Shown here in pieces: positions 1-55,189 of a stretch of 55,189 nt of DNA (position 1 is the first letter of the stretch; every line of letters starts with the position of its first letter). Position numbers and translations under genes: made by a program. Where the stretch lies: assembly GCA_946408025.1 (NCBI GenBank), contig CAMJQJ010000005.1, positions 1-55,189 on the forward strand, given 5' to 3'. This stretch comes from an uncultured Faecalitalea sp. (lineage in GTDB: Bacteria; Bacillota_I; Bacilli_A; Erysipelotrichales; Erysipelotrichaceae). The notes beneath the pieces are model-generated. The model was not told the origin of the DNA and searched no databases. It saw only the letters and a list, made by a program, of their open reading frames with translations.

Positions 1-56
1 ATGTAACACCAATTCCACATAACGGATGTCGTCCACCAAAACGACCTCGTGGATAG
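1..56 (+). CDS. rpsK: 30S ribosomal protein S11, C-terminal end (partial)
   Basis: The first 56 bases read in frame as the conserved C-terminus of ribosomal protein S11, ending HNGCRPPKRPRG and a TAG stop at 54-56. The rest of the gene lies upstream of the window. S11 binds 16S rRNA in the platform of the 30S subunit. The order rpsK-rpoA-rplQ is the standard end of the Firmicute alpha operon, which supports the call although only 18 complete codons are visible. Confidence 0.9.
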   Translation, partial: VTPIPHNGCRPPKRPRG

Positions 57-70
57 TAAGGAGGCAATAG

Positions 71-1021
71 ATGCAGGAATTCGAAAGAGCTTCATTTCAC
101 AAAGAGTTTGTAGATGAAGAAAACAATACTGGATCTTATGTTTTTGAACCTCTTGAAAGAGGCTTTGGAACTACAGTAGGCAGCACGATCAAAAATACAA
201 TGTTATCAAACTTACCAGGTTGCGCTGTTATTGGTTTTAAAATTGAAGGATGCACAAAAGATCAGACCGTGATCAAAGGAATCCTTGAAGATGTAAATAC
301 TCTTTCTTTAAATTTGAAGGCTTTAAAAATTTCTTGTGAAAGTGAAGGAATCAAAGCACTTCACATTTCAAAAAAAGGACCAGCAATCATTCAGGCAGCT
401 GATATTATTTGTCCTGAAGAGGTTGAAATCGTGGATTCTGAACAAGTGATCTGCACTTTAGAAAAAGGAATGTCACTTGAAATGGATCTATATGCTTGCC
501 TTGGAACAGGATATAAGAGCTCATTGGAAAATGAAGAAGAATACAATTTAGGTGAAGATGTTGTATTCCTTGATGCGATGTTCACACCAGTAAAAAGTGC
601 TGATTATTTATCTGAACCAGCACGTGTTGGACAGGATGCAAAATATGACAAAGTTCATTTTACAGTAACGACAAATGGAACTATTACACCTTTACAGGCT
701 ATTACTCGTGCTGCTGCATTCTGTGTTAAGAATTTAGATGTGTTAGTACCATTAGCGGATCTAAAACTGGAAGAAAGTTTTATGGTACAGCAACCACATG
801 TTGAAGATACCAAGAAAGTTAATACAATGATGATCGAAGATTTAGATCTGTCTGTACGTTCTTACAATTGCTTGAAACGTGCAGGTATTCAGACCGTGGA
901 TGAATTAACTCAAAAAACTGAAGATGAAATGATGCATGTTAAAAATCTAGGAAAGAAATCATTGAAAGAAGTAAAGGACAAAATGTTCCAGTTAGGTTTG
1001 TTCTTTAAATCTTATGAGTAG
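71..1021 (+). CDS. rpoA: DNA-directed RNA polymerase subunit alpha
   Basis: Encodes a 316-residue alpha subunit of RNA polymerase, the normal length for Firmicutes. The N-terminal assembly domain is recognisable from residues 20-50 ([20 protein letters not shown], the alpha dimerisation signature) and the C-terminal domain from about 250 ([20 protein letters not shown], then [13 protein letters not shown]), which contacts UP elements and activators. A strong ribosome binding site, AAGGAGG, at 58-64 lies 6 nt before the ATG. It sits 14 nt after rpsK and 14 nt before rplQ, so all three are cotranscribed. Nothing unusual is seen. Confidence 0.98.
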
Positions 1022-1035
1022 CAGGAGGAGCAACT

Positions 1036-1398
1036 ATGTGGAATCGTAGATTAGGAAGAACAGCAGATCACAGAAAAGCACTATTGAGAAACATGGCAAC
1101 ATCTTTGATTGAAAACGAACAGATCGAAACAACAGAGATGAAGGCAAAAGAACTAAGTGCTGTAATGGATAAACTGGTAACATTGGCAAAACGCAATGAT
1201 CTACATGCACGTCGACAGGCAGCAGCATATGTAAGAAATGTTGAAGTGGATGATGAAGGAACAACAGCATTGCAGAAATTGTTCAATGAAATCGGGCCAA
1301 GATATGCTGAAAGAAACGGTGGATACACAACAGTGATCAAGACAAGAATCCGTCGTGGAGATGCAGCACCAATGGCAATCGTTCAATTCGTGAAGTAG
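1036..1398 (+). CDS. rplQ: 50S ribosomal protein L17
   Basis: Encodes a 120-residue ribosomal protein L17. The start [20 protein letters not shown] and the end [13 protein letters not shown] are family signatures. L17 binds 23S rRNA near the exit tunnel. AGGAGG at 1023-1028 gives a strong ribosome binding site. It is the last gene of the rpsK-rpoA-rplQ operon: the terminator stem begins inside the last codons, so the TAG stop is part of the hairpin. Confidence 0.97.
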
Positions 1399-1418
1399 GA
1401 AACTACTTCACTTTTTTT
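1390..1418 (+). terminator. Intrinsic terminator of the alpha operon
   Basis: A perfect 9-bp stem, GTGAAGTAG (1390-1398) with CTACTTCAC (1403-1411), is closed by a GAAA tetraloop and followed by seven T. The last two codons and the stop of rplQ form the left arm. Confidence 0.93.
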
Positions 1419-1458
1419 GTCCTTTCCTATAAAATAGTCGTGTTAAAAGAGGGATTAT

Positions 1459-3210
1459 ATGTTAATTTCAGTAGATAACTTAACAAAATATATCAATGAA
1501 AAATGTATTGTAAAAAAAGGGTCTTTTACGATTGAAGAAAACGATAAAGTTGCTTTGATTGGTGTAAATGGAACGGGTAAATCTACCTTAATGAAGATCT
1601 TGGCAGGAATCCAAACATACGAAGAGGGCAAGATCATTAAAAAGAATGGTTTAAAAGTTCATTTTTTACATCAGAATCCAAGTTTTACCAGTAAAACGAT
1701 CTGGGAAGAAATTGCTTCTATCAATAAGAAGAATAATCATAAAGTCGAAGATTATGAAATGAAATCTATCCTTACCAAATTTGGGTTAAATGATTTTGAT
1801 AAACAAATTGATGTTTTATCAGGTGGTCAAAGGAAACGACTTGCTCTAGCTTGTGCCTTGTTGACAAAATGTGATTTATTATTGTTGGATGAACCAACAA
1901 ACCATTTGGATAATTCCATGGTGGAATGGTTAGAAAATTATTTAATCAAAATGAACACGGCTTTATTGATGGTAACTCATGACCGTTATTTTCTAGATTC
2001 GATCTGCAATAAGATCATTGAGCTGGATCAAGGCGATTTTTACATTCATAAAGGGAATTATGAAGTATATTTAAAGAATAAAGAAACACGTATTGAGCTT
2101 GAAAATCAGGCAATTATCAAGCATAAAAATCTTTATAATAAAGAACTGGCCTGGGTTCGTGCAGGTGTACAGGCTCGTTCGACAAAATCAAAAGCACGAC
2201 TTGATCGTTTTGAAGAATTGAGAAATATACGCTTTAAAGAACAAGAAAAATCATTTGAATTAGTCACTCCAACAAAAAGGTTAGGTAAGAAGACCATTGA
2301 ATGGAATGATCTAGGTTTTGGCTATGATAAAAATCTTCTGTTTAAAGATTTTAGCTATTCTTTATTGCGAAACGATCGTATTGGAATCATTGGTCCAAAT
2401 GGGTGTGGAAAATCCACATTGTTGGAAATCTTATCGGGAAATTTAAAACCAACTTCAGGTTCTATTGAGTTTGGTGATACTGTCAGTATTGGATATTTCC
2501 GTCAGGGTGATAAAAATGTTGATACTTCAATGCGAGTTATTGATTATATCGAAGAAGTAGCGCAAGTTATTGAATATAAAAAACAAATGATTACAGCTGC
2601 CGGCATGTTAGAGCGATTCTTGTTTGATCGTAATATGCATTATACGACCATTGACAGGCTCTCTGGTGGCGAAAGAAGAAGGTTGTATTTGTGTCGTGTC
2701 TTGATGCAGGCACCAAATATTCTTTTCTTGGACGAACCGACAAATGATCTAGATATCATGACCCTTGATATTTTGGAAGATTATTTGGATGATTTTTCTG
2801 GAGCTATTATTACCGTAAGTCATGATCGTTATTTTTTAGATCGTGTCTGCGATAAGGTTTTTGTTCACCAGGACGATCTTACATTTAAACCATATGTAGG
2901 TGGATATAGCGATTATATATTGAAGTCAAAAGAAGAAAAAGAAGTTCATATCAAAGAAAAAAAAGTATATAAACGCCCAAAACAAAACAAACTTACATAT
3001 ATGGAAAAAAAGGAATATGAAGAGATTACAGCTAAGATTCCTTTATTGGAAGATGAAATAGATCATTTAAATGAAGTAATCAACGAAGTGGCAAGCGATT
3101 ATGAAAAATTAAAAGAAGCAACAGATAAACGTGATCAAATAGAAGAAGAGTTGGAAACACTCACGATGCGTTGGATGGAATTGGAAGAAAAACAAGAAGG
3201 TTTATCTTAG
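1459..3210 (+). CDS. ABC-F family ATPase, Uup-like
   Basis: A 583-residue protein with two ABC ATPase cassettes and no membrane segments, the hallmark of ABC-F proteins that act on ribosomes. Walker A motifs are GVNGTGKST (about 35) and GPNGCGKST (about 313). Signature motifs are LSGGQRKRLAL and LSGGERRRLYL. Walker B segments (LLLLDEPTNHLD, ILFLDEPTNDLD) are intact, so both sites should hydrolyse ATP. A lysine-rich linker joins the cassettes, and the last 90 residues form a charged coiled coil, as in the Uup subgroup. A role in resolving stalled ribosomes or in genome stability follows from the family. Antibiotic protection cannot be read from the sequence. The next gene follows after 1 nt. 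Confidence 0.9.
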   Translation: MLISVDNLTKYINEKCIVKKGSFTIEENDKVALIGVNGTGKSTLMKILAGIQTYEEGKIIKKNGLKVHFLHQNPSFTSKTIWEEIASINKKNNHKVEDYEMKSILTKFGLNDFDKQIDVLSGGQRKRLALACALLTKCDLLLLDEPTNHLDNSMVEWLENYLIKMNTALLMVTHDRYFLDSICNKIIELDQGDFYIHKGNYEVYLKNKETRIELENQAIIKHKNLYNKELAWVRAGVQARSTKSKARLDRFEELRNIRFKEQEKSFELVTPTKRLGKKTIEWNDLGFGYDKNLLFKDFSYSLLRNDRIGIIGPNGCGKSTLLEILSGNLKPTSGSIEFGDTVSIGYFRQGDKNVDTSMRVIDYIEEVAQVIEYKKQMITAAGMLERFLFDRNMHYTTIDRLSGGERRRLYLCRVLMQAPNILFLDEPTNDLDIMTLDILEDYLDDFSGAIITVSHDRYFLDRVCDKVFVHQDDLTFKPYVGGYSDYILKSKEEKEVHIKEKKVYKRPKQNKLTYMEKKEYEEITAKIPLLEDEIDHLNEVINEVASDYEKLKEATDKRDQIEEELETLTMRWMELEEKQEGLS

Positions 3211-3211
3211 G

Positions 3212-4147
3212 ATGAAACAGGAATTTTTTAAAAAACCATTAAATGTTGTTTTGATTGCGATCTTTTGTACAACGTTGTGGGGAAGTGCGGCTCCATTCAT
3301 TAAAACAGGTTATGCATTATTTGATATTGCCTCAAATGACACAGCTTCGATTCTTGTCTTTGCGGGTCTTCGTTTTGCCTTGGCTGGCGTTCTTGTAATT
3401 ATTGCCGGTTCAAAGATTCAAAATAAGGTCTTATTACCAGTAAAGAAAAGCATAAAAGGCATCTTTGTCTTATCAATCTTTCAGACCATGGGACAATATT
3501 TCTTTTATTATGTTGGCTTAGCACACACTAGTGGTGTCAATGGAGCAATCATCACTGGAACGGGAGCTTTTATTTCTTTGTTGGTGGCTGCACTGGTGTT
3601 TAAATATGAGAGAATGGATTTGAATAAAGTAACAGGTTGTATGTTAGGTTTTATAGGGATCGTATTGATGAATCTTGATGATTTTGCCAGTTTAAAAGTT
3701 TCTTTTTTAGGGGATGGTTTAGTCTTATGCAGCCAGCTATGCAGCTCATTTTCAGCTTCTTTTATTAAAAAATATACCCAGTCCTTTAACGCGGTCATGT
3801 TGAGTGGATATCAATTCTTTTTAGGTGGTATCTTGTTGACATTGATTGGGCTCCTTATGGGAGGAAGCCTTTCTTTGACAAATGTTTCTGGAATGTTGGT
3901 ATTGGTCTATTTGGCTTTTGTATCAGCTTGTGCTTATACATTATGGGGGATTTTATTGTCGTATCACCCTGTTAGCAAAATTGGTATCTTTAATTGTTTG
4001 ATTCCTGTTGTCGGTGTATTGTTATCAAGCTTGATCTTACATGAAGAGGCATTCTCGATGAATATCATATTTGCATTGATCTTTATTAGCTTTGGTATCT
4101 ATTTTGTTTCTAAAGAAAAAGATCCATCGACCATGGATGCTTCGTAA
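3212..4147 (+). CDS. EamA/DMT-family transporter
   Basis: A 311-residue integral membrane protein with about ten hydrophobic helices arranged as two EamA repeats (roughly 14-150 and 165-300). The N-terminal motif TTLWGSAAPFIKTGY resembles the WGS/WGG motif of drug/metabolite transporters. Its start follows the ABC-F stop after a single base, with the ribosome binding site inside that gene's end, so the two are cotranscribed. The substrate cannot be assigned from sequence. A second, distant member of the family lies at 35.9 kb. Confidence 0.88.
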   Translation: MKQEFFKKPLNVVLIAIFCTTLWGSAAPFIKTGYALFDIASNDTASILVFAGLRFALAGVLVIIAGSKIQNKVLLPVKKSIKGIFVLSIFQTMGQYFFYYVGLAHTSGVNGAIITGTGAFISLLVAALVFKYERMDLNKVTGCMLGFIGIVLMNLDDFASLKVSFLGDGLVLCSQLCSSFSASFIKKYTQSFNAVMLSGYQFFLGGILLTLIGLLMGGSLSLTNVSGMLVLVYLAFVSACAYTLWGILLSYHPVSKIGIFNCLIPVVGVLLSSLILHEEAFSMNIIFALIFISFGIYFVSKEKDPSTMDAS

Positions 4148-4159
4148 TATATTTTTTAT

Positions 4160-4190
4160 AAATCGCAGGTTGATAACTTGCGATTTTTAT
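4160..4190 (+). terminator. Intrinsic terminator after the EamA gene
   Basis: A roughly 12-bp stem, 4160-4171 with 4175-4186, contains one G-U pair and a 3-base loop. It runs into a T-rich tail. Confidence 0.85.
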
Positions 4191-4217
4191 TTTATTTTGA
4201 ATATAGAAGTAGTTTTT

Positions 4218-5155
4218 ATGAAGAAGATCGTAAAAGTAGATCCTTATTATGAACATAGAATGTGGGGAGGTAGCAAGCGTTTAGTTGAAGAGTTTTACTA
4301 TCAAACAGACATAGCTCCTTTAGGGGAGGTTTACAATGTTGTTGCTTTGCCTAATCATGCGGATTGTTTTGTTCCAGAGATGGATATGACCTTATCAAAA
4401 CTATATGAAGAAAAACCAGATTGATTTGAATGCGAAACTGAGCAGTTGCCTATTCGAGTAAATATATTAGATCCAATGGCAGATTTATCAATTCAGATTC
4501 ATCCAGACGATGATTTTGCCAAAACATACAATGGAGGTAGAGAAAAGCCAGAAGCATGGGTTGTTTTAGATGTACCAGAAGATGGTTATATCGAATTCGG
4601 TCATCATGCCAAAATAAAAGAATAGTTTATCTCTATGGTCGAAACAAAGGAATTGGATAAACTTCTACGATATCTAAAAACGCCTGTGAATGGTTTTATC
4701 GATATACCAACTGGAACGCTTCATGCGATTGGAAAAGGTGTGTTAACCTATAATATTTCAAGGAATGCAGATCTTACATTGCGCTTATATGATTATGATC
4801 GCATTGATATAAAAAAAGATCCATTCAACCAGAAGAAGTATATGAGAATGAGAATATTCCAGATAAAATGATTGCATTTCAACAATATCCCTATGCGAAT
4901 GAATTTGGTTGTAAGATAACAAGATATTGGGATTAACCGGGTTTATATACTTTGATGCGAATTAAAACGGAAACAGAAGGAAAATTTCTGCATGATCGTT
5001 TTGTCTTTTATATTTGTATAAAAGGAGAAGGTTTAATCAATGAAATGCATGTTCGACAAGGTGAAACAATCTTAGTTCCAGATCACATGGGTTGGCTTAA
5101 GATAAATGGAAAATTGGATTTATTCTTAGCTTCTTATAGGAATCAACACATATAA
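4218..5155 (+). pseudogene. manA: Mannose-6-phosphate isomerase, degenerate
   Basis: Concatenated reading frames reproduce a type I mannose-6-phosphate isomerase (mannose-6-P to fructose-6-P). The pieces are an N-terminus with YEHRMWGGSKRL, the metal-site motif IQIHPDDDFAKTYNGG...EAW, then GFIDIPTGTLHAIGKG and LRLYDYDRID, and a C-terminal cupin-like segment. The frame is broken by an in-frame TGA at 4422, a TAG at 4623, a shift of frame between about 4826 and 4850, and a TAA at 4934. Four independent lesions make a sequencing error unlikely, so the gene is dead. All segments remain in order and similar in length to the intact family, which points to recent decay. The ATG at 4218 is the likely original start. 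Confidence 0.9.
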
Positions 5156-5182
5156 AAAGAAGTAAGACAAGCGTCTTACTTC
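5154..5182 (-). terminator. Terminator of the serC-serA-PHP operon
   Basis: Perfect 10-bp stem: GAAGTAAGAC (5159-5168) pairs with GTCTTACTTC (5173-5182) across a 4-base loop. On the minus strand it is followed by five T. The stop codon of the PHP gene (5176-5178) is inside the stem. Confidence 0.9.
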
Positions 5183-5961
5183 AATAATTCAAAGAAACGT
5201 GCGACATCTTCAGGATAGTGGGCGTCGCTGGCACTGATGATCTCGACGTTTTTTTCTTTTAGGATATTTCTAAAATCATCGTTTAGGCCAATATCTGGAT
5301 GATGATAGCGATAATGAGCACCAGTATTATCTTCCATCTTTACGTGATATTTGATAGATAGATCGGCAAGTTCTTGATAAGTATCATGTAGATCATAACC
5401 TGGATCATATCCATACATCTTTATGACATCAGGATGTCCAATCTGTGTAAAAAGATTCGAACGTATAGCTCCTTTTAAATTTTCATAGTATTTCTGATAG
5501 ATTTCTTTAGGATCGCGTTTATCCCAAAGTAATTGCCGGCTGAAGGCATCCATATCATATAGATATCCATCAACGGAGTGTACACTACCAACAAGAAAAT
5601 CGTATGGGTAAGATGTAAGCAGGGGTTTTAGAAAATCTTCATAGCCAGGCATATAACACACTTCTAGGCCAAAGCTAACTTGAATAGGTAATTCTTCTTG
5701 TTTGAGTTCTTTGATCAGGGCATGATATTCCTTGATTGAATTTTTTTGCTTTTTCTCAAACCACTCTCGCTGCACATCAATCTTACAGATTCCTTCATAC
5801 ATATCTTTGAATTCATAAAAACGATGCGTATGATCAAGAATTTGAATGTGTTTTAAACCTTTATTTATCGCAGCTTGGATAAATGCGTAAACTGTATCTT
5901 TAGATAGATCACCATTTTCTAGATGGGTGTGACCGTCGATATAATGTTTATTCTCCAGCAT
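5176..5961 (-). CDS. PHP-domain phosphatase, candidate phosphoserine or histidinol phosphatase
   Basis: A 261-residue PHP-superfamily metal-dependent phosphatase. Metal-binding motifs are in order: DGHTHLENG (His11, His13), ILDHTH, GLEVCYMPG, GSVHSVDG, IGHPD and ISASDAHYP. By similarity it belongs with HisK-type histidinol-phosphatases. The reading frame is open further upstream, but I choose the ATG at 5961 because it starts just before the first metal motif and overlaps serA by 14 nt. No his gene is nearby. It is the third gene after serC and serA, exactly where the phosphoserine phosphatase step would be expected, and no HAD-type serB is seen here. The phosphoserine role is inference from context. 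Confidence 0.8.
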   Translation of the reverse strand: MLENKHYIDGHTHLENGDLSKDTVYAFIQAAINKGLKHIQILDHTHRFYEFKDMYEGICKIDVQREWFEKKQKNSIKEYHALIKELKQEELPIQVSFGLEVCYMPGYEDFLKPLLTSYPYDFLVGSVHSVDGYLYDMDAFSRQLLWDKRDPKEIYQKYYENLKGAIRSNLFTQIGHPDVIKMYGYDPGYDLHDTYQELADLSIKYHVKMEDNTGAHYRYHHPDIGLNDDFRNILKEKNVEIISASDAHYPEDVARFFELLK

Positions 5962-7114
5962 ATGTCGTAACTCTTGTGACACCATCGATCTGTTGAATCT
6001 TATTGATGATGGCATCACCAACTTCATGGTCTAAATCTAACATTGTATAGGCAATATCTTTTCTTGATTTGTTTAATAAGTTTTCGATATTGACGTTTTC
6101 TGTAGAGAGCGTATCGGTGATCTTAGTTAACATCTTAGGGATGTTTTTGTGAATAATACAAATTCTAAATTTATGGTTAAAGTCCATGATTGCTTCTGGC
6201 ATGTTAACAGAGTTTTTGATATTTCCATATTGTAAGAAATGGATTGTTTCTTTGGCAGCCATCACAGCACAGTTATCTTCACTTTCACTAGTTGAAGCCC
6301 CTAAATGAGGGATAGGAATAACACGTGGATGTCCAGCTAATTTAGGTGTTGGAAAGTCAGTGATGTAGCAGCTAACCTTACCAGAATCCAAAGCTTCTAA
6401 CATATCGTCTTCATTGATTAATCCACCACGAGCAAAGTTTAAGATCTTTACCCCGTTTTTCATCATATCCAAAGCGTCTTTATTGATGATGCCCTTGGTT
6501 TGATCGTTTTGGGGAATATGTAAAGTGATAAAATCACACTTTTTATAAATGTCTTCTATAGCTTTTTCATGTTTGACATAACGTGAAAGATTCCAAGCAG
6601 CATCAACAGACATATACGGATCATACCCGTGTACGTCCATATCAAAACGCAAAGCTAAATTGGCTACTTGAATACCAATAGCTCCACAACCAATTACACC
6701 TAGGGATTTTTTTGCCAGTTCATTACCGGCATACTGTTTCTTTTGTTTTTCCATATCTTTGGCTAGGTTTTCATTGTTGGTTTGGCCTTTGGCCCATTCA
6801 ATACCATGGTAGATATCACGGCTGGCCATCAACATGCCCGCAAAAACAAGTTCTTTGACTGCGTTTGAATTTGCTCCCGGTGTGTTAAAAACAACGATTC
6901 CTTTTTTTGTACATGTTTCGATATCAATATTGTTGACACCAGCACCAGCACGGGCAATTGATTTTAAATTAGAGTTATAATCGATATCAAATAGGTTTGC
7001 ACTTCTTACTAGGATCGCATCTTCATTTTCCATGTCTTCGCTTACATCATATCGTTCATCGAATGCATTGATTCCTATAGGTGCAATATTGTTATAGAGT
7101 TTGATCTTATACAT
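5948..7114 (-). CDS. serA: D-3-phosphoglycerate dehydrogenase
   Basis: 388-residue first enzyme of serine synthesis, oxidising 3-phosphoglycerate with NAD. The Rossmann motif GVIGCGAIG is at 139-147, the catalytic Arg in FARGGLINED at 229 and the catalytic His in PHLGAST at 270. Residues 316-388 form an ACT domain, the usual site of serine feedback, so this is the short type without an extra intervening domain. Odd point: the segment FPTPKL (254-259) has Lys258 where relatives I recall carry the Glu of the Arg-Glu-His triad. It starts 1 nt after the serC stop and overlaps the PHP gene by 14 nt, so the three genes form one operon. Confidence 0.93.
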   Translation of the reverse strand: MYKIKLYNNIAPIGINAFDERYDVSEDMENEDAILVRSANLFDIDYNSNLKSIARAGAGVNNIDIETCTKKGIVVFNTPGANSNAVKELVFAGMLMASRDIYHGIEWAKGQTNNENLAKDMEKQKKQYAGNELAKKSLGVIGCGAIGIQVANLALRFDMDVHGYDPYMSVDAAWNLSRYVKHEKAIEDIYKKCDFITLHIPQNDQTKGIINKDALDMMKNGVKILNFARGGLINEDDMLEALDSGKVSCYITDFPTPKLAGHPRVIPIPHLGASTSESEDNCAVMAAKETIHFLQYGNIKNSVNMPEAIMDFNHKFRICIIHKNIPKMLTKITDTLSTENVNIENLLNKSRKDIAYTMLDLDHEVGDAIINKIQQIDGVTRVTTYAGE

Positions 7115-7115
7115 A

Positions 7116-8201
7116 TTAATTTTCTCCTATATTTTCTTCTTCAAATTTTTTCATGAATTTGATCAATGCTTCAACACCTTCAATAGGCATTGCGTTATAA
7201 AGGCTGGCACGCATACCGCCAACACTTCTATGTCCTTTTAGGTTGACCAAACCAGCTTCTGTGGCTTCTTTGACAAATTTTTTGTCAAGTTCTGGATCAC
7301 CGGTTACAAATGGGATGTTTGTATAAGAACGATCTTCTTTGTTGACCGGATTAGAATATAGTTTAGAGCCATCGATATAGTCATATAACATTTTGGCACG
7401 TTTATGTGTAATCTTTTCCATCTCTTTTAGACCACCAATTTGTTCTTCGATCCATTCTAAGACCAATCCAACGATATAGATGGCATATGTTGGAGGTGTG
7501 TTATACATTGAATCGTTATCAGCATATGTCTTGTAGTTTAACATATCTGGGATTTGATCATTTTCCTGTAACAAAGTTTTCTTGATGATGACAACAGTAA
7601 CACCGGCAGGTCCCATATTCTTTTGAGCACCTGCAAAGATCAAATCGTATCTTGATACATCTGTTGGTTCACTTAAAATGCAGCTTGATAAATCCGCAAC
7701 CAATAATTTTCCATCGTGAACTGGTAATTCTTTATATTTAGTTCCATAAATCGTGTTGTTTTCGCAGATATATAAGTAATCTGAATCTGGTGTTAGATCT
7801 TCTTTTGTGATCTTTGGAATATAGGTGAAGTTATCATCCTGACTAGAGGCAATGACATTTACTTTGCCTAGTTTCTTTTGCTGGGCGATAGCTTTCTTTG
7901 TCCATTGCCCAGTATTGATGATATCTGCACTATGTTTTAAAAGGTTTATGGCCGTCATGATAAATTGCATAGAACCTCCCCCTTGAATAAAGAGAATTTC
8001 ATAATCTTCAGGGATGTTCATTAGTCTTCTTAAACGGTCTTTACATGTATGTAATATATCTTCAAATGCTTTGGAGCGATGGGACATTTCCATGACACTC
8101 ATGCCACTTCCGTGAGCGTCCAGCATTTCTTTGCTTGCTTTTTTTAAAACCCATTCAGGTAGGCAGGCAGGTCCTGCGCTAAAGTTATAAACTCTACTCA
8201 T
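7116..8201 (-). CDS. serC: Phosphoserine aminotransferase
   Basis: 361 residues, the usual length. It converts 3-phosphohydroxypyruvate and glutamate to phosphoserine using PLP. The N-terminal YNFSAGPACLPEWVL and the PLP-lysine region FAGAQKNMGPAG (Lys194) are diagnostic of SerC, and the substrate-binding region near HRSVGGMRASLYNAM is intact. It is the first gene of serC-serA-PHP, with a consensus-like promoter on the minus strand and a short leader that holds a small hairpin. The ribosome binding site is weak (AGG about 8 nt upstream). Confidence 0.95.
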   Translation of the reverse strand: MSRVYNFSAGPACLPEWVLKKASKEMLDAHGSGMSVMEMSHRSKAFEDILHTCKDRLRRLMNIPEDYEILFIQGGGSMQFIMTAINLLKHSADIINTGQWTKKAIAQQKKLGKVNVIASSQDDNFTYIPKITKEDLTPDSDYLYICENNTIYGTKYKELPVHDGKLLVADLSSCILSEPTDVSRYDLIFAGAQKNMGPAGVTVVIIKKTLLQENDQIPDMLNYKTYADNDSMYNTPPTYAIYIVGLVLEWIEEQIGGLKEMEKITHKRAKMLYDYIDGSKLYSNPVNKEDRSYTNIPFVTGDPELDKKFVKEATEAGLVNLKGHRSVGGMRASLYNAMPIEGVEALIKFMKKFEEENIGEN

Positions 8202-8211
8202 CTTGTTACCT

Positions 8212-8234
8212 GGTGGTTGATCGCTTCAGCCACC
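8212..8234 (-). other. Small hairpin in the serC leader
   Basis: GGTGG at 8212-8216 and CCACC at 8230-8234 can form a 5-bp GC-rich stem just upstream of the weak serC ribosome binding site. It has no T run, so it is not an intrinsic terminator. It might affect translation start. It is short enough to be chance. Confidence 0.3.
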
Positions 8235-8258
8235 TTATCCTTTCTGATAATACACATG

Positions 8259-8286
8259 ATTATACTCTTGTTTTATGAGAATTCAA
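8259..8286 (-). promoter_or_regulatory. Promoter of serC-serA-PHP
   Basis: On the minus strand, TTGAAT (8281-8286) and a perfect TATAAT (8259-8264) are separated by 16 nt. This places the transcript start about 50 nt before serC. Confidence 0.7.
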
Positions 8287-8386
8287 GAAAAATGTTCATA
8301 AATTATAATCAAATGTACATAAAATGAGCACAAAATATTTTGTAACGAATTAAATTTTATTATGTTATACTGTTTGTGGTGATTAT

Positions 8387-9664
8387 ATGAACGAACAAAT
8401 GTATATTGATTTACTGGAAAAAGAACTGGTTCCTGCTATGGGATGTACCGAACCTATTGCGATAGCTTTTGCGTGTGCAAAGGCTAAAGAAATTTTAGAC
8501 GATGAAGTGGTACATGTAGATATTTTTGCCAGTGGAAGTATTATAAAGAATGTTAAAAGTGTCACTGTGCCAAATACCGAAGGGAAAAAAGGTATTCAAA
8601 GCGCGGCTGCAATCGGTATCGTTGCCGGCAATCCAGATCTAAGCTTAGAGGTATTATCTAAAGTTGACAGGGAACAAATCAAGAGTATGAATGAATTCAT
8701 GGAACAAGTTCCTATCAAGGTGCATCATTTAAAGACTCACTGCACTTTGGATATTGTTGTAAAACTTGCATCAAAGGAACATAATTGTGTGCTTCGTATC
8801 CAAGATGAACATGATAATATTGTATATGTAGAAAAAGATGAGCTGGTCGTATTTGATAAAAGCACAAGTGCTGATAATAAAGATCTATTAGATCAAATTG
8901 AATTTTCGATGCAGGATATCTTTGATTTTGCAAACACAGTTGATTTAGAGAAAGTTAAGCCATGCTTAAATCGACAGATCGAATATAACATGAAAATCGC
9001 TACAGAAGGCTTGAACCATAGCTATGGAGCTAATATAGGATCCATTCTTTTATCACAGAATCCTGACTCCGTATCTAATATGGCCAAGGCTTATGCAGCT
9101 GCTGGTTCAGATGCAAGAATGAGTGGTTGTGAACTGCCTGTCATCATTAACAGCGGAAGTGGAAATCAAGGTATGACGGTTTCATTACCGGTTGTCATTT
9201 ATGCTAGAGAACTTAAGAAATCAAAGGACATTTTGTATAGGGCCTTATTAATTTCGAATCTAGTGGCTTTATATCAAAAGAAGTATATCGGTAGACTTTC
9301 TGCTTTTTGCGGGGCTGTAAGTGCAGGGGCTGCTGCTGGAGCTGGGATCGCTTATTTGCTGGATCAAAGTTTAGATACGATTTGCCATACGATCGTAAAT
9401 GCGTTGGCAATTACTTCTGGTTTGCTTTGTGATGGAGCTAAACCAAGCTGCGCCGCTAAGATTGCAGCGAGTGTGGATGCTGGAATCATGGGATGCATGA
9501 TGTATAAAGAAAATGGTTCTCAATTTTATCGAGGGGAAGGAATCGTTGCCAAGAATACAGATGAGACAATTCGTGGTGTAGGGCACATTGCCAAAGACGG
9601 TATGAAGGAAACCAATGAGGAAATTATTAAATTGATGATCAGTGATCTAGATGGAGACAAATAA
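8387..9664 (+). CDS. L-cysteine desulfidase / L-serine dehydratase-like Fe-S enzyme (CyuA/YhaM, UPF0597 family)
   Basis: A 425-residue cytosolic protein of the CyuA/CdsB/YhaM family, distantly related to the alpha chain of Fe-S serine dehydratase. Characteristic segments are ELVPAMGCTEPIAIA near the N-terminus, IINSGSGNQGMTVSLPV in the middle, and SAFCGAVSAGAAAGAGIAYLL followed by CDGAKPSCAAKIA. The conserved Cys residues in these segments are the expected Fe-S ligands. Characterised members break cysteine to pyruvate, sulfide and ammonia. Serine deamination is a reasonable alternative. It is transcribed away from serC, so synthesis and breakdown of serine/cysteine lie back to back. A possible -10 TATACT is at 8366-8371, which would leave a very short leader with a weak ribosome binding site. 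Confidence 0.88.
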   Translation: MNEQMYIDLLEKELVPAMGCTEPIAIAFACAKAKEILDDEVVHVDIFASGSIIKNVKSVTVPNTEGKKGIQSAAAIGIVAGNPDLSLEVLSKVDREQIKSMNEFMEQVPIKVHHLKTHCTLDIVVKLASKEHNCVLRIQDEHDNIVYVEKDELVVFDKSTSADNKDLLDQIEFSMQDIFDFANTVDLEKVKPCLNRQIEYNMKIATEGLNHSYGANIGSILLSQNPDSVSNMAKAYAAAGSDARMSGCELPVIINSGSGNQGMTVSLPVVIYARELKKSKDILYRALLISNLVALYQKKYIGRLSAFCGAVSAGAAAGAGIAYLLDQSLDTICHTIVNALAITSGLLCDGAKPSCAAKIAASVDAGIMGCMMYKENGSQFYRGEGIVAKNTDETIRGVGHIAKDGMKETNEEIIKLMISDLDGDK

Positions 9665-9680
9665 GTTTCCGTCTTTTTTT
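9650..9680 (+). terminator. Terminator of the desulfidase-like gene
   Basis: A 9-bp stem (9650-9658 with 9665-9673, two G-U pairs) is followed by seven T. The TAA stop (9662-9664) lies in the loop. Confidence 0.85.
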
Positions 9681-9694
9681 CAATCTCTTATAAA

Positions 9695-9703
9695 TGGTAT
9701 AAT
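9695..9703 (+). promoter_or_regulatory. Extended -10 promoter of the GyrI-like gene
   Basis: TGG followed by TATAAT (9698-9703) makes an extended -10 element. No clear -35 is present. A start site near 9710 leaves about 25 nt of leader carrying GAGGTGA. Confidence 0.65.
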
Positions 9704-9735
9704 CATGAAAAGATAGAATTAATTGAGGTGATATC

Positions 9736-10368
9736 ATGGCTTTTGATTTTAAAAAAGAATATAAAGATCTATATCTTCCTAAGAAAAAACCAAGCATTAT
9801 ACGTGTTCCTAAAATGAATTATATTTGTGTTTATGGCAGTGGAAATCCAAATCAACCGGATGGAGATTATCATAAAAGCATAGAACTTTTATACGGAATA
9901 GCGTATACATTGCGCATGAGCTATAAAACCGATCATAAGATCGATGGTTTTTTTGAATATGTCGTACCACCTTTAGAAGGGTTTTGGTGGCAGGATGGAA
10001 TTAAAGGCATGGACTATAGCCAAAAAGATAAGTTAAGTTTTATTTCTTTGATCCGATTACCCGATTTTATTGCTAAAAAAGATGTTGAATGGGCTAAAGA
10101 GCAGGCAAGGCAAAAGAAAAAGAAAGATTATTCACAAGTCGAATTTTTTAGCTATGATGAAGGCCTTTGTGTGCAATGTCTTCATATTGGGCCTTATGAT
10201 GATGAGCCAGAAACAACAGCTAAGATGCATCAGTACATGCAAGAACAGGGATATTTGCTGGATATAAACGATACACGATATCATCATGAAATTTATATCA
10301 GCGATCCTAGAAAATGCGATCCGTCCAAATTAAAGACTGTGATTCGACATCCAATTAAAGAAAGATAA
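9736..10368 (+). CDS. GyrI-like small-molecule-binding protein
   Basis: A 210-residue cytosolic protein that resembles the GyrI-like/SOUL ligand-binding fold. The N-terminus has IIRVPKMNYICVYGSGNPN, the centre has FFEYVVPPLEGFWW, and the C-terminal part has CVQCLHIGPYDDEPETTAKMHQYM, the repeated beta-alpha segment in which the 'HiGpYde' motif is typical. There is no helix-turn-helix, so it is a stand-alone binding protein rather than an AraC-type regulator. Some stand-alone members hydrolyse small electrophiles or bind drugs. The ligand here is unknown. It is transcribed alone. Confidence 0.78.
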   Translation: MAFDFKKEYKDLYLPKKKPSIIRVPKMNYICVYGSGNPNQPDGDYHKSIELLYGIAYTLRMSYKTDHKIDGFFEYVVPPLEGFWWQDGIKGMDYSQKDKLSFISLIRLPDFIAKKDVEWAKEQARQKKKKDYSQVEFFSYDEGLCVQCLHIGPYDDEPETTAKMHQYMQEQGYLLDINDTRYHHEIYISDPRKCDPSKLKTVIRHPIKER

Positions 10369-10510
10369 AAATAAGATCGTTTATATTGATAAAGACTATG
10401 ATATTGATGCAATCATAAATTGTCATTTTTCAAAGATCAGGTGTAATAGAATATATAAGGTATGTCTAATCAAAGGTCTGTATGACTATCATCCTAAAAA
10501 AAGCATTTTA

Positions 10511-10519
10511 TGGTATAAT
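10511..10519 (+). promoter_or_regulatory. Extended -10 promoter of ruvAB
   Basis: TGG-TATAAT with TATAAT at 10514-10519, the same extended form as at 9695. No convincing -35 is present. The leader is about 17 nt and carries AAAGGAGAG. Confidence 0.65.
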
Positions 10520-10543
10520 GTTCAAAGTTAAAAAGGAGAGTTT

Positions 10544-11125
10544 ATGATAGCTTTTGTATCAGGAATCGTTCGATTGATTCGAACGGATTCAGTTGTATTG
10601 GATGTCCATGGCGTTGGTTATGAGGTTTTTATCAGCAATGCCTTAACACAAAAAATCGGTGATGAATTATTTTTATATACTTATCAACATGTTCGTGAAG
10701 ATGCCATGCTTCTATATGGATTTATCAAACAGGAAGACTATGAAGTTTTTATGCGCTTGATCAATGTAAAAGGAATTGGACCAAAAACTGCACAGACAAT
10801 GTTGGCTGTGTGCCCTGGCTCAAAGATGATACAGGCAATTGAAGAAGATGATGTAAAATTGTTAAAGTCTTTACCGGGAATTGGAGCGAAAACTGCTTCT
10901 CAGATCGTGTTGGATCTAAAAGGAAAGTTTGTCAGTGTTGAGACAAAGGAAGAAACGGTTTCAAATCCAGTATGGAAGGAAACGCAGGAAGCTCTGGTTG
11001 CCCTTGGATATAAAGTGAATCAATTAAGTGGTGTTAGAAAAGAACTCGCAAATAAAACAGAATTAAATGTAAATGAAATGTTGAGAATGGCCTTGGCAAT
11101 CCTGGCTAAAAGAAATGGGGTATAA
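10544..11125 (+). CDS. ruvA: Holliday junction DNA helicase subunit RuvA
   Basis: 193 residues. RuvA binds Holliday junctions as a tetramer and loads the RuvB motor. The OB-fold N-terminus ([23 protein letters not shown]) and two helix-hairpin-helix motifs ([33 protein letters not shown]) are clear, as is the C-terminal domain III that contacts RuvB (ALVALGYK). The start is supported by AAAGGAGAG. The ruvB start codon lies 2 nt after the stop. Confidence 0.97.
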
Positions 11126-11127
11126 AC

Positions 11128-12135
11128 TTGGAGAATCGTACAGTAGATGCACATTTGCAGGAAAATGACAGTATCGAAACCACATTAAGACCAGCTTCTT
11201 TGAACGAATATATTGGACAAAAGGATCTTAAGGAAAACCTTAAGGTATTTATTAATGCGGCCAAACAAAGAAACGAAGCTTTGGATCATGTTTTGTTGTA
11301 TGGTCCTCCAGGGTTAGGAAAAACAACCTTAGCTTATATCCTTGCCAATGAGATGCATGGAAATTTAAAAACGACCAGTGGCCCTTCCATAGAAAAAAGC
11401 GGCGATCTTGCAGCCATCCTTTCTACGCTGGAGCCAGGAGATGTTTTGTTTATCGATGAGATTCATCGTTTAGCCAAACAAGTTGAGGAAGTATTGTATC
11501 CTGCAATGGAAGATTATTGTCTTGATATCATTGTTGGTAAAGACAGTGCAACCACACATAATATTCGCTTGAGCCTTCCACCTTTTACTCTTGTAGGAGC
11601 AACAACAAGGGCTGGAGATTTAAGTGCGCCATTACGCGATCGTTTTGGAATCGTGAATCAATTGGAATACTACGATCTAGATGAATTGTCACAAATTGTT
11701 GCACGAACGAGTCGCGTTATGAATACAAAGATCGAGGAAGAGGCAATCAAGGAAATTGCTCTTCGTTCGCGTGGAACACCTCGTATTGCCAATCGTTTAT
11801 TTAGACGTGTACGGGATTTTGCCCAGGTCTACAATAATGGTGTTGTTTCATTGGAGGTTGCTCAGAATGCATTGGACAAGTTAAAAGTGGATCATTTAGG
11901 TCTAGATAATGTCGATCATAAATATTTGAGAGGAATCATTGAACGCTTTAAAGGAGGTCCAGTGGGATTAGAGGCAATTGCTTCCAGCATTGGAGAAGAA
12001 CCTATGACATTGGAAGATGTTTATGAGCCTTATTTATTGCAGATTGGTTTTATTAATCGAACACCTCGTGGTCGAGTTGTCACACCTAAGGCATATGAAC
12101 ATCTAAAAATTGAATATCAACCTGATTTATTTTAA
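11128..12135 (+). CDS. ruvB: Holliday junction branch migration ATPase RuvB
   Basis: 335-residue AAA+ motor of branch migration. Walker A is [14 protein letters not shown], Walker [10 protein letters not shown], sensor 1 [18 protein letters not shown] with the arginine finger, and the C-terminal winged helix ends in [14 protein letters not shown]. The chosen start is TTG, 2 nt after ruvA, with GGGG in the end of ruvA as binding site; no better ATG lies ahead of the conserved [12 protein letters not shown]. Confidence 0.97.
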
Positions 12136-12142
12136 GCATGCG

Positions 12143-12170
12143 AAAAGAATGACTCAAGATCATTCTTTTT
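12143..12170 (+). terminator. Terminator of ruvAB
   Basis: A 10-bp stem (12143-12152 with 12160-12169) has a 7-base loop. It ends in a T run. Confidence 0.85.
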
Positions 12171-12230
12171 TATTGGTCATATTAATTGATTCATACTGTT
12201 GTATCTTCTATGATGAATTTAAAGGAATGA

Positions 12231-12479
12231 GTGATAAAAATGAAATTAAAAGAAGGACAAAACGTCTATTATTTGATTGGTGGTTCTGTTGAAAGTGGAC
12301 ATGTAATTGATTTAGAAAAGAAACCACAGGGATATATATTCAGTATTGATTCTTATGGCGGTTGTGAAGGGCAATACATCATTGATGAATCACAAATAGG
12401 AATTTCGGTATTTTTGAGTGAAGAAGAGGCTAAAAAACACATGTATGAACAAAATCGCGGTTTTCCCGCTTATTGTTAG
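12231..12479 (+). CDS. Small hypothetical protein
   Basis: An 82-residue protein (79 from the internal ATG at 12240) that I do not recognise. It is acidic and soluble, with predicted beta strands (GQNVYYLIGG, YIFSIDSYGG) and a final Cys. AAAGGA at 12221-12226 is better placed for the GTG at 12231 (4 nt) than for the ATG at 12240 (13 nt), so the start is open. It lies between two strong terminators and is therefore its own transcription unit, which supports a real gene. Confidence 0.65.
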   Translation: MIKMKLKEGQNVYYLIGGSVESGHVIDLEKKPQGYIFSIDSYGGCEGQYIIDESQIGISVFLSEEEAKKHMYEQNRGFPAYC

Positions 12480-12506
12480 AAAGGAACGTATAACGTTCTT
12501 TTTTTT
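12480..12506 (+). terminator. Terminator after the small hypothetical gene
   Basis: A 10-bp stem (12480-12489 with 12493-12502, one G-U) is closed by ATA. A run of T follows. Confidence 0.88.
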
Positions 12507-12541
12507 GTGTTTATGCCAAAGAGCTCTTCTTTTTGGATGAG

Positions 12542-12571
12542 TGGACAAACCCTTTTTGTTTGATTTATAAT
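12542..12571 (+). promoter_or_regulatory. Promoter of recJ-apt-rel, probably giving a leaderless transcript
   Basis: TGGACA (12542-12547), 18-nt spacer, TATAAT (12566-12571). The expected transcription start is at the A of the recJ ATG (12578). No Shine-Dalgarno sequence lies between. Confidence 0.6.
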
Positions 12572-12577
12572 TTACGC

Positions 12578-14131
12578 ATGGAAAATTTATCAATATTAGC
12601 ACAAAAAGTGCTTTCTATGTTAGAAAAAGATCAAACAAAATGGGCAGAATGGACCCAATTAAAAGACTTATATCCAGTCAGTGAAAGTGATGCTGTGAAA
12701 GGATTCGTTGATATTATCAAGCAGGCAAAATATGATCAGGATAAGGTCATCGTTGCCGGAGACTATGATTGCGATGGAATCATGGCAACAACGATCATGG
12801 TTAGAGGCCTAAGGAAATTTGGAATCGAATGTGGTTTTTATATCCCGGATCGAATTCGTGAAGGATATGGATTAAACGTTGATACAGTAAGATTGGCTCA
12901 TCAAAGAGGTTATAAGATCATCGTAACTGTTGATAATGGCGTTAAAGCCTCAAAAGCTTTATCTTTGGCCAAAGAATTAGGTATGAGAGTCATTGTTACG
13001 GATCATCATACGATTGAAGAAGAAGTGAATTGTGAACTTCTTGTGCACCCAAATGTGATGGAAGATGTATTTAATACACTTTGTGGGGCCGGAATTGCTT
13101 ATGAATGCATACGAGCTTTAAGAACCGATACAGACTATGAGCTGGAATTAGCTTGTATTGCCTCCATAGGAGATGTAATGCAGGTAACTAATCAAACAAG
13201 GGCCATTATCCAAAATGGATTAAAAGCATTAAACAGAGAGAAGGAAAATCATCTTTTTGCCTTTGCCAATGATCGAATCTTAAATGAAACCAGTGTTGGT
13301 TTTCAAATCGTTCCTAAGTTAAACGCGGTAGGAAGATTAAGCAATCTTGGTAATGTGAATAATGTCGTTCGTTATTTTTTAAGTGAGGATATCAAGGAAA
13401 TAACTTCCATGCAGGCGCAGATCAACCACATCAACGATCTAAGAAAAAAGATGAGTGAACAGATGTGTAAGGATGCTTTAAAAAAATGTCATACATCGCA
13501 ATCAATTCTTTTTGTCAATGATGCTAGTTTTCATGAAGGAATCATTGGTTTGGTCGCCGGTTCTTTATCCTCATCGTATCAAAAACCTGTGATCGTCATG
13601 ACAAACAACGAACAAGGATTCAAAGCTAGTATGCGTGCACCTGATGGATTTGACTGTATGGATTTTTTGAAAGATTTTAGTAGTTTTCAAGAAATTGGTG
13701 GGCATAAACAGGCGGCTGGGTTCTCAATTGATTTACAAGATCTGGATGAATTTGTGAAATACATCCGTCAAAAGAGCCAAGTATATTCTTGGCAAGCCAA
13801 ATCTCTTGATACGCTGCTAGTCAATGAGGAAGATATAAGTATTGAATCAATCGAAAGCTTAGATGTCATGCGTCCTTTTGGACCAGGGTTTGTTTGTCCG
13901 TTATTTGAATTAAATGATGTACAGATCAAATCTGTATTCGATATTCAAAATGGAAAACATCGTAAATTTACTCTTCAAAGTGGTTTGCAGTGTATGAATT
14001 TTAATCAAAGTGACTTAGATCGTAATAAGAGCGTACTTTCGATTGCAGGATTCATTGGGAACGTGCAAATAAATCAATATAGGGGAAAAAAACAAGCAAC
14101 ATTTATTATTGAGAAGATCAAATATAAGTAA
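12578..14131 (+). CDS. recJ: Single-stranded-DNA-specific exonuclease RecJ
   Basis: 517 residues in the DHH phosphoesterase family. Motif I VAGDYDCDGIMAT, motif II TVDNG, motif III VTDHHT and the DHHA1 motif GGHKQAAGF are all present, so the Mn-dependent 5'-3' exonuclease should be active. RecJ acts in recombination and base-excision/mismatch repair. It is shorter than many Firmicute RecJ proteins, lacking a long C-terminal extension. I choose the ATG at 12578 (MENLSILAQKVLS); the open frame upstream overlaps the promoter. No ribosome binding site precedes the ATG. apt and rel follow in the well-known recJ-apt-rel order. Confidence 0.93.
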   Translation: MENLSILAQKVLSMLEKDQTKWAEWTQLKDLYPVSESDAVKGFVDIIKQAKYDQDKVIVAGDYDCDGIMATTIMVRGLRKFGIECGFYIPDRIREGYGLNVDTVRLAHQRGYKIIVTVDNGVKASKALSLAKELGMRVIVTDHHTIEEEVNCELLVHPNVMEDVFNTLCGAGIAYECIRALRTDTDYELELACIASIGDVMQVTNQTRAIIQNGLKALNREKENHLFAFANDRILNETSVGFQIVPKLNAVGRLSNLGNVNNVVRYFLSEDIKEITSMQAQINHINDLRKKMSEQMCKDALKKCHTSQSILFVNDASFHEGIIGLVAGSLSSSYQKPVIVMTNNEQGFKASMRAPDGFDCMDFLKDFSSFQEIGGHKQAAGFSIDLQDLDEFVKYIRQKSQVYSWQAKSLDTLLVNEEDISIESIESLDVMRPFGPGFVCPLFELNDVQIKSVFDIQNGKHRKFTLQSGLQCMNFNQSDLDRNKSVLSIAGFIGNVQINQYRGKKQATFIIEKIKYK

Positions 14132-14190
14132 AATACGATTGTTTGATTGAGGGAGTTAGTGTAGAATGAAAACAAAAAAGAGGTATAAAC

Positions 14191-14712
14191 ATGGATCTTA
14201 AGAAATATATTGCCAGTATTCCTGGCTTTCCTAAAGAAGGAATCATCTTTCGTGATGTAACACCGATTTTGGAAACTCCGGAGGCGATGCATTATGTAGT
14301 AGATGCATTTACGGAGTTTGCTAAACAGATAGAAGCGGATTTGGTTTTGGGACCAGAGGCTCGAGGTTTCTTGTTTGGAGTGCCGGTTGCTTTAGAGGCT
14401 AATTTACCATTTGCGCCGGTTCGTAAACCAGGAAAATTACCACGAGAAACAGTGGAAGAAACGTATGAACTGGAATATGGAACAGATAAATTATGCATTC
14501 ATGCGGATGTTATCAAGCCGGGCCAAAAAGTTGTGATCATCGATGATCTTTTGGCGACAGGTGGAACAGCCGAAGCTATTGTTCGTATGGTTAGAAAACT
14601 AGGTGGTGAAGTGGTCGGCTTAGGTTTTATCATAGAACTAGATGATTTAAAAGGTGTTGATAAATTTGATGATATTCCAATTTGTGTATTAACGCATTTT
14701 GAAGGAGAATAA
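14191..14712 (+). CDS. apt: Adenine phosphoribosyltransferase
   Basis: 173 residues, the standard length. It converts adenine and PRPP to AMP in purine salvage. The start DLKKYIASIPGFPKEGIIFRD, the FAPVRKPGKLP flexible loop and the PRPP-binding motif VVIIDDLLATGGTA are diagnostic. The ATG has AAGAGG 6 nt upstream. It sits between recJ and rel, a conserved arrangement in Firmicutes. Confidence 0.97.
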   Translation: MDLKKYIASIPGFPKEGIIFRDVTPILETPEAMHYVVDAFTEFAKQIEADLVLGPEARGFLFGVPVALEANLPFAPVRKPGKLPRETVEETYELEYGTDKLCIHADVIKPGQKVVIIDDLLATGGTAEAIVRMVRKLGGEVVGLGFIIELDDLKGVDKFDDIPICVLTHFEGE

Positions 14713-14738
14713 AGAATAAATAGAAAGGGGTACGTGGA

Positions 14739-16946
14739 ATGAGCCATAAAAAACAAGTAACATTTGAAGAATGTATGCAGAATATTCAAACGTATATCAA
14801 ACGTCCTGAGAATATTGAACTGATTCAGCGTGCCTATGATTTTGCTTTTAAACATCATGAGGGGCAATTTCGTAAAAGTGGAGAACCATATGTTGTCCAT
14901 GTCATTCAGGTTGCCAACACATTGGCTTTGTTACATTGTGGACCGAAAACTATTGCAGCAGGTTTGTTGCATGATACAGTGGAGGATTGTGAAGAGGTAA
15001 CTGATGAGGTGATTACTGAGGCGTTTGGTGCAGAAATTTGTACTCTTGTCGATGCAGTTACTAAAATCGGTAATATTCAATTTAAAGATGAAAAAGAATA
15101 TCTTGCAAGTAATCATCGTAAACTTTTCATAGCGATGGCAAAAGATATTCGTGTTATCTTAATTAAATTAGCCGATCGTCTCCATAACATGCGTACTTTA
15201 CAGTATATGCGGGAGGAAAAACAGAAGAAAATTGCCAAAGAAACACTATCTGTATATGCGCCAATTGCGCATCGTTTAGGTATCAGCGAAATCAAAAATG
15301 AATTAGAAGATCTATCGTTTAAATATATAGAACCTAAAAAATACGAAGAGATTAAAAATCTTGTCAAACAAAGAGAAAGTGATCGAATTGAGCAGGTCAA
15401 TATGATGATCAATGATATTAAGATCATTCTGGATAATTTTAATATCCCATATCGTATTTTTGGTCGATCTAAACATTTCTATTCGATTTATAAAAAGATG
15501 GTGACAAAGCATAAGCGGTTTGAAGAGATCCTTGATTTGTTGGCGATACGTATTGTCACAGATTCCGTTGTGCATTGTTATGAAATATTAGGGTATATTC
15601 ATGCGACATATCGTCCAATTCCAGGGCGTTTTAAAGATTATATTGCGATGCCAAAAGCCAATATGTATCAATCGTTGCATACAACGATCGTAGAACCCGA
15701 ATATGGTCATATCTTTGAAATTCAAATTCGTACAGAAGATATGGATGCCATTGCCGAACGAGGGGTTGCAGCTCATTGGAAATATAAAGAAAAACCCAAT
15801 TCTGTACCGGAAATTGAACAAAAAGAAATTGAAGACAAATTGTCCTGGTTTAGGGATTTCTCGATGATGACCGATGAAGAAAGTGAAGATCCGCTAGAAT
15901 ACATGAATGTATTACAAAAGGATATCTTTGAAGCTAATGTCTATTGTTTGACGCCACGAGGAAAGGTCATTGCCTTACCAAGTGGATCGACTCCAATTGA
16001 TTTTGCCTACAGGATCCATACAGAAGTAGGACATAAGACGGTTGGAGCTACGGTCAATGGAGCTATTGTACCTTTGAACACGCCTTTAAAGACAGGGGAT
16101 GTTGTAGATATTTTAACCAATAACAATTCTCCTGGGCCAAGCAAAGACTGGATCAAAATCGTTAAAAGCGGTCATGCTCGTAATAAGATCCGTGCGTTTT
16201 TACAAAAGCAGGAAATGGCAAACTCCAAAGAATATATTAAAAAAGGCGAGCAGATGTTGCAGGATGAGTTTAAACGCTTAAAATTAGATGAAAATTTGCT
16301 ACAACCAAAACGCGTTGAAGCAATCTTGCCAACACTATCTTTTAAAAATTTAGATGATCTTTATATTGGGATTGCTAATAAACGTGTATCTTTACAGGCT
16401 GTTGTTGATCGTCTTGCCAAAAATCGTCAAACGGCTATTGATGATGAAGAAATCATGAAGATATATAATTCGCATTCCAATGCTCATTCAACCAAAAAAA
16501 CAGGTTGTGGTGTCATTGTTCCAGGTATCGATACGATTCAGGTGTCTTTAGCAAACTGTTGTAATCCGATACCAGGCGATCCGATTTTAGGTTATATCTC
16601 AAAAGGTCAGGGAGTAAAGGTTCATCGTGCCGATTGTCCAAATATTATAAATGAAAAGAAACGATTGATCCCAGTTACTTGGGATGAAAATCTTGAAGAG
16701 AAACAATACGATGTGCAGCTTGTTATCTATAGTGATGATCGAAACTATTTATTAAGTGACATTGTTACGACTTTGCAACAAACAAATGCGCACCTTAAAC
16801 ATGTGGATTCTTCAGCTGATGATAATGGTATTACTGCCACGACAAAGCTTACGATCACTGTTAAAAATGCAAACCATCTTCAAGTAATCATGGCAAATCT
16901 TAAAAAAGTTAGAAGTGTTAATGAAGTTGTAAGAACTATACAATAA
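14739..16946 (+). CDS. rel: Bifunctional (p)ppGpp synthetase/hydrolase Rel
   Basis: A 735-residue long RelA/SpoT homologue that makes and degrades the stringent-response alarmone. The HD hydrolase domain (about 35-180) contains GLLHDTVED. The synthetase domain (about 230-345) contains RIFGRSKHFYSIYKKM and YQSLHTT. TGS is at about 405-465 (VYCLTPRGKVIALPSGSTP). A conserved Cys pair lies in SLANCCNPIPGD, and a C-terminal ACT domain follows. Both catalytic halves look intact, so this is the bifunctional enzyme. GAAAGGGG gives a good binding site. It is the last gene of recJ-apt-rel. Confidence 0.97.
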   Translation: MSHKKQVTFEECMQNIQTYIKRPENIELIQRAYDFAFKHHEGQFRKSGEPYVVHVIQVANTLALLHCGPKTIAAGLLHDTVEDCEEVTDEVITEAFGAEICTLVDAVTKIGNIQFKDEKEYLASNHRKLFIAMAKDIRVILIKLADRLHNMRTLQYMREEKQKKIAKETLSVYAPIAHRLGISEIKNELEDLSFKYIEPKKYEEIKNLVKQRESDRIEQVNMMINDIKIILDNFNIPYRIFGRSKHFYSIYKKMVTKHKRFEEILDLLAIRIVTDSVVHCYEILGYIHATYRPIPGRFKDYIAMPKANMYQSLHTTIVEPEYGHIFEIQIRTEDMDAIAERGVAAHWKYKEKPNSVPEIEQKEIEDKLSWFRDFSMMTDEESEDPLEYMNVLQKDIFEANVYCLTPRGKVIALPSGSTPIDFAYRIHTEVGHKTVGATVNGAIVPLNTPLKTGDVVDILTNNNSPGPSKDWIKIVKSGHARNKIRAFLQKQEMANSKEYIKKGEQMLQDEFKRLKLDENLLQPKRVEAILPTLSFKNLDDLYIGIANKRVSLQAVVDRLAKNRQTAIDDEEIMKIYNSHSNAHSTKKTGCGVIVPGIDTIQVSLANCCNPIPGDPILGYISKGQGVKVHRADCPNIINEKKRLIPVTWDENLEEKQYDVQLVIYSDDRNYLLSDIVTTLQQTNAHLKHVDSSADDNGITATTKLTITVKNANHLQVIMANLKKVRSVNEVVRTIQ

Positions 16947-16948
16947 AG

Positions 16949-16982
16949 AAGACAGGAAAACTAATATTTTCCTGTCTTTTTT
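16949..16982. terminator. Bidirectional terminator between rel and the DUF218 gene
   Basis: A 12-bp stem, 16949-16960 with 16967-16978, has T runs on both strands. The minus-strand gene's stop (16961-16963) lies in the loop. Confidence 0.9.
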
Positions 16983-17530
16983 AGTATTTCAATCTTAATG
17001 TAGATATATCGAGAGGCGATTTCTCGAATAATGTGTCGAAGTTTATAATCTGGATAGGTATATGCAGAATAATTGGTATAAAATTCTTTCGCTATGGCAC
17101 AGGACCTTTTGGCATGTAATGAGCCTGTCATGATCAAGATAGGTACATCTTGAGTAAGTTTAAAAGAATTTTTAAAATTTTCGTATGTATTTCTTGCCTG
17201 TGTTTCACAGAGGATTGGCATAGAACTTTTTTGTTGAATGTACTTTGCCATTTCTTTGGATTCTGTATATTGATTCTTAACGGCTCCTCCCGAGATGACC
17301 AAAGTATCAAACAACCCTTTTTGATAGGCTTCAATAGCAATCTCACAGCGTTTGATTTGACTAGATGCCATACTTCCATCGTCGTGACTTGGGCAACCTA
17401 ATAAAAGTGCATATGGGTATTTCTGTTTTTTCAAAGATGGAATAGGAGGCAAGAAATAAAGGTAGATTCCTATCAAGATGCAAATAAGTATGATCAAAAG
17501 AAGACTAAGCAGCATAACGAATGATCTCAC
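16961..17530 (-). CDS. DUF218 (YdcF/SanA/ElyC-like) membrane-anchored protein
   Basis: 189 residues: one N-terminal membrane anchor (about 5-29) and an extracytoplasmic DUF218 domain. The domain is recognised by YALLLGCPSHDDG, RCEIAIEAYQKGLFDTLVISGG, then CETQARNTYENF and ILIMTGSLHAKRS. Relatives affect envelope biogenesis, but the substrate is unknown. It overlaps the end of tmcAL by 26 nt; a start at the second Met (17515) would cut this to 11 nt. The two genes are cotranscribed. Confidence 0.83.
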   Translation of the reverse strand: MRSFVMLLSLLLIILICILIGIYLYFLPPIPSLKKQKYPYALLLGCPSHDDGSMASSQIKRCEIAIEAYQKGLFDTLVISGGAVKNQYTESKEMAKYIQQKSSMPILCETQARNTYENFKNSFKLTQDVPILIMTGSLHAKRSCAIAKEFYTNYSAYTYPDYKLRHIIREIASRYIYIKIEILKKTGKY

Positions 17531-18530
17531 TTTCTTTTAACGGGGTTGGTAATACGGAGTTATAAAGTGTTTTGGATTTGATTTCGATTTCTTTCAAAAA
17601 GTCTGGAAGATCGCCAAAACGGGTATAAATTGGTTTGTCTTTATTTTGTCTTAAAAGTTCTTGTCCTTTTTTGTTAAAACCTAGAACTTTTACACCATAA
17701 AAACTAGAATTTATTTGCATCTCTTCTTTTGTTACCTGTAATAACATAAACAGACAAGTGCGCTGGATTCTGGCACGGGTATAGGTTTTGGAAATAGATG
17801 CGTTTAGAAAAGTTTGCCAATCATCACATTTACGTGCATTTTCTTTTAAACGGAATTCTATGCCCTCGTTTACCATGAATAAGGTGGATAGATAAGAGGC
17901 TGGTGTCATTAAAAGAAAGGTTCTTAGATACGGATAATATGATTGCCAGTTCTGCTCTTTTAAAAAGTATTGGTCATTGAACTGCTTTTTACCGGCAAAA
18001 TAATCGGCACGTGTTTTTGTGGCACTGATAAAGTCGGTGTTTCTTTGTATGCAGATAGGTTCAATGTTATGGTCTTGACAGAAACGAATATATTGGATAC
18101 CTAAAATATCGTTAGATCCTAAACTATCTAATGTTTTTGAAGTGTTTTGGTTTTGTGATAGTGTAGGATCAATTGTAATCGAACTTAATTTGTTTGTGTA
18201 TTTTTTTAAATACACGATATCATTTGTCTCAGATCCAAAACAAATCGTATCAACATTTAAACTAGAGAGTGATTGAACGGCATATTTTGCAAAGTAATCG
18301 GCACTTTGTGATGCATAACAGGTTGGCAATTCTAAAACGAGATCGACACCATTCTGCAAGGCAAGTTTGGTTTTATCTTGTCTGGAAATAAGACTGGGAA
18401 GACCTCTTTGAGAATAAAAGCCAGAACAAATTGCTACCAGAACATCACCATATTGTTTGGCTTTTTGTATATGATATATATGTCCTTGATGAAAAGGATT
18501 GTACTCTGTAATAATTCCTACAATTTTCAT
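17505..18530 (-). CDS. tmcAL: tRNA(Met) cytidine acetate ligase
   Basis: 341 residues, HIGH-type nucleotidyltransferase of the TmcAL (YlbM) family. The ATP site is visible at GIITEYNPFHQGHIYHI with CSGFYSQRGLPS, and FGSETND and IQRNTDFISATKTRADYF are further family motifs. TmcAL uses acetate and ATP to form N4-acetylcytidine at the wobble base of elongator tRNA-Met. It is shorter than the B. subtilis protein (about 415 residues), with a reduced C-terminal region, but motifs are intact. First gene of a two-gene minus-strand unit with the DUF218 gene. Confidence 0.85.
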   Translation of the reverse strand: MKIVGIITEYNPFHQGHIYHIQKAKQYGDVLVAICSGFYSQRGLPSLISRQDKTKLALQNGVDLVLELPTCYASQSADYFAKYAVQSLSSLNVDTICFGSETNDIVYLKKYTNKLSSITIDPTLSQNQNTSKTLDSLGSNDILGIQYIRFCQDHNIEPICIQRNTDFISATKTRADYFAGKKQFNDQYFLKEQNWQSYYPYLRTFLLMTPASYLSTLFMVNEGIEFRLKENARKCDDWQTFLNASISKTYTRARIQRTCLFMLLQVTKEEMQINSSFYGVKVLGFNKKGQELLRQNKDKPIYTRFGDLPDFLKEIEIKSKTLYNSVLPTPLKESEIIRYAA

Positions 18531-18644
18531 GAGTATATAGTATCATATTTTCTTGCTAGAAAAAAACTTCACAAGTTGAGGAAGAGATTCATTATTTATT
18601 TTCAAACGGATTGTCTGTATAATATCTCAAGATAGGAGAAGAGG

Positions 18645-18974
18645 ATGAATTTATATAGTGTTTTAGTTTGGGTTGGAGCAGGTATCGTGGTGTTGATTTC
18701 TTTGGTCATGATGATTACTGGAAGACCTATTTGGATCAATGAGAAAAAGTATACATATGATTCTTTAGAACATTTTTCTCGTGTAGCTGGATTTATGGGC
18801 GTCATCATCGGAATCAGTGCCGGAATCGTCTTATATAATCTTGCCCAGTCTACAGTCAATACCATGTCAATGGTATCTCTGGTCGTGTTATGCATAACTT
18901 ATGTATCTTATTATGTATGTAAGAAGAAAATGTTGGTCCTTAAGGGGACAAAATCAAAGAAAAAGAAAAAATAA
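18645..18974 (+). CDS. Small membrane protein of unknown function
   Basis: 109 residues with three hydrophobic segments (about 4-25, 47-67, 73-92) and a short soluble stretch (WINEKKYTYDSLEHFSR) between the first two. The C-terminus is very lysine-rich (about nine of the last twelve residues), which would face the cytosol. GATAGGAGAAGAGG gives a good binding site and TATAAT at 18618-18623 a possible -10. No family recognised. Confidence 0.75.
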   Translation: MNLYSVLVWVGAGIVVLISLVMMITGRPIWINEKKYTYDSLEHFSRVAGFMGVIIGISAGIVLYNLAQSTVNTMSMVSLVVLCITYVSYYVCKKKMLVLKGTKSKKKKK

Positions 18975-18998
18975 GCTGGATTAAGTATTTTCTTATTG

Positions 18999-19027
18999 TT
19001 GACTTTCTTATTGTCTTTGATTATAAT
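18999..19027 (+). promoter_or_regulatory. Promoter of the DUF177-rpmF unit
   Basis: TTGACT (18999-19004), 17-nt spacer, perfect TATAAT (19022-19027). Transcription would begin near 19034, after the first in-frame ATG (19033). This argues for the GTG at 19054 as the real start. Confidence 0.8.
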
Positions 19028-19053
19028 ATCAAATGCGACATGAGGTGAAGATC

Positions 19054-19560
19054 GTGAAATTTACGAAAAAAGACTTTTTAAACGCAAAAAACGGAATCAT
19101 TGAAATTGATGAGTGGATTGCGGTTGAGGAGAACGATCTACTTCATCATACTCAAGTCAAGTCCATTCCAGAGGTACATGTTACAGGTACTTTACAGTTT
19201 GACCATAGATCTCTGGTTTTCTCAGATTTGGATTTGGACGGTGTGATGATCGTTCTAGATTCCATAACGATGGAAGACTTAGAGGTTGCATTTGACACAA
19301 AGTCGCAAGAAACGTATTCGTTTGATCCAATTAAGGAGAATGACGAAGATATCATCGTGGTAAAGAAAGATACAGTGGATATCAATCCGGAAATCTTTCA
19401 AGCCATTATCTATGAGGCACCAATGAGCATTACTCGTTTGCCTCGAGATCAATATCCAAAAGGTGATGGATGGCAATTGTTATCTGATCAGGATAAAGAA
19501 GAACCAAAGATCGATCCACGATGGGAAAAGTTAAATGATTTCAAACTGGATGATGACTAG
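19054..19560 (+). CDS. DUF177 (YceD) family protein
   Basis: A 168-residue acidic protein of the DUF177/YceD family, the usual partner of rpmF across bacteria; homologues are linked to 23S rRNA accumulation. Family features are the N-terminal [18 protein letters not shown], the central VTGTLQF and the C-terminal [13 protein letters not shown]...[11 protein letters not shown] start it at the GTG 19054, which has GAGGTGA 5 nt upstream. The alternative ATG 19033 lies at or before the predicted transcript start. The stop is 11 nt from rpmF. It lacks the canonical Cys pair of some homologues. Confidence 0.88.
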
Positions 19561-19571
19561 GAGGTGCTAGT

Positions 19572-19742
19572 ATGGCTGTTCAACAGAGAAGAGGTTCAAA
19601 GACACGTAAAGCAAAACGTAGAACTCACTACAAATTAGTTAAACCAACATTAACACGTTGTCCAAACTGTGGTGAATACAAACTTGCTCATAAAATGTGT
19701 TCTTGTGGAGAATACAACGGCAAACAAATCGTTGAGAAATAA
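19572..19742 (+). CDS. rpmF: 50S ribosomal protein L32
   Basis: A 56-residue protein, [20 protein letters not shown] at the start, with the L32 zinc ribbon [17 protein letters not shown]. All four zinc-ligand positions carry Cys (C-x2-C, then C-x-C), so this is a zinc-binding form. GGAGGTG immediately after the DUF177 gene is the binding site. Follows DUF177 as in most Firmicutes. Confidence 0.96.
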
Positions 19743-19749
19743 GTAAAAT

Positions 19750-19773
19750 AACCAGGGACACCTGGTTTTTTTC
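19750..19773 (+). terminator. Terminator of DUF177-rpmF
   Basis: AACCAGG (19750-19756) pairs with CCTGGTT (19761-19767) across a GACA loop. A T run follows. Confidence 0.9.
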
Positions 19774-19797
19774 TTTAGAAAGAATAGAGGATATAAA

Positions 19798-20619
19798 ATG
19801 ATAGAAATACTGAAGTCGATTCTTTATGGTATCGTAGAAGGAATAACGGAATGGCTTCCAATTAGTTCTACCGGTCATATGATCCTTTTAGAAGAATATA
19901 TGCCGATGGCTGTCAGCAAAGATTTCTGGGATATGTTCTTGGTCGTGATTCAATTAGGGGCAATTATGGCGGTGGTCTTGTTGTATTGGAATAAGATTTT
20001 TCCTTTTAAGATCCGTAAAAATGAAAAAATTAAGGTAAAACAGGATATTTTGATCTTATGGTTAAAAATTATCGTGGCTTGTGTTCCTGCCGCAATAGTT
20101 GGCTTGTTGTTTGATGACTGGTTGAATGAACATTTATATAATGGGTTTGTCGTTGCGGTCATGTTAATTATCGTGGGGATTGCGTTTATCATTATCGAAA
20201 ACAAAAATGTGAATAAGTCTTCAAGAGTCAATACATTATCGCAAATTACATATAAAGATGCGATCGTTATTGGTGTTTTTCAGTTGATTGCAGCAATTTT
20301 TCCTGGGACATCACGTTCAGGGGCAACCATTGTTGGTGGTTTGATGATTGGTGTATCAAGAACTGTAGCCGCTGAATTTACATTCTTTTTGGCTATTCCT
20401 GTAATGTTTGGTGCAAGCTTATTAAAAATTGTTCGTTTTGGGTTAAGTTTTTCACTGATGGAATTCTTTATTTTGATTGTAGGAATGCTGGTTGCGTTTA
20501 TTGTTTCAATCTTAGTCATTCGTTTTTTGATGGGATATATCAAAAAACATGATTTCAAGATTTTTGGTTATTATCGAATCGTCCTAGGGGCAATCGTTTT
20601 ATTGACATTTATATTCTAA
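19798..20619 (+). CDS. uppP: Undecaprenyl-diphosphatase UppP (BacA type)
   Basis: A 273-residue membrane enzyme with about eight helices that recycles undecaprenyl pyrophosphate to the monophosphate carrier for cell-wall synthesis. The two catalytic motifs are present: ILYGIVEGITEWLPISSTGH near the N-terminus (Glu-rich E-x3-E and the SSTGH) and FPGTSRSGATI in the second half. Overexpression of this family gives bacitracin tolerance. Preceded by AGAGGA and transcribed as a single gene. Confidence 0.96.
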   Translation: MIEILKSILYGIVEGITEWLPISSTGHMILLEEYMPMAVSKDFWDMFLVVIQLGAIMAVVLLYWNKIFPFKIRKNEKIKVKQDILILWLKIIVACVPAAIVGLLFDDWLNEHLYNGFVVAVMLIIVGIAFIIIENKNVNKSSRVNTLSQITYKDAIVIGVFQLIAAIFPGTSRSGATIVGGLMIGVSRTVAAEFTFFLAIPVMFGASLLKIVRFGLSFSLMEFFILIVGMLVAFIVSILVIRFLMGYIKKHDFKIFGYYRIVLGAIVLLTFIF

Positions 20620-20650
20620 TTGACCATGTGGTTTTCCATGGTTTTTTAAA

Positions 20651-20671
20651 AGGCGGCTTTTTAAGCCGCCT
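20651..20671 (-). terminator. Terminator of the two-domain unknown gene
   Basis: AGGCGGCTT (20651-20659) and AAGCCGCCT (20663-20671) form a GC-rich 9-bp stem with a 3-base loop. The gene's stop codon is partly in the loop and the last codons are in the stem. The downstream tail on the minus strand is only moderately T-rich (TTTT, then A). A weaker imperfect hairpin at about 20622-20640 may serve uppP on the plus strand. Confidence 0.75.
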
Positions 20672-21347
20672 CATTTAGTAATGATTTAATATTTTGTGCT
20701 TTTTTTACATCGTGATGATAGATGTCGGAGTTAAAATTTACTGGTTTTTTTGAAACATAGAGAGCAAGTTTGTTTCCATCTTTCATGTTGATTTTTAATC
20801 CGACATAAAGCTGTGGTTCCATAGCTCCACTTGAAAATGTTATACCACCTAAAACCTGGTGTAAGAATGGCTCACTTTTTCCTTTGAAAGAAGCTTGTTC
20901 GTTTAGAATGGATATAGTATCAATATCATCTAAAGAGTATTCACCGGTTGTTCCATCAATGATCTTAAATTTTCTTTCTTTAAAATCAATTACAATATTA
21001 TCAAATTCTTTAGTCATAGTTTTGCCTCTTTTCAACGTTTCGATTAGTTTTCTAGCTTGTTTAACAGCGTCATGATAATCAAGATTGTTTCGAACAACAT
21101 ATTCATTATGAATAGGAAGTGTAATGGTTTCCTTTGAGTTTAAGGTTATATTGATTGCGACGAATACACGTTCGTCTCCATTAGCTAAACTTGAGGAAGC
21201 CATGGTTGCGATACTATTCAAGAAAGTATCAAATGTCTTTTTTTTAGCTGGTAAGATCTTTACTTCCAAATTATTGATGTCATGGATGGCGATAGGTTCA
21301 GGTGTCATTAAAAGTCCGTCTTTGATCTCATATTGGATGTAGTTCAT
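20661..21347 (-). CDS. Unknown protein made of two copies of one domain
   Basis: 228 residues, no signal peptide or membrane segment. The two halves align with each other. N-half: IAIHDINNLEVK...FLNSIATM...VFVAINITLNSKETITLPIHNEYV...YHDAVKQARKLIETL. C-half: YSLDDIDTISIL...FLHQVLGG...LYVGLKINMKDGNKLALYVSKKPV...YHHDVKKAQNIKSLL. Each unit is predicted mostly beta with a final helix. The C-half is also close to the 117-residue protein at 31027. I do not recognise the family. The start at 21347 is fixed by AAGGAGGT 5 nt upstream; the longer frame has no binding site. It is transcribed alone. Confidence 0.82.
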   Translation of the reverse strand: MNYIQYEIKDGLLMTPEPIAIHDINNLEVKILPAKKKTFDTFLNSIATMASSSLANGDERVFVAINITLNSKETITLPIHNEYVVRNNLDYHDAVKQARKLIETLKRGKTMTKEFDNIVIDFKERKFKIIDGTTGEYSLDDIDTISILNEQASFKGKSEPFLHQVLGGITFSSGAMEPQLYVGLKINMKDGNKLALYVSKKPVNFNSDIYHHDVKKAQNIKSLLNEAA

Positions 21348-21878
21348 AATAGACCTCCTTCTAGTATTATGCTTTTCTTTCGATTTCATCATACGATATA
21401 ATCAATTGAATCGATATTAATTTTTTATTAAGATTTATGCGAGAGGATTTTCTAAATGAAGAAGTTGTAGATAATAAATAAAACAGCAGTTAAGATAAAG
21501 AGGGAAAAGCTAAAGTTGATTAAGGTACAATTGTGTTGCCGGTATAAGAAAGATGTAAAAAATATAATATTAATGCAATGAATTCTATAGAGTTTAAAAA
21601 ATATCTTTTTTCATGGCCAGATTCAAATCATTTTTTATTATGTATATTATCTACCTATATTTTACATCGAATAAAAGCGAAACGATATAAGGAATGTAAA
21701 AAAATAATGTTTCTTTTTTAAGAGTTAACAATTGCACTGAATATTAATTTACTCTTTTAAAAAGGCTTATATAAAGAAGATTGATCGAATCGTGGCTAAT
21801 AATTTAAATAGACTTTATAAGACCATTCGTGTATAATTATTTTGGTTTTTACCGAAACTTGATAAGGAGGGAAGTAAC
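21348..21878. other. 531-base intergenic stretch without a supported gene
   Basis: Very AT-rich. It holds the rny promoter near its right end and the ribosome binding site of the minus-strand gene at its left end. A 47-codon frame at 21578-21721 starts with MNSIEFKKYLFSWP but has no ribosome binding site, so I do not call it. No convincing RNA fold, repeat or gene remnant was found by eye. Confidence 0.6.
21809..21837 (+). promoter_or_regulatory. Promoter of rny
   Basis: TAGACT (21809-21814), 17-nt spacer, TATAAT (21832-21837). The leader is about 35 nt and ends with AAGGAGGGAAG. Confidence 0.65.
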
Positions 21879-23432
21879 ATGGATTTACTTACAGTCTCTT
21901 TGTCTGGGGTCGCAGGACTTGTTATTGGGATACTTGCTATGGTGGCATATTCTAAAGCAGGATTAAATAAAGATCAGCAAAAAGCAGAACAGTTATTAAA
22001 GAAAGCCGAGACTGAAGCAGAGGCAAAGGTCAAACAAGCGGTTTTAGATGGAAAAACACAGGCGCATGATCTACGCGTCGAAGCTGAAAAAGAAATCAAA
22101 GAGAGAAAACAGGAAGCAATGGATTTAGAAAATAAATTGTTGCGCCGTGAAGACAACTTGAATTTTCGTGATGAAGCTTTGACACAAAAAGAACGCCAGG
22201 TGTCAGAAAAAATGCAGAAAGCTGCTGATAAACTGTCATCTTTAGAGGCAAAAGAGAAAAAATTACAAGAAGAGATCGATAAACAGATCGAAGTGCTGGA
22301 AAATGTCGCAAAAATGTCCAGCCAGGATGCTAAGGCAGAATTATTCTCAGTCGTTGAGAAGAAAATGGAACATGAAACCATTGCCTATATCAAAGATAAA
22401 GAAGAAGAAGCTAAGGCAACAGCGCAGCAAAAAGCGCAAAATATCATTGCATTGGCAATTGAAAGAATGTCTCAGACAGAAACACAGGAACGTACAGTGA
22501 GTGTTGTGAGTCTGCCTGGAGAAGAAATGAAGGGTCGTATTATTGGCCGTGAAGGTCGTAATATTCGTTGTTTTGAACAGGCAACAGGTGTTGAATTAAA
22601 TATTGATGATACACCAGATCTAATTACGATTACATGTTTTAATCCGGTTCGTCGTGAAATTGCCCGTTTAGCATTGGAACATTTGATTCGTGATGGACGT
22701 ATTCAACCAGGACGTATTGAAGAAGTTGTTAAAAAATACCAGCAGGAAGTTGACCAAGAAATCATCAAAGCTGGTGAAGATGCTGTATTTAAACTTGGTA
22801 TCGGTAAGATCGATAGAGAAATCGTAAAATTGATTGGTACATTAAAATATCGATATTCTTACGGACAGAATGCTTTGCAGCATTCAATGGAAGTAGCATA
22901 TTTGGCTGGTGCTATGGCCGCTGAGTTAGGGTTGAACCAGCAAATGGCAAAACGTGCCGGTTTGTTGCATGATATCGGTAAAGCGTTAAACATTGAACAG
23001 CAGGATGGTTCTCATGTTGAACTTGGTTACAAGTTCTGTAAGAAACATGGTGAAAAAGAAATCGTATTGAATGCGATTCAATCACACCATGGAGAAGTTG
23101 AACCTCGTTTCTTGACAAGTCATTTAGTTATTGCAGCGGATACAATCAGTGCAGCTCGTCCAGGTGCTCGTAAAGAAAGTGCACAGGCCTACATTGATCG
23201 TCTTGAAAATCTTGAAAAGATTGCGACAAGCTATGAAGGTGTTAATAGTGCATATGCTATTCAGGCCGGTCGTGAGATTCGTGTCATGGTAAATCCAGAG
23301 CAGGTAGATGATCTATCTTGTGTAAAGATTGCTAGAGAAATTCGTGATCAGATTGAGGAAGAATTGACATATCCTGGTCAGATCAAAGTCAATGTTATTC
23401 GTGAGATTCGTGCTCAGGAATTGGCTAAATAG
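21879..23432 (+). CDS. rny: Ribonuclease Y
   Basis: A 517-residue membrane-anchored endoribonuclease that initiates mRNA decay. The layout matches the family: a membrane helix at 5-25, a long charged coiled coil (about 30-200), the KH domain (EEMKGRIIGREGRNIRCFEQ), and the HD domain (HSMEVAYLAGAM, then GLLHDIGKAL) that holds the metal-dependent catalytic centre. Length and motifs are normal. A strong binding site AAGGAGGGAAG precedes the ATG. With the RNase J-like gene at 25.3 kb it gives this window two RNA-turnover enzymes. Confidence 0.97.
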   Translation: MDLLTVSLSGVAGLVIGILAMVAYSKAGLNKDQQKAEQLLKKAETEAEAKVKQAVLDGKTQAHDLRVEAEKEIKERKQEAMDLENKLLRREDNLNFRDEALTQKERQVSEKMQKAADKLSSLEAKEKKLQEEIDKQIEVLENVAKMSSQDAKAELFSVVEKKMEHETIAYIKDKEEEAKATAQQKAQNIIALAIERMSQTETQERTVSVVSLPGEEMKGRIIGREGRNIRCFEQATGVELNIDDTPDLITITCFNPVRREIARLALEHLIRDGRIQPGRIEEVVKKYQQEVDQEIIKAGEDAVFKLGIGKIDREIVKLIGTLKYRYSYGQNALQHSMEVAYLAGAMAAELGLNQQMAKRAGLLHDIGKALNIEQQDGSHVELGYKFCKKHGEKEIVLNAIQSHHGEVEPRFLTSHLVIAADTISAARPGARKESAQAYIDRLENLEKIATSYEGVNSAYAIQAGREIRVMVNPEQVDDLSCVKIAREIRDQIEEELTYPGQIKVNVIREIRAQELAK

Positions 23433-23508
23433 TCCAAGAAATTTCAGTAAATAAACGATATGTTTGGATTCATAAATCAGTTGGTAAGCTGGTGCTAACT
23501 TATTTGGG

Positions 23509-23537
23509 TTGAAACACTTTGATTTAACGATTATACT
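23509..23537 (+). promoter_or_regulatory. Promoter of the ferredoxin gene
   Basis: TTGAAA (23509-23514), 17-nt spacer, TATACT (23532-23537). The leader is about 27 nt and carries AAAGGAGG. Confidence 0.72.
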
Positions 23538-23569
23538 AATATCAAGTTAAATTAAAGGAGGATTTTAAA

Positions 23570-23743
23570 ATGGCTGTTACTATTGATAAAGATGCTTGCA
23601 TCGGTTGTGGTGCTTGTGTAGGTGGTTGTCCTGTTGGAGCTCTTTCAATGGATGACGAAGGAAAATCTGTTTGTGACGAAGGTACTTGCATTGACTGCGG
23701 TTCTTGCGTAGGTACTTGCCCAGTTGGCGCTATCTCTCAGTAA
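23570..23743 (+). CDS. 2[4Fe-4S] ferredoxin
   Basis: A 57-residue clostridial-type ferredoxin. Two C-x2-C-x2-C-x3-C-P clusters, CIGCGACVGGCP and CIDCGSCVGTCP, are arranged with the usual internal twofold symmetry. It would act as a low-potential electron carrier in the cytosol, fitting an anaerobic metabolism. It has its own promoter and terminator and an optimal AAAGGAGG, so it is probably highly expressed. The redox partner is not indicated by neighbours. Confidence 0.96.
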   Translation: MAVTIDKDACIGCGACVGGCPVGALSMDDEGKSVCDEGTCIDCGSCVGTCPVGAISQ

Positions 23744-23767
23744 TTGAAGATTCAAACAGAATACTAA

Positions 23768-23798
23768 AGCCAGGCCTATGTGCTTGGCTATTTTTTTT
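23768..23798 (+). terminator. Terminator of the ferredoxin gene
   Basis: AGCCAGGC (23768-23775) pairs with GCTTGGCT (23782-23789), one G-U, loop of 6. Eight T follow. Confidence 0.9.
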
Positions 23799-23814
23799 AG
23801 AAAAGGAGAAAATT

Positions 23815-25248
23815 ATGAATAAACGTCCAGAATGGATCTTACCGAATCTTAAAAAAGCTCAGGTTCGTACAAAAAATACAATTGAGCGCATCGACTCATT
23901 TATTATTCCAGAAAACGCAAAATTTATTGGAAACGGAAAGAAATATTATATTTCTACATATGGCTGTCAGGCGAATGAAAGAGACTCAGAGACATTGGCA
24001 GGTATCTTAGATTCATTGGGGTTTGAAAAATCTGAATCACCTGAAGATGTGGATGTTATTTTAATCAATACATGTGCAATTCGCCAAAATGCGGAAGAAA
24101 AAGTATTGGGAGAAATTGGTAACTTTAAACGTCTTTATCGTGCTAATAAGGATTTAGTGATTGGAGTTTGTGGATGTATGGCACAAGAGGAGGGCTTGGT
24201 CAATACGCTGTTAGAAAAGTATCCTCAAGTTCGTTTATTGTTTGGAACACACAATATCCATCAGTTACCAGAAATGTTATATTCTGTTATGTTTGAAAAG
24301 AAACGTGTCGTAAAGATCTATTCTAAAGAAGGGGAAGTATATGAAAATCTTCCTGTACATCGTTTTGGTAAACATAAGGCTTGGGTAAATATCATGTATG
24401 GCTGTGATAAGTTCTGTACGTATTGTATCGTTCCATATACACGTGGTAAACAGCGTAGCCGTACTATGGATCAGATCTTATTTGAAGTCAAAGAATTATA
24501 TGATCAAGGGTATAAAGAAATTACATTGTTGGGCCAGAATGTAAATGCCTATGGAAAAGATATCGATCCAAGTTTGAATTTTGCGTGTCTTTTAGAAGAA
24601 GTTGCCAAGATTGGTATTCCTCGAATTCGTTTTACGACAAGTCATCCTTGGGATTTCAGCGATGATATGATCGATGTGATTGCTAAATATGATAATATCA
24701 TGCCATTTGTTCATCTTCCTTTACAGTCTGGCGATGATGAGATATTAAAGCGTATGGGACGTCGATATACAAGCGAATCTTATATGGAGCTTTTTAATAA
24801 GATCGTAACGAAGATTGACCGTGTTGCGGTCTCTACAGATGTCATTGTTGGATTTCCAAATGAAAGCGATGAGCAGTTTGAACATACTTTAGAGATCATG
24901 GAAAAATGTAAGTTTGATAATGCCTTTACATTTATCTTTTCACCTCGTCCAGGAACACCGGCAGCTAGAATGGAAGATCCAATCGATTTTGAGACTAAGA
25001 AAGAAAGACTTGCGAAACTAAACACATTGTGGAATAAATATGCTTTGGAAAAGAACAAGGCATATGAAGGAAAAGTTGTTAAAGTATTGGTAGATGGTTT
25101 CTCAAAAAAAGATGACCACGTATATTCTGGATATACAGATACGAATAAACTGGTTAATTTCACTGGTGAAAATATTCAGCCAGGTGATTTTGTAGATGTT
25201 CTGATTGAAACAGGTAAAACATTTTCCCTTGATGGAAGAGTAGTATGA
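23815..25248 (+). CDS. miaB: tRNA-2-methylthio-N6-dimethylallyladenosine synthase
   Basis: 477-residue radical-SAM methylthiotransferase that modifies A37 of tRNAs reading UNN codons. The N-terminal domain carries TYGCQANERDSE, INTCAIRQNAEEK and GVCGCMAQ, the three Cys that bind the auxiliary cluster. The radical-SAM motif is CDKFCTYCIVPYTRGKQRSR, followed by the LGQNVNAYG motif. A TRAM domain (VLVDGFSKKDDHVYSGYT) closes the protein. I choose the ATG at 23815 with AAAGGAGA upstream; the longer open frame runs back through the ferredoxin terminator. Confidence 0.96.
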   Translation: MNKRPEWILPNLKKAQVRTKNTIERIDSFIIPENAKFIGNGKKYYISTYGCQANERDSETLAGILDSLGFEKSESPEDVDVILINTCAIRQNAEEKVLGEIGNFKRLYRANKDLVIGVCGCMAQEEGLVNTLLEKYPQVRLLFGTHNIHQLPEMLYSVMFEKKRVVKIYSKEGEVYENLPVHRFGKHKAWVNIMYGCDKFCTYCIVPYTRGKQRSRTMDQILFEVKELYDQGYKEITLLGQNVNAYGKDIDPSLNFACLLEEVAKIGIPRIRFTTSHPWDFSDDMIDVIAKYDNIMPFVHLPLQSGDDEILKRMGRRYTSESYMELFNKIVTKIDRVAVSTDVIVGFPNESDEQFEHTLEIMEKCKFDNAFTFIFSPRPGTPAARMEDPIDFETKKERLAKLNTLWNKYALEKNKAYEGKVVKVLVDGFSKKDDHVYSGYTDTNKLVNFTGENIQPGDFVDVLIETGKTFSLDGRVV

Positions 25249-25294
25249 TATAATATTGAAAAACAATAAGAAAAATATAATCAATGGAGGGAAT

Positions 25295-26995
25295 ATGAAA
25301 GAAACAAAAAGAGATCTTTCACTGACAGAGAAGGTCCGCATCTTTGCCTTGGGTGGCTTGGATGAAGATGGGAAAAATATGCTCTGTATTGAAGTAGACG
25401 ATCAGATTTACATCATAGAAGCCGGAATTAAATTTCCAGATGCCAAAGAATCATTAGGTATTGAGTTTATCATTCAGGATTTTTCTTATTTATTGGAAAA
25501 CAAAGATCGAATCGTTGGTGTTATCATAACGCATGGCCATGATGATGTCATGGGAGCCTTGCCATATTTATTAAAGCAGATCAAAGTGGATGTTTATACA
25601 TCTCCACTGACTGCCAAAATGATTCAAAAGACATTAAGAAAAGAAAAAATAACAGGAATCAAGGTTCATCCAATTAAACGAAATGATCATAAACGCATTG
25701 GGAAACGTAAAGTCATTTTCTTCCCGGTAACACATGCGTATCCAGGTACATTTGGGGTTGCCATTTCAACTACACAAGGGTATATTGTTTATTCTGGTGA
25801 ATTCATTGAAGATTATGATGCATTGGATGACAAGTATCGCGGTGATTTTAGTACTATTACAGAATTAGGTAATGAGGGTGTATTCATCTTGTTGCAGGAG
25901 AGCAAAGGTGCAGAGAGAACGGGACATACATCGCCAAATCATAGAATTACTCCACGATTATCTCAAGTTCTAGAACAACATGATCATTCCCGTATTTTCA
26001 TTAGTGTGTATACGCAAAGTGTATACCGAATTCAGGAAATCATTGATTGTTGTATTGAATACAATCGCAGGATGTTATTCTACACAAAAGAATTGCAGGA
26101 ATTAGTATCTTATTTAGGAGAACTTGGCTATGAGGTTCCAAAAGAATTAATCGTAGATCCAAAGAGTTTGGATAACGATATGCGAGATCTTGTCGTTATT
26201 TGCAGTGGCCAGGGTAAATCACTGTTTAAAACGATCAGCAACATTGCCAATAATGAAGTGAATGAAATTGATTTTGACTCCGATGATGTAATCGTGATTG
26301 CTTCTCCGGTCGTTCCAGGTGTGGAGCAGGAATTCAAGAGCATGGAAAATGATATTTATAAAGAAGAAGGTAAAATCATTGTACTTGATAAAAATGTATT
26401 GAGCATGCACCCATCAAAAGAAGATCTTAAGATGATGATCTTTTTGATGAAGCCAAAATATTATATTCCTGTCAAAGGTGAATATCGTTTGTTGCACATG
26501 AATTCAGAGATTGCGTTAGAAATGGGATATTCTCCTAGCAAGATATTAATTCTTGATAATGGACAGGTTGCGACATTCGAAAATGGTAAATTGAAATCTT
26601 GTTCGATGGAACTAGAACTTCACGATATCATGATCGATGGAAAAGAAAACTGGGATATGGCTGGTGTCGTATTGAAAGATCGTGAAATCTTATCTACGGA
26701 TGGAGTTATGATCTTGGCAATTGGACTTGATGCCTTTACCAAGAAAATTATAAATGGTCCAGATATTCAAACTAGAGGTTTGATCTATTTGCGTGATGCA
26801 GAATATATCACCAGTGATGTAGCGCAGATCATGGAAAAAACAATCGAAGAGGCGGTTGCCAACAAGACATATGATAATTTGACAACACGTACAGAAATTC
26901 GTGATAAAGTTAGCAAATATCTGTTTAAACAGACCGCAAAGAGACCGATGGTTTTACCGGTTATCTTAGAAATCAATACAAGTAATTTAGGATAA
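25295..26995 (+). CDS. RNase J-family protein with altered catalytic residues (J2-like)
   Basis: A 566-residue metallo-beta-lactamase/beta-CASP protein of the RNase J family. Architecture is normal, but active-site motifs deviate. The HxHxDH motif reads HGHDDV (His80, His82, Asp84, Val85). The TGDF position reads SGEF (Glu169 for Asp). The PVHGEYR motif reads PVKGEYR (Lys394 for His). His147 and His372 remain. Loss of these ligands predicts weak or no nuclease activity, as in J2-type subunits that partner an active RNase J1. The J2 assignment is inference. The start at 25295 has GGAGGG 5 nt upstream. It lies between miaB and ftsK. Confidence 0.85.
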   Translation: MKETKRDLSLTEKVRIFALGGLDEDGKNMLCIEVDDQIYIIEAGIKFPDAKESLGIEFIIQDFSYLLENKDRIVGVIITHGHDDVMGALPYLLKQIKVDVYTSPLTAKMIQKTLRKEKITGIKVHPIKRNDHKRIGKRKVIFFPVTHAYPGTFGVAISTTQGYIVYSGEFIEDYDALDDKYRGDFSTITELGNEGVFILLQESKGAERTGHTSPNHRITPRLSQVLEQHDHSRIFISVYTQSVYRIQEIIDCCIEYNRRMLFYTKELQELVSYLGELGYEVPKELIVDPKSLDNDMRDLVVICSGQGKSLFKTISNIANNEVNEIDFDSDDVIVIASPVVPGVEQEFKSMENDIYKEEGKIIVLDKNVLSMHPSKEDLKMMIFLMKPKYYIPVKGEYRLLHMNSEIALEMGYSPSKILILDNGQVATFENGKLKSCSMELELHDIMIDGKENWDMAGVVLKDREILSTDGVMILAIGLDAFTKKIINGPDIQTRGLIYLRDAEYITSDVAQIMEKTIEEAVANKTYDNLTTRTEIRDKVSKYLFKQTAKRPMVLPVILEINTSNLG

Positions 26996-27010
26996 GGGAG
27001 TGTGGTGTTC

Positions 27011-29302
27011 ATGGCAGCTGCCAAGAAAAAAACGACAAAAAGGAAAACCACAAACAAAAATAAAAAAAGTAACGCTGGCTTGATGCAGTCTTATCTATTT
27101 AAGATGTGCGCAAGCTTATGCGTTATTGCGATAAGTGTGATAGCACTATGTAAGTTAGGAATTGTAGGCAATTTTTGCTTTCAGTTCTTTTCTTATTTTT
27201 TTGGAAATGTAGTCTATGCGGTATTGATTTTGATGATCTTGGCATGTCTATACGTGATCATTAAGAAAGACATATCTTTGATTCCGAAAAAATATATTTT
27301 TGGACTTATATTTGTGCTATTGGGATGGATGACACTTGAAGCCATCATGCAAACTAGACCAGATCCAGTATGGAGCAATGTATCAAATGTATTTGAAAAC
27401 ACTTTTGAAATCTTATTTGATTCAATGCCTGTACGCTCTGGTTTGATTGGGGGTTTGTTGTTAGGAATCTTTGGTTCTTTGTTTGATTATACAGGAACAT
27501 ATCTTGTAGTAGGATTATTCTTTGTCTTGGCAATTTGTTTATTTGGTTATGATTATTTCATGAAGCGTGAAAAGAAAGAAAAGCCTAAGCAAAAAGAGAA
27601 GAAGAAAGAAACCAAGATTGAAAATGTACCGATTCATGAAGGAAAAACAGATTCTGTATTTGTCGATGTCGATAATGATTTTATCGATCCTGAAGAAAAT
27701 AAACCTTCTTTTCAGATCATTGAAGCAGATGATCTAAAACCAAAGAAAAAAGATACTTCAAAGAAACGTTCATCAAAACCTAAAAAAGAAGAAAAGACGA
27801 TCGAAGAGCATATTGATTCAGTACCAGTAAGCTATGTTGATACGCAGGAGGATCCTTATGTGAATTACCGCTTGCCTAGACTATCGATCTTAGATAGTGT
27901 TCAACGTAAATCACGTACATCAACAAATGCTACAGTTGCCAAACAACAAGGTCAAAAATTGATCGATATCTTGTACGAATATGGTGTAAATGCCAAGCTG
28001 GTTCAAATTCATATTGGACCGAGTGTAACTAAGTTTGAAATTAAACCTGAACTTGGTGTTCGTGTCAGCAAGATCAGTAATCTAGCAAATGATATTAAAA
28101 TGGCATTGGCCGCAACAGACCTCCGTATTGAAGCGCCGATTCCAGGAAAGAGTGCAGTTGGTATTGAAATTCCAAACGTGGAAAAAACACCGGTGCAAAT
28201 GAAAGAATTGATGCAGTCGATTCCTAAAGAATTTGATAGTAAAAAACTGTTGTTTTGTTTAGGGAAAGATTTAACTGGAGATAATGTATATGGTGAATTA
28301 AATCGTATGCCGCACTTATTGATTGCCGGAGCCACAGGTTCAGGTAAATCAGTATGTGTAAACTCCATTATTTGTTCTTTGTTGTTAAGAACGAAACCAG
28401 ATGAAGTCAAGATGATCTTGATCGATCCTAAAAAGGTTGAATTTACGCCGTATAATGATGTTCCACATTTATTAGCGCCTGTTATCACGGATGGCGATCT
28501 AGCAAATAAAGGATTAAAAGTTGTAGTGGAGATGATGGATCATCGTTATGACCTTTTTGGCAATCTTGGGGTAAGAAATATACAGGCATATAACGAATAT
28601 GTCTTAAATCATCCGGATGAGCATTTAAAACCATTACCTCGTCTTGTAGTAATTATTGATGAGTTGGCTGATCTTATGCTTGTGGCTGCTAAAGAAGTGG
28701 AAGCCAGCATTCAAAGGATTACTCAGTTAGCTCGTGCCGCTGGTATCCATCTTGTTGTCGCAACGCAAAGACCGAGCGTGGATGTTATCACAGGTGTGAT
28801 CAAAGCCAATATTCCTAGCCGAATCGCTTTTGCGGTTAGTCAGGCTGTGGATTCAAGGACGATCTTAGATCAGGCTGGTGCTGAACAGCTTCTTGGTAAT
28901 GGAGATATGTTGTATCTTCCAAATGGAGAAACAAGTCCAAAACGTATCCAAGGTGTTTATATCAAAGATGAAGAAGTAAATCGAATTTGTGAGTATGTAA
29001 AATCACAGGCTAAACCACATTATGATGATGCCTTTATTCAACTAAAAGATTTGCAGAATATGGGCAAAGAAGTAGCTAGCGAGTGTGCTGACCCTCTTTA
29101 TGAAGAAGTGAAACGATTTGTTATTACATCTAGAAGAGCCAGCACATCATTGATTCAAAGGAAATTCTCAATTGGATATGCTAGAGCAGCTCGTTTGATC
29201 GATGTTTTAGAAGAAAATCGTATTATTGGGCCGGCCAATGGTTCAAAACCTCGTGAGATCTTAGTGCAAAATACTTTGGAAGATGAAGAAGATTATGTAT
29301 AA
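27011..29302 (+). CDS. ftsK: DNA translocase FtsK/SpoIIIE
   Basis: A 763-residue membrane-anchored DNA pump for chromosome segregation at division. After a Lys-rich N-terminus come about four membrane helices (about 25-190), a charged linker, and the motor domain with Walker A AGATGSGKSVCVN, Walker B VVIIDELADLM and VVATQRPSVDVITGVIKANIPSR. The gamma winged-helix domain (LIQRKFSIGYARAARLIDVLEENRIIG) reads chromosome polarity sites. I choose the ATG at 27011, 10 nt after GGGAG. Two upstream GTG codons sit too close to the binding site. Confidence 0.94.
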   Translation: MAAAKKKTTKRKTTNKNKKSNAGLMQSYLFKMCASLCVIAISVIALCKLGIVGNFCFQFFSYFFGNVVYAVLILMILACLYVIIKKDISLIPKKYIFGLIFVLLGWMTLEAIMQTRPDPVWSNVSNVFENTFEILFDSMPVRSGLIGGLLLGIFGSLFDYTGTYLVVGLFFVLAICLFGYDYFMKREKKEKPKQKEKKKETKIENVPIHEGKTDSVFVDVDNDFIDPEENKPSFQIIEADDLKPKKKDTSKKRSSKPKKEEKTIEEHIDSVPVSYVDTQEDPYVNYRLPRLSILDSVQRKSRTSTNATVAKQQGQKLIDILYEYGVNAKLVQIHIGPSVTKFEIKPELGVRVSKISNLANDIKMALAATDLRIEAPIPGKSAVGIEIPNVEKTPVQMKELMQSIPKEFDSKKLLFCLGKDLTGDNVYGELNRMPHLLIAGATGSGKSVCVNSIICSLLLRTKPDEVKMILIDPKKVEFTPYNDVPHLLAPVITDGDLANKGLKVVVEMMDHRYDLFGNLGVRNIQAYNEYVLNHPDEHLKPLPRLVVIIDELADLMLVAAKEVEASIQRITQLARAAGIHLVVATQRPSVDVITGVIKANIPSRIAFAVSQAVDSRTILDQAGAEQLLGNGDMLYLPNGETSPKRIQGVYIKDEEVNRICEYVKSQAKPHYDDAFIQLKDLQNMGKEVASECADPLYEEVKRFVITSRRASTSLIQRKFSIGYARAARLIDVLEENRIIGPANGSKPREILVQNTLEDEEDYV

Positions 29303-29325
29303 TCTTTGTACAAGGAGGCAAGAGT

Positions 29326-29754
29326 ATGAACGTATTTTTATATTCAGGGAGTCTTCAAGAAAATGAAGATTGCGTTTCCAGCATTGTTCAATTAGGAGAT
29401 TTCTTCTATTTAAGTGCTCAACTTGGAAAAGGTGATTCCATTACGGAACAAGCTGTATCTGTTTGTAATGAAATCGTGGAAGTTTTGAGTGAATTTGATT
29501 TACGATTTGATCATGTTGTTAAATTTACTGTGTACCTTAAAAATCTAAAAGATAAAGAAGAGTTTTTATCTGTGTTTAAGAATTATCTTGAAAAACCATA
29601 TCCAGCGGTTTCTTTTGTGGGAGTAAACGATTTGGAAAATGGTGCGATGATTGCCGTTGAAGGTCAGGGGATTAACACATTAAGACATGAACAGGCGCAT
29701 AAAAACTCTAGTTGTTCTCACGGCTGTTCAGGCTGTGATGGAAGCTGTGGGTAA
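29326..29754 (+). CDS. RidA/YjgF-family protein with cysteine-rich C-terminal tail
   Basis: 142 residues. Residues 1-118 fit the RidA trimeric fold: YLSAQLG, VVKFTVYLKNL, PYPAVSFVGV and GAMIAVEGQG. In imine deaminases the segment PARS carries the essential Arg; here it reads PAVS (Val95), so canonical imine deaminase activity is unlikely. The last residues, CSHGCSGCDGSCG, contain four Cys and a His in 13 residues, resembling a metal-binding tag and unusual for this family. CAAGGAGG precedes the ATG; ftsK ends 23 nt upstream, so the two may be cotranscribed. The coding end overlaps the convergent comK-like gene by 37 nt. Confidence 0.82.
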   Translation: MNVFLYSGSLQENEDCVSSIVQLGDFFYLSAQLGKGDSITEQAVSVCNEIVEVLSEFDLRFDHVVKFTVYLKNLKDKEEFLSVFKNYLEKPYPAVSFVGVNDLENGAMIAVEGQGINTLRHEQAHKNSSCSHGCSGCDGSCG

Positions 29755-30164
29755 ATATTAAGCATATTTAAATAGCGATAGATCGCATGAATACTTTCTT
29801 TGATGCGTTCAGGATTATTGCATGTAAGACATGTATTGTCATAGAAAATGATGATACATGTTTTTTTATGGTATTGTATCTCTTTTATTGAAGAAAAGTT
29901 CACCCATTTACAGGAAGGATCTTTGACAGGGGCAATAGGGAAATAGATTCTTAAAGGAGAAAGTGAGATTGTTACAGGAATATATTTTTTCTTATGCACC
30001 AAATAGATAAATGAGCGTTTTCTTCCTTCTAAGGTCGAACCATTTTCTAAACATTGTTTATCGAAATACGATTTCATGCTTCGGGCATTTTCATACTCAA
30101 TTTTATCTTCTTTTATTTTTGCGACTTTACTATTGGCATAGTCATAATACATATAATTTGTCAT
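29718..30164 (-). CDS. ComK-like competence transcription factor
   Basis: A 148-residue protein that resembles ComK, the master regulator of competence in Bacillus. Matching features are GSTLEGRKRSFIYLVHKKKYIPVTISLSP, the IYFPIAPVKDPSCKWVN segment (ComK has FPTLSS...QCGW in this position) and the following beta-rich region. It is shorter than B. subtilis ComK (192) at the C-terminus, which in Bacillus contributes to ClpC-dependent degradation. The start at 30164 has AGGTGA 5 nt upstream; a GTG at 30173 is less likely. Its last 12 codons overlap the tail of the RidA-like gene on the other strand. The assignment is from recalled motif similarity. Confidence 0.7.
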   Translation of the reverse strand: MTNYMYYDYANSKVAKIKEDKIEYENARSMKSYFDKQCLENGSTLEGRKRSFIYLVHKKKYIPVTISLSPLRIYFPIAPVKDPSCKWVNFSSIKEIQYHKKTCIIIFYDNTCLTCNNPERIKESIHAIYRYLNMLNIYPQLPSQPEQP

Positions 30165-30216
30165 TTTATTCACCTATGTTCATTGTAGACTTTTAAAGTG
30201 ACAAAAACATGACATG

Positions 30217-30238
30217 AAAAAAGCACCCAAACGGGTGC
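30217..30238 (-). terminator. Terminator of plsY
   Basis: GCACCC (30223-30228) pairs with GGGTGC (30233-30238) across four bases. On the minus strand it is followed by six T. Confidence 0.88.
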
Positions 30239-30242
30239 AATC

Positions 30243-30857
30243 TTATAACCAACTAACTTTGTTTTCAGTTCCTTCGTGAATACGTTTAATGTTTGCGTTG
30301 TGTCGATAGATAACTAAAATTGTCATCAACCAGCTGGCAAGGATAATGAATAAATTATTAACATCTAAAGATAATAATTGTGCTGTGATATATAGACTTG
30401 AACAGACAGAAGCACAAATACTACCTAGCGATACATACTTGAATAAATAAAGGATAATCAAAAACATAAATAATGGAAGTAAGAAATAACTGAATTGCTG
30501 GAAAATAAAAATAGAAGTTGAAAGTAAGAATCCAAACATGGTCGTTACTGCTTTTCCACCTTTGAAATGTGCAAAGATAGGATAGCAGTGTCCAATACAA
30601 CAAGAAAGACTTGTCCAAATTGCAGCTGGTTCGCTAACTAAAGAAGCTATACCAGCAGCTAAAACAACTTTTAATACATCTAAAACAATAACAGACATTC
30701 CAGCTTTTTTTCCTAAAACACGTCCTGCATTTGTTCCACCCAGGTTTCCTGAACCGTATTGGCGGATATCGGTCTTGTAGAAGAGTTTACCTATTACCAG
30801 GGCAAAAGGGATAGATCCCAGTAAATAGCCTAATATAATACATAATATAGTCATCAT
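30243..30857 (-). CDS. plsY: Acyl-phosphate glycerol-3-phosphate acyltransferase PlsY
   Basis: A 204-residue membrane enzyme with about five helices that performs the first acylation in phospholipid synthesis, from acyl-phosphate. The three family motifs are GYLLGSIPFALVIGK, YGSGNLGGTNAGRVLG and GHCYPIFAHFKGGKAVTT. GAGGTGA lies 1 nt before the first ATG (30863) but about 7 nt before the second (30857), which I therefore prefer. It is often next to parE/parC in Firmicutes; here it is divergent from them with one small gene between. Confidence 0.95.
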   Translation of the reverse strand: MMTILCIILGYLLGSIPFALVIGKLFYKTDIRQYGSGNLGGTNAGRVLGKKAGMSVIVLDVLKVVLAAGIASLVSEPAAIWTSLSCCIGHCYPIFAHFKGGKAVTTMFGFLLSTSIFIFQQFSYFLLPLFMFLIILYLFKYVSLGSICASVCSSLYITAQLLSLDVNNLFIILASWLMTILVIYRHNANIKRIHEGTENKVSWL

Positions 30858-31026
30858 AATCATTCACCTCGAACAGTCATATTTTAACAGAAAATAAGTT
30901 AATTATATAGTATTTTTTAAGCGCTGAAAGCAATGACACCAAAAATTCCTATAGGGATGTAAATATTTCCAATGATAAAACAAATGCTATGGATATTGAT
31001 TATAATAAAAAAGAGGAGATTATATT

Positions 31027-31380
31027 ATGAAACACGAATTTAGAAGTATTGTGATTGACACAGAGAATAAAACATTTGAAATACTTGATGGAACAAAAGG
31101 ATCATATAATATAGCAGATATTAAAGAATGTGAGGCTTTAAATGAACACGCTAAATTTAGAGGAGAAACAAAACCATTCTTCCATCAAATTGTTGAAGGT
31201 TCGACCGTGATTGGCTTATTTCAACCTAAGATGTATGCAGGATTAAAGATTGAAATGAAAAATGGTATGATTCTTGGTGTTTATGTTAGTTCAGAGCCAG
31301 TTTTGATGCAGACAGATCAACAAAGAGAGGATCATAAAGAAGCAATCAAGATAAAAAAGATCTTAGAAAAATATAAATAA
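31027..31380 (+). CDS. Unknown protein, single-domain paralogue of the gene at 20661
   Basis: 117 residues, soluble, no recognised family. It aligns along its length with the C-terminal half of the 228-residue protein: here IVIDTENKTFEILDGTKGSYNIADI...HAKFRGETKPFFHQ, there IVIDFKERKFKIIDGTTGEYSLDDI. The segment MYAGLKIEMKNGMILGVYVSSEPV is shared with only conservative changes, and both end in a Lys-rich helix. AGAGGAGA is the binding site, and a TATAAT lies at 31001-31006. It is a single gene ended by its own terminator. Confidence 0.85.
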   Translation: MKHEFRSIVIDTENKTFEILDGTKGSYNIADIKECEALNEHAKFRGETKPFFHQIVEGSTVIGLFQPKMYAGLKIEMKNGMILGVYVSSEPVLMQTDQQREDHKEAIKIKKILEKYK

Positions 31381-31397
31381 AAGTAGTTAAAAAAAGC

Positions 31398-31430
31398 TAG
31401 AATTCAGAAATATCTGAATTCTATTTTATT
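31398..31430 (+). terminator. Terminator of the single-domain paralogue
   Basis: A perfect 11-bp stem, 31398-31408 with 31413-31423, loop AATA. A T-rich tail follows. Confidence 0.85.
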
Positions 31431-31459
31431 TTGAAAATTACTAGGTTTTTCGCTATAAT
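31431..31459 (+). promoter_or_regulatory. Promoter of parE-parC
   Basis: TTGAAA (31431-31436), 17-nt spacer, TATAAT (31454-31459). The leader of about 20 nt contains GAAAGGA. Confidence 0.8.
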
Positions 31460-31486
31460 CTATCATTAGGTGAAAGGATTGATTTC

Positions 31487-33415
31487 ATGCCAAAACAACA
31501 GTATAACGAAGAAAGTATCGTGATTTTAGAAGGACTGGATGCGGTAAGAAAGCGTCCGGGTATGTATATAGGTTCTACAGATTCAAAAGGATTACATCAT
31601 TTGGTCTGGGAAATTGTCGACAATGCGATTGACGAAGCATTGAATGGATATGGTAACCAGGTTCATATTACATTGAATAAGAATGGTAGTGTAACGGTTG
31701 AAGACCATGGTCGTGGAATGCCAGTAGGAAAACATAAATCCGGAATGAGCACATTGGCGGTTATTTTTACAGTGCTTCATGCCGGTGGAAAATTTACAAG
31801 CCAGGGAGGATATCGTAACGCTGGTGGTTTACATGGAGTCGGTGCGAGTGTTGTCAATGCGTTATGTACATGGTGTAAAGTAACTGTCCATGATGGAAAA
31901 GATGTTTGGTCCATGACTTTTGAGGATGGTGGACGAAAGATTGGTAAGTTGATTCGCGAAGGAAAAACAAATCGTACAGGAAGTACGGTCACATTTTTGC
32001 CAGATTCGAAGATTTTCAAAAATTGTACATTCTCTTTTTCTAAGATTTGTGAAAGAGCACAGGAAGATGCCTTTTTATTAAAAGGTTTAAAGATGATCGT
32101 TACCGATCTTCGTAAAGAAAAACGTGAAAATGTATATCAATATGAAGACGGATTAAAAGCTTTTATTGAAGAGATCAACTCAGATCATACGCCAATGCAT
32201 GATCCAGTCAGCTTTAGTGGAGAATATAACTCAATCAAAGTAGAGGGTTGTTTTCAATATACCGATGAATATCAGGAGAATGTTTTCTCTTTTACAAATA
32301 TGGTTCGTACACGAGATGGAGGAAGTCATGAAACTGGAGCTAAGCTTGCGTTCACAAAGGTATTTAATGAGTATGCGAGAAAAAATGGTTTCTTAAAAGA
32401 AAAAGACAAAGGATTTGAGGGAAATGATGTCAGAGAAGGTTTGACTTTGGTCATCAACTTAACAATTCCTGAAGAATATTTGCAGTTTGAAGGACAGACA
32501 AAAGAAAAATTAGGTTCTCCAGAAGCCAAACCTGCTACTGAATCAGTTGTCAGTGAACATTTACGTTATTTTTTAGAAGAAAATAAAGAAACAGCCAATG
32601 CACTGGTACGAAAAATCGTAAAGGCTGCCAGTGCTAGAAATGCTGCAAGAAAGGCTAGAGAAGAGGCTCGTAAAGGAAAAGGGAAGCAAAAAACAGAAAG
32701 AGTTCTTTCTGGAAAGTTAGCTAGCGCTCAAAGCAAAGATGCACGAAGAAAAGAATTGTATCTTGTCGAAGGGGATTCAGCTGGTGGTAGTGCAAAACAA
32801 GGAAGAGATTCCAAGTATCAAGCTATATTGCCTTTAAGAGGAAAGGTATTAAATACAGAAAAAGCTTCAATTGAATCGATTGAAAAAAATGAAGAGCTTA
32901 ACACCATTATCCATGCTTTGGGAGCTGGTGTTGGAGCTAGTTTTCAGGCAGAGGATTCTAATTACTATAAAGTTATCATCATGACCGATGCTGATGATGA
33001 TGGGGCTCATATTCAAAATCTATTATTAACATTCTTTTATCGCTATATGCGTGATTTAATTGAACATGAGATGTTATATATTGCCTTGCCACCTTTGTAT
33101 CGTATTGCCAAGGGAAAAGAAGAATATTATTTATATACTGATGAAGAATTGGATGAAAAGAAGCAAGAATTAAAGAATGGATATACGATTACTCGTTATA
33201 AAGGGCTTGGTGAGATGAATGCTTCTCAGTTATGGGAAACGACTATGAATCCGGAAACTAGAACTTTATTATGTGTAACAATTGAAAATGCTCGTATGGC
33301 AGAAAGACGAGTTACTGAATTGATGGGGGATAGAGCAGATCTTAGACGTAGTTGGATCGAAGATAATGTTGTATTCACACTAGAAGATGATTATGTTAAG
33401 GAGGTGCGTTCGTGA
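31487..33415 (+). CDS. parE: DNA topoisomerase IV subunit B
   Basis: A 642-residue GHKL ATPase subunit of topoisomerase IV, which decatenates daughter chromosomes. Motifs are [30 protein letters not shown] (ATP/Mg site), [14 protein letters not shown], and the TOPRIM domain with [16 protein letters not shown] and DADDDGAH. The sequence [11 protein letters not shown] is the ParE form rather than the GyrB form. It overlaps parC by 4 nt (GTGA), so the subunits are translationally coupled. Confidence 0.95.
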
Positions 33416-35901
33416 AAAAGAAACCAGAAGTCAAGCAGACGATCTTAAAAAATTCTTTGGAAGATATCATGGCAGATCGTTTCGCCCGTTATTCTAAATA
33501 TATTATTCAAGAGCGTGCTTTGCCGGATGCAAGAGATGGATTAAAACCCGTACAGCGCCGTATCCTATATGCGATGTATGAAAGTGGAAATACATACAAT
33601 AAACCATATCATAAAAGTGCTAAAACAGTTGGTAATGTAATTGGTAATTATCATCCACATGGAGATAGTTCTGTTTATGATGCGATGGTACGTATGTCAC
33701 AGCCTTGGAAAATTGCCAATCCTTTGATTGATATGCAGGGAAATAATGGTTCGATTGATGATGATCCGGCTGCGGCAATGCGATATACTGAAGCTAGATT
33801 ATCAAAAATTAGTAACTATCTGTTACAAGATATAGAAAAAGATACAGTTGAATGGGCTCCAAACTTTTCGGATGAAAAGATGGAACCAACGGTTTTACCA
33901 GCGCGATATCCAAACTTATTGGTAAATGGAATTACAGGAATTGCAGCAGGGTATGCAACCAATATTCCTCCACATAATTTAAATGAAGTTATTAAGGCGA
34001 CGATTTATCGAATCAAACATCCGGGTTGTTCTTTAGATGAGCTAATGAATTTTGTTAAAGGTCCAGATTTTCCAACAGGTGGAATTGTTATGGGAATTGA
34101 TGGTATTCGTCAGGCATTTGAAACAGGTCGTGGAAAGGTCATGATTCGTTCAAAAGTTGACATTGAAGAGACAAGAACAATCAAACAGATTGTTATTAAA
34201 GAAATTCCATATGAAGTTATAAAATCTCAATTGGTCAAAAAGATTGATGATATTCGTTTAAATAAGAAAATAGATGGAATTTTAGATGTACGTGATGAAA
34301 GTGACAGAACGGGTCTTCGTATTGTTGTCGATATTAAAAAGGATAGTGCACATGAACAAATTTTAAATTATCTGTATAAGAATACAGATCTGCAGATTTC
34401 GTATAATTATAACGTCATTGCGATTGTGAACAAAGCACCTGTTCAGATGTCTTTAGCTATGGCTCTTGATGCCTTCATTGCCCATAGAGAAGATGTCGTA
34501 TTAAGAAGGAGTCGTTATGATTTAAACGCAAAACAAAAACGTGCTCACATCTTGGAAGGTTTGATCAAAGCTGTTTCTGTTATGGATGAAATTATTACGA
34601 TAATTCGAAAGTCAAAAGATAAACAAGATGCTAAAGTTAATCTGATTGAACGTTTTCAATTTACCCAAGAACAAGCTGAAGCTATTGTTGTCATGCGTTT
34701 ATATCGCTTGACCAATACTGATGTAAAAGAACTTAAAAGTGAATATAAGCTCTTAAAAGATGAAATTAAGCAATTAGAAGCAATCGTATCGAATAAAGAT
34801 GTTTTAGATGCCTTGTTGATCAAAGAATTAGAAGAGGTAAATCAGGTGTTTGTAACACCTAGATTATCTATGGTCGTTGATCAAGTTGAAGAAATCGTAA
34901 TTGATGAAAAAGCGATGATTGCCAATGAACAAGTTGTTGTTCCGATTACACGTGATGGATATATAAAGCGAGTTTCTATGCGTTCTTACAATGCTTCCAA
35001 TGATGTTTTAAGCATGCATAAAGATAGCGACAAATTAGTATCTTATGGCACAGCTAGTACTTTGGATACTTTATTGTTCTTTACAAATCGAGGTACATAT
35101 GGATATTTGTCAGTATATCAGATAGAAGAAGCAAAATGGAAAGATTTAGGAAGTCATTTAAGCAGTTATATCAGAATGGATGCAGGCGAAAAGATCATTC
35201 AGGCATATCTTGTCTCATCTTTTGATGAAACGGTTGAAGTTTTATGTGCTTCTCGCTTTGGAATGATCAAAAGAACTAATTTAAAGGAATTACAGGTATC
35301 AAGGCCAAATAAAACGATGGTTTGTATGAAAATAGGTTCATTGGATGAAATGGTAAGTGTAGCTCTATCTTATAATCCTAATGATATGGTTATTTTATCT
35401 AGTGAGCAAGGATTTGCACTTACTTATCCAGTTGACCAAGTTCCTCAAGTAGCTTGCCGTTCAAAAGGTGTTAAAGCTATTAATCTATCTAAAGATGATC
35501 ATGTAGCAGATATGATAGTGGTATCCAATCTAGAAGGACAATTAGTTGTTATTAGTGATACAGCTTCGATGAAACGCATCAAAGCAAGTGATATAGCACA
35601 AGTTAAACGACCAGCCAAGGGAAATAGAATTTGCAAATTTGTGAAATCGAATCCAGTTAAGATAAATAATTTATTGTCAAAACAGCTCAATGATGTTATT
35701 GAATTCCAACATAATGAACTTGTTCGTTTTGCAGCTAAAGAAGTGTCTTTGATGTCATGTGATTCTACATTCTCTTCACCTTTTGGAAAGGTTGAGGAAT
35801 TTGAAATACCAACATCTTTGGAAATGATTCATTCTGGGAATTGGAGCAATGTAGAAAAAGAAGAAATTGAGCAGGTTAGTCTTTTTGAGGTGGATGCATG
35901 A
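33412..35901 (+). CDS. parC: DNA topoisomerase IV subunit A
   Basis: 829-residue DNA-cleaving subunit. The catalytic Tyr is in [11 protein letters not shown]. The quinolone-resistance region reads [18 protein letters not shown], with Ser and Asp at the two commonly mutated positions, i.e. the susceptible form. A C-terminal beta-pinwheel of repeated blades (about 500-800) supplies DNA wrapping. The start is GTG, overlapping the parE stop, with AAGGAGGTG upstream. The stop overlaps the next gene's ATG. Confidence 0.95.
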
Positions 35902-36782
35902 AAAAACAGACCGCAAATTTGATATGTCTTTTAGTAGCTGCAATCTGGGGCGGAGGGTTTCTAGCCACGGCAGGAGCCTTGGAAGCTTTTGATCCATTTA
36001 CGGTTTTGATGATTCGCTTTATTGGAGCAGCAATTGTAAGTTGGATCGTTGTGAAAATTAAAAAATTAAAGATAACAAAAGAAGCGATGATCAAGGGTTC
36101 TATTTCAGGAGTTTTGATGTATCTTGCGTTTGCTTTTCAAACCTTTGGCTTAGATTTAACAAATACTGGACAGAATGCATTTTTGACTTCAGTCAATGTC
36201 GTCCTTGTTCCATATATTTGCTGGTTTTTATTTAAGAAAAAGCCAAAAGGTGTGCAAGTGTTTGCCAGCTTTATTTGCTTAGCGGGTATTGCTTGTCTTT
36301 CATTGTCTGCAGATGGATTTAATTTTTCATTTGGAGACCTGTTATCTTTGATTTGTGCGTTCTTTTTTGCTTGTCAGATCATATCGTTGGAATATGCTAC
36401 AAAAAATTGTGATTCTACTGTGATTAATACGATTCAGATGAGTGCTGCAGCAATCGTTTCTATCCCTCTGGCATTAACATTGGAAGAGATTCCAACAAGT
36501 GTCGATATGAATGCAATTTTAAGTTGTTTATATATGATTTGTATTGCAACTTGGCTTGCTTTCCAGCTACAGACATTAGCACAAAAATACACAGATGCTT
36601 CAAGTGCCAGCTTATTGCTATGTACCGAAAGTTTATTTGCAAATATTTTTGGTTATCTTTTACTTCATGAACCAAAAACTATAACAATGGTTTTTGGCGG
36701 TTTGTTGATTTTTGTTTCGGTTATTTTGGTTGAATCATCGGATCGAATTGGACCTATTTTGGCAAAGCTGAAACGAACATAG
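35898..36782 (+). CDS. EamA/DMT-family transporter
   Basis: A 294-residue membrane protein with about ten helices in two EamA repeats. The motif [30 protein letters not shown] is typical. Its ATG overlaps the parC TGA (ATGA), with TTGAGGTGG upstream, so it is cotranscribed with topoisomerase IV even though the functions look unrelated. The substrate is unknown. It is only distantly similar to the transporter at 3.2 kb. Confidence 0.88.
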
Positions 36783-36791
36783 AAGCTTGAA

Positions 36792-36816
36792 TTAAGCCCT
36801 TAAACAAAGGGCTTAA
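36792..36816 (+). terminator. Hairpin after parE-parC-EamA
   Basis: A perfect 10-bp stem, TTAAGCCCTT (36792-36801) with AAGGGCTTAA (36807-36816). The T run is weak (GTTTCT), so termination may be partial. Confidence 0.65.
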
Positions 36817-36829
36817 GTTTCTAAAACTG

Positions 36830-36858
36830 TTGCCAACATGATAAAATAATAGTAGAAT
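36830..36858 (+). promoter_or_regulatory. Promoter of the yneF-like gene
   Basis: TTGCCA (36830-36835), 17-nt spacer, TAGAAT (36853-36858). The leader is about 25 nt. Confidence 0.65.
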
Positions 36859-36889
36859 AATCTAGTAGATAGAATGGGGTTGGCACAAA

Positions 36890-37105
36890 ATGGATTTTTT
36901 ACAGTCACTTATGTATACTGTTATTGGATTGGTTGTAGGTGGTGTAGCTACTTTCTTTTGGACAAAGAAAAAATTTGAAAAAGAATTAAAAGAAAACCCA
37001 CCAATTAATGAGAAAATGATTCGTGCGATGTTTTTGCAAATGGGACGTAAACCAAGCGAAGCACAAATTCGCCAGATCATGAAGTCAGTCAATCAGAATA
37101 GATAA
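36890..37105 (+). CDS. YneF family (UPF0154) small membrane protein
   Basis: 71 residues: one N-terminal membrane helix (about 6-24), then WTKKKFEKELKENPPINEKMIRAMFLQMGRKPSEAQIRQIM, the conserved cytosolic part of the UPF0154/YneF family. Function of the family is not established. A modest GGGG lies about 13 nt upstream, so translation start may be weak. Confidence 0.92.
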   Translation: MDFLQSLMYTVIGLVVGGVATFFWTKKKFEKELKENPPINEKMIRAMFLQMGRKPSEAQIRQIMKSVNQNR

Positions 37106-37112
37106 TTTAAAG

Positions 37113-37134
37113 AGCAGGGAAACCTGTTTTTTTT
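37113..37134 (+). terminator. Terminator of the yneF-like gene
   Basis: AGCAGG (37113-37118) pairs with CCTGTT (37123-37128) around a GAAA tetraloop. Eight T follow. Confidence 0.85.
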
Positions 37135-37143
37135 CTTACAGCA

Positions 37144-37173
37144 TTGTAATGTTATTTACAAGACGTATATGAT
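37144..37173 (+). promoter_or_regulatory. Possible promoter of the transglycosylase gene
   Basis: TTGTAA (37144-37149), 18-nt spacer, TATGAT (37168-37173). The leader of about 15 nt carries AGGTGAT. Confidence 0.5.
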
Positions 37174-37194
37174 ACACTTATATCAGGTGATAAA

Positions 37195-37908
37195 ATGAAA
37201 AAATTTTTAATAAGACTTATAGTGTTCTTGTTAATCATCTTATTAGGATTAGGTGGTTTTTTAGGCGTAAAGGGTTACGCAGAATATAAAGATTTAACTT
37301 CGCAAACCTCCGTTGAAACAGTTGTTGAACAAATACAATCTAGCCCCACCTTTGTTCCTTATGAATCTTTACCTTCAAATTTAATTCGAGCTACAATTTC
37401 TATTGAGGATAGGCGCTTCTATGAACATGGTGGAATTGATTATATAGGGCTTGCTCGCGGTACATTATCTCAAGTGATTCCACAACTGGCTCAGAGTGGA
37501 GGATCGACGATTACACAACAAGTTGCTAAAAATCTTTATGGAATGTTTGAACAAACATTAGAACGCAAAATTGTTGAAATGTTTATTTCCAAAGAGTTAG
37601 AGTCTAAATATACAAAAAATGAGATTTTGGCTTTATATGTAAACATTATTAATTATGGAGATAATCATTTTGGTATTTACGAAGCATCTACAGGATATTT
37701 TGGTGTTGAACCTGAATATTTAACTTTAGCACAAGCATCATTGTTAGCGGGATTACCGCAATCTCCAAGTAATTATCAACTATCGGACCATTTCCAGCAA
37801 GCCAAAGTTCGTCAGCATCAAGTGTTAGAAGCTATGGCAGAATGTAGTTATATTAACGAGAGTGATATTGAAGCAATTTATACACAAGATGTATATGCAA
37901 CTTATTAA
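37195..37908 (+). CDS. mtgA: Monofunctional peptidoglycan glycosyltransferase (GT51)
   Basis: 237 residues: a membrane anchor (about 5-27) followed by a single GT51 transglycosylase domain. It polymerises lipid II into glycan strands outside the membrane. Catalytic and donor-site motifs are ISIEDRRFYEHGGID (first catalytic Glu), GGSTITQQVAKNLY, and ERKIVEMFISKELESKYTKNEILALYVN (second Glu region). No transpeptidase domain follows, so it is monofunctional rather than a truncated class A PBP; the terminator comes straight after the stop. Confidence 0.92.
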   Translation: MKKFLIRLIVFLLIILLGLGGFLGVKGYAEYKDLTSQTSVETVVEQIQSSPTFVPYESLPSNLIRATISIEDRRFYEHGGIDYIGLARGTLSQVIPQLAQSGGSTITQQVAKNLYGMFEQTLERKIVEMFISKELESKYTKNEILALYVNIINYGDNHFGIYEASTGYFGVEPEYLTLAQASLLAGLPQSPSNYQLSDHFQQAKVRQHQVLEAMAECSYINESDIEAIYTQDVYATY

Positions 37909-37914
37909 AGTTTA

Positions 37915-37943
37915 TGAGTTGAAGAAATTCAACTCATTTTTTT
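37915..37943 (+). terminator. Terminator of the transglycosylase gene
   Basis: A perfect 9-bp stem, TGAGTTGAA (37915-37923) with TTCAACTCA (37928-37936), GAAA loop, seven T. Confidence 0.93.
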
Positions 37944-37944
37944 G

Positions 37945-37973
37945 TTGCAAAAGAGAATGAAATTATATATAAT
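37945..37973 (+). promoter_or_regulatory. Promoter of tRNA-Leu
   Basis: TTGCAA (37945-37950), 17-nt spacer, TATAAT (37968-37973). It begins immediately after the previous terminator's T run and lies 12 nt before the tRNA. Confidence 0.8.
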
Positions 37974-37985
37974 AAATAAGCAATT

Positions 37986-38072
37986 GCCCGGGTGGTGAAA
38001 TTGGTAGACGCAGTGGACTCAAAATCCACCGGTAGCGATACCGTGCCGGTTCGAGTCCGGCCTCGGGCACCA
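37986..38072 (+). tRNA. tRNA-Leu, anticodon CAA
   Basis: An 87-nt class II tRNA that folds completely: acceptor stem GCCCGGG with CTCGGGC, anticodon stem GTGGA/TCCAC around loop CTCAAAA (anticodon CAA, reading UUG), a long variable arm CGGTAGCGATACCG, T stem GCCGG/CCGGC with TTCGAGT, discriminator A, and an encoded CCA (38070-38072). It is a single tRNA gene, followed after 55 nt by an intrinsic terminator. Confidence 0.97.
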
Positions 38073-38378
38073 TTGCTTGAAAAAATAGAAAATATTTTGA
38101 TTTTCTTAAAATATAGATTAAATTTAGTGAATCCACAAGGATTCATTTTTTTTTGTTTATTATCATCGATACTTAAATTTCATTTTATAAGTTGTGATTT
38201 TAGAAGTAACCATCGTTTATTGAATTGCATAAAATTTTCTTGTAAAATTAAATTAGAAAAATAATAAAAAAACAAGTATGCTTAATTTAGCTGAAGTGAA
38301 TGTTATCGCAAGTGAGTGGATTTATCTAACACTTGGTTTAAAAGATAATTTAGTAATTTAAGCCATAACTTATTATAT
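38073..38378. other. 306-base stretch between tRNA-Leu and the accessory pair
   Basis: Contains the tRNA terminator (38128-38153) and otherwise very AT-rich sequence. A short frame at 38278-38361 (MLNLAEVNVIASEW...) stops before the next gene and is not in its frame. It could be a remnant of the missing N-terminus of that gene, but I cannot show this. No copy of the tRNA 3' end was seen downstream, so there is no sign of an attachment site. Confidence 0.5.
38128..38153 (+). terminator. Terminator of tRNA-Leu
   Basis: TGAATCC (38128-38134) pairs with GGATTCA (38139-38145), loop ACAA. Eight or more T follow. Confidence 0.9.
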
Positions 38379-38744
38379 ATGGCAAAAGCTCCTATAAGTT
38401 TTGAAGATATCAAACGTTTTTTAAATGAAATGCCATATCTTACAGCAAAACTTCATGGAAAGAAATATCGATTCATGTATCAGGTCTATTCTAGTCCTAA
38501 ATATCGAGAACAAGGAAAAGAATTCTTTAAAGGCGTCAATGTACGTTATAAAGAATATGCCAATGAACTATCAAACAAATTAGGAATGCCAGCTGATTAT
38601 ATTCAAGGCATGACCTATATCTTTGTTAGAGCATGTGTACATTATACTTTATTCGAAGATGAAGAATATTTAAATCTTCAGCTAAATGCGATACGTACAT
38701 CTTTAAAAGCATACATAAAAGAAAAGAAGGAGGAAAGAAAATGA
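38379..38744 (+). CDS. Unknown 121-residue helical protein, possibly the C-terminal half of a TetR-type regulator
   Basis: A basic, mostly helical, soluble protein without signal peptide. Segments such as KYREQGKEFFKGVNVRYKEYANELSNKLGMPADYIQGMTYIFVRACVHYTL look like the ligand-binding half of a TetR-type regulator, but no helix-turn-helix is present, and the region upstream has stops in this frame. The ATG has no ribosome binding site. Both facts fit a 5'-truncated gene; a real small protein is the alternative. Its 3' end carries the strong AAGGAGG of the surface-protein gene and overlaps it by 4 nt (ATGA). The family suggestion is a guess. Confidence 0.6.
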   Translation: MAKAPISFEDIKRFLNEMPYLTAKLHGKKYRFMYQVYSSPKYREQGKEFFKGVNVRYKEYANELSNKLGMPADYIQGMTYIFVRACVHYTLFEDEEYLNLQLNAIRTSLKAYIKEKKEERK

Positions 38745-41029
38745 AGAAACGAATATGGAGCAAAGCAGTATCCATCTTTACAGCAATCCTATTAGTAGTA
38801 GGACTTGTACCAAGTACGACAGTTGCTGTGATGGCGGCGGAGACGAATATCGTTTATGTGGGAGGCGTGGCGCTTTCCGGAAGTTCTGACAATATCGCTT
38901 ACGCCACAACAAACAAAAGCGGCGAACTGATAACGGAAGGTGCAACTGCTGACAACTACAACATCAAGTGGGACGGCAGCACGCTGACCTTGCACGACGC
39001 TACCATTCAAAAAGAATTGTATGCTAGCGACCTCCCCCTTAGTAATATTGCCGGAGCGGCCATTGGCGTGATCAATCAAAGCGGGGATGCAGGATTGACC
39101 GTCCAGCTAGAGGGCAACAATAAGATTGAAGGAGTCAGCACAGGGATTCATGTTCGTTCCTCAGGGGGCAATGCCGCCTTGAACATCACGGGCAACGGCA
39201 CCTTGGTTGTCAACTCAAATTATCTAACAATCCAGGTTACCAGCATAGGCGGTAATGCTGCCCTGAGCATCGAGAATACAAAGGTCACAGCCACAAGTTC
39301 CTATAGCAATGTCGTTACCGTGCAGAGCGGTAATAGCGAAAACTCAAGCGCATCAGTCACCGTGGATGGCGGCAGTCTAACTGCTACAGCACCGTCGAAT
39401 AATGTTTCAGGAATTCGCTTCGTATTTGGCTCCGGTGGATCCGGCTCCGGCACACCCAACCTGATCGTCAGCGGCAACGCCACCGTGCGAGCCAACGGCA
39501 GTGCCGGTGGAATTACGAATAATTCTTCTACTGGGGTTCAGTACGGAACAGGTAGCAGCACAACCGGCGGCATCGTCTGGAATGGCAAAGACGGCACCGT
39601 GTACGGCAAGGTGGAATTGCAGGAGGATTTGGAGATTGGAGAGGGTGAGAGCCTGACTATCGAAGATGGAGCCAGCTTGAATACAGGCAGCCATGAAGCG
39701 ATTGTAAATGGCGGAACTCTCAATGGGGAGGATAAGATAACAGGTACAGTAAAATATGCTCCATCTATCACAACAGAATTTTTACCTGAAGGAAAAGTAA
39801 ATGAAGAATACGCTACTTCTCTTTCAGCAAATGGTTCTGAACCAATTACATGGAATGTTTCTGATGGAAATTTACCTACAGGATTGAGTTTATCAACAAA
39901 CGGTAAAATTACTGGAATACCTACTGTTAGGGGTAATTATGTCTTTACTGTAACTGCAAGCAATGGTGTAGAAAGTGATAGTAAATCTTTTTCAATCTCT
40001 GTTGTAGATCCAATTTATAGTATCCAGAATAGTGGTGATATAAGCTTTGCGGATGCATTAGAAGGCTATACACCAGAAGTTAAGACTATTATGATCACAA
40101 ATGATGGAAACCAACCAATTACTTTGGATCAACCATCAAGTACATCATTTGATGTTGGAACTCTATCTAAGACAGAATTGAATGTTGGAGAAACTGCAGA
40201 ATTTACAGTACAGCCTAAGAATGGTCTTTTAGCAGGTAGCTACGAAGAAGATATTGTAATCACTGGTACAAATAATGGAAAATCTGTTTCTACAACAGTA
40301 AATGTGAAGTTCAATGTAAAACATAATGCTGTTAAAGTGGAAAGAAAAGATCCAACATGTACTGAAGCTGGTAATATTGAATACTGGTATTGTGAAACAT
40401 GTGGAAAGTATTTCCAGGACGAAACATTAACAAAGGAATTGAAACAAGAAGAAACGATTGTTCCAGCAACAGGGCATAACCTAACAAAAGTTGACGAGAA
40501 AAAGCCAACAGTAGATGCAGCTGGAAATGTAGAATACTGGTATTGTGAAGTATGCAATAAATATTTCAGTGATGAAAAAGCGAAACATGAAATTACTTTA
40601 GAAGATACGATCATTGCGAAACTTCCGAAATTTGTTAGTGGTGCAAACCAAGAATGGACAAAAGGAAGCAAAGATGGATTGACTTTTAAAATTGATACAG
40701 ATATCAAAGAGTTTAAGAAAGTTCTTGTAGATGGAAAAGAATTAAAGGATACAGATTATGATATCAAATCTGGAAGTACGATCCTTACTTTAAAACCTTC
40801 TTTCCTAGATACTTTATCAGCAGGAAAACATAAAATTCGTTTTGAGTTTAATACCGGTAGTGTTGAAGCGTACTTTACGGTAAAAGATAAGGAAAACTCC
40901 AGTCAGACGGAATCCGCGAATACAGGGGTACAGAATAAATATGGATTATGGATCGTCTTATTACTGGTTGCTGCTGGAGGTTTAGCAGGATTTGGTATTT
41001 TATCTAAAAGAAGAAAAAATCATAAATAA
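38741..41029 (+). CDS. Large cell-surface protein with Ig-like and C-x2-C repeat domains; mosaic gene
   Basis: 762 residues. Signal peptide (about 1-33, ending VAVMAAE). Residues about 34-335 are low-complexity, repeat-like beta sequence (GNAALNITGNGTLVV; GNAALSIENTKV) suggesting a beta-helix adhesin-type fold. About 342-427 resembles a putative-Ig (He_PIG) domain (GLSLSTNGKITGIPTVRGNYVFTV). About 430-530 is a beta-sandwich. Two 45-residue repeats each contain YWYCE-x-C-x-KYF (about 533-625). An 85-residue X2-like domain and a wall anchor follow: SANTGVQ, a hydrophobic helix and KRRKNHK, which resembles a divergent sortase signal. DNA coding for about 34-330 is much richer in GC than the rest. 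Function is unknown; adhesion or glycan binding is inference. Confidence 0.85.
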   Translation: MKKRIWSKAVSIFTAILLVVGLVPSTTVAVMAAETNIVYVGGVALSGSSDNIAYATTNKSGELITEGATADNYNIKWDGSTLTLHDATIQKELYASDLPLSNIAGAAIGVINQSGDAGLTVQLEGNNKIEGVSTGIHVRSSGGNAALNITGNGTLVVNSNYLTIQVTSIGGNAALSIENTKVTATSSYSNVVTVQSGNSENSSASVTVDGGSLTATAPSNNVSGIRFVFGSGGSGSGTPNLIVSGNATVRANGSAGGITNNSSTGVQYGTGSSTTGGIVWNGKDGTVYGKVELQEDLEIGEGESLTIEDGASLNTGSHEAIVNGGTLNGEDKITGTVKYAPSITTEFLPEGKVNEEYATSLSANGSEPITWNVSDGNLPTGLSLSTNGKITGIPTVRGNYVFTVTASNGVESDSKSFSISVVDPIYSIQNSGDISFADALEGYTPEVKTIMITNDGNQPITLDQPSSTSFDVGTLSKTELNVGETAEFTVQPKNGLLAGSYEEDIVITGTNNGKSVSTTVNVKFNVKHNAVKVERKDPTCTEAGNIEYWYCETCGKYFQDETLTKELKQEETIVPATGHNLTKVDEKKPTVDAAGNVEYWYCEVCNKYFSDEKAKHEITLEDTIIAKLPKFVSGANQEWTKGSKDGLTFKIDTDIKEFKKVLVDGKELKDTDYDIKSGSTILTLKPSFLDTLSAGKHKIRFEFNTGSVEAYFTVKDKENSSQTESANTGVQNKYGLWIVLLLVAAGGLAGFGILSKRRKNHK

Positions 41030-41034
41030 TGTTT

Positions 41035-41059
41035 AAAAGGTGGGTTATACCACCTTTTT
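41035..41059 (+). terminator. Terminator of the surface-protein gene
   Basis: AAAAGGTGG (41035-41043) pairs with CCACCTTTT (41050-41058) across six bases. A T run follows. Confidence 0.9.
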
Positions 41060-41152
41060 ATATAGAACTTTTTAGCGAATATATAATTTTAGGGAAAATG
41101 AAAGATTAATGTTTATGTTAATGGGTTAGATTAAATGGAAAAATATATGTTT

Positions 41153-41183
41153 TTGACAATTTAAATGTAAAGTTTGTTATAAT
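41153..41183 (+). promoter_or_regulatory. Strong promoter of the 344-residue unknown gene
   Basis: Consensus TTGACA (41153-41158), 19-nt spacer, TATAAT (41178-41183) with an extended TGT in front. Confidence 0.8.
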
Positions 41184-41201
41184 ACTTCGAGGAGATACAA
41201 T

Positions 41202-42236
41202 ATGAACATATTATATAAATCATTTCATTTAGTAGATGTAGATAATGAGCGTACAGTAAGAAATGATATCTCAGAAGATTTTGATAGTTTTATTAATGAT
41301 TTTGTTGATTTTTCAAATCATAATGAAAAAGCCAAAGCATATGTAATCATGCATGAAGAGGATTTGATTTCAGACTGTATTCAAAGAATTGTAAACGATA
41401 CGGATGTAGAGTATCGTAATGAACTTTCAGATAAAATAGCTTTAAAGTTATTGGAGTCAGAAAAGTTAGCGCAGGCAAAAATTTATCCAACGGGATCAAA
41501 GGTTAAAAGAGGAAGTCTTGTACAAGCTCTTGTACAAAATTCTGATGATGAATATGAATATATCTTGGCTAAAGTAGAACATAGTGAATGGTATGATGGA
41601 ACAAGTCTGCATCGAAATAGTGGTTTTTCTTCGGAAAAAAAGAGTATCTGGAAATTTGCTATTTATCATATGTATTCAATCAATAATCATGTTGTTTTTA
41701 ATGATGTTTCTGTTTATACAGATACAAAGGCAAAATATTGGACCGTATCTTTTTTAGAACTGGAAGAAAAAAGAGATGATGCATTTAACACATATAATGC
41801 GTATAAAGCGATTGACAATGAATTGAAAAGTGCTGTAAAAGCAAGTTCTCCTAGAGATTATGTGGTGTTGTCTAATGAAGTTCAAAATGCAATGAATACG
41901 CCTCAAAATTTGAATTATTCAGATTATGTAGAAACTTTAATTGATAATTATGAACCAGTCTCAAATGAAATAGAGAAAGACGTAATCAAGGATTGTTTGT
42001 TGGCATTACCGGAAAGAAAACATTTTGACACTGAATTTAAAACAGTACCTTCTTCTATAGAAAATAAGAGAACCAAGAAATATAAAATTGCAGATGGTGT
42101 TGAACTCATGATAAAAAGTACCTCAAGTGATTTTTCTAAGCGGATCACATCCACTTTGAAGAATGGAAGAAGAGTCTTAGAAATTGTATGTGATGAGGAT
42201 GAAACGTACAATGCCTTTATTGAAGAAAATGCTTAA
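41202..42236 (+). CDS. Unknown 344-residue cytosolic protein, possibly nucleoid-associated (NdpA-like)
   Basis: Soluble, acidic, without membrane segments. The layout recalls the 37-kDa nucleoid-associated (NdpA/YejK) family: an N-terminal helical part (1-90), a central beta-rich part with KRGSLVQALVQ...YILAKVEHSEWYDGTSLHRNSG (about 100-145), a helical part, and a C-terminal beta segment (KIADGVELMIKS...GRRVLEIVCDEDE). I cannot confirm the family from motifs. It has GAGGAGAT, a consensus promoter and its own terminator, so it is a well-expressed single gene. It lies next to the accessory surface locus, so an acquired function is possible. Confidence 0.7.
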   Translation: MNILYKSFHLVDVDNERTVRNDISEDFDSFINDFVDFSNHNEKAKAYVIMHEEDLISDCIQRIVNDTDVEYRNELSDKIALKLLESEKLAQAKIYPTGSKVKRGSLVQALVQNSDDEYEYILAKVEHSEWYDGTSLHRNSGFSSEKKSIWKFAIYHMYSINNHVVFNDVSVYTDTKAKYWTVSFLELEEKRDDAFNTYNAYKAIDNELKSAVKASSPRDYVVLSNEVQNAMNTPQNLNYSDYVETLIDNYEPVSNEIEKDVIKDCLLALPERKHFDTEFKTVPSSIENKRTKKYKIADGVELMIKSTSSDFSKRITSTLKNGRRVLEIVCDEDETYNAFIEENA

Positions 42237-42254
42237 TTGGCATTTTCTTTTTTT
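42224..42254 (+). terminator. Terminator of the 344-residue unknown gene
   Basis: GAAAATGC (42225-42232) pairs with GCATTTTC (42240-42247), with the TAA stop in the loop. Seven T follow. Confidence 0.88.
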
Positions 42255-42292
42255 CGCTCGAAAGTTATAATATGAGGCAGGAGTTGATACAT

Positions 42293-43453
42293 ATGAAGGT
42301 ACTTGTTGGATTAAGTGGTGGAGTTGATTCCGCTGTTGCGGCTTATTTGTTGAAAGAACAGGGATATGATGTAACATGTTGTTTTATGCGTAATTGGGAT
42401 AGTTATGCCAATGGCGATATTGCAGGGAATCCTACAATTCAAGATGATACTTGCCCACAGGAACAAGATTATCAGGATGCAAAGGCTGTGGCTGAGCACT
42501 TGAATCTTCCTTTGCAACGAGTGGATTTTATTAAAGAGTATTGGGATTATGTATTTAAGACTTTTTTGTCTGAATATGAAAAAGGCAGAACACCAAACCC
42601 AGATATTTTGTGTAACAAATATATTAAGTTTGACGCTTTCTTTGAGTATGCGATGAAGCAAGGGTTTGATATGGTTGCAACAGGGCATTATTGTTCGAAT
42701 ATGACAGAAGATTCTTTCACATATTTAACTAGAGCAGCCGATACAAATAAAGATCAAACATATTTTTTATGTCAAGTTAGTCCTACTGCACTTCATAAAA
42801 CAATGTTTCCTTTAGGAAAGTTAACTAAACCGGAAGTAAGAGATATTGCAGCTAGGCTTAATTTAGAAAGTGTCGCAACAAAAAAAGATAGTACAGGTAT
42901 CTGTTTTATTGGGGAACGCAATTTTAGACAGTTCTTATCGAACTATTTACCTAGTCAAGATGGGGATATCGTAGATGTTGATACAGGAAAAGTTGTTGGG
43001 AAACATGTTGGTGTTCTTTACTATACAATTGGACAAAGAAAAGGTTTAAACATAGATCATGAGAAAGGTCCTTGGTTTGTTATTGGAAAAGATGTTCAGA
43101 AAAATATTCTTTTTGTCTGTCATCATAAACATAAAGAATGGCTTTATTCAGATTCATGTTTGGTAAAAGGAATAAATTGGATCGTTAAAGATAAAAGTGA
43201 AATTCCTCAAAGGTGTACGTGTAAATTTAGATATCGTCAACCAGATCAGGAAATCTGTCTAAATCTATTGGATGAAACTACAGCACTTGTGAGTTATCCG
43301 CAAAAAATTTCTAGTGTAACTATTGGACAGGAAGCTGTATTCTATGACGGTTTTAAATGTATTGGTGGCGGAGTTATTGAAGAGGTATTTGTGAACGAGC
43401 AGGATCTAAATGAAAAAATATTGAATACGTATATGGAGTGTATCAATGGATAA
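42293..43453 (+). CDS. mnmA: tRNA-specific 2-thiouridylase MnmA
   Basis: 386 residues. It thiolates U34 of tRNA Lys, Glu and Gln. The PP-loop is GLSGGVDSAVAAYLL. The catalytic Cys pair is found in NPDILCN and in KDSTGICFIGERNFRQFL. The YTIGQRKGL segment and C-terminal beta-barrel are normal. I choose the ATG at 42293 (MKVLVGLSGG), with CAGGAG upstream; the longer frame has no binding site. It overlaps recD2 by 8 nt (ATGGATAA). Confidence 0.96.
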   Translation: MKVLVGLSGGVDSAVAAYLLKEQGYDVTCCFMRNWDSYANGDIAGNPTIQDDTCPQEQDYQDAKAVAEHLNLPLQRVDFIKEYWDYVFKTFLSEYEKGRTPNPDILCNKYIKFDAFFEYAMKQGFDMVATGHYCSNMTEDSFTYLTRAADTNKDQTYFLCQVSPTALHKTMFPLGKLTKPEVRDIAARLNLESVATKKDSTGICFIGERNFRQFLSNYLPSQDGDIVDVDTGKVVGKHVGVLYYTIGQRKGLNIDHEKGPWFVIGKDVQKNILFVCHHKHKEWLYSDSCLVKGINWIVKDKSEIPQRCTCKFRYRQPDQEICLNLLDETTALVSYPQKISSVTIGQEAVFYDGFKCIGGGVIEEVFVNEQDLNEKILNTYMECING

Positions 43454-45581
43454 TATTTTAGCGAAGCTTGAATATATAATTTTTGAAAATAAGGAAACAC
43501 ATTATGTAGTTGCTAGTTTTTCGCAGATAGATACGTATCATTTATTTACAGGGGCAGGGCGTATTGTTGATCCTATAGAAGATCAGGAATATGAATTAAC
43601 AGGAGAATTTATTCGTCATCCAAAATATGGAACGCAATTTAAGATTGAGGCTTTTAAAAAGATATTGCCAACACATGAGGATGCTATCATACATTTTTTA
43701 TCATCGGATGCTTTTCCAACAATTGGTAAACAAACAGCTAAACAGATATATGATTTGTTAGGGGATACATGTCTAGAGCAAATCAAAGAGGATTATTCTA
43801 TTCTTTATCAAATTCCTAAACTTAATCAAAAGCGTATTGATATCATAAAAAAAGGAATAGAGGAATTTGAGGGGTTTAATGATACTTATATTCAACTTAT
43901 GAAGTTTGGACTGGACGATCGTAAGATTCGTTTGTTGGAAGATACATACAAAGACAAAGTATTAGATAAATTGAAAGAAAATTGTTTCTTACCTTATTAT
44001 GAAATTTATGGGTTTGGATATAAATCCGCTTTGAAGTTAGCTGATGGCTTTCAAGTGGATAAAAAAGATGATCGAAGATTGGATGCTTATATTTATGAGA
44101 TGGCAAGACAACTGGCTATGATGAGTGGAAATACTTATATAACGCAAGTTAGCATGATGGAAAGATGTAAAGGGATATCTCATGAGAAAATTTTATCTTC
44201 ATTGGAGCGACTTTCAGTCCAAAAGAGCGTTCACGTAGAAGAAGGAAAAATATATCCTTTTAGCTTGTATGATGATGAAATATCAATAGCCAATCTTATG
44301 TTTGAACATATTTTTGAGGTTGATCCAATTGATGAAAATGAGCTTGAACACAAAATACAAGAAGTTGAGTTTAGCTATGCCATTGAATATGATGATGAAC
44401 AAAAGAAAGCAATTAGATTATTCTTTGAAAAGAGTTTCTTTATATTAAATGGAGGGCCTGGAACAGGAAAGACAACCACGGTTAAAGGAATTTTAAATAT
44501 TTGTCGTTCCTTTTTTCCGGATGCAACGATTCAATTGTGTGCTCCAACTGGGCGTGCCAGCAAGCGTTTGGCACAATTATCAAGTTGTGATTCTAGAACA
44601 ATTCATTCTTTGTTGCAATGGAATAAAGATGATAATACTTTTGCCAAGAATGAGGATGATCCATTAGAAATTGATTTCTTGATCGTGGATGAGTTTAGCA
44701 TGGTAGATACACATTTATTCGCTCAGTTATTAAAAGCATTACCACAATATTGTCGAATTCTTTTAATTGGGGATGAAGATCAGCTTGAAAGTGTAGGTCC
44801 TGGAAAAGTTTTTGAAGATTTAATTACGAGTGAGATTTGTCCAATTGTTCATCTAGAGAAAATTTTTCGTCAAAGCGAAGGATCAGGAATCATAACACTA
44901 GCTAGTCAGATTCGTAAAGAGGAAAGATGCTTTTATGAAGATGGGGTCACATTTATTGAAAGAGATGCCAAAGATATATTGGAATGTTTGGATGAGATCG
45001 TTCGGAATAAGGATATGGAAAATTTGCAGATACTGGCGCCAATGTACAAAGGAATCGCTGGAATTGATTCGATTAATGTTTATATGCAGGCTTTATACAA
45101 TCCACAATCAAATTTAAAAAAACAGTTTCGTGTTGGAACTACGATATTTCGCGAAGGCGATAAAGTTATGTTACTGAAAAACTTACCGGATGACGATGTA
45201 TATAATGGTGATATTGGTTCGATAGTCTCGATTGAAACGGTTGACAGAGTAAATCATGTAATCAGTGTAGACTTTGGTAATACAATTGTCGATTTTTCCA
45301 GTGATTTTTTATATTATTTAAATCATGCATATTGTATTAGTGTGCATAAAGCGCAAGGTTCAGAATATGAAAGTGTTATCTGTATCGTTGAACCATATTC
45401 AAGATATATGCTAGAAAAAAGACTTTTATATACAGCTATATCACGTGCCAAAAAAGAGTTGATTTTGATAGGAAGTCAGTCCTTGTTTGAAAAACAAGTA
45501 AAGTTAAAACAAAAAAGGATTCGACAAACTACATTGTTTCATAGAATAAAAGAACTTCAAGGAGAATTAAATAATGCGTAG
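43446..45581 (+). CDS. recD2: RecD2-type ATP-dependent DNA helicase
   Basis: A 711-residue superfamily 1B 5'-3' helicase of the RecD2 (YrrC) type, found in bacteria using it without RecBC. An N-terminal domain (about 1-310, with OB-like and HhH regions) precedes Walker A LNGGPGTGKTTT, Walker B LIVDEFSMVD, GDEDQLESVGPGKV and the helicase motif VHKAQGSEYESVI. The C-terminal ATPase core is complete (YTAISRAKKELILIG). It overlaps mnmA by 8 nt and the next gene by 8 nt (ATGCGTAG). Role: DNA repair and fork maintenance, by family. Confidence 0.93.
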   Translation: MDNILAKLEYIIFENKETHYVVASFSQIDTYHLFTGAGRIVDPIEDQEYELTGEFIRHPKYGTQFKIEAFKKILPTHEDAIIHFLSSDAFPTIGKQTAKQIYDLLGDTCLEQIKEDYSILYQIPKLNQKRIDIIKKGIEEFEGFNDTYIQLMKFGLDDRKIRLLEDTYKDKVLDKLKENCFLPYYEIYGFGYKSALKLADGFQVDKKDDRRLDAYIYEMARQLAMMSGNTYITQVSMMERCKGISHEKILSSLERLSVQKSVHVEEGKIYPFSLYDDEISIANLMFEHIFEVDPIDENELEHKIQEVEFSYAIEYDDEQKKAIRLFFEKSFFILNGGPGTGKTTTVKGILNICRSFFPDATIQLCAPTGRASKRLAQLSSCDSRTIHSLLQWNKDDNTFAKNEDDPLEIDFLIVDEFSMVDTHLFAQLLKALPQYCRILLIGDEDQLESVGPGKVFEDLITSEICPIVHLEKIFRQSEGSGIITLASQIRKEERCFYEDGVTFIERDAKDILECLDEIVRNKDMENLQILAPMYKGIAGIDSINVYMQALYNPQSNLKKQFRVGTTIFREGDKVMLLKNLPDDDVYNGDIGSIVSIETVDRVNHVISVDFGNTIVDFSSDFLYYLNHAYCISVHKAQGSEYESVICIVEPYSRYMLEKRLLYTAISRAKKELILIGSQSLFEKQVKLKQKRIRQTTLFHRIKELQGELNNA

Positions 45582-46051
45582 AGGCGATCGAGAAATCAAA
45601 GAATTTAACGAAATTCTTCAAGTAATCTTAGATTGCGATAGTTTAGTCTTAGGATTAAATGATGGAGAATTTCCATATTTGGTTCCACTTAATTTTGGAA
45701 TAGATATAGAAGATGGACAACTGTATATATATTTTCATTGTGCTAATGAAGGAAAGAAACTTGATTTGATTAAAAAAAAATCACAGAGCGAGTTTTGAGA
45801 TGGATCATGCGCATCAGCTCGTATTGAATGATGAAAAAATGTCATGTACGATGGAATATGAAAGTGTGAATGGAAAAGGTTTCATTGAAATAGTAAGTGA
45901 AGATAAAAAAATAAAGGGATTAAAGATACTGATGAAACATTATCATGTTTCTGAATTTCCATTTAGCTTGAAGCCTGTTAAAAATACAACTGTATTTCGT
46001 TTAAAAGTTATAGAATTAAAAGGAAAGAGAAGGAAAGTATCTGTAAAATAG
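45574..46051 (+). pseudogene. Pyridoxamine 5'-phosphate oxidase-family flavoprotein, frameshifted at an A9 run
   Basis: Two adjacent frames together give a NimA/PNPOx-like split-barrel protein of about 158 residues: MRRGDREIKEFNEILQVIL...GEFPYLVPLNFGI...LYIYFHCANEGKKLDLIKK, then NHRASFEMDHAHQLVL...SCTMEYESVNGKGFIEIV. The break is at nine A (45772-45780); with eight A the frame would read on as IKKNHRASFEMD. As written the first frame ends at 45798 (74 codons), losing half the fold. The rest shows no other lesion. It may be a young pseudogene, a phase-variable or slippage site, or a homopolymer sequencing error. It overlaps recD2 by 8 nt. Family members bind FMN; some reduce nitro compounds. 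Confidence 0.85.
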
Positions 46052-46074
46052 CCTTTAAACAACAGCGTTTAAAA

Positions 46075-46103
46075 TTGAATTTAAAAGTTATAAGTGGTAT
46101 ATT
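46075..46103 (+). promoter_or_regulatory. Promoter of gpmI
   Basis: TTGAAT (46075-46080), 17-nt spacer, TATATT (46098-46103) preceded by TGG (extended -10). Confidence 0.75.
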
Positions 46104-46130
46104 TATTTCGATAATATGGAGGAAATAAAA

Positions 46131-47708
46131 ATGACAAAAAGACCGGTTATTTTAGTTGTTATGGACGGTGTTGGGATCAATGAATCCAATTTAGGAAATG
46201 CCGTAGCTCTAGCTAACAAACCAACATTAGATTATTTGTGGGAAAATTGTCCAAACACATCAATTCGTGCTCACGGATTAGCTGTTGGATTGCCATCTGA
46301 TGGTGATATGGGTAACTCTGAAGTAGGCCATAATGCTATTGGATGTGGACAAATTTATTCTCAGGGAGCAAAACTAGTAAATGAGAATATTGAATCAAAA
46401 GAAATTTTTAATTCAAAAACTTGGAAAGAATTAGCAGAAAATGCAAAAAATCATAAGATGCATTTCATCGGATTGTTATCTGATGGTAATGTACATTCTC
46501 ATATAAATCATTTAAAAGCTTTGATTGAGCAAGCTAAAGCAGAAGGAATCAAAGAAGTTCGAGTGCATGCATTGTTAGATGGTCGTGATGTTCCTGAAAC
46601 AAGTGCATTGACTTATATTGATGATATTGAAAACTTCATGGCTGGTTTAAATGATGATAACTTCCACGCATGTATCGCTAGTGGTGGAGGACGTATGCAA
46701 ATTACTATGGACCGTTATGAAGCAAACTGGTCTATGGTAGAAAAAGGATGGCACATCCATGTAATGGGTGAGGGTCGTCAGTTTGCATCTGCTACAGAAG
46801 CTATTGAAACATATCGTAATGAGTTAGGTGTTATTGACCAGGATCTTCCTGGATTTGTAATTGCTAAAGATGGTGAGCCAGTTGGAACGATTGATGATGG
46901 CGATAGTGTTATCTTATTCAACTTCAGAGGGGACCGTGCATTAGAACTTTCTCGTGCATTTGATGAAGGCGAATCATTTGATAAATTTGACCGTGTAAAA
47001 AATCCAAAAGTATTGTATGCAGGAATGCTACAGTATGATGCAGATCTAAACATCCCTAACAAGTATTTAACTGAACCACCAAAAATCAAATATACATTGA
47101 CAGAAGAACTTTGTAAAAACGGTATTCGTGAATACGCAATTAGTGAAACACAGAAATTTGGTCATGTTACTTATTTCTGGAACGGTAACCGTAGCGAGAA
47201 ATTTGATGAGAATTTAGAAACTTATGTTGAAATTAAATCTGATGTTGTTCCATTTGAACAGCGTCCATGGATGAAATCTGCAGAAATTACAGATCAACTT
47301 TGTGAAGCTATTGAAAGCGGAAAATACGATTTCTTACGTACAAATTATCCAAATGGAGATATGGTAGGACATACTGGTAGTCTTCCTGCAACGATTATTG
47401 GTGTAGAATCTGTTGATTTAGCTTTGGCACGTGTAATTAAATCCGTGGATAAAGTAAACGGTATTTTATTGGTTACAGCTGATCATGGTAATGCTGATGA
47501 AATGTACGAAAAGCCTAAAAAAGAAGGAGCTCCTTTAAAATCTAAGACTTCTCATACTTTGAATCGTGTTCCATTCTTCGTATATGGTGCTGATGTTAAA
47601 TTAAAACATGATGATAACCTAGGTCTAAGTAACATTGCTGCAACTGTATGTGAGTTATTAGATGTTGAACCAAATGAACATTGGAATGAATCATTAATTG
47701 AAAAATAA
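46131..47708 (+). CDS. gpmI: 2,3-bisphosphoglycerate-independent phosphoglycerate mutase
   Basis: A 525-residue, Mn-dependent glycolytic enzyme interconverting 3- and 2-phosphoglycerate. Motifs are VILVVMDGVGINES, GLPSDGDMGNSEVGHNAIG (phosphoserine at Ser in GNSE), HALLDGRDVPETSA, ASGGGRMQITMDRYEANW, FNFRGDRALELS and TADHGNADEM. The ATG at 46116 lies in front of the GGAGGA binding site, so the ATG at 46131 (MTKRPVILVV) is the real start. Codon use is strongly biased and regular, as expected for a highly expressed gene. Confidence 0.95.
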   Translation: MTKRPVILVVMDGVGINESNLGNAVALANKPTLDYLWENCPNTSIRAHGLAVGLPSDGDMGNSEVGHNAIGCGQIYSQGAKLVNENIESKEIFNSKTWKELAENAKNHKMHFIGLLSDGNVHSHINHLKALIEQAKAEGIKEVRVHALLDGRDVPETSALTYIDDIENFMAGLNDDNFHACIASGGGRMQITMDRYEANWSMVEKGWHIHVMGEGRQFASATEAIETYRNELGVIDQDLPGFVIAKDGEPVGTIDDGDSVILFNFRGDRALELSRAFDEGESFDKFDRVKNPKVLYAGMLQYDADLNIPNKYLTEPPKIKYTLTEELCKNGIREYAISETQKFGHVTYFWNGNRSEKFDENLETYVEIKSDVVPFEQRPWMKSAEITDQLCEAIESGKYDFLRTNYPNGDMVGHTGSLPATIIGVESVDLALARVIKSVDKVNGILLVTADHGNADEMYEKPKKEGAPLKSKTSHTLNRVPFFVYGADVKLKHDDNLGLSNIAATVCELLDVEPNEHWNESLIEK

Positions 47709-47716
47709 AACATAAA

Positions 47717-47757
47717 AAAAGATAGTCAGTTGATTGTATCAGACTGACTATCTTTTT
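47717..47757. terminator. Bidirectional terminator of gpmI and the convergent membrane-protein gene
   Basis: A 14-bp stem, 47717-47730 with 47743-47756, loop of 12. A/T runs on both sides suit both strands. Confidence 0.9.
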
Positions 47758-47783
47758 ATTATTTGTATGAAGGAAAAGTGAAT

Positions 47784-48164
47784 TCAATCTTTTAAAGATT
47801 TAATCTCATAAAAGACTATTAATAATACAGAAACAAATAAAATTGGGAATAAGATGAAATTTTGCATCATTTCCATAGATTCAAGATTATTGTTTTGAAT
47901 ATAAATTAAAAGACATACGGATAAAACAAAAAATAAAATTATATAGATAAGTAATTTAGTATTTTTATTTTTAATGTTAATAAATGAAAAAATCAATGTT
48001 ACTATAAATGAAGGGATTATGGAGTATGTACAAAACAATTGAGATGTTTGAATTAAAAAATCATTTCTCAATGATACACCTCCAAGAATTCCAAATACTC
48101 CTATTGCATACATTAAGATAAATGTGATAGGAAGAACACGAACCATTTTACGAATATTAAACAT
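47784..48164 (-). CDS. Small membrane protein of unknown function
   Basis: 126 residues, four predicted membrane helices (about 8-30, 42-65, 72-92, 102-122) with short, mostly positive loops. No family recognised. AAGGAGGT 7 nt upstream fixes the start at 48164 rather than the longer frame at 48188. It is transcribed alone, against gpmI. Confidence 0.7.
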   Translation of the reverse strand: MFNIRKMVRVLPITFILMYAIGVFGILGGVSLRNDFLIQTSQLFCTYSIIPSFIVTLIFSFINIKNKNTKLLIYIILFFVLSVCLLIYIQNNNLESMEMMQNFILFPILFVSVLLIVFYEIKSLKD

Positions 48165-48458
48165 ACAGAGACCTCCTTTAAAACTCAAAATTATTTTTTA
48201 TGCATGTCCATCGGTATCATCTCCATTGTTTGTTATTTTCTAAACCTAGTATGACATTAAAAGTGGTTATATTCAATTTTTTTATAAAAAGAAAGCCAAT
48301 TATGCCAGATAACTGGTTAAAGTTATCATCAAATGAAATATTTAGAAATATTTAAATATAATGTAAAATAAATTTAACAATCATCAAATTTACTTAATGT
48401 TTTTGTCTATATATGTAAATCGTGATAGAATATTTCTGCTAGTAGAAAGGGAAGAAAC
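48165..48458. other. 294-base divergent intergenic region
   Basis: AT-rich. It contains the leader of the minus-strand gene, a 7-bp inverted repeat GATAACT/AGTTATC with a 6-base centre (48308-48327) that could be an operator, and the FemAB-gene promoter at its right end. No gene seen. Confidence 0.5.
48403..48431 (+). promoter_or_regulatory. Promoter of the FemAB-type gene
   Basis: TTGTCT (48403-48408), 17-nt spacer, TAGAAT (48426-48431) preceded by TGA (extended -10). Confidence 0.7.
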
Positions 48459-49727
48459 ATGAAATTTGTTCATTTAACAAAGGATGAATTCGATTCTTTT
48501 GAAGAAAACTATCCTGATAGCACTTTTTGGCAAACAAGTGCAATGGGTATATATAAAGAAAAACAGGGGTGTAGTATCCAGTTTGTAGGTGTTAAAGAGG
48601 CGGGCACAATTTTAGCTGCAAGTTGCATCATTGGATATCCTACTATTGGAAAGATGTATATTTATCATGCTTTAAGAGGGTTCTTAATTGATTATGAAGA
48701 TGACGATCTTTTGCGTTTTTTTGTAAATGAACTGAAGAAAGATTTACAGTCTCAAAACGGTATCTATCTTCATTTCAATCCATATATACAATTTGTTCAA
48801 AGAGACAAGAATGCGAATCTGATAGAAGACGGATTTAATAATCAAAAAATTATTGATAAATTTATTGAATTAGGATGTAGTCACAAAGGTTTTACTAGAG
48901 GTTTTGATATTACAACAGAGCCAAGATGGACGATGGTACTGGACCTAAAGGATAAGGATGCACCGACTTTATTAAAAGAGATGGATCAACAAACACGATG
49001 GAGCATCAATCGATCTTTAAAATATCCTATTCATGTGAAGACATTAGAAAAGAAAGATTTTTATTTATTTAAAGATATGTTGGATGCTACATCAAAGAGA
49101 AGAAATTTTGATAGTTATCCTTTATCATATTTTGAAGATATGTATGATAATTTTGGGAAAGATACAATTGAATTGGTTATGGCATATTTAGATGTCGAAG
49201 AATTAAAAGAAAGTCTTACAAAAGAAAAACAAAAATATATCGATGAAGAAATACAGATTCAAAAACGTTTAGAAGAACTTCCAAATTCAAAGAAGTTTAC
49301 TAAAAAATTAAAAGTGGCTCAAGAAGGCACTGCTCTTACTTCAAAAAAGATAAAAGAAGCGGATGAACTTAAAGAGCAGTATGGATCTAAATTATATTTG
49401 GCGGGCGCCATGTTTGTCTGGAAAAATAATGAAGCAATATATTTATTAAGTGCCTCAGATGAAAATCTAAAAAAATTTATGGGTCCTTATGCGATTCAAT
49501 GGAGACAAATACAGAAAGCTTTAGATAAGCGTATGACAAGATATAACTTCTATGGAACAAGTGGTATTTTCGACAAAAGTGCAGATGATTATGGAGTATA
49601 TGAATTCAAAAAGGGATTTAATGCACATGTTGAAGAATTGATTGGTGATTTTGAGCTTGTTTTAGACAAGAAACGAGATATTTTGTATCGGTCTTTGAAA
49701 AAAGCACAGACTGTATTGAATAAATAA
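48459..49727 (+). CDS. FemAB-family peptidoglycan bridge aminoacyltransferase
   Basis: 422 residues. Two GNAT-like subdomains with a charged coiled-coil arm (about 248-310) mark the FemX/FemA/MurM family, which attaches amino acids from aminoacyl-tRNA to the peptidoglycan stem peptide. Segments supporting this are FWQTSAMGIYKEKQG, RWTMVLDLKD...EMDQQTRWSINRSLKYPI, LYLAGAMFVW, and YNFYGTSGIFDKSADDYGVYEFKKGFNAHVEELIGDF near the C-terminus. Which amino acid is added cannot be told. GAAAGGGAAG is the binding site. nptA-like follows after 29 nt, so it may be cotranscribed. Confidence 0.9.
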   Translation: MKFVHLTKDEFDSFEENYPDSTFWQTSAMGIYKEKQGCSIQFVGVKEAGTILAASCIIGYPTIGKMYIYHALRGFLIDYEDDDLLRFFVNELKKDLQSQNGIYLHFNPYIQFVQRDKNANLIEDGFNNQKIIDKFIELGCSHKGFTRGFDITTEPRWTMVLDLKDKDAPTLLKEMDQQTRWSINRSLKYPIHVKTLEKKDFYLFKDMLDATSKRRNFDSYPLSYFEDMYDNFGKDTIELVMAYLDVEELKESLTKEKQKYIDEEIQIQKRLEELPNSKKFTKKLKVAQEGTALTSKKIKEADELKEQYGSKLYLAGAMFVWKNNEAIYLLSASDENLKKFMGPYAIQWRQIQKALDKRMTRYNFYGTSGIFDKSADDYGVYEFKKGFNAHVEELIGDFELVLDKKRDILYRSLKKAQTVLNK

Positions 49728-49756
49728 AAACAGAAAATCTGAGAAGGAGAAAGTAT

Positions 49757-51409
49757 ATGACAATGGATTTATTGCAAGACATTATGTTGTTCTTTGGTGG
49801 ACTTGGTATGTTCATCTATGGTATGCAGATCATGGCTGAAGGGTTGCAAAATTCAGCAGGATCAAAGACTCGTAAATTATTAGGATTGCTAACGAATAAT
49901 CGAATTTTAGGAGTTTTGGTAGGAGCTTTAATTACAGCTATCATCCAAAGTTCTTCTGCTACAACTGTAATGGTGGTTGGATTCGTTAATGCGCAAATAA
50001 TGAATTTGACCCAAGCCGTAGGTGTTATCATGGGGGCCAATATTGGTACGACCATGACAGCATGGATCGTTTCCATGTCTGAATGGGGAAGTCTATTAAA
50101 ACCTGATTTTTTTGCACCAATTTTATTAGTTGTTGGTGTTGGTATGATGTTGTTCTCTAAAAAAGAGAAAATCAAAGATGGTGCAAATATTTTAGTTGGT
50201 TTTGGTATTTTATTTATTGGTTTAAGCACGATGTCCGGTGCAATTGAACCGTATTCTGATTCACCAATTTTCTCACAAGCATTTACGGTTATCGGTAATA
50301 ATCCAATTTTAGGATTATTGGTTGGTGCTGCAGTAACAGGTATTATTCAAAGTTCTTCGGCTTCTATGGGAATTTTACAGGCTTTAGCAATGAACGGAGT
50401 TGTTAACTGGGGGTCTGCGGTTTTTATCGCATTAGGACAGAATATTGGTACATGTGTCACTGCAATTCTTTCTTGTATTGGTGCTAATAAAAATGCCAAA
50501 CGTGCAGCTGTAATACATTTATTATTTAATTGTATTGGTGCTCTATTCTTTGGCGCAATATGTTGGTTAACTTTTCTTGCGATTCCAAATCTTGCGATGA
50601 GCAATGTAACAAGTACGGAACTTGCAATATTCCATACATGTTTTAATGTATTGACAACTATTATTTTATTCCCATTTGCCAATAAACTTGTTACTTTGTC
50701 AAAGCTTATCATCAAAGATAATGTTGAAGAGAATAATGCTGAAGACGAAGGAGAAGTTTTGGTTAAATTGGATGAACGTTTATTGCAGACACCTTCTTTT
50801 GCATTAGTACGTGTAAATCGTGAAATTGAGAAGATGGGCAAACTTGCATTAGAAAGCATAGCATATACGAAAGATGCCTTATTAGAAAAGAAAAATATCG
50901 ATAAAATTTATGATAGAGAGAAAAAAATTAACGAATATGAGAAACAACTTTCTGAGTTTATTTCATTAATGGATCTTTCTACATTAAATGAAAAAGAACA
51001 GTTACAAGTAAAACATGCCTTATTGGCTGTTAGTGATGTTGAGCGAATTGGAGATCATTGTCGTAATATTGCGGATATGGCAAAAGATCTAGAGGAAGAT
51101 GCTTTTTCGCAAAGTGCTAAAGACGATATTGAAATCATTAGTAATCAGTGTTATAAGACTTTAAGATGGGCATTAGATATACGTGCTAATCTTGATGTAA
51201 GTAAATTTGAAAAAGTTGAAAAACATGAAACGAAAGTTGATAAGATGCAGGATCAGATGCGTGAAGGTCATATTCAGCGACTTATTGACAAAAAATGTCA
51301 AGTTGAAGCAGGAATTATCTTCCTTGATTCTGTTTCTGATTATGAACGTATTAGCGATCATGCAGAAAACTTAGCTCAATATGTTGTAGAAGAGGAAGAA
51401 AAATTTTAA
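49757..51409 (+). CDS. Na/Pi cotransporter family protein with PhoU-like C-terminal domain
   Basis: 550 residues. The first about 310 form an integral membrane unit with two inverted repeats, each with the QSSSA signature (AIIQSSSATTVMVVGF; GIIQSSSASMGILQAL) and the paired GANIGTTMTA / GQNIGTCVTA motifs, as in NptA. The C-terminal 200 residues are helical and PhoU-like (VSDVERIGDHCRNIADMAKDL; DSVSDYERISDHAENLA). This type imports phosphate with sodium. GAAGGAGAAAG is the binding site. The response regulator starts 15 nt after the stop. Confidence 0.9.
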   Translation: MTMDLLQDIMLFFGGLGMFIYGMQIMAEGLQNSAGSKTRKLLGLLTNNRILGVLVGALITAIIQSSSATTVMVVGFVNAQIMNLTQAVGVIMGANIGTTMTAWIVSMSEWGSLLKPDFFAPILLVVGVGMMLFSKKEKIKDGANILVGFGILFIGLSTMSGAIEPYSDSPIFSQAFTVIGNNPILGLLVGAAVTGIIQSSSASMGILQALAMNGVVNWGSAVFIALGQNIGTCVTAILSCIGANKNAKRAAVIHLLFNCIGALFFGAICWLTFLAIPNLAMSNVTSTELAIFHTCFNVLTTIILFPFANKLVTLSKLIIKDNVEENNAEDEGEVLVKLDERLLQTPSFALVRVNREIEKMGKLALESIAYTKDALLEKKNIDKIYDREKKINEYEKQLSEFISLMDLSTLNEKEQLQVKHALLAVSDVERIGDHCRNIADMAKDLEEDAFSQSAKDDIEIISNQCYKTLRWALDIRANLDVSKFEKVEKHETKVDKMQDQMREGHIQRLIDKKCQVEAGIIFLDSVSDYERISDHAENLAQYVVEEEEKF

Positions 51410-51424
51410 AAAGGAGATAAATAA

Positions 51425-52111
51425 ATGCCTAAAATTTTGATTGTTGAAGATGATGAGAATATCCGTCAATTGTTAAAATTAACTTTGCAGAGTTATCAAT
51501 ATGATTTAGTGGATTTTGATAATGGACAGGATGCTTACGATTATTTAACAAAAGAAATGGTGGATCTCGCGATTTTAGATGTTATGCTGCCAGGAATGAA
51601 TGGGTATGATATTTTAAAATTTATCCGCTCTGTACCACGTCTAAAAGATATGCCTGTACTGATTTTGAGCGCTAAAGACAAAGAGTTAGATAAGATCATG
51701 GGGTTGGATTTAGGAGCAGATGATTACTTAACTAAACCATTTAGTGTTTTAGAGCTAGCAGCGCGTATTCGCTCATTATTGCGACGTAGCAAAAAAGATG
51801 AAAAAATCATTCAAATAGATAAATTGTACATTGATCTTGATAAGCGTACAGTAAAGATTGATGATAAAAGTATTGATCTTACATTCAAAGAATTTGAACT
51901 ATTAAAATATCTAGCAAAAAATCCAGGTAGAGCGATTTCAAGAGAAGAGTTAATTAATCAGGTTTGGGGATATGATTTTATTGGTGAAAGCAGGACCTTA
52001 GATGTTCATATTAATTCTTTAAGAAAAAAATTAGGATCTGATTATAATAACTGTATCCAATCTGTTCGCCAGGTAGGATATCGATTTGTGGCGGGTGAAC
52101 AAAATGCGTAA
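51425..52111 (+). CDS. OmpR/PhoB-family response regulator
   Basis: 228 residues: receiver domain (1-120; acidic pocket EDDE 8-11, phospho-acceptor Asp52 in LAILDVMLPGMNG, Lys in DYLTKPFS) and a winged-helix DNA-binding domain (about 130-225; LTFKEFELLKYLAKNPGRAISREELINQVWGYDF). AAAAGGAGAT gives strong translation. It overlaps the kinase gene by 8 nt (ATGCGTAA). Linkage to the Na/Pi transporter suggests control of phosphate uptake, as with PhoP/PhoB; that is inference. Confidence 0.93.
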   Translation: MPKILIVEDDENIRQLLKLTLQSYQYDLVDFDNGQDAYDYLTKEMVDLAILDVMLPGMNGYDILKFIRSVPRLKDMPVLILSAKDKELDKIMGLDLGADDYLTKPFSVLELAARIRSLLRRSKKDEKIIQIDKLYIDLDKRTVKIDDKSIDLTFKEFELLKYLAKNPGRAISREELINQVWGYDFIGESRTLDVHINSLRKKLGSDYNNCIQSVRQVGYRFVAGEQNA

Positions 52112-53498
52112 TAAAGTCATCCGCTCTTTTTTGATTATCTTTTCTTTAAGCTTTGTGATTGGTTTTGGAATATTATATGGAGTGCTTTATTATGTTTCAC
52201 TGAATCAGCAGACCACGAATCTTTTTGATGAGTTAGATATTATCGTAAGAACAAATTTTGAAGAAAGTCATAAAATTGGTGAAGAGCTTTTCGATAAAGA
52301 TACTCGATTAACTATGATATCAAACGATGGTGAAGTTTTTTATGATAATTTTAAGAATTTGATTGAAGAAAATCACCTTGAACGTGAAGAAATTATAGAA
52401 GCAAGTCAAAATGGAACAGGTAGTAGTGTTCGATATTCAAAAACAATGGAGCAAAACTATTTATACGTAGCTGAATATGATGAAACAGAGAATGTCTTTG
52501 TTCGTTTAGCTATGCCTTTTACTGGTGTTTCGCAGTCTGTATTTATGTTGTTACCTTCTTTTTTCATAGCTTTTCTTATTGCCTTTTTATTTGTTTGGTT
52601 TATGTCTAAACGAATGGCAGATTCTATTCTTAAACCTCTGCAGGAAATTTCTTCTGTTATTCGAAAAGCTGATTTTGGAAAGGAAAAAATTGAGTTCAAA
52701 GACTATTCTTACGTAGAACTACAGGAAATTACGGATGCTTTACAAACAATGAATGATCAAATTGCAAAAAATTTGGAAAAGATAGAAAGGGAAAAGCAGA
52801 TTCGTCAGGAATTTTTTACGAATGCATCTCATGAATTAAAAACACCTCTAACTTCAATTAGAGGATATTCTGAACTTTTAAGACAACATACGATTGTTGA
52901 ACCCAGTCAGATCGATCATTGTCTAGATTGTGTCTTAAAAGAAAGTGATCATATGACAAAACTAATTAATGATATATTAACAATTTCAAAATTAGAGGCA
53001 AAGGATTATGTAGTACAAAAATCTCATATAAAACTTAAAGAATTATTAACAAATGTGTTAAATAGTCTGAGTATACAAGCAAATGATATGAATTTAGAAT
53101 TTGATGTATCTTGCGAAAATGTTATTGTTTATGCCAATTTAGATCATATGCAAGGAATATTATATAATCTGATTAGTAATGCCATTAAATATAATAAGCC
53201 TAATGGCAAGGTCATAATTATAATAAAAGAAAGATTGGATAATGTTTTAATTAAGGTCATGGATACCGGAATAGGAATTTCGAAAGAGGATCAGAAGAAA
53301 GTTTTTCAACGCTTTTATCGTGCAGATAAACAACGATCTAAAGTTGTTGCTGGAACAGGAATTGGTTTGGCAATTGTAAAGCACATAGTACAATTCTATC
53401 AAGGATCAATTTCATTACAATCTAAGGAAAATGAAGGGACTTCAATAGAGATAGCATTACCAATTATGGTTAATGAAGAACCAGACGATTTAAACTAA
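52104..53498 (+). CDS. Sensor histidine kinase, PhoR-like
   Basis: 464 residues. Membrane helices at about 9-32 and 150-172 flank a roughly 115-residue extracellular sensor, followed by HAMP, HisKA with FFTNASHELKTPLTSIRGYSELL (phosphorylated His) and HATPase_c with LISNAIKYNKPNG, DTGIGIS and GTGIGLAIVKHIVQ. All catalytic boxes are intact. I use the ATG at 52104, with GGGTGA upstream; the longer frame is inside the response regulator. The partner regulator overlaps by 8 nt. The extracellular sensor is small and of no recognised type. Confidence 0.93.
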   Translation: MRNKVIRSFLIIFSLSFVIGFGILYGVLYYVSLNQQTTNLFDELDIIVRTNFEESHKIGEELFDKDTRLTMISNDGEVFYDNFKNLIEENHLEREEIIEASQNGTGSSVRYSKTMEQNYLYVAEYDETENVFVRLAMPFTGVSQSVFMLLPSFFIAFLIAFLFVWFMSKRMADSILKPLQEISSVIRKADFGKEKIEFKDYSYVELQEITDALQTMNDQIAKNLEKIEREKQIRQEFFTNASHELKTPLTSIRGYSELLRQHTIVEPSQIDHCLDCVLKESDHMTKLINDILTISKLEAKDYVVQKSHIKLKELLTNVLNSLSIQANDMNLEFDVSCENVIVYANLDHMQGILYNLISNAIKYNKPNGKVIIIIKERLDNVLIKVMDTGIGISKEDQKKVFQRFYRADKQRSKVVAGTGIGLAIVKHIVQFYQGSISLQSKENEGTSIEIALPIMVNEEPDDLN

Positions 53499-53526
53499 AA
53501 AAGAAGATCTGTGGATCTTCTTTTTT
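53497..53526. terminator. Bidirectional terminator between the kinase and the minus-strand gene
   Basis: A 13-bp stem, 53497-53509 with 53514-53526, loop TGTG. T runs on both strands; the stop codons of both converging genes touch or lie in the stem. Confidence 0.92.
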
Positions 53527-54538
53527 AGTCTTCTGTTTCTTCATTAATGTATGTAGAAGGATCAATTTGTAATAAAGGTTTTAAGCAGTAAAAAATGATT
53601 ACATAACGAATCATATCAACTATGATAAATAGGATAAATACTCTTAGCGGATATTCAGGATCTTTACTTACATAGTATCCCACAAGTTTCGTTGAATATA
53701 ATATTACACATAAAACTTCTAAAATTGCACAAATTAATACAGTTCGTTTAGCATATGGGTGATCATAATATAAATAGAATACAGGAACGGTCCATATCAG
53801 AGCTGTAAAAATACAAAGCATAAACATATCTTTTGTAGCAAAAACAGTCTGTAAGTCGTAGCTCGCAAAAAAATTAGAGAATATTTGGATTAAGATTGGA
53901 AAAACCATCAATGAGGCATAAATACCTATACCTAATCGTATGGATATTTGTGGTTGTGTGTAAGGTTCATCCTCGTATTCTTCTTCCTCTTCTTCAATAA
54001 CATATGTTGGTTGTATAGGTTCTTGGTAACGCTTTTCTTTCTTAACTTTTGTCTTTAAAACAGGTTGTTGAATAATATCATCTTCTTCATCTTCATAAAT
54101 ATCAATTGTTAAGTCGAAGAAAATACGTGACCATTTGTTATGTCTTAGATAAGCACCTAGTTGAGATAAGAACATGATTTTTATTAACATGAACCCAAGT
54201 AAAGAAGCATATGTCAATATATTAGGCAAGTCTTGTAAAATAAATTGAATAGGAACATATATTAAAAATAAAGTTAAGATAAAAACAAGCCAATATAGGA
54301 TTCGAAAGATTTTCTTTCCAAAACTTAATAAAAGAAATATAAAACCATATAAGCATAATTGAGAAATTGCCAGAACAATTATGATAGTATTCAAATTATT
54401 TGCTGTTTTTAAAAAATCTAGATTTAATACAAAGAATACACCAACAAAATAAAACAATAATAAAAACCATGAGACAAACAAACGAGTAATCACACGTTTT
54501 TTGGCTTTATTATATAAAAGTAAATCTTGATTATACAT
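53525..54538 (-). CDS. Multi-pass membrane protein with acidic cytosolic loop, unknown function
   Basis: 337 residues. Four hydrophobic segments (about 18-40, 50-74, 80-101, 110-128), then a charged region (about 148-200) including YEDEEDD, KVKKEKRY and IEEEEEEYEDE, then four more segments (about 207-320). No family recognised. TAAAGGAGGT about 9 nt upstream gives a clear start. It shares a terminator with the kinase and has an upstream region divergent with the thioesterase-like gene. Confidence 0.75.
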   Translation of the reverse strand: MYNQDLLLYNKAKKRVITRLFVSWFLLLFYFVGVFFVLNLDFLKTANNLNTIIIVLAISQLCLYGFIFLLLSFGKKIFRILYWLVFILTLFLIYVPIQFILQDLPNILTYASLLGFMLIKIMFLSQLGAYLRHNKWSRIFFDLTIDIYEDEEDDIIQQPVLKTKVKKEKRYQEPIQPTYVIEEEEEEYEDEPYTQPQISIRLGIGIYASLMVFPILIQIFSNFFASYDLQTVFATKDMFMLCIFTALIWTVPVFYLYYDHPYAKRTVLICAILEVLCVILYSTKLVGYYVSKDPEYPLRVFILFIIVDMIRYVIIFYCLKPLLQIDPSTYINEETED

Positions 54539-54664
54539 TGTTAATAAAAACCTCCTTTATGAAGATAGTCATATTATAAATGATTTTTTTGTTTTTTGAT
54601 ACTAAGTATATACTGTATATTTTTTGGCTTTTATGATACTATCAAGTAAATGTTTGGAGGAAAA

Positions 54665-55036
54665 ATGATGGAACAAAAAAATGTAACAATAAAACGTGTA
54701 GTAGAAAAACAACATCTTGCTTCTGTGATGAAAAGTGGTTCTCTAGATGTATTGGCTACACCTCAAATGATTGCCTGGATGGAAGAAGCGGCTTGTCTTT
54801 GCCTTGATTTAGAAGAAGGGAAAACAAGTGTCGGAACTTTAATGAATGTATCACATGATATGGCAAGTCCTTTGGGTGCCGTAATAGAGATTCATGCAAC
54901 ATTATTGGAACAAGATAACCGAAAATTGGTTTTTGAAGTACAGGCATTTCAAAATGATAAATCGATTGGAAAAGGTCGTCATGAACGATTTATCGTAGAT
55001 GCAAAGAAGTTTCTTGATAAAACATATGCAAAATAA
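54665..55036 (+). CDS. Fluoroacetyl-CoA-thioesterase-like (FlK-type) hot-dog protein
   Basis: 123 residues from the ATG at 54665 (122 from 54668); a longer frame from 54650 contains the GGAGG binding site and is excluded. Hot-dog fold of the FlK type: LATPQMIAWMEEAACLCLD, VGTLMNVSHDMASPLGAVIEI, and KGRHERFIVDAKKF. Thr, Glu and His equivalent to the FlK catalytic triad are all present (ATPQ, MEEAA, VSHD), so thioesterase activity is plausible. The natural substrate is likely an acyl-CoA. Single gene. Confidence 0.85.
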   Translation: MMEQKNVTIKRVVEKQHLASVMKSGSLDVLATPQMIAWMEEAACLCLDLEEGKTSVGTLMNVSHDMASPLGAVIEIHATLLEQDNRKLVFEVQAFQNDKSIGKGRHERFIVDAKKFLDKTYAK

Positions 55037-55070
55037 GCTTATGTAAGTGAAAATAGCTTAATTATTAAAT

Positions 55071-55107
55071 GATAGGTGAGATATATTAAATATCATCTAT
55101 CTTTTTT
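55071..55107 (+). terminator. Terminator of the thioesterase-like gene
   Basis: An imperfect stem, 55071-55084 with 55090-55101, ends in six T. Confidence 0.72.
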
Positions 55108-55143
55108 ATTGTTTTGTCATAGATCTTTAGAATAAAGCATTTT

Positions 55144-55171
55144 AAAACAGGACTTCTAATAGTCCTGTTTT
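55144..55171. terminator. Second terminator-like hairpin, probably for a gene beyond the window
   Basis: A perfect 11-bp stem, AAAACAGGACT (55144-55154) with AGTCCTGTTTT (55161-55171), loop of 6. A and T runs on both sides fit a minus-strand gene ending just outside the window. Confidence 0.75.
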
Positions 55172-55189
55172 ATTATTTATCATGAAACT

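Follow-up and report, generated by a model that had tools for sequence, protein, structure and literature searches.

The window, i.e. the whole stretch of DNA that was analysed (55,189 nt from an uncultured Faecalitalea sp.), contains a surface-protein gene in which a signal peptide is followed by a block of high GC content, a series of stalk domains, and a cell-wall anchor (Table 1). Immediately upstream, and overlapping this gene by the sequence ATGA, lies the C-terminal half of a TetR-family regulator gene, which is preceded by a degenerate remnant of its N-terminal part and by a tRNA gene.

Table 1. Features of the surface-protein locus
Feature	Position	Strand
Stretch of high identity to the sister species (96-99% in the block flanks, 78-92% around it; edges approximate)	37976..41599	.
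tRNA-Leu(CAA), left edge of the near-identical stretch	37986..38072	+
Degenerate remnant of the TetR N-terminal DNA-binding part (other frame, with a stop)	38272..38373	+
C-terminal (ligand-binding) half of TetR-family regulator	38379..38744	+
Surface-protein gene (762 aa), comprising signal peptide, block, stalk (Ig-like and further domains), and LPxTG-like anchor	38741..41029	+
Signal-peptide region, native AT-rich composition	38741..38833	+
High-GC block of 300 aa, predicted to form a beta-solenoid tip domain, without Pfam or NCBIfam family	38834..39733	+
He_PIG Ig-like domain, native composition, divergent from sister species (dN 0.19, dS 0.22)	39734..40015	+
Stalk: DUF1573-like stretch and two CxxC modules	40016..40650	+
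CBM_X2-like domain, slightly below the Pfam cut-off	40667..40861	+
LPxTG-like (SANTG) cell-wall anchor, transmembrane segment, basic tail	40919..41026	+

Maximum-likelihood segmentation of the gene identified positions 38801-39730 as its best GC segment (log-likelihood gain, 38.8), with a GC content of 52.5% vs 34.0% in the remainder of the gene. The other 930-nt stretches of the window have a mean GC content of 34.4% (SD, 2.8) and a maximum of 40.6%. GC3 is 0.40-0.62 in the block vs approximately 0.07-0.28 across most of the tail, and at the right edge it falls from approximately 0.6 to 0.05-0.2 over approximately 20-40 codons. When the flanks were included, the GC change points fell 34 nt before the start of the block domain and 2 nt past its end, and the reading frame is uninterrupted across both joins. 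The first-pass annotation of this DNA had described a high-GC block at 38830-39740, a preceding signal peptide, and a shift in codon choice, all of which proved correct.

No family was assigned to the block by sequence searches of Pfam, NCBIfam, and the PDB, and PF14262 (Cthe_2159) gave no match at E ≤ 1 among 13 blocks. An AlphaFold2 model built from 13 aligned blocks predicts a beta-solenoid (mean pLDDT, 91.8). Foldseek without realignment returned no significant match for this model (best E, 0.31). After structural realignment of the Foldseek candidates, the best matches were Cthe_2159 (4phb; Z 14.8 over 186 residues), which is thus the closest solved fold despite the absence of a Pfam sequence match, and the binding region of the Lactobacillus reuteri SRRP (5nxk; Z 14.0, rmsd 3.2, 188 residues, 15% identity); the next-best structure had a Z score of 10.9. 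Behind the block, the He_PIG match (E 1e-10) and the two CxxC modules meet the stalk criterion of a fibrillar adhesin, and the DUF1573-like stretch was inferred from its resemblance to the DUF1573-matching part of a related protein (L006). The anchor gave only a weak Gram_pos_anchor match (E 0.15, below the cut-off), the signal peptide was assigned by reading the sequence, and no serine-rich repeats were seen on reading the protein. Because the predicted fold resembles those of SRRP and Cthe_2159 and because fibrillar adhesins with a stalk-borne solenoid tip have been described (PMC9210967), the block is probably an adhesin tip carried on lineage-specific stalks and anchors. This assignment is inferred from fold and layout without binding data, and the receptor-like role proposed earlier is supported by fold only.

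The genus is represented by two genomes only, that of the window and that of a sister species (G001), in which the same locus is spread across two contigs, each ending within the block, so that this block could be read only in part, as two pieces. Identity between the two genomes is approximately 78-90% across the 4 kb upstream of tRNA-Leu and 96-99% in the segment that starts at the tRNA, spans the TetR remnant, and ends at 38811. The first 71 nt of the signal-peptide start are approximately 97% identical, and the alignment breaks at 38811/38812, inside the signal-peptide coding sequence. It resumes at approximately 39700; identity is approximately 80% across the Ig-like domain, climbs to 91-99.6% over 40001-41500 (approximately 99% over 40501-41500), and drops back near 41600. 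The flanking parts of this island have dS values of 0.11 and 0.06, the 41202 gene, which straddles its right edge, has a value of 0.29, and two genes to the left and two genes after 42272 have values of 1.0-1.6, core genes between the two species ranging from 0.24 to 1.6. Judging from the flank dS of 0.06-0.11 vs 1.0-1.6 in most neighbouring genes, the island flanks have recently been exchanged between the two species. The sister block also has a high GC content but belongs to another clade, and its pieces contain exact matches to an actinobacterial block (L072; 73 nt) and to one from the window's own family (L024; 44 nt). Replacement at this locus is therefore repeated. No direct repeats of the tRNA-Leu end that would point to an att site for an integrase were found at this locus, the right island edge lacks a tRNA-derived repeat, and a search for a vacant site in other genera of the family via the 41202 gene revealed no shared neighbourhood. 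Elsewhere in the window (31487-35901), identity to the sister species changes from 98% in the first topoisomerase-like gene (dS 0.27) to approximately 80% in the following genes (dS 0.7-1.6), indicating several divergence regimes in this genome region.

In a tree of 35 blocks, the window tip forms a five-member clade (support, 100/99) with three Clostridia blocks and one Atopobiaceae block (L004, L005, L006, and L007), its nearest relative being an Oscillospiraceae block (95/85). For the window block and these four, dS is 0.34-0.42, which lies inside the span observed for core genes when the sister species are compared. The four class or phylum labels require 13 changes on the tree, the minimum being 3. 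The nearest relatives of the block thus lie outside the family, whereas the best non-sister matches of the tail lie within it, although the tail search covered the window's own family only. Most relatives are metagenome-assembled genomes (MAGs); the named strains are Blautia sp. An249 and Enorma burkinafasonensis, whose isolate origin was judged from their names. In the Atopobiaceae MAG (L007, 4001-4902), the tip gene is frameshifted near its start and is possibly broken or affected by a sequencing error; its block has a GC content of 55% amid surroundings of 68%.

These comparisons support the mosaic reading of the gene in the first-pass annotation, which had also suggested separate searches of block and flanks and a search for other cassettes in relatives: the former led to Clostridia and Atopobiaceae vs the window's own family, and the latter to a different block on nearly identical flanks in the sister species. 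Finding this change of composition in a close relative as well had been named as a refuting case; the sister meets it in form but not in substance, since its block is a different one. Secretion and anchoring parts had been regarded as native; a refinement is that the Ig-like domain behind the block is variable as well.

Exact DNA matches of at least 40 nt were found in 42 of the 595 block pairs, the longest being 195 nt, whereas a synonymous-recoding control using each block's own codons gave no pair of at least 40 nt (maximum, 23 nt). The 195-nt match joins members of different phyla (L110, Parabacteroides' family, and L083, Merdivicinus's order), and further cross-phylum matches of 94 nt (L056 and L072) and 73 nt (L016 and L026) were detected. 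A third-position triplet test identified 19 of 29 blocks as recombinant after Bonferroni correction; the best triplet of the window block itself (p 1.4e-5) did not survive this correction. No excess of dN over dS was found in the block: dN/dS is approximately 0.6, elevated yet below 1, and diversifying selection remains unproved.

In Bacillota, Actinomycetota, and Bacteroidota, 1-12% of the genomes sampled from each group carry related blocks, nearly always as a single copy. Profile-matching blocks were found in 13/196 genomes of the window's family, 6/392 of the sample of its phylum, 8/67 of Enorma's family, 2/299 of Mediterraneibacter's family (the Lachnospiraceae sample), 6/295 of Merdivicinus's order, and 5/125 of Parabacteroides' family. 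The window block itself meets the definition of the pool (GC3 0.567; profile score, 409). Searches of the tip against known phages, plasmids, and IMG/VR contigs yielded nothing.

The composition of these blocks is independent of their hosts. At 30 loci, block GC3 is 0.590 (SD, 0.038), whereas the tails of the same genes have a GC3 of 0.609 with a far wider spread (SD, 0.193; range, 0.20-0.90), and the slope of block on tail GC3 is 0.015 ± 0.037. Consequently, GC content rises at the block in AT-rich hosts and dips there in GC-rich ones. Distant homologues (L030, L074, L075, L082, and L084) were left out of this fit; with all loci included, the slope is 0.21 (p 0.02), as some distant homologues follow their hosts while the core pool does not. 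Host-like composition is seen in L030/L031 (GC3 0.12) and L075 (0.84). At 4-fold sites, the slope for the core pool is 0.087 ± 0.035, a slight pull toward the host. A single GC-rich donor, as first proposed for the window, is not demonstrated; the source is rather read as a circulating pool of constant composition, which forms a trough in GC-rich hosts, and replacement as such is supported.

Intact TetR genes are located upstream of tip-bearing surface genes in Blautia sp. An249 and in three other genomes (G041, G084, and G045). The TetR half in the window is 79-83% identical to intact regulators adjoining such genes at two loci (L009 and L086). The TetR_N domain is present at L009, L086, L088, and L089, and only a broken remnant is left in the window. 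In both species of the genus, the DNA-binding half is destroyed and the C-terminal half is open; the latter may still be under selection. Other upstream regulators include HTH_17 plus GerE (L013 and L090) and LuxR-type proteins (L091 and L092). In G045 (L089/L106, contig C13), the TetR-surface pair resides between genes for a phage-type integrase, which is split into two overlapping frames, and FtsK-like and Rep_OBD genes. The element is AT-rich with high GC in the tip alone, and this gene row is likely an integrative element carrying the TetR-surface unit and a plausible vehicle. Anchors behind related tips differ, with choline-binding repeats in L004, the LPxTG-like anchor in the window, and DUF6383-like ends (below the Pfam cut-off) at two Parabacteroides loci. 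Such lineage-specific anchors argue for splicing within genes.

We consider it probable that the protein is a cell-wall-anchored fibrillar-type adhesin with an exchangeable beta-solenoid tip drawn from a cross-phylum allele pool, its ligand, the direction of transfer, and the splicing step being inferred. One competing possibility is that whole genes move and that the stalk and signal peptide later gain host composition while the tip does not, without any splicing below gene level. The stalk modules of L026 and L028, which are also foreign in composition, and the TetR partner, for which Blautia shows 75% identity to a genome from the window's family, would fit such transfer. It nevertheless seems rather improbable, as composition shifts abruptly at the domain boundaries in the window, the leader and stalk of the sister are 97-99% identical to those of the window although its tip is not shared, and anchors vary by lineage behind related tips. 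An assembly or binning artefact, in which a foreign high-GC fragment was joined into the window MAG, might be suspected because the two genome assemblies of the genus consist of fragments and the sister contigs end inside the block. The open frame at both joins and the same layout in the separately assembled sister make such a chimera highly unlikely, and this layout recurs in named strains (L009 and L013) and at more than 30 loci. Equally hard to maintain is an old native gene part in which selection on the protein or DNA sequence maintains the high GC, without import. The very constant composition and the high-GC block at the same place in the sister could be cited for it, but the host-like distant homologues (L030/L031 and L075) indicate that high GC is not forced by the fold, vertical descent cannot explain the synonymous similarity and exact tracts seen across phyla, and the blocks of the two species belong to different clades. 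This interpretation is already contradicted and could be revived only if the cross-phylum tracts were contamination.

How the constant composition arose is less certain. Either circulation is faster than adaptation to the host, or tips return repeatedly from a reservoir of intermediate GC content, and the data do not decide between the two. Tentatively, and without much confidence, we suggest that the circulating unit is a DNA fragment smaller than a gene that passes among three gut phyla too fast for any copy to gain host composition, the GC3 of 0.59 being close to the mean of the carrier genes (0.61) rather than to that of any single host. Somewhat less likely, though not dismissed, is one long-term reservoir in mid-GC Oscillospirales or Lachnospiraceae with occasional one-way spill-over and no true circulation among three phyla. 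The GC4 of the tip (0.63) is close to that of several mid-GC Clostridia genes, and the closest relatives of the window tip are mostly Clostridia. However, the tip is no commoner in sampled mid-GC Clostridia (6/295 in the order and 2/299 in Lachnospiraceae vs 13/196 and 8/67 in the recipient families), its GC in most such Clostridia is below that of the gene behind it, and some tracts are common to Bacilli and Actinomycetota directly.

Under the exchangeable-tip explanation, tip alleles would move among gut Bacillota, Actinomycetota, and Bacteroidota and recombine within the pool, each host joining the tip behind its own signal peptide and ahead of its own stalk and anchor. Within the genus, tips may be swapped by homologous recombination via shared flanks, with the tRNA-Leu/TetR remnant/signal-peptide region on one side and the 3′ tail on the other. 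A tip from another lineage could come as part of a regulator plus surface-gene unit, in some cases at least carried by an integrative element like that in G045, or else in DNA taken up by the cell. The recombination step and the direction of transfer are inferences, as are the ligand and the selective cause: the tip would bind a polysaccharide or mucin glycan, and its exchange might be selected by altered binding specificity or by altered recognition by phage or mucosal antibody.

Surface-antigen mosaicism is usually viewed as a process within a species or genus, and mosaic pools of the PspA/PspC type are not known to extend further. Unlike in these pools, tracts of the window type are common to different phyla, although the variable recombining N-terminal part on a conserved anchor is the same in pneumococcal PspC (PMC7814132) and PspA. 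The tip-stalk-anchor layout inferred for the window protein is that of the fibrillar adhesins. A survey of these in Gram-positive bacteria detected clusters of N-terminal beta-solenoids with a relation to Cthe_2159/SRRP and proposed that adhesive domains may be moved onto a given stalk (PMC9210967). In comparison with that survey, transfer is seen here at the DNA level, with breakpoints, three phyla, and host-independent composition, for a tip family without a Pfam or NCBIfam model; relative to Cthe_2159, the cross-phylum cassette behaviour is new. The L. reuteri SRRP likewise carries a beta-solenoid tip on a wall-anchored gut adhesin, and for SRRP53608 the binding partners are mucin and epithelial cells when the pH is neutral and pectic polymers when it is acid (PMC6973325); unlike SRRP, the window protein lacks serine-rich repeats and its ligand is unknown. 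The open-access literature searched contained no description of cross-phylum sub-gene exchange, which does not prove its absence. If three gut phyla share one tip pool, binding specificity, phage sensitivity, or antibody targets could pass between unrelated community members without whole-gene transfer. In the sister species, an almost identical stalk already bears a different tip. Constant composition is a simple, testable sign of fast circulation and may be used to find other shared modules. As a separate compositional observation, the strong AT skew (0.41) at 22001-22500 of the window is due to the lysine/glutamate-rich N-terminal region of RNase Y (21879-23432).
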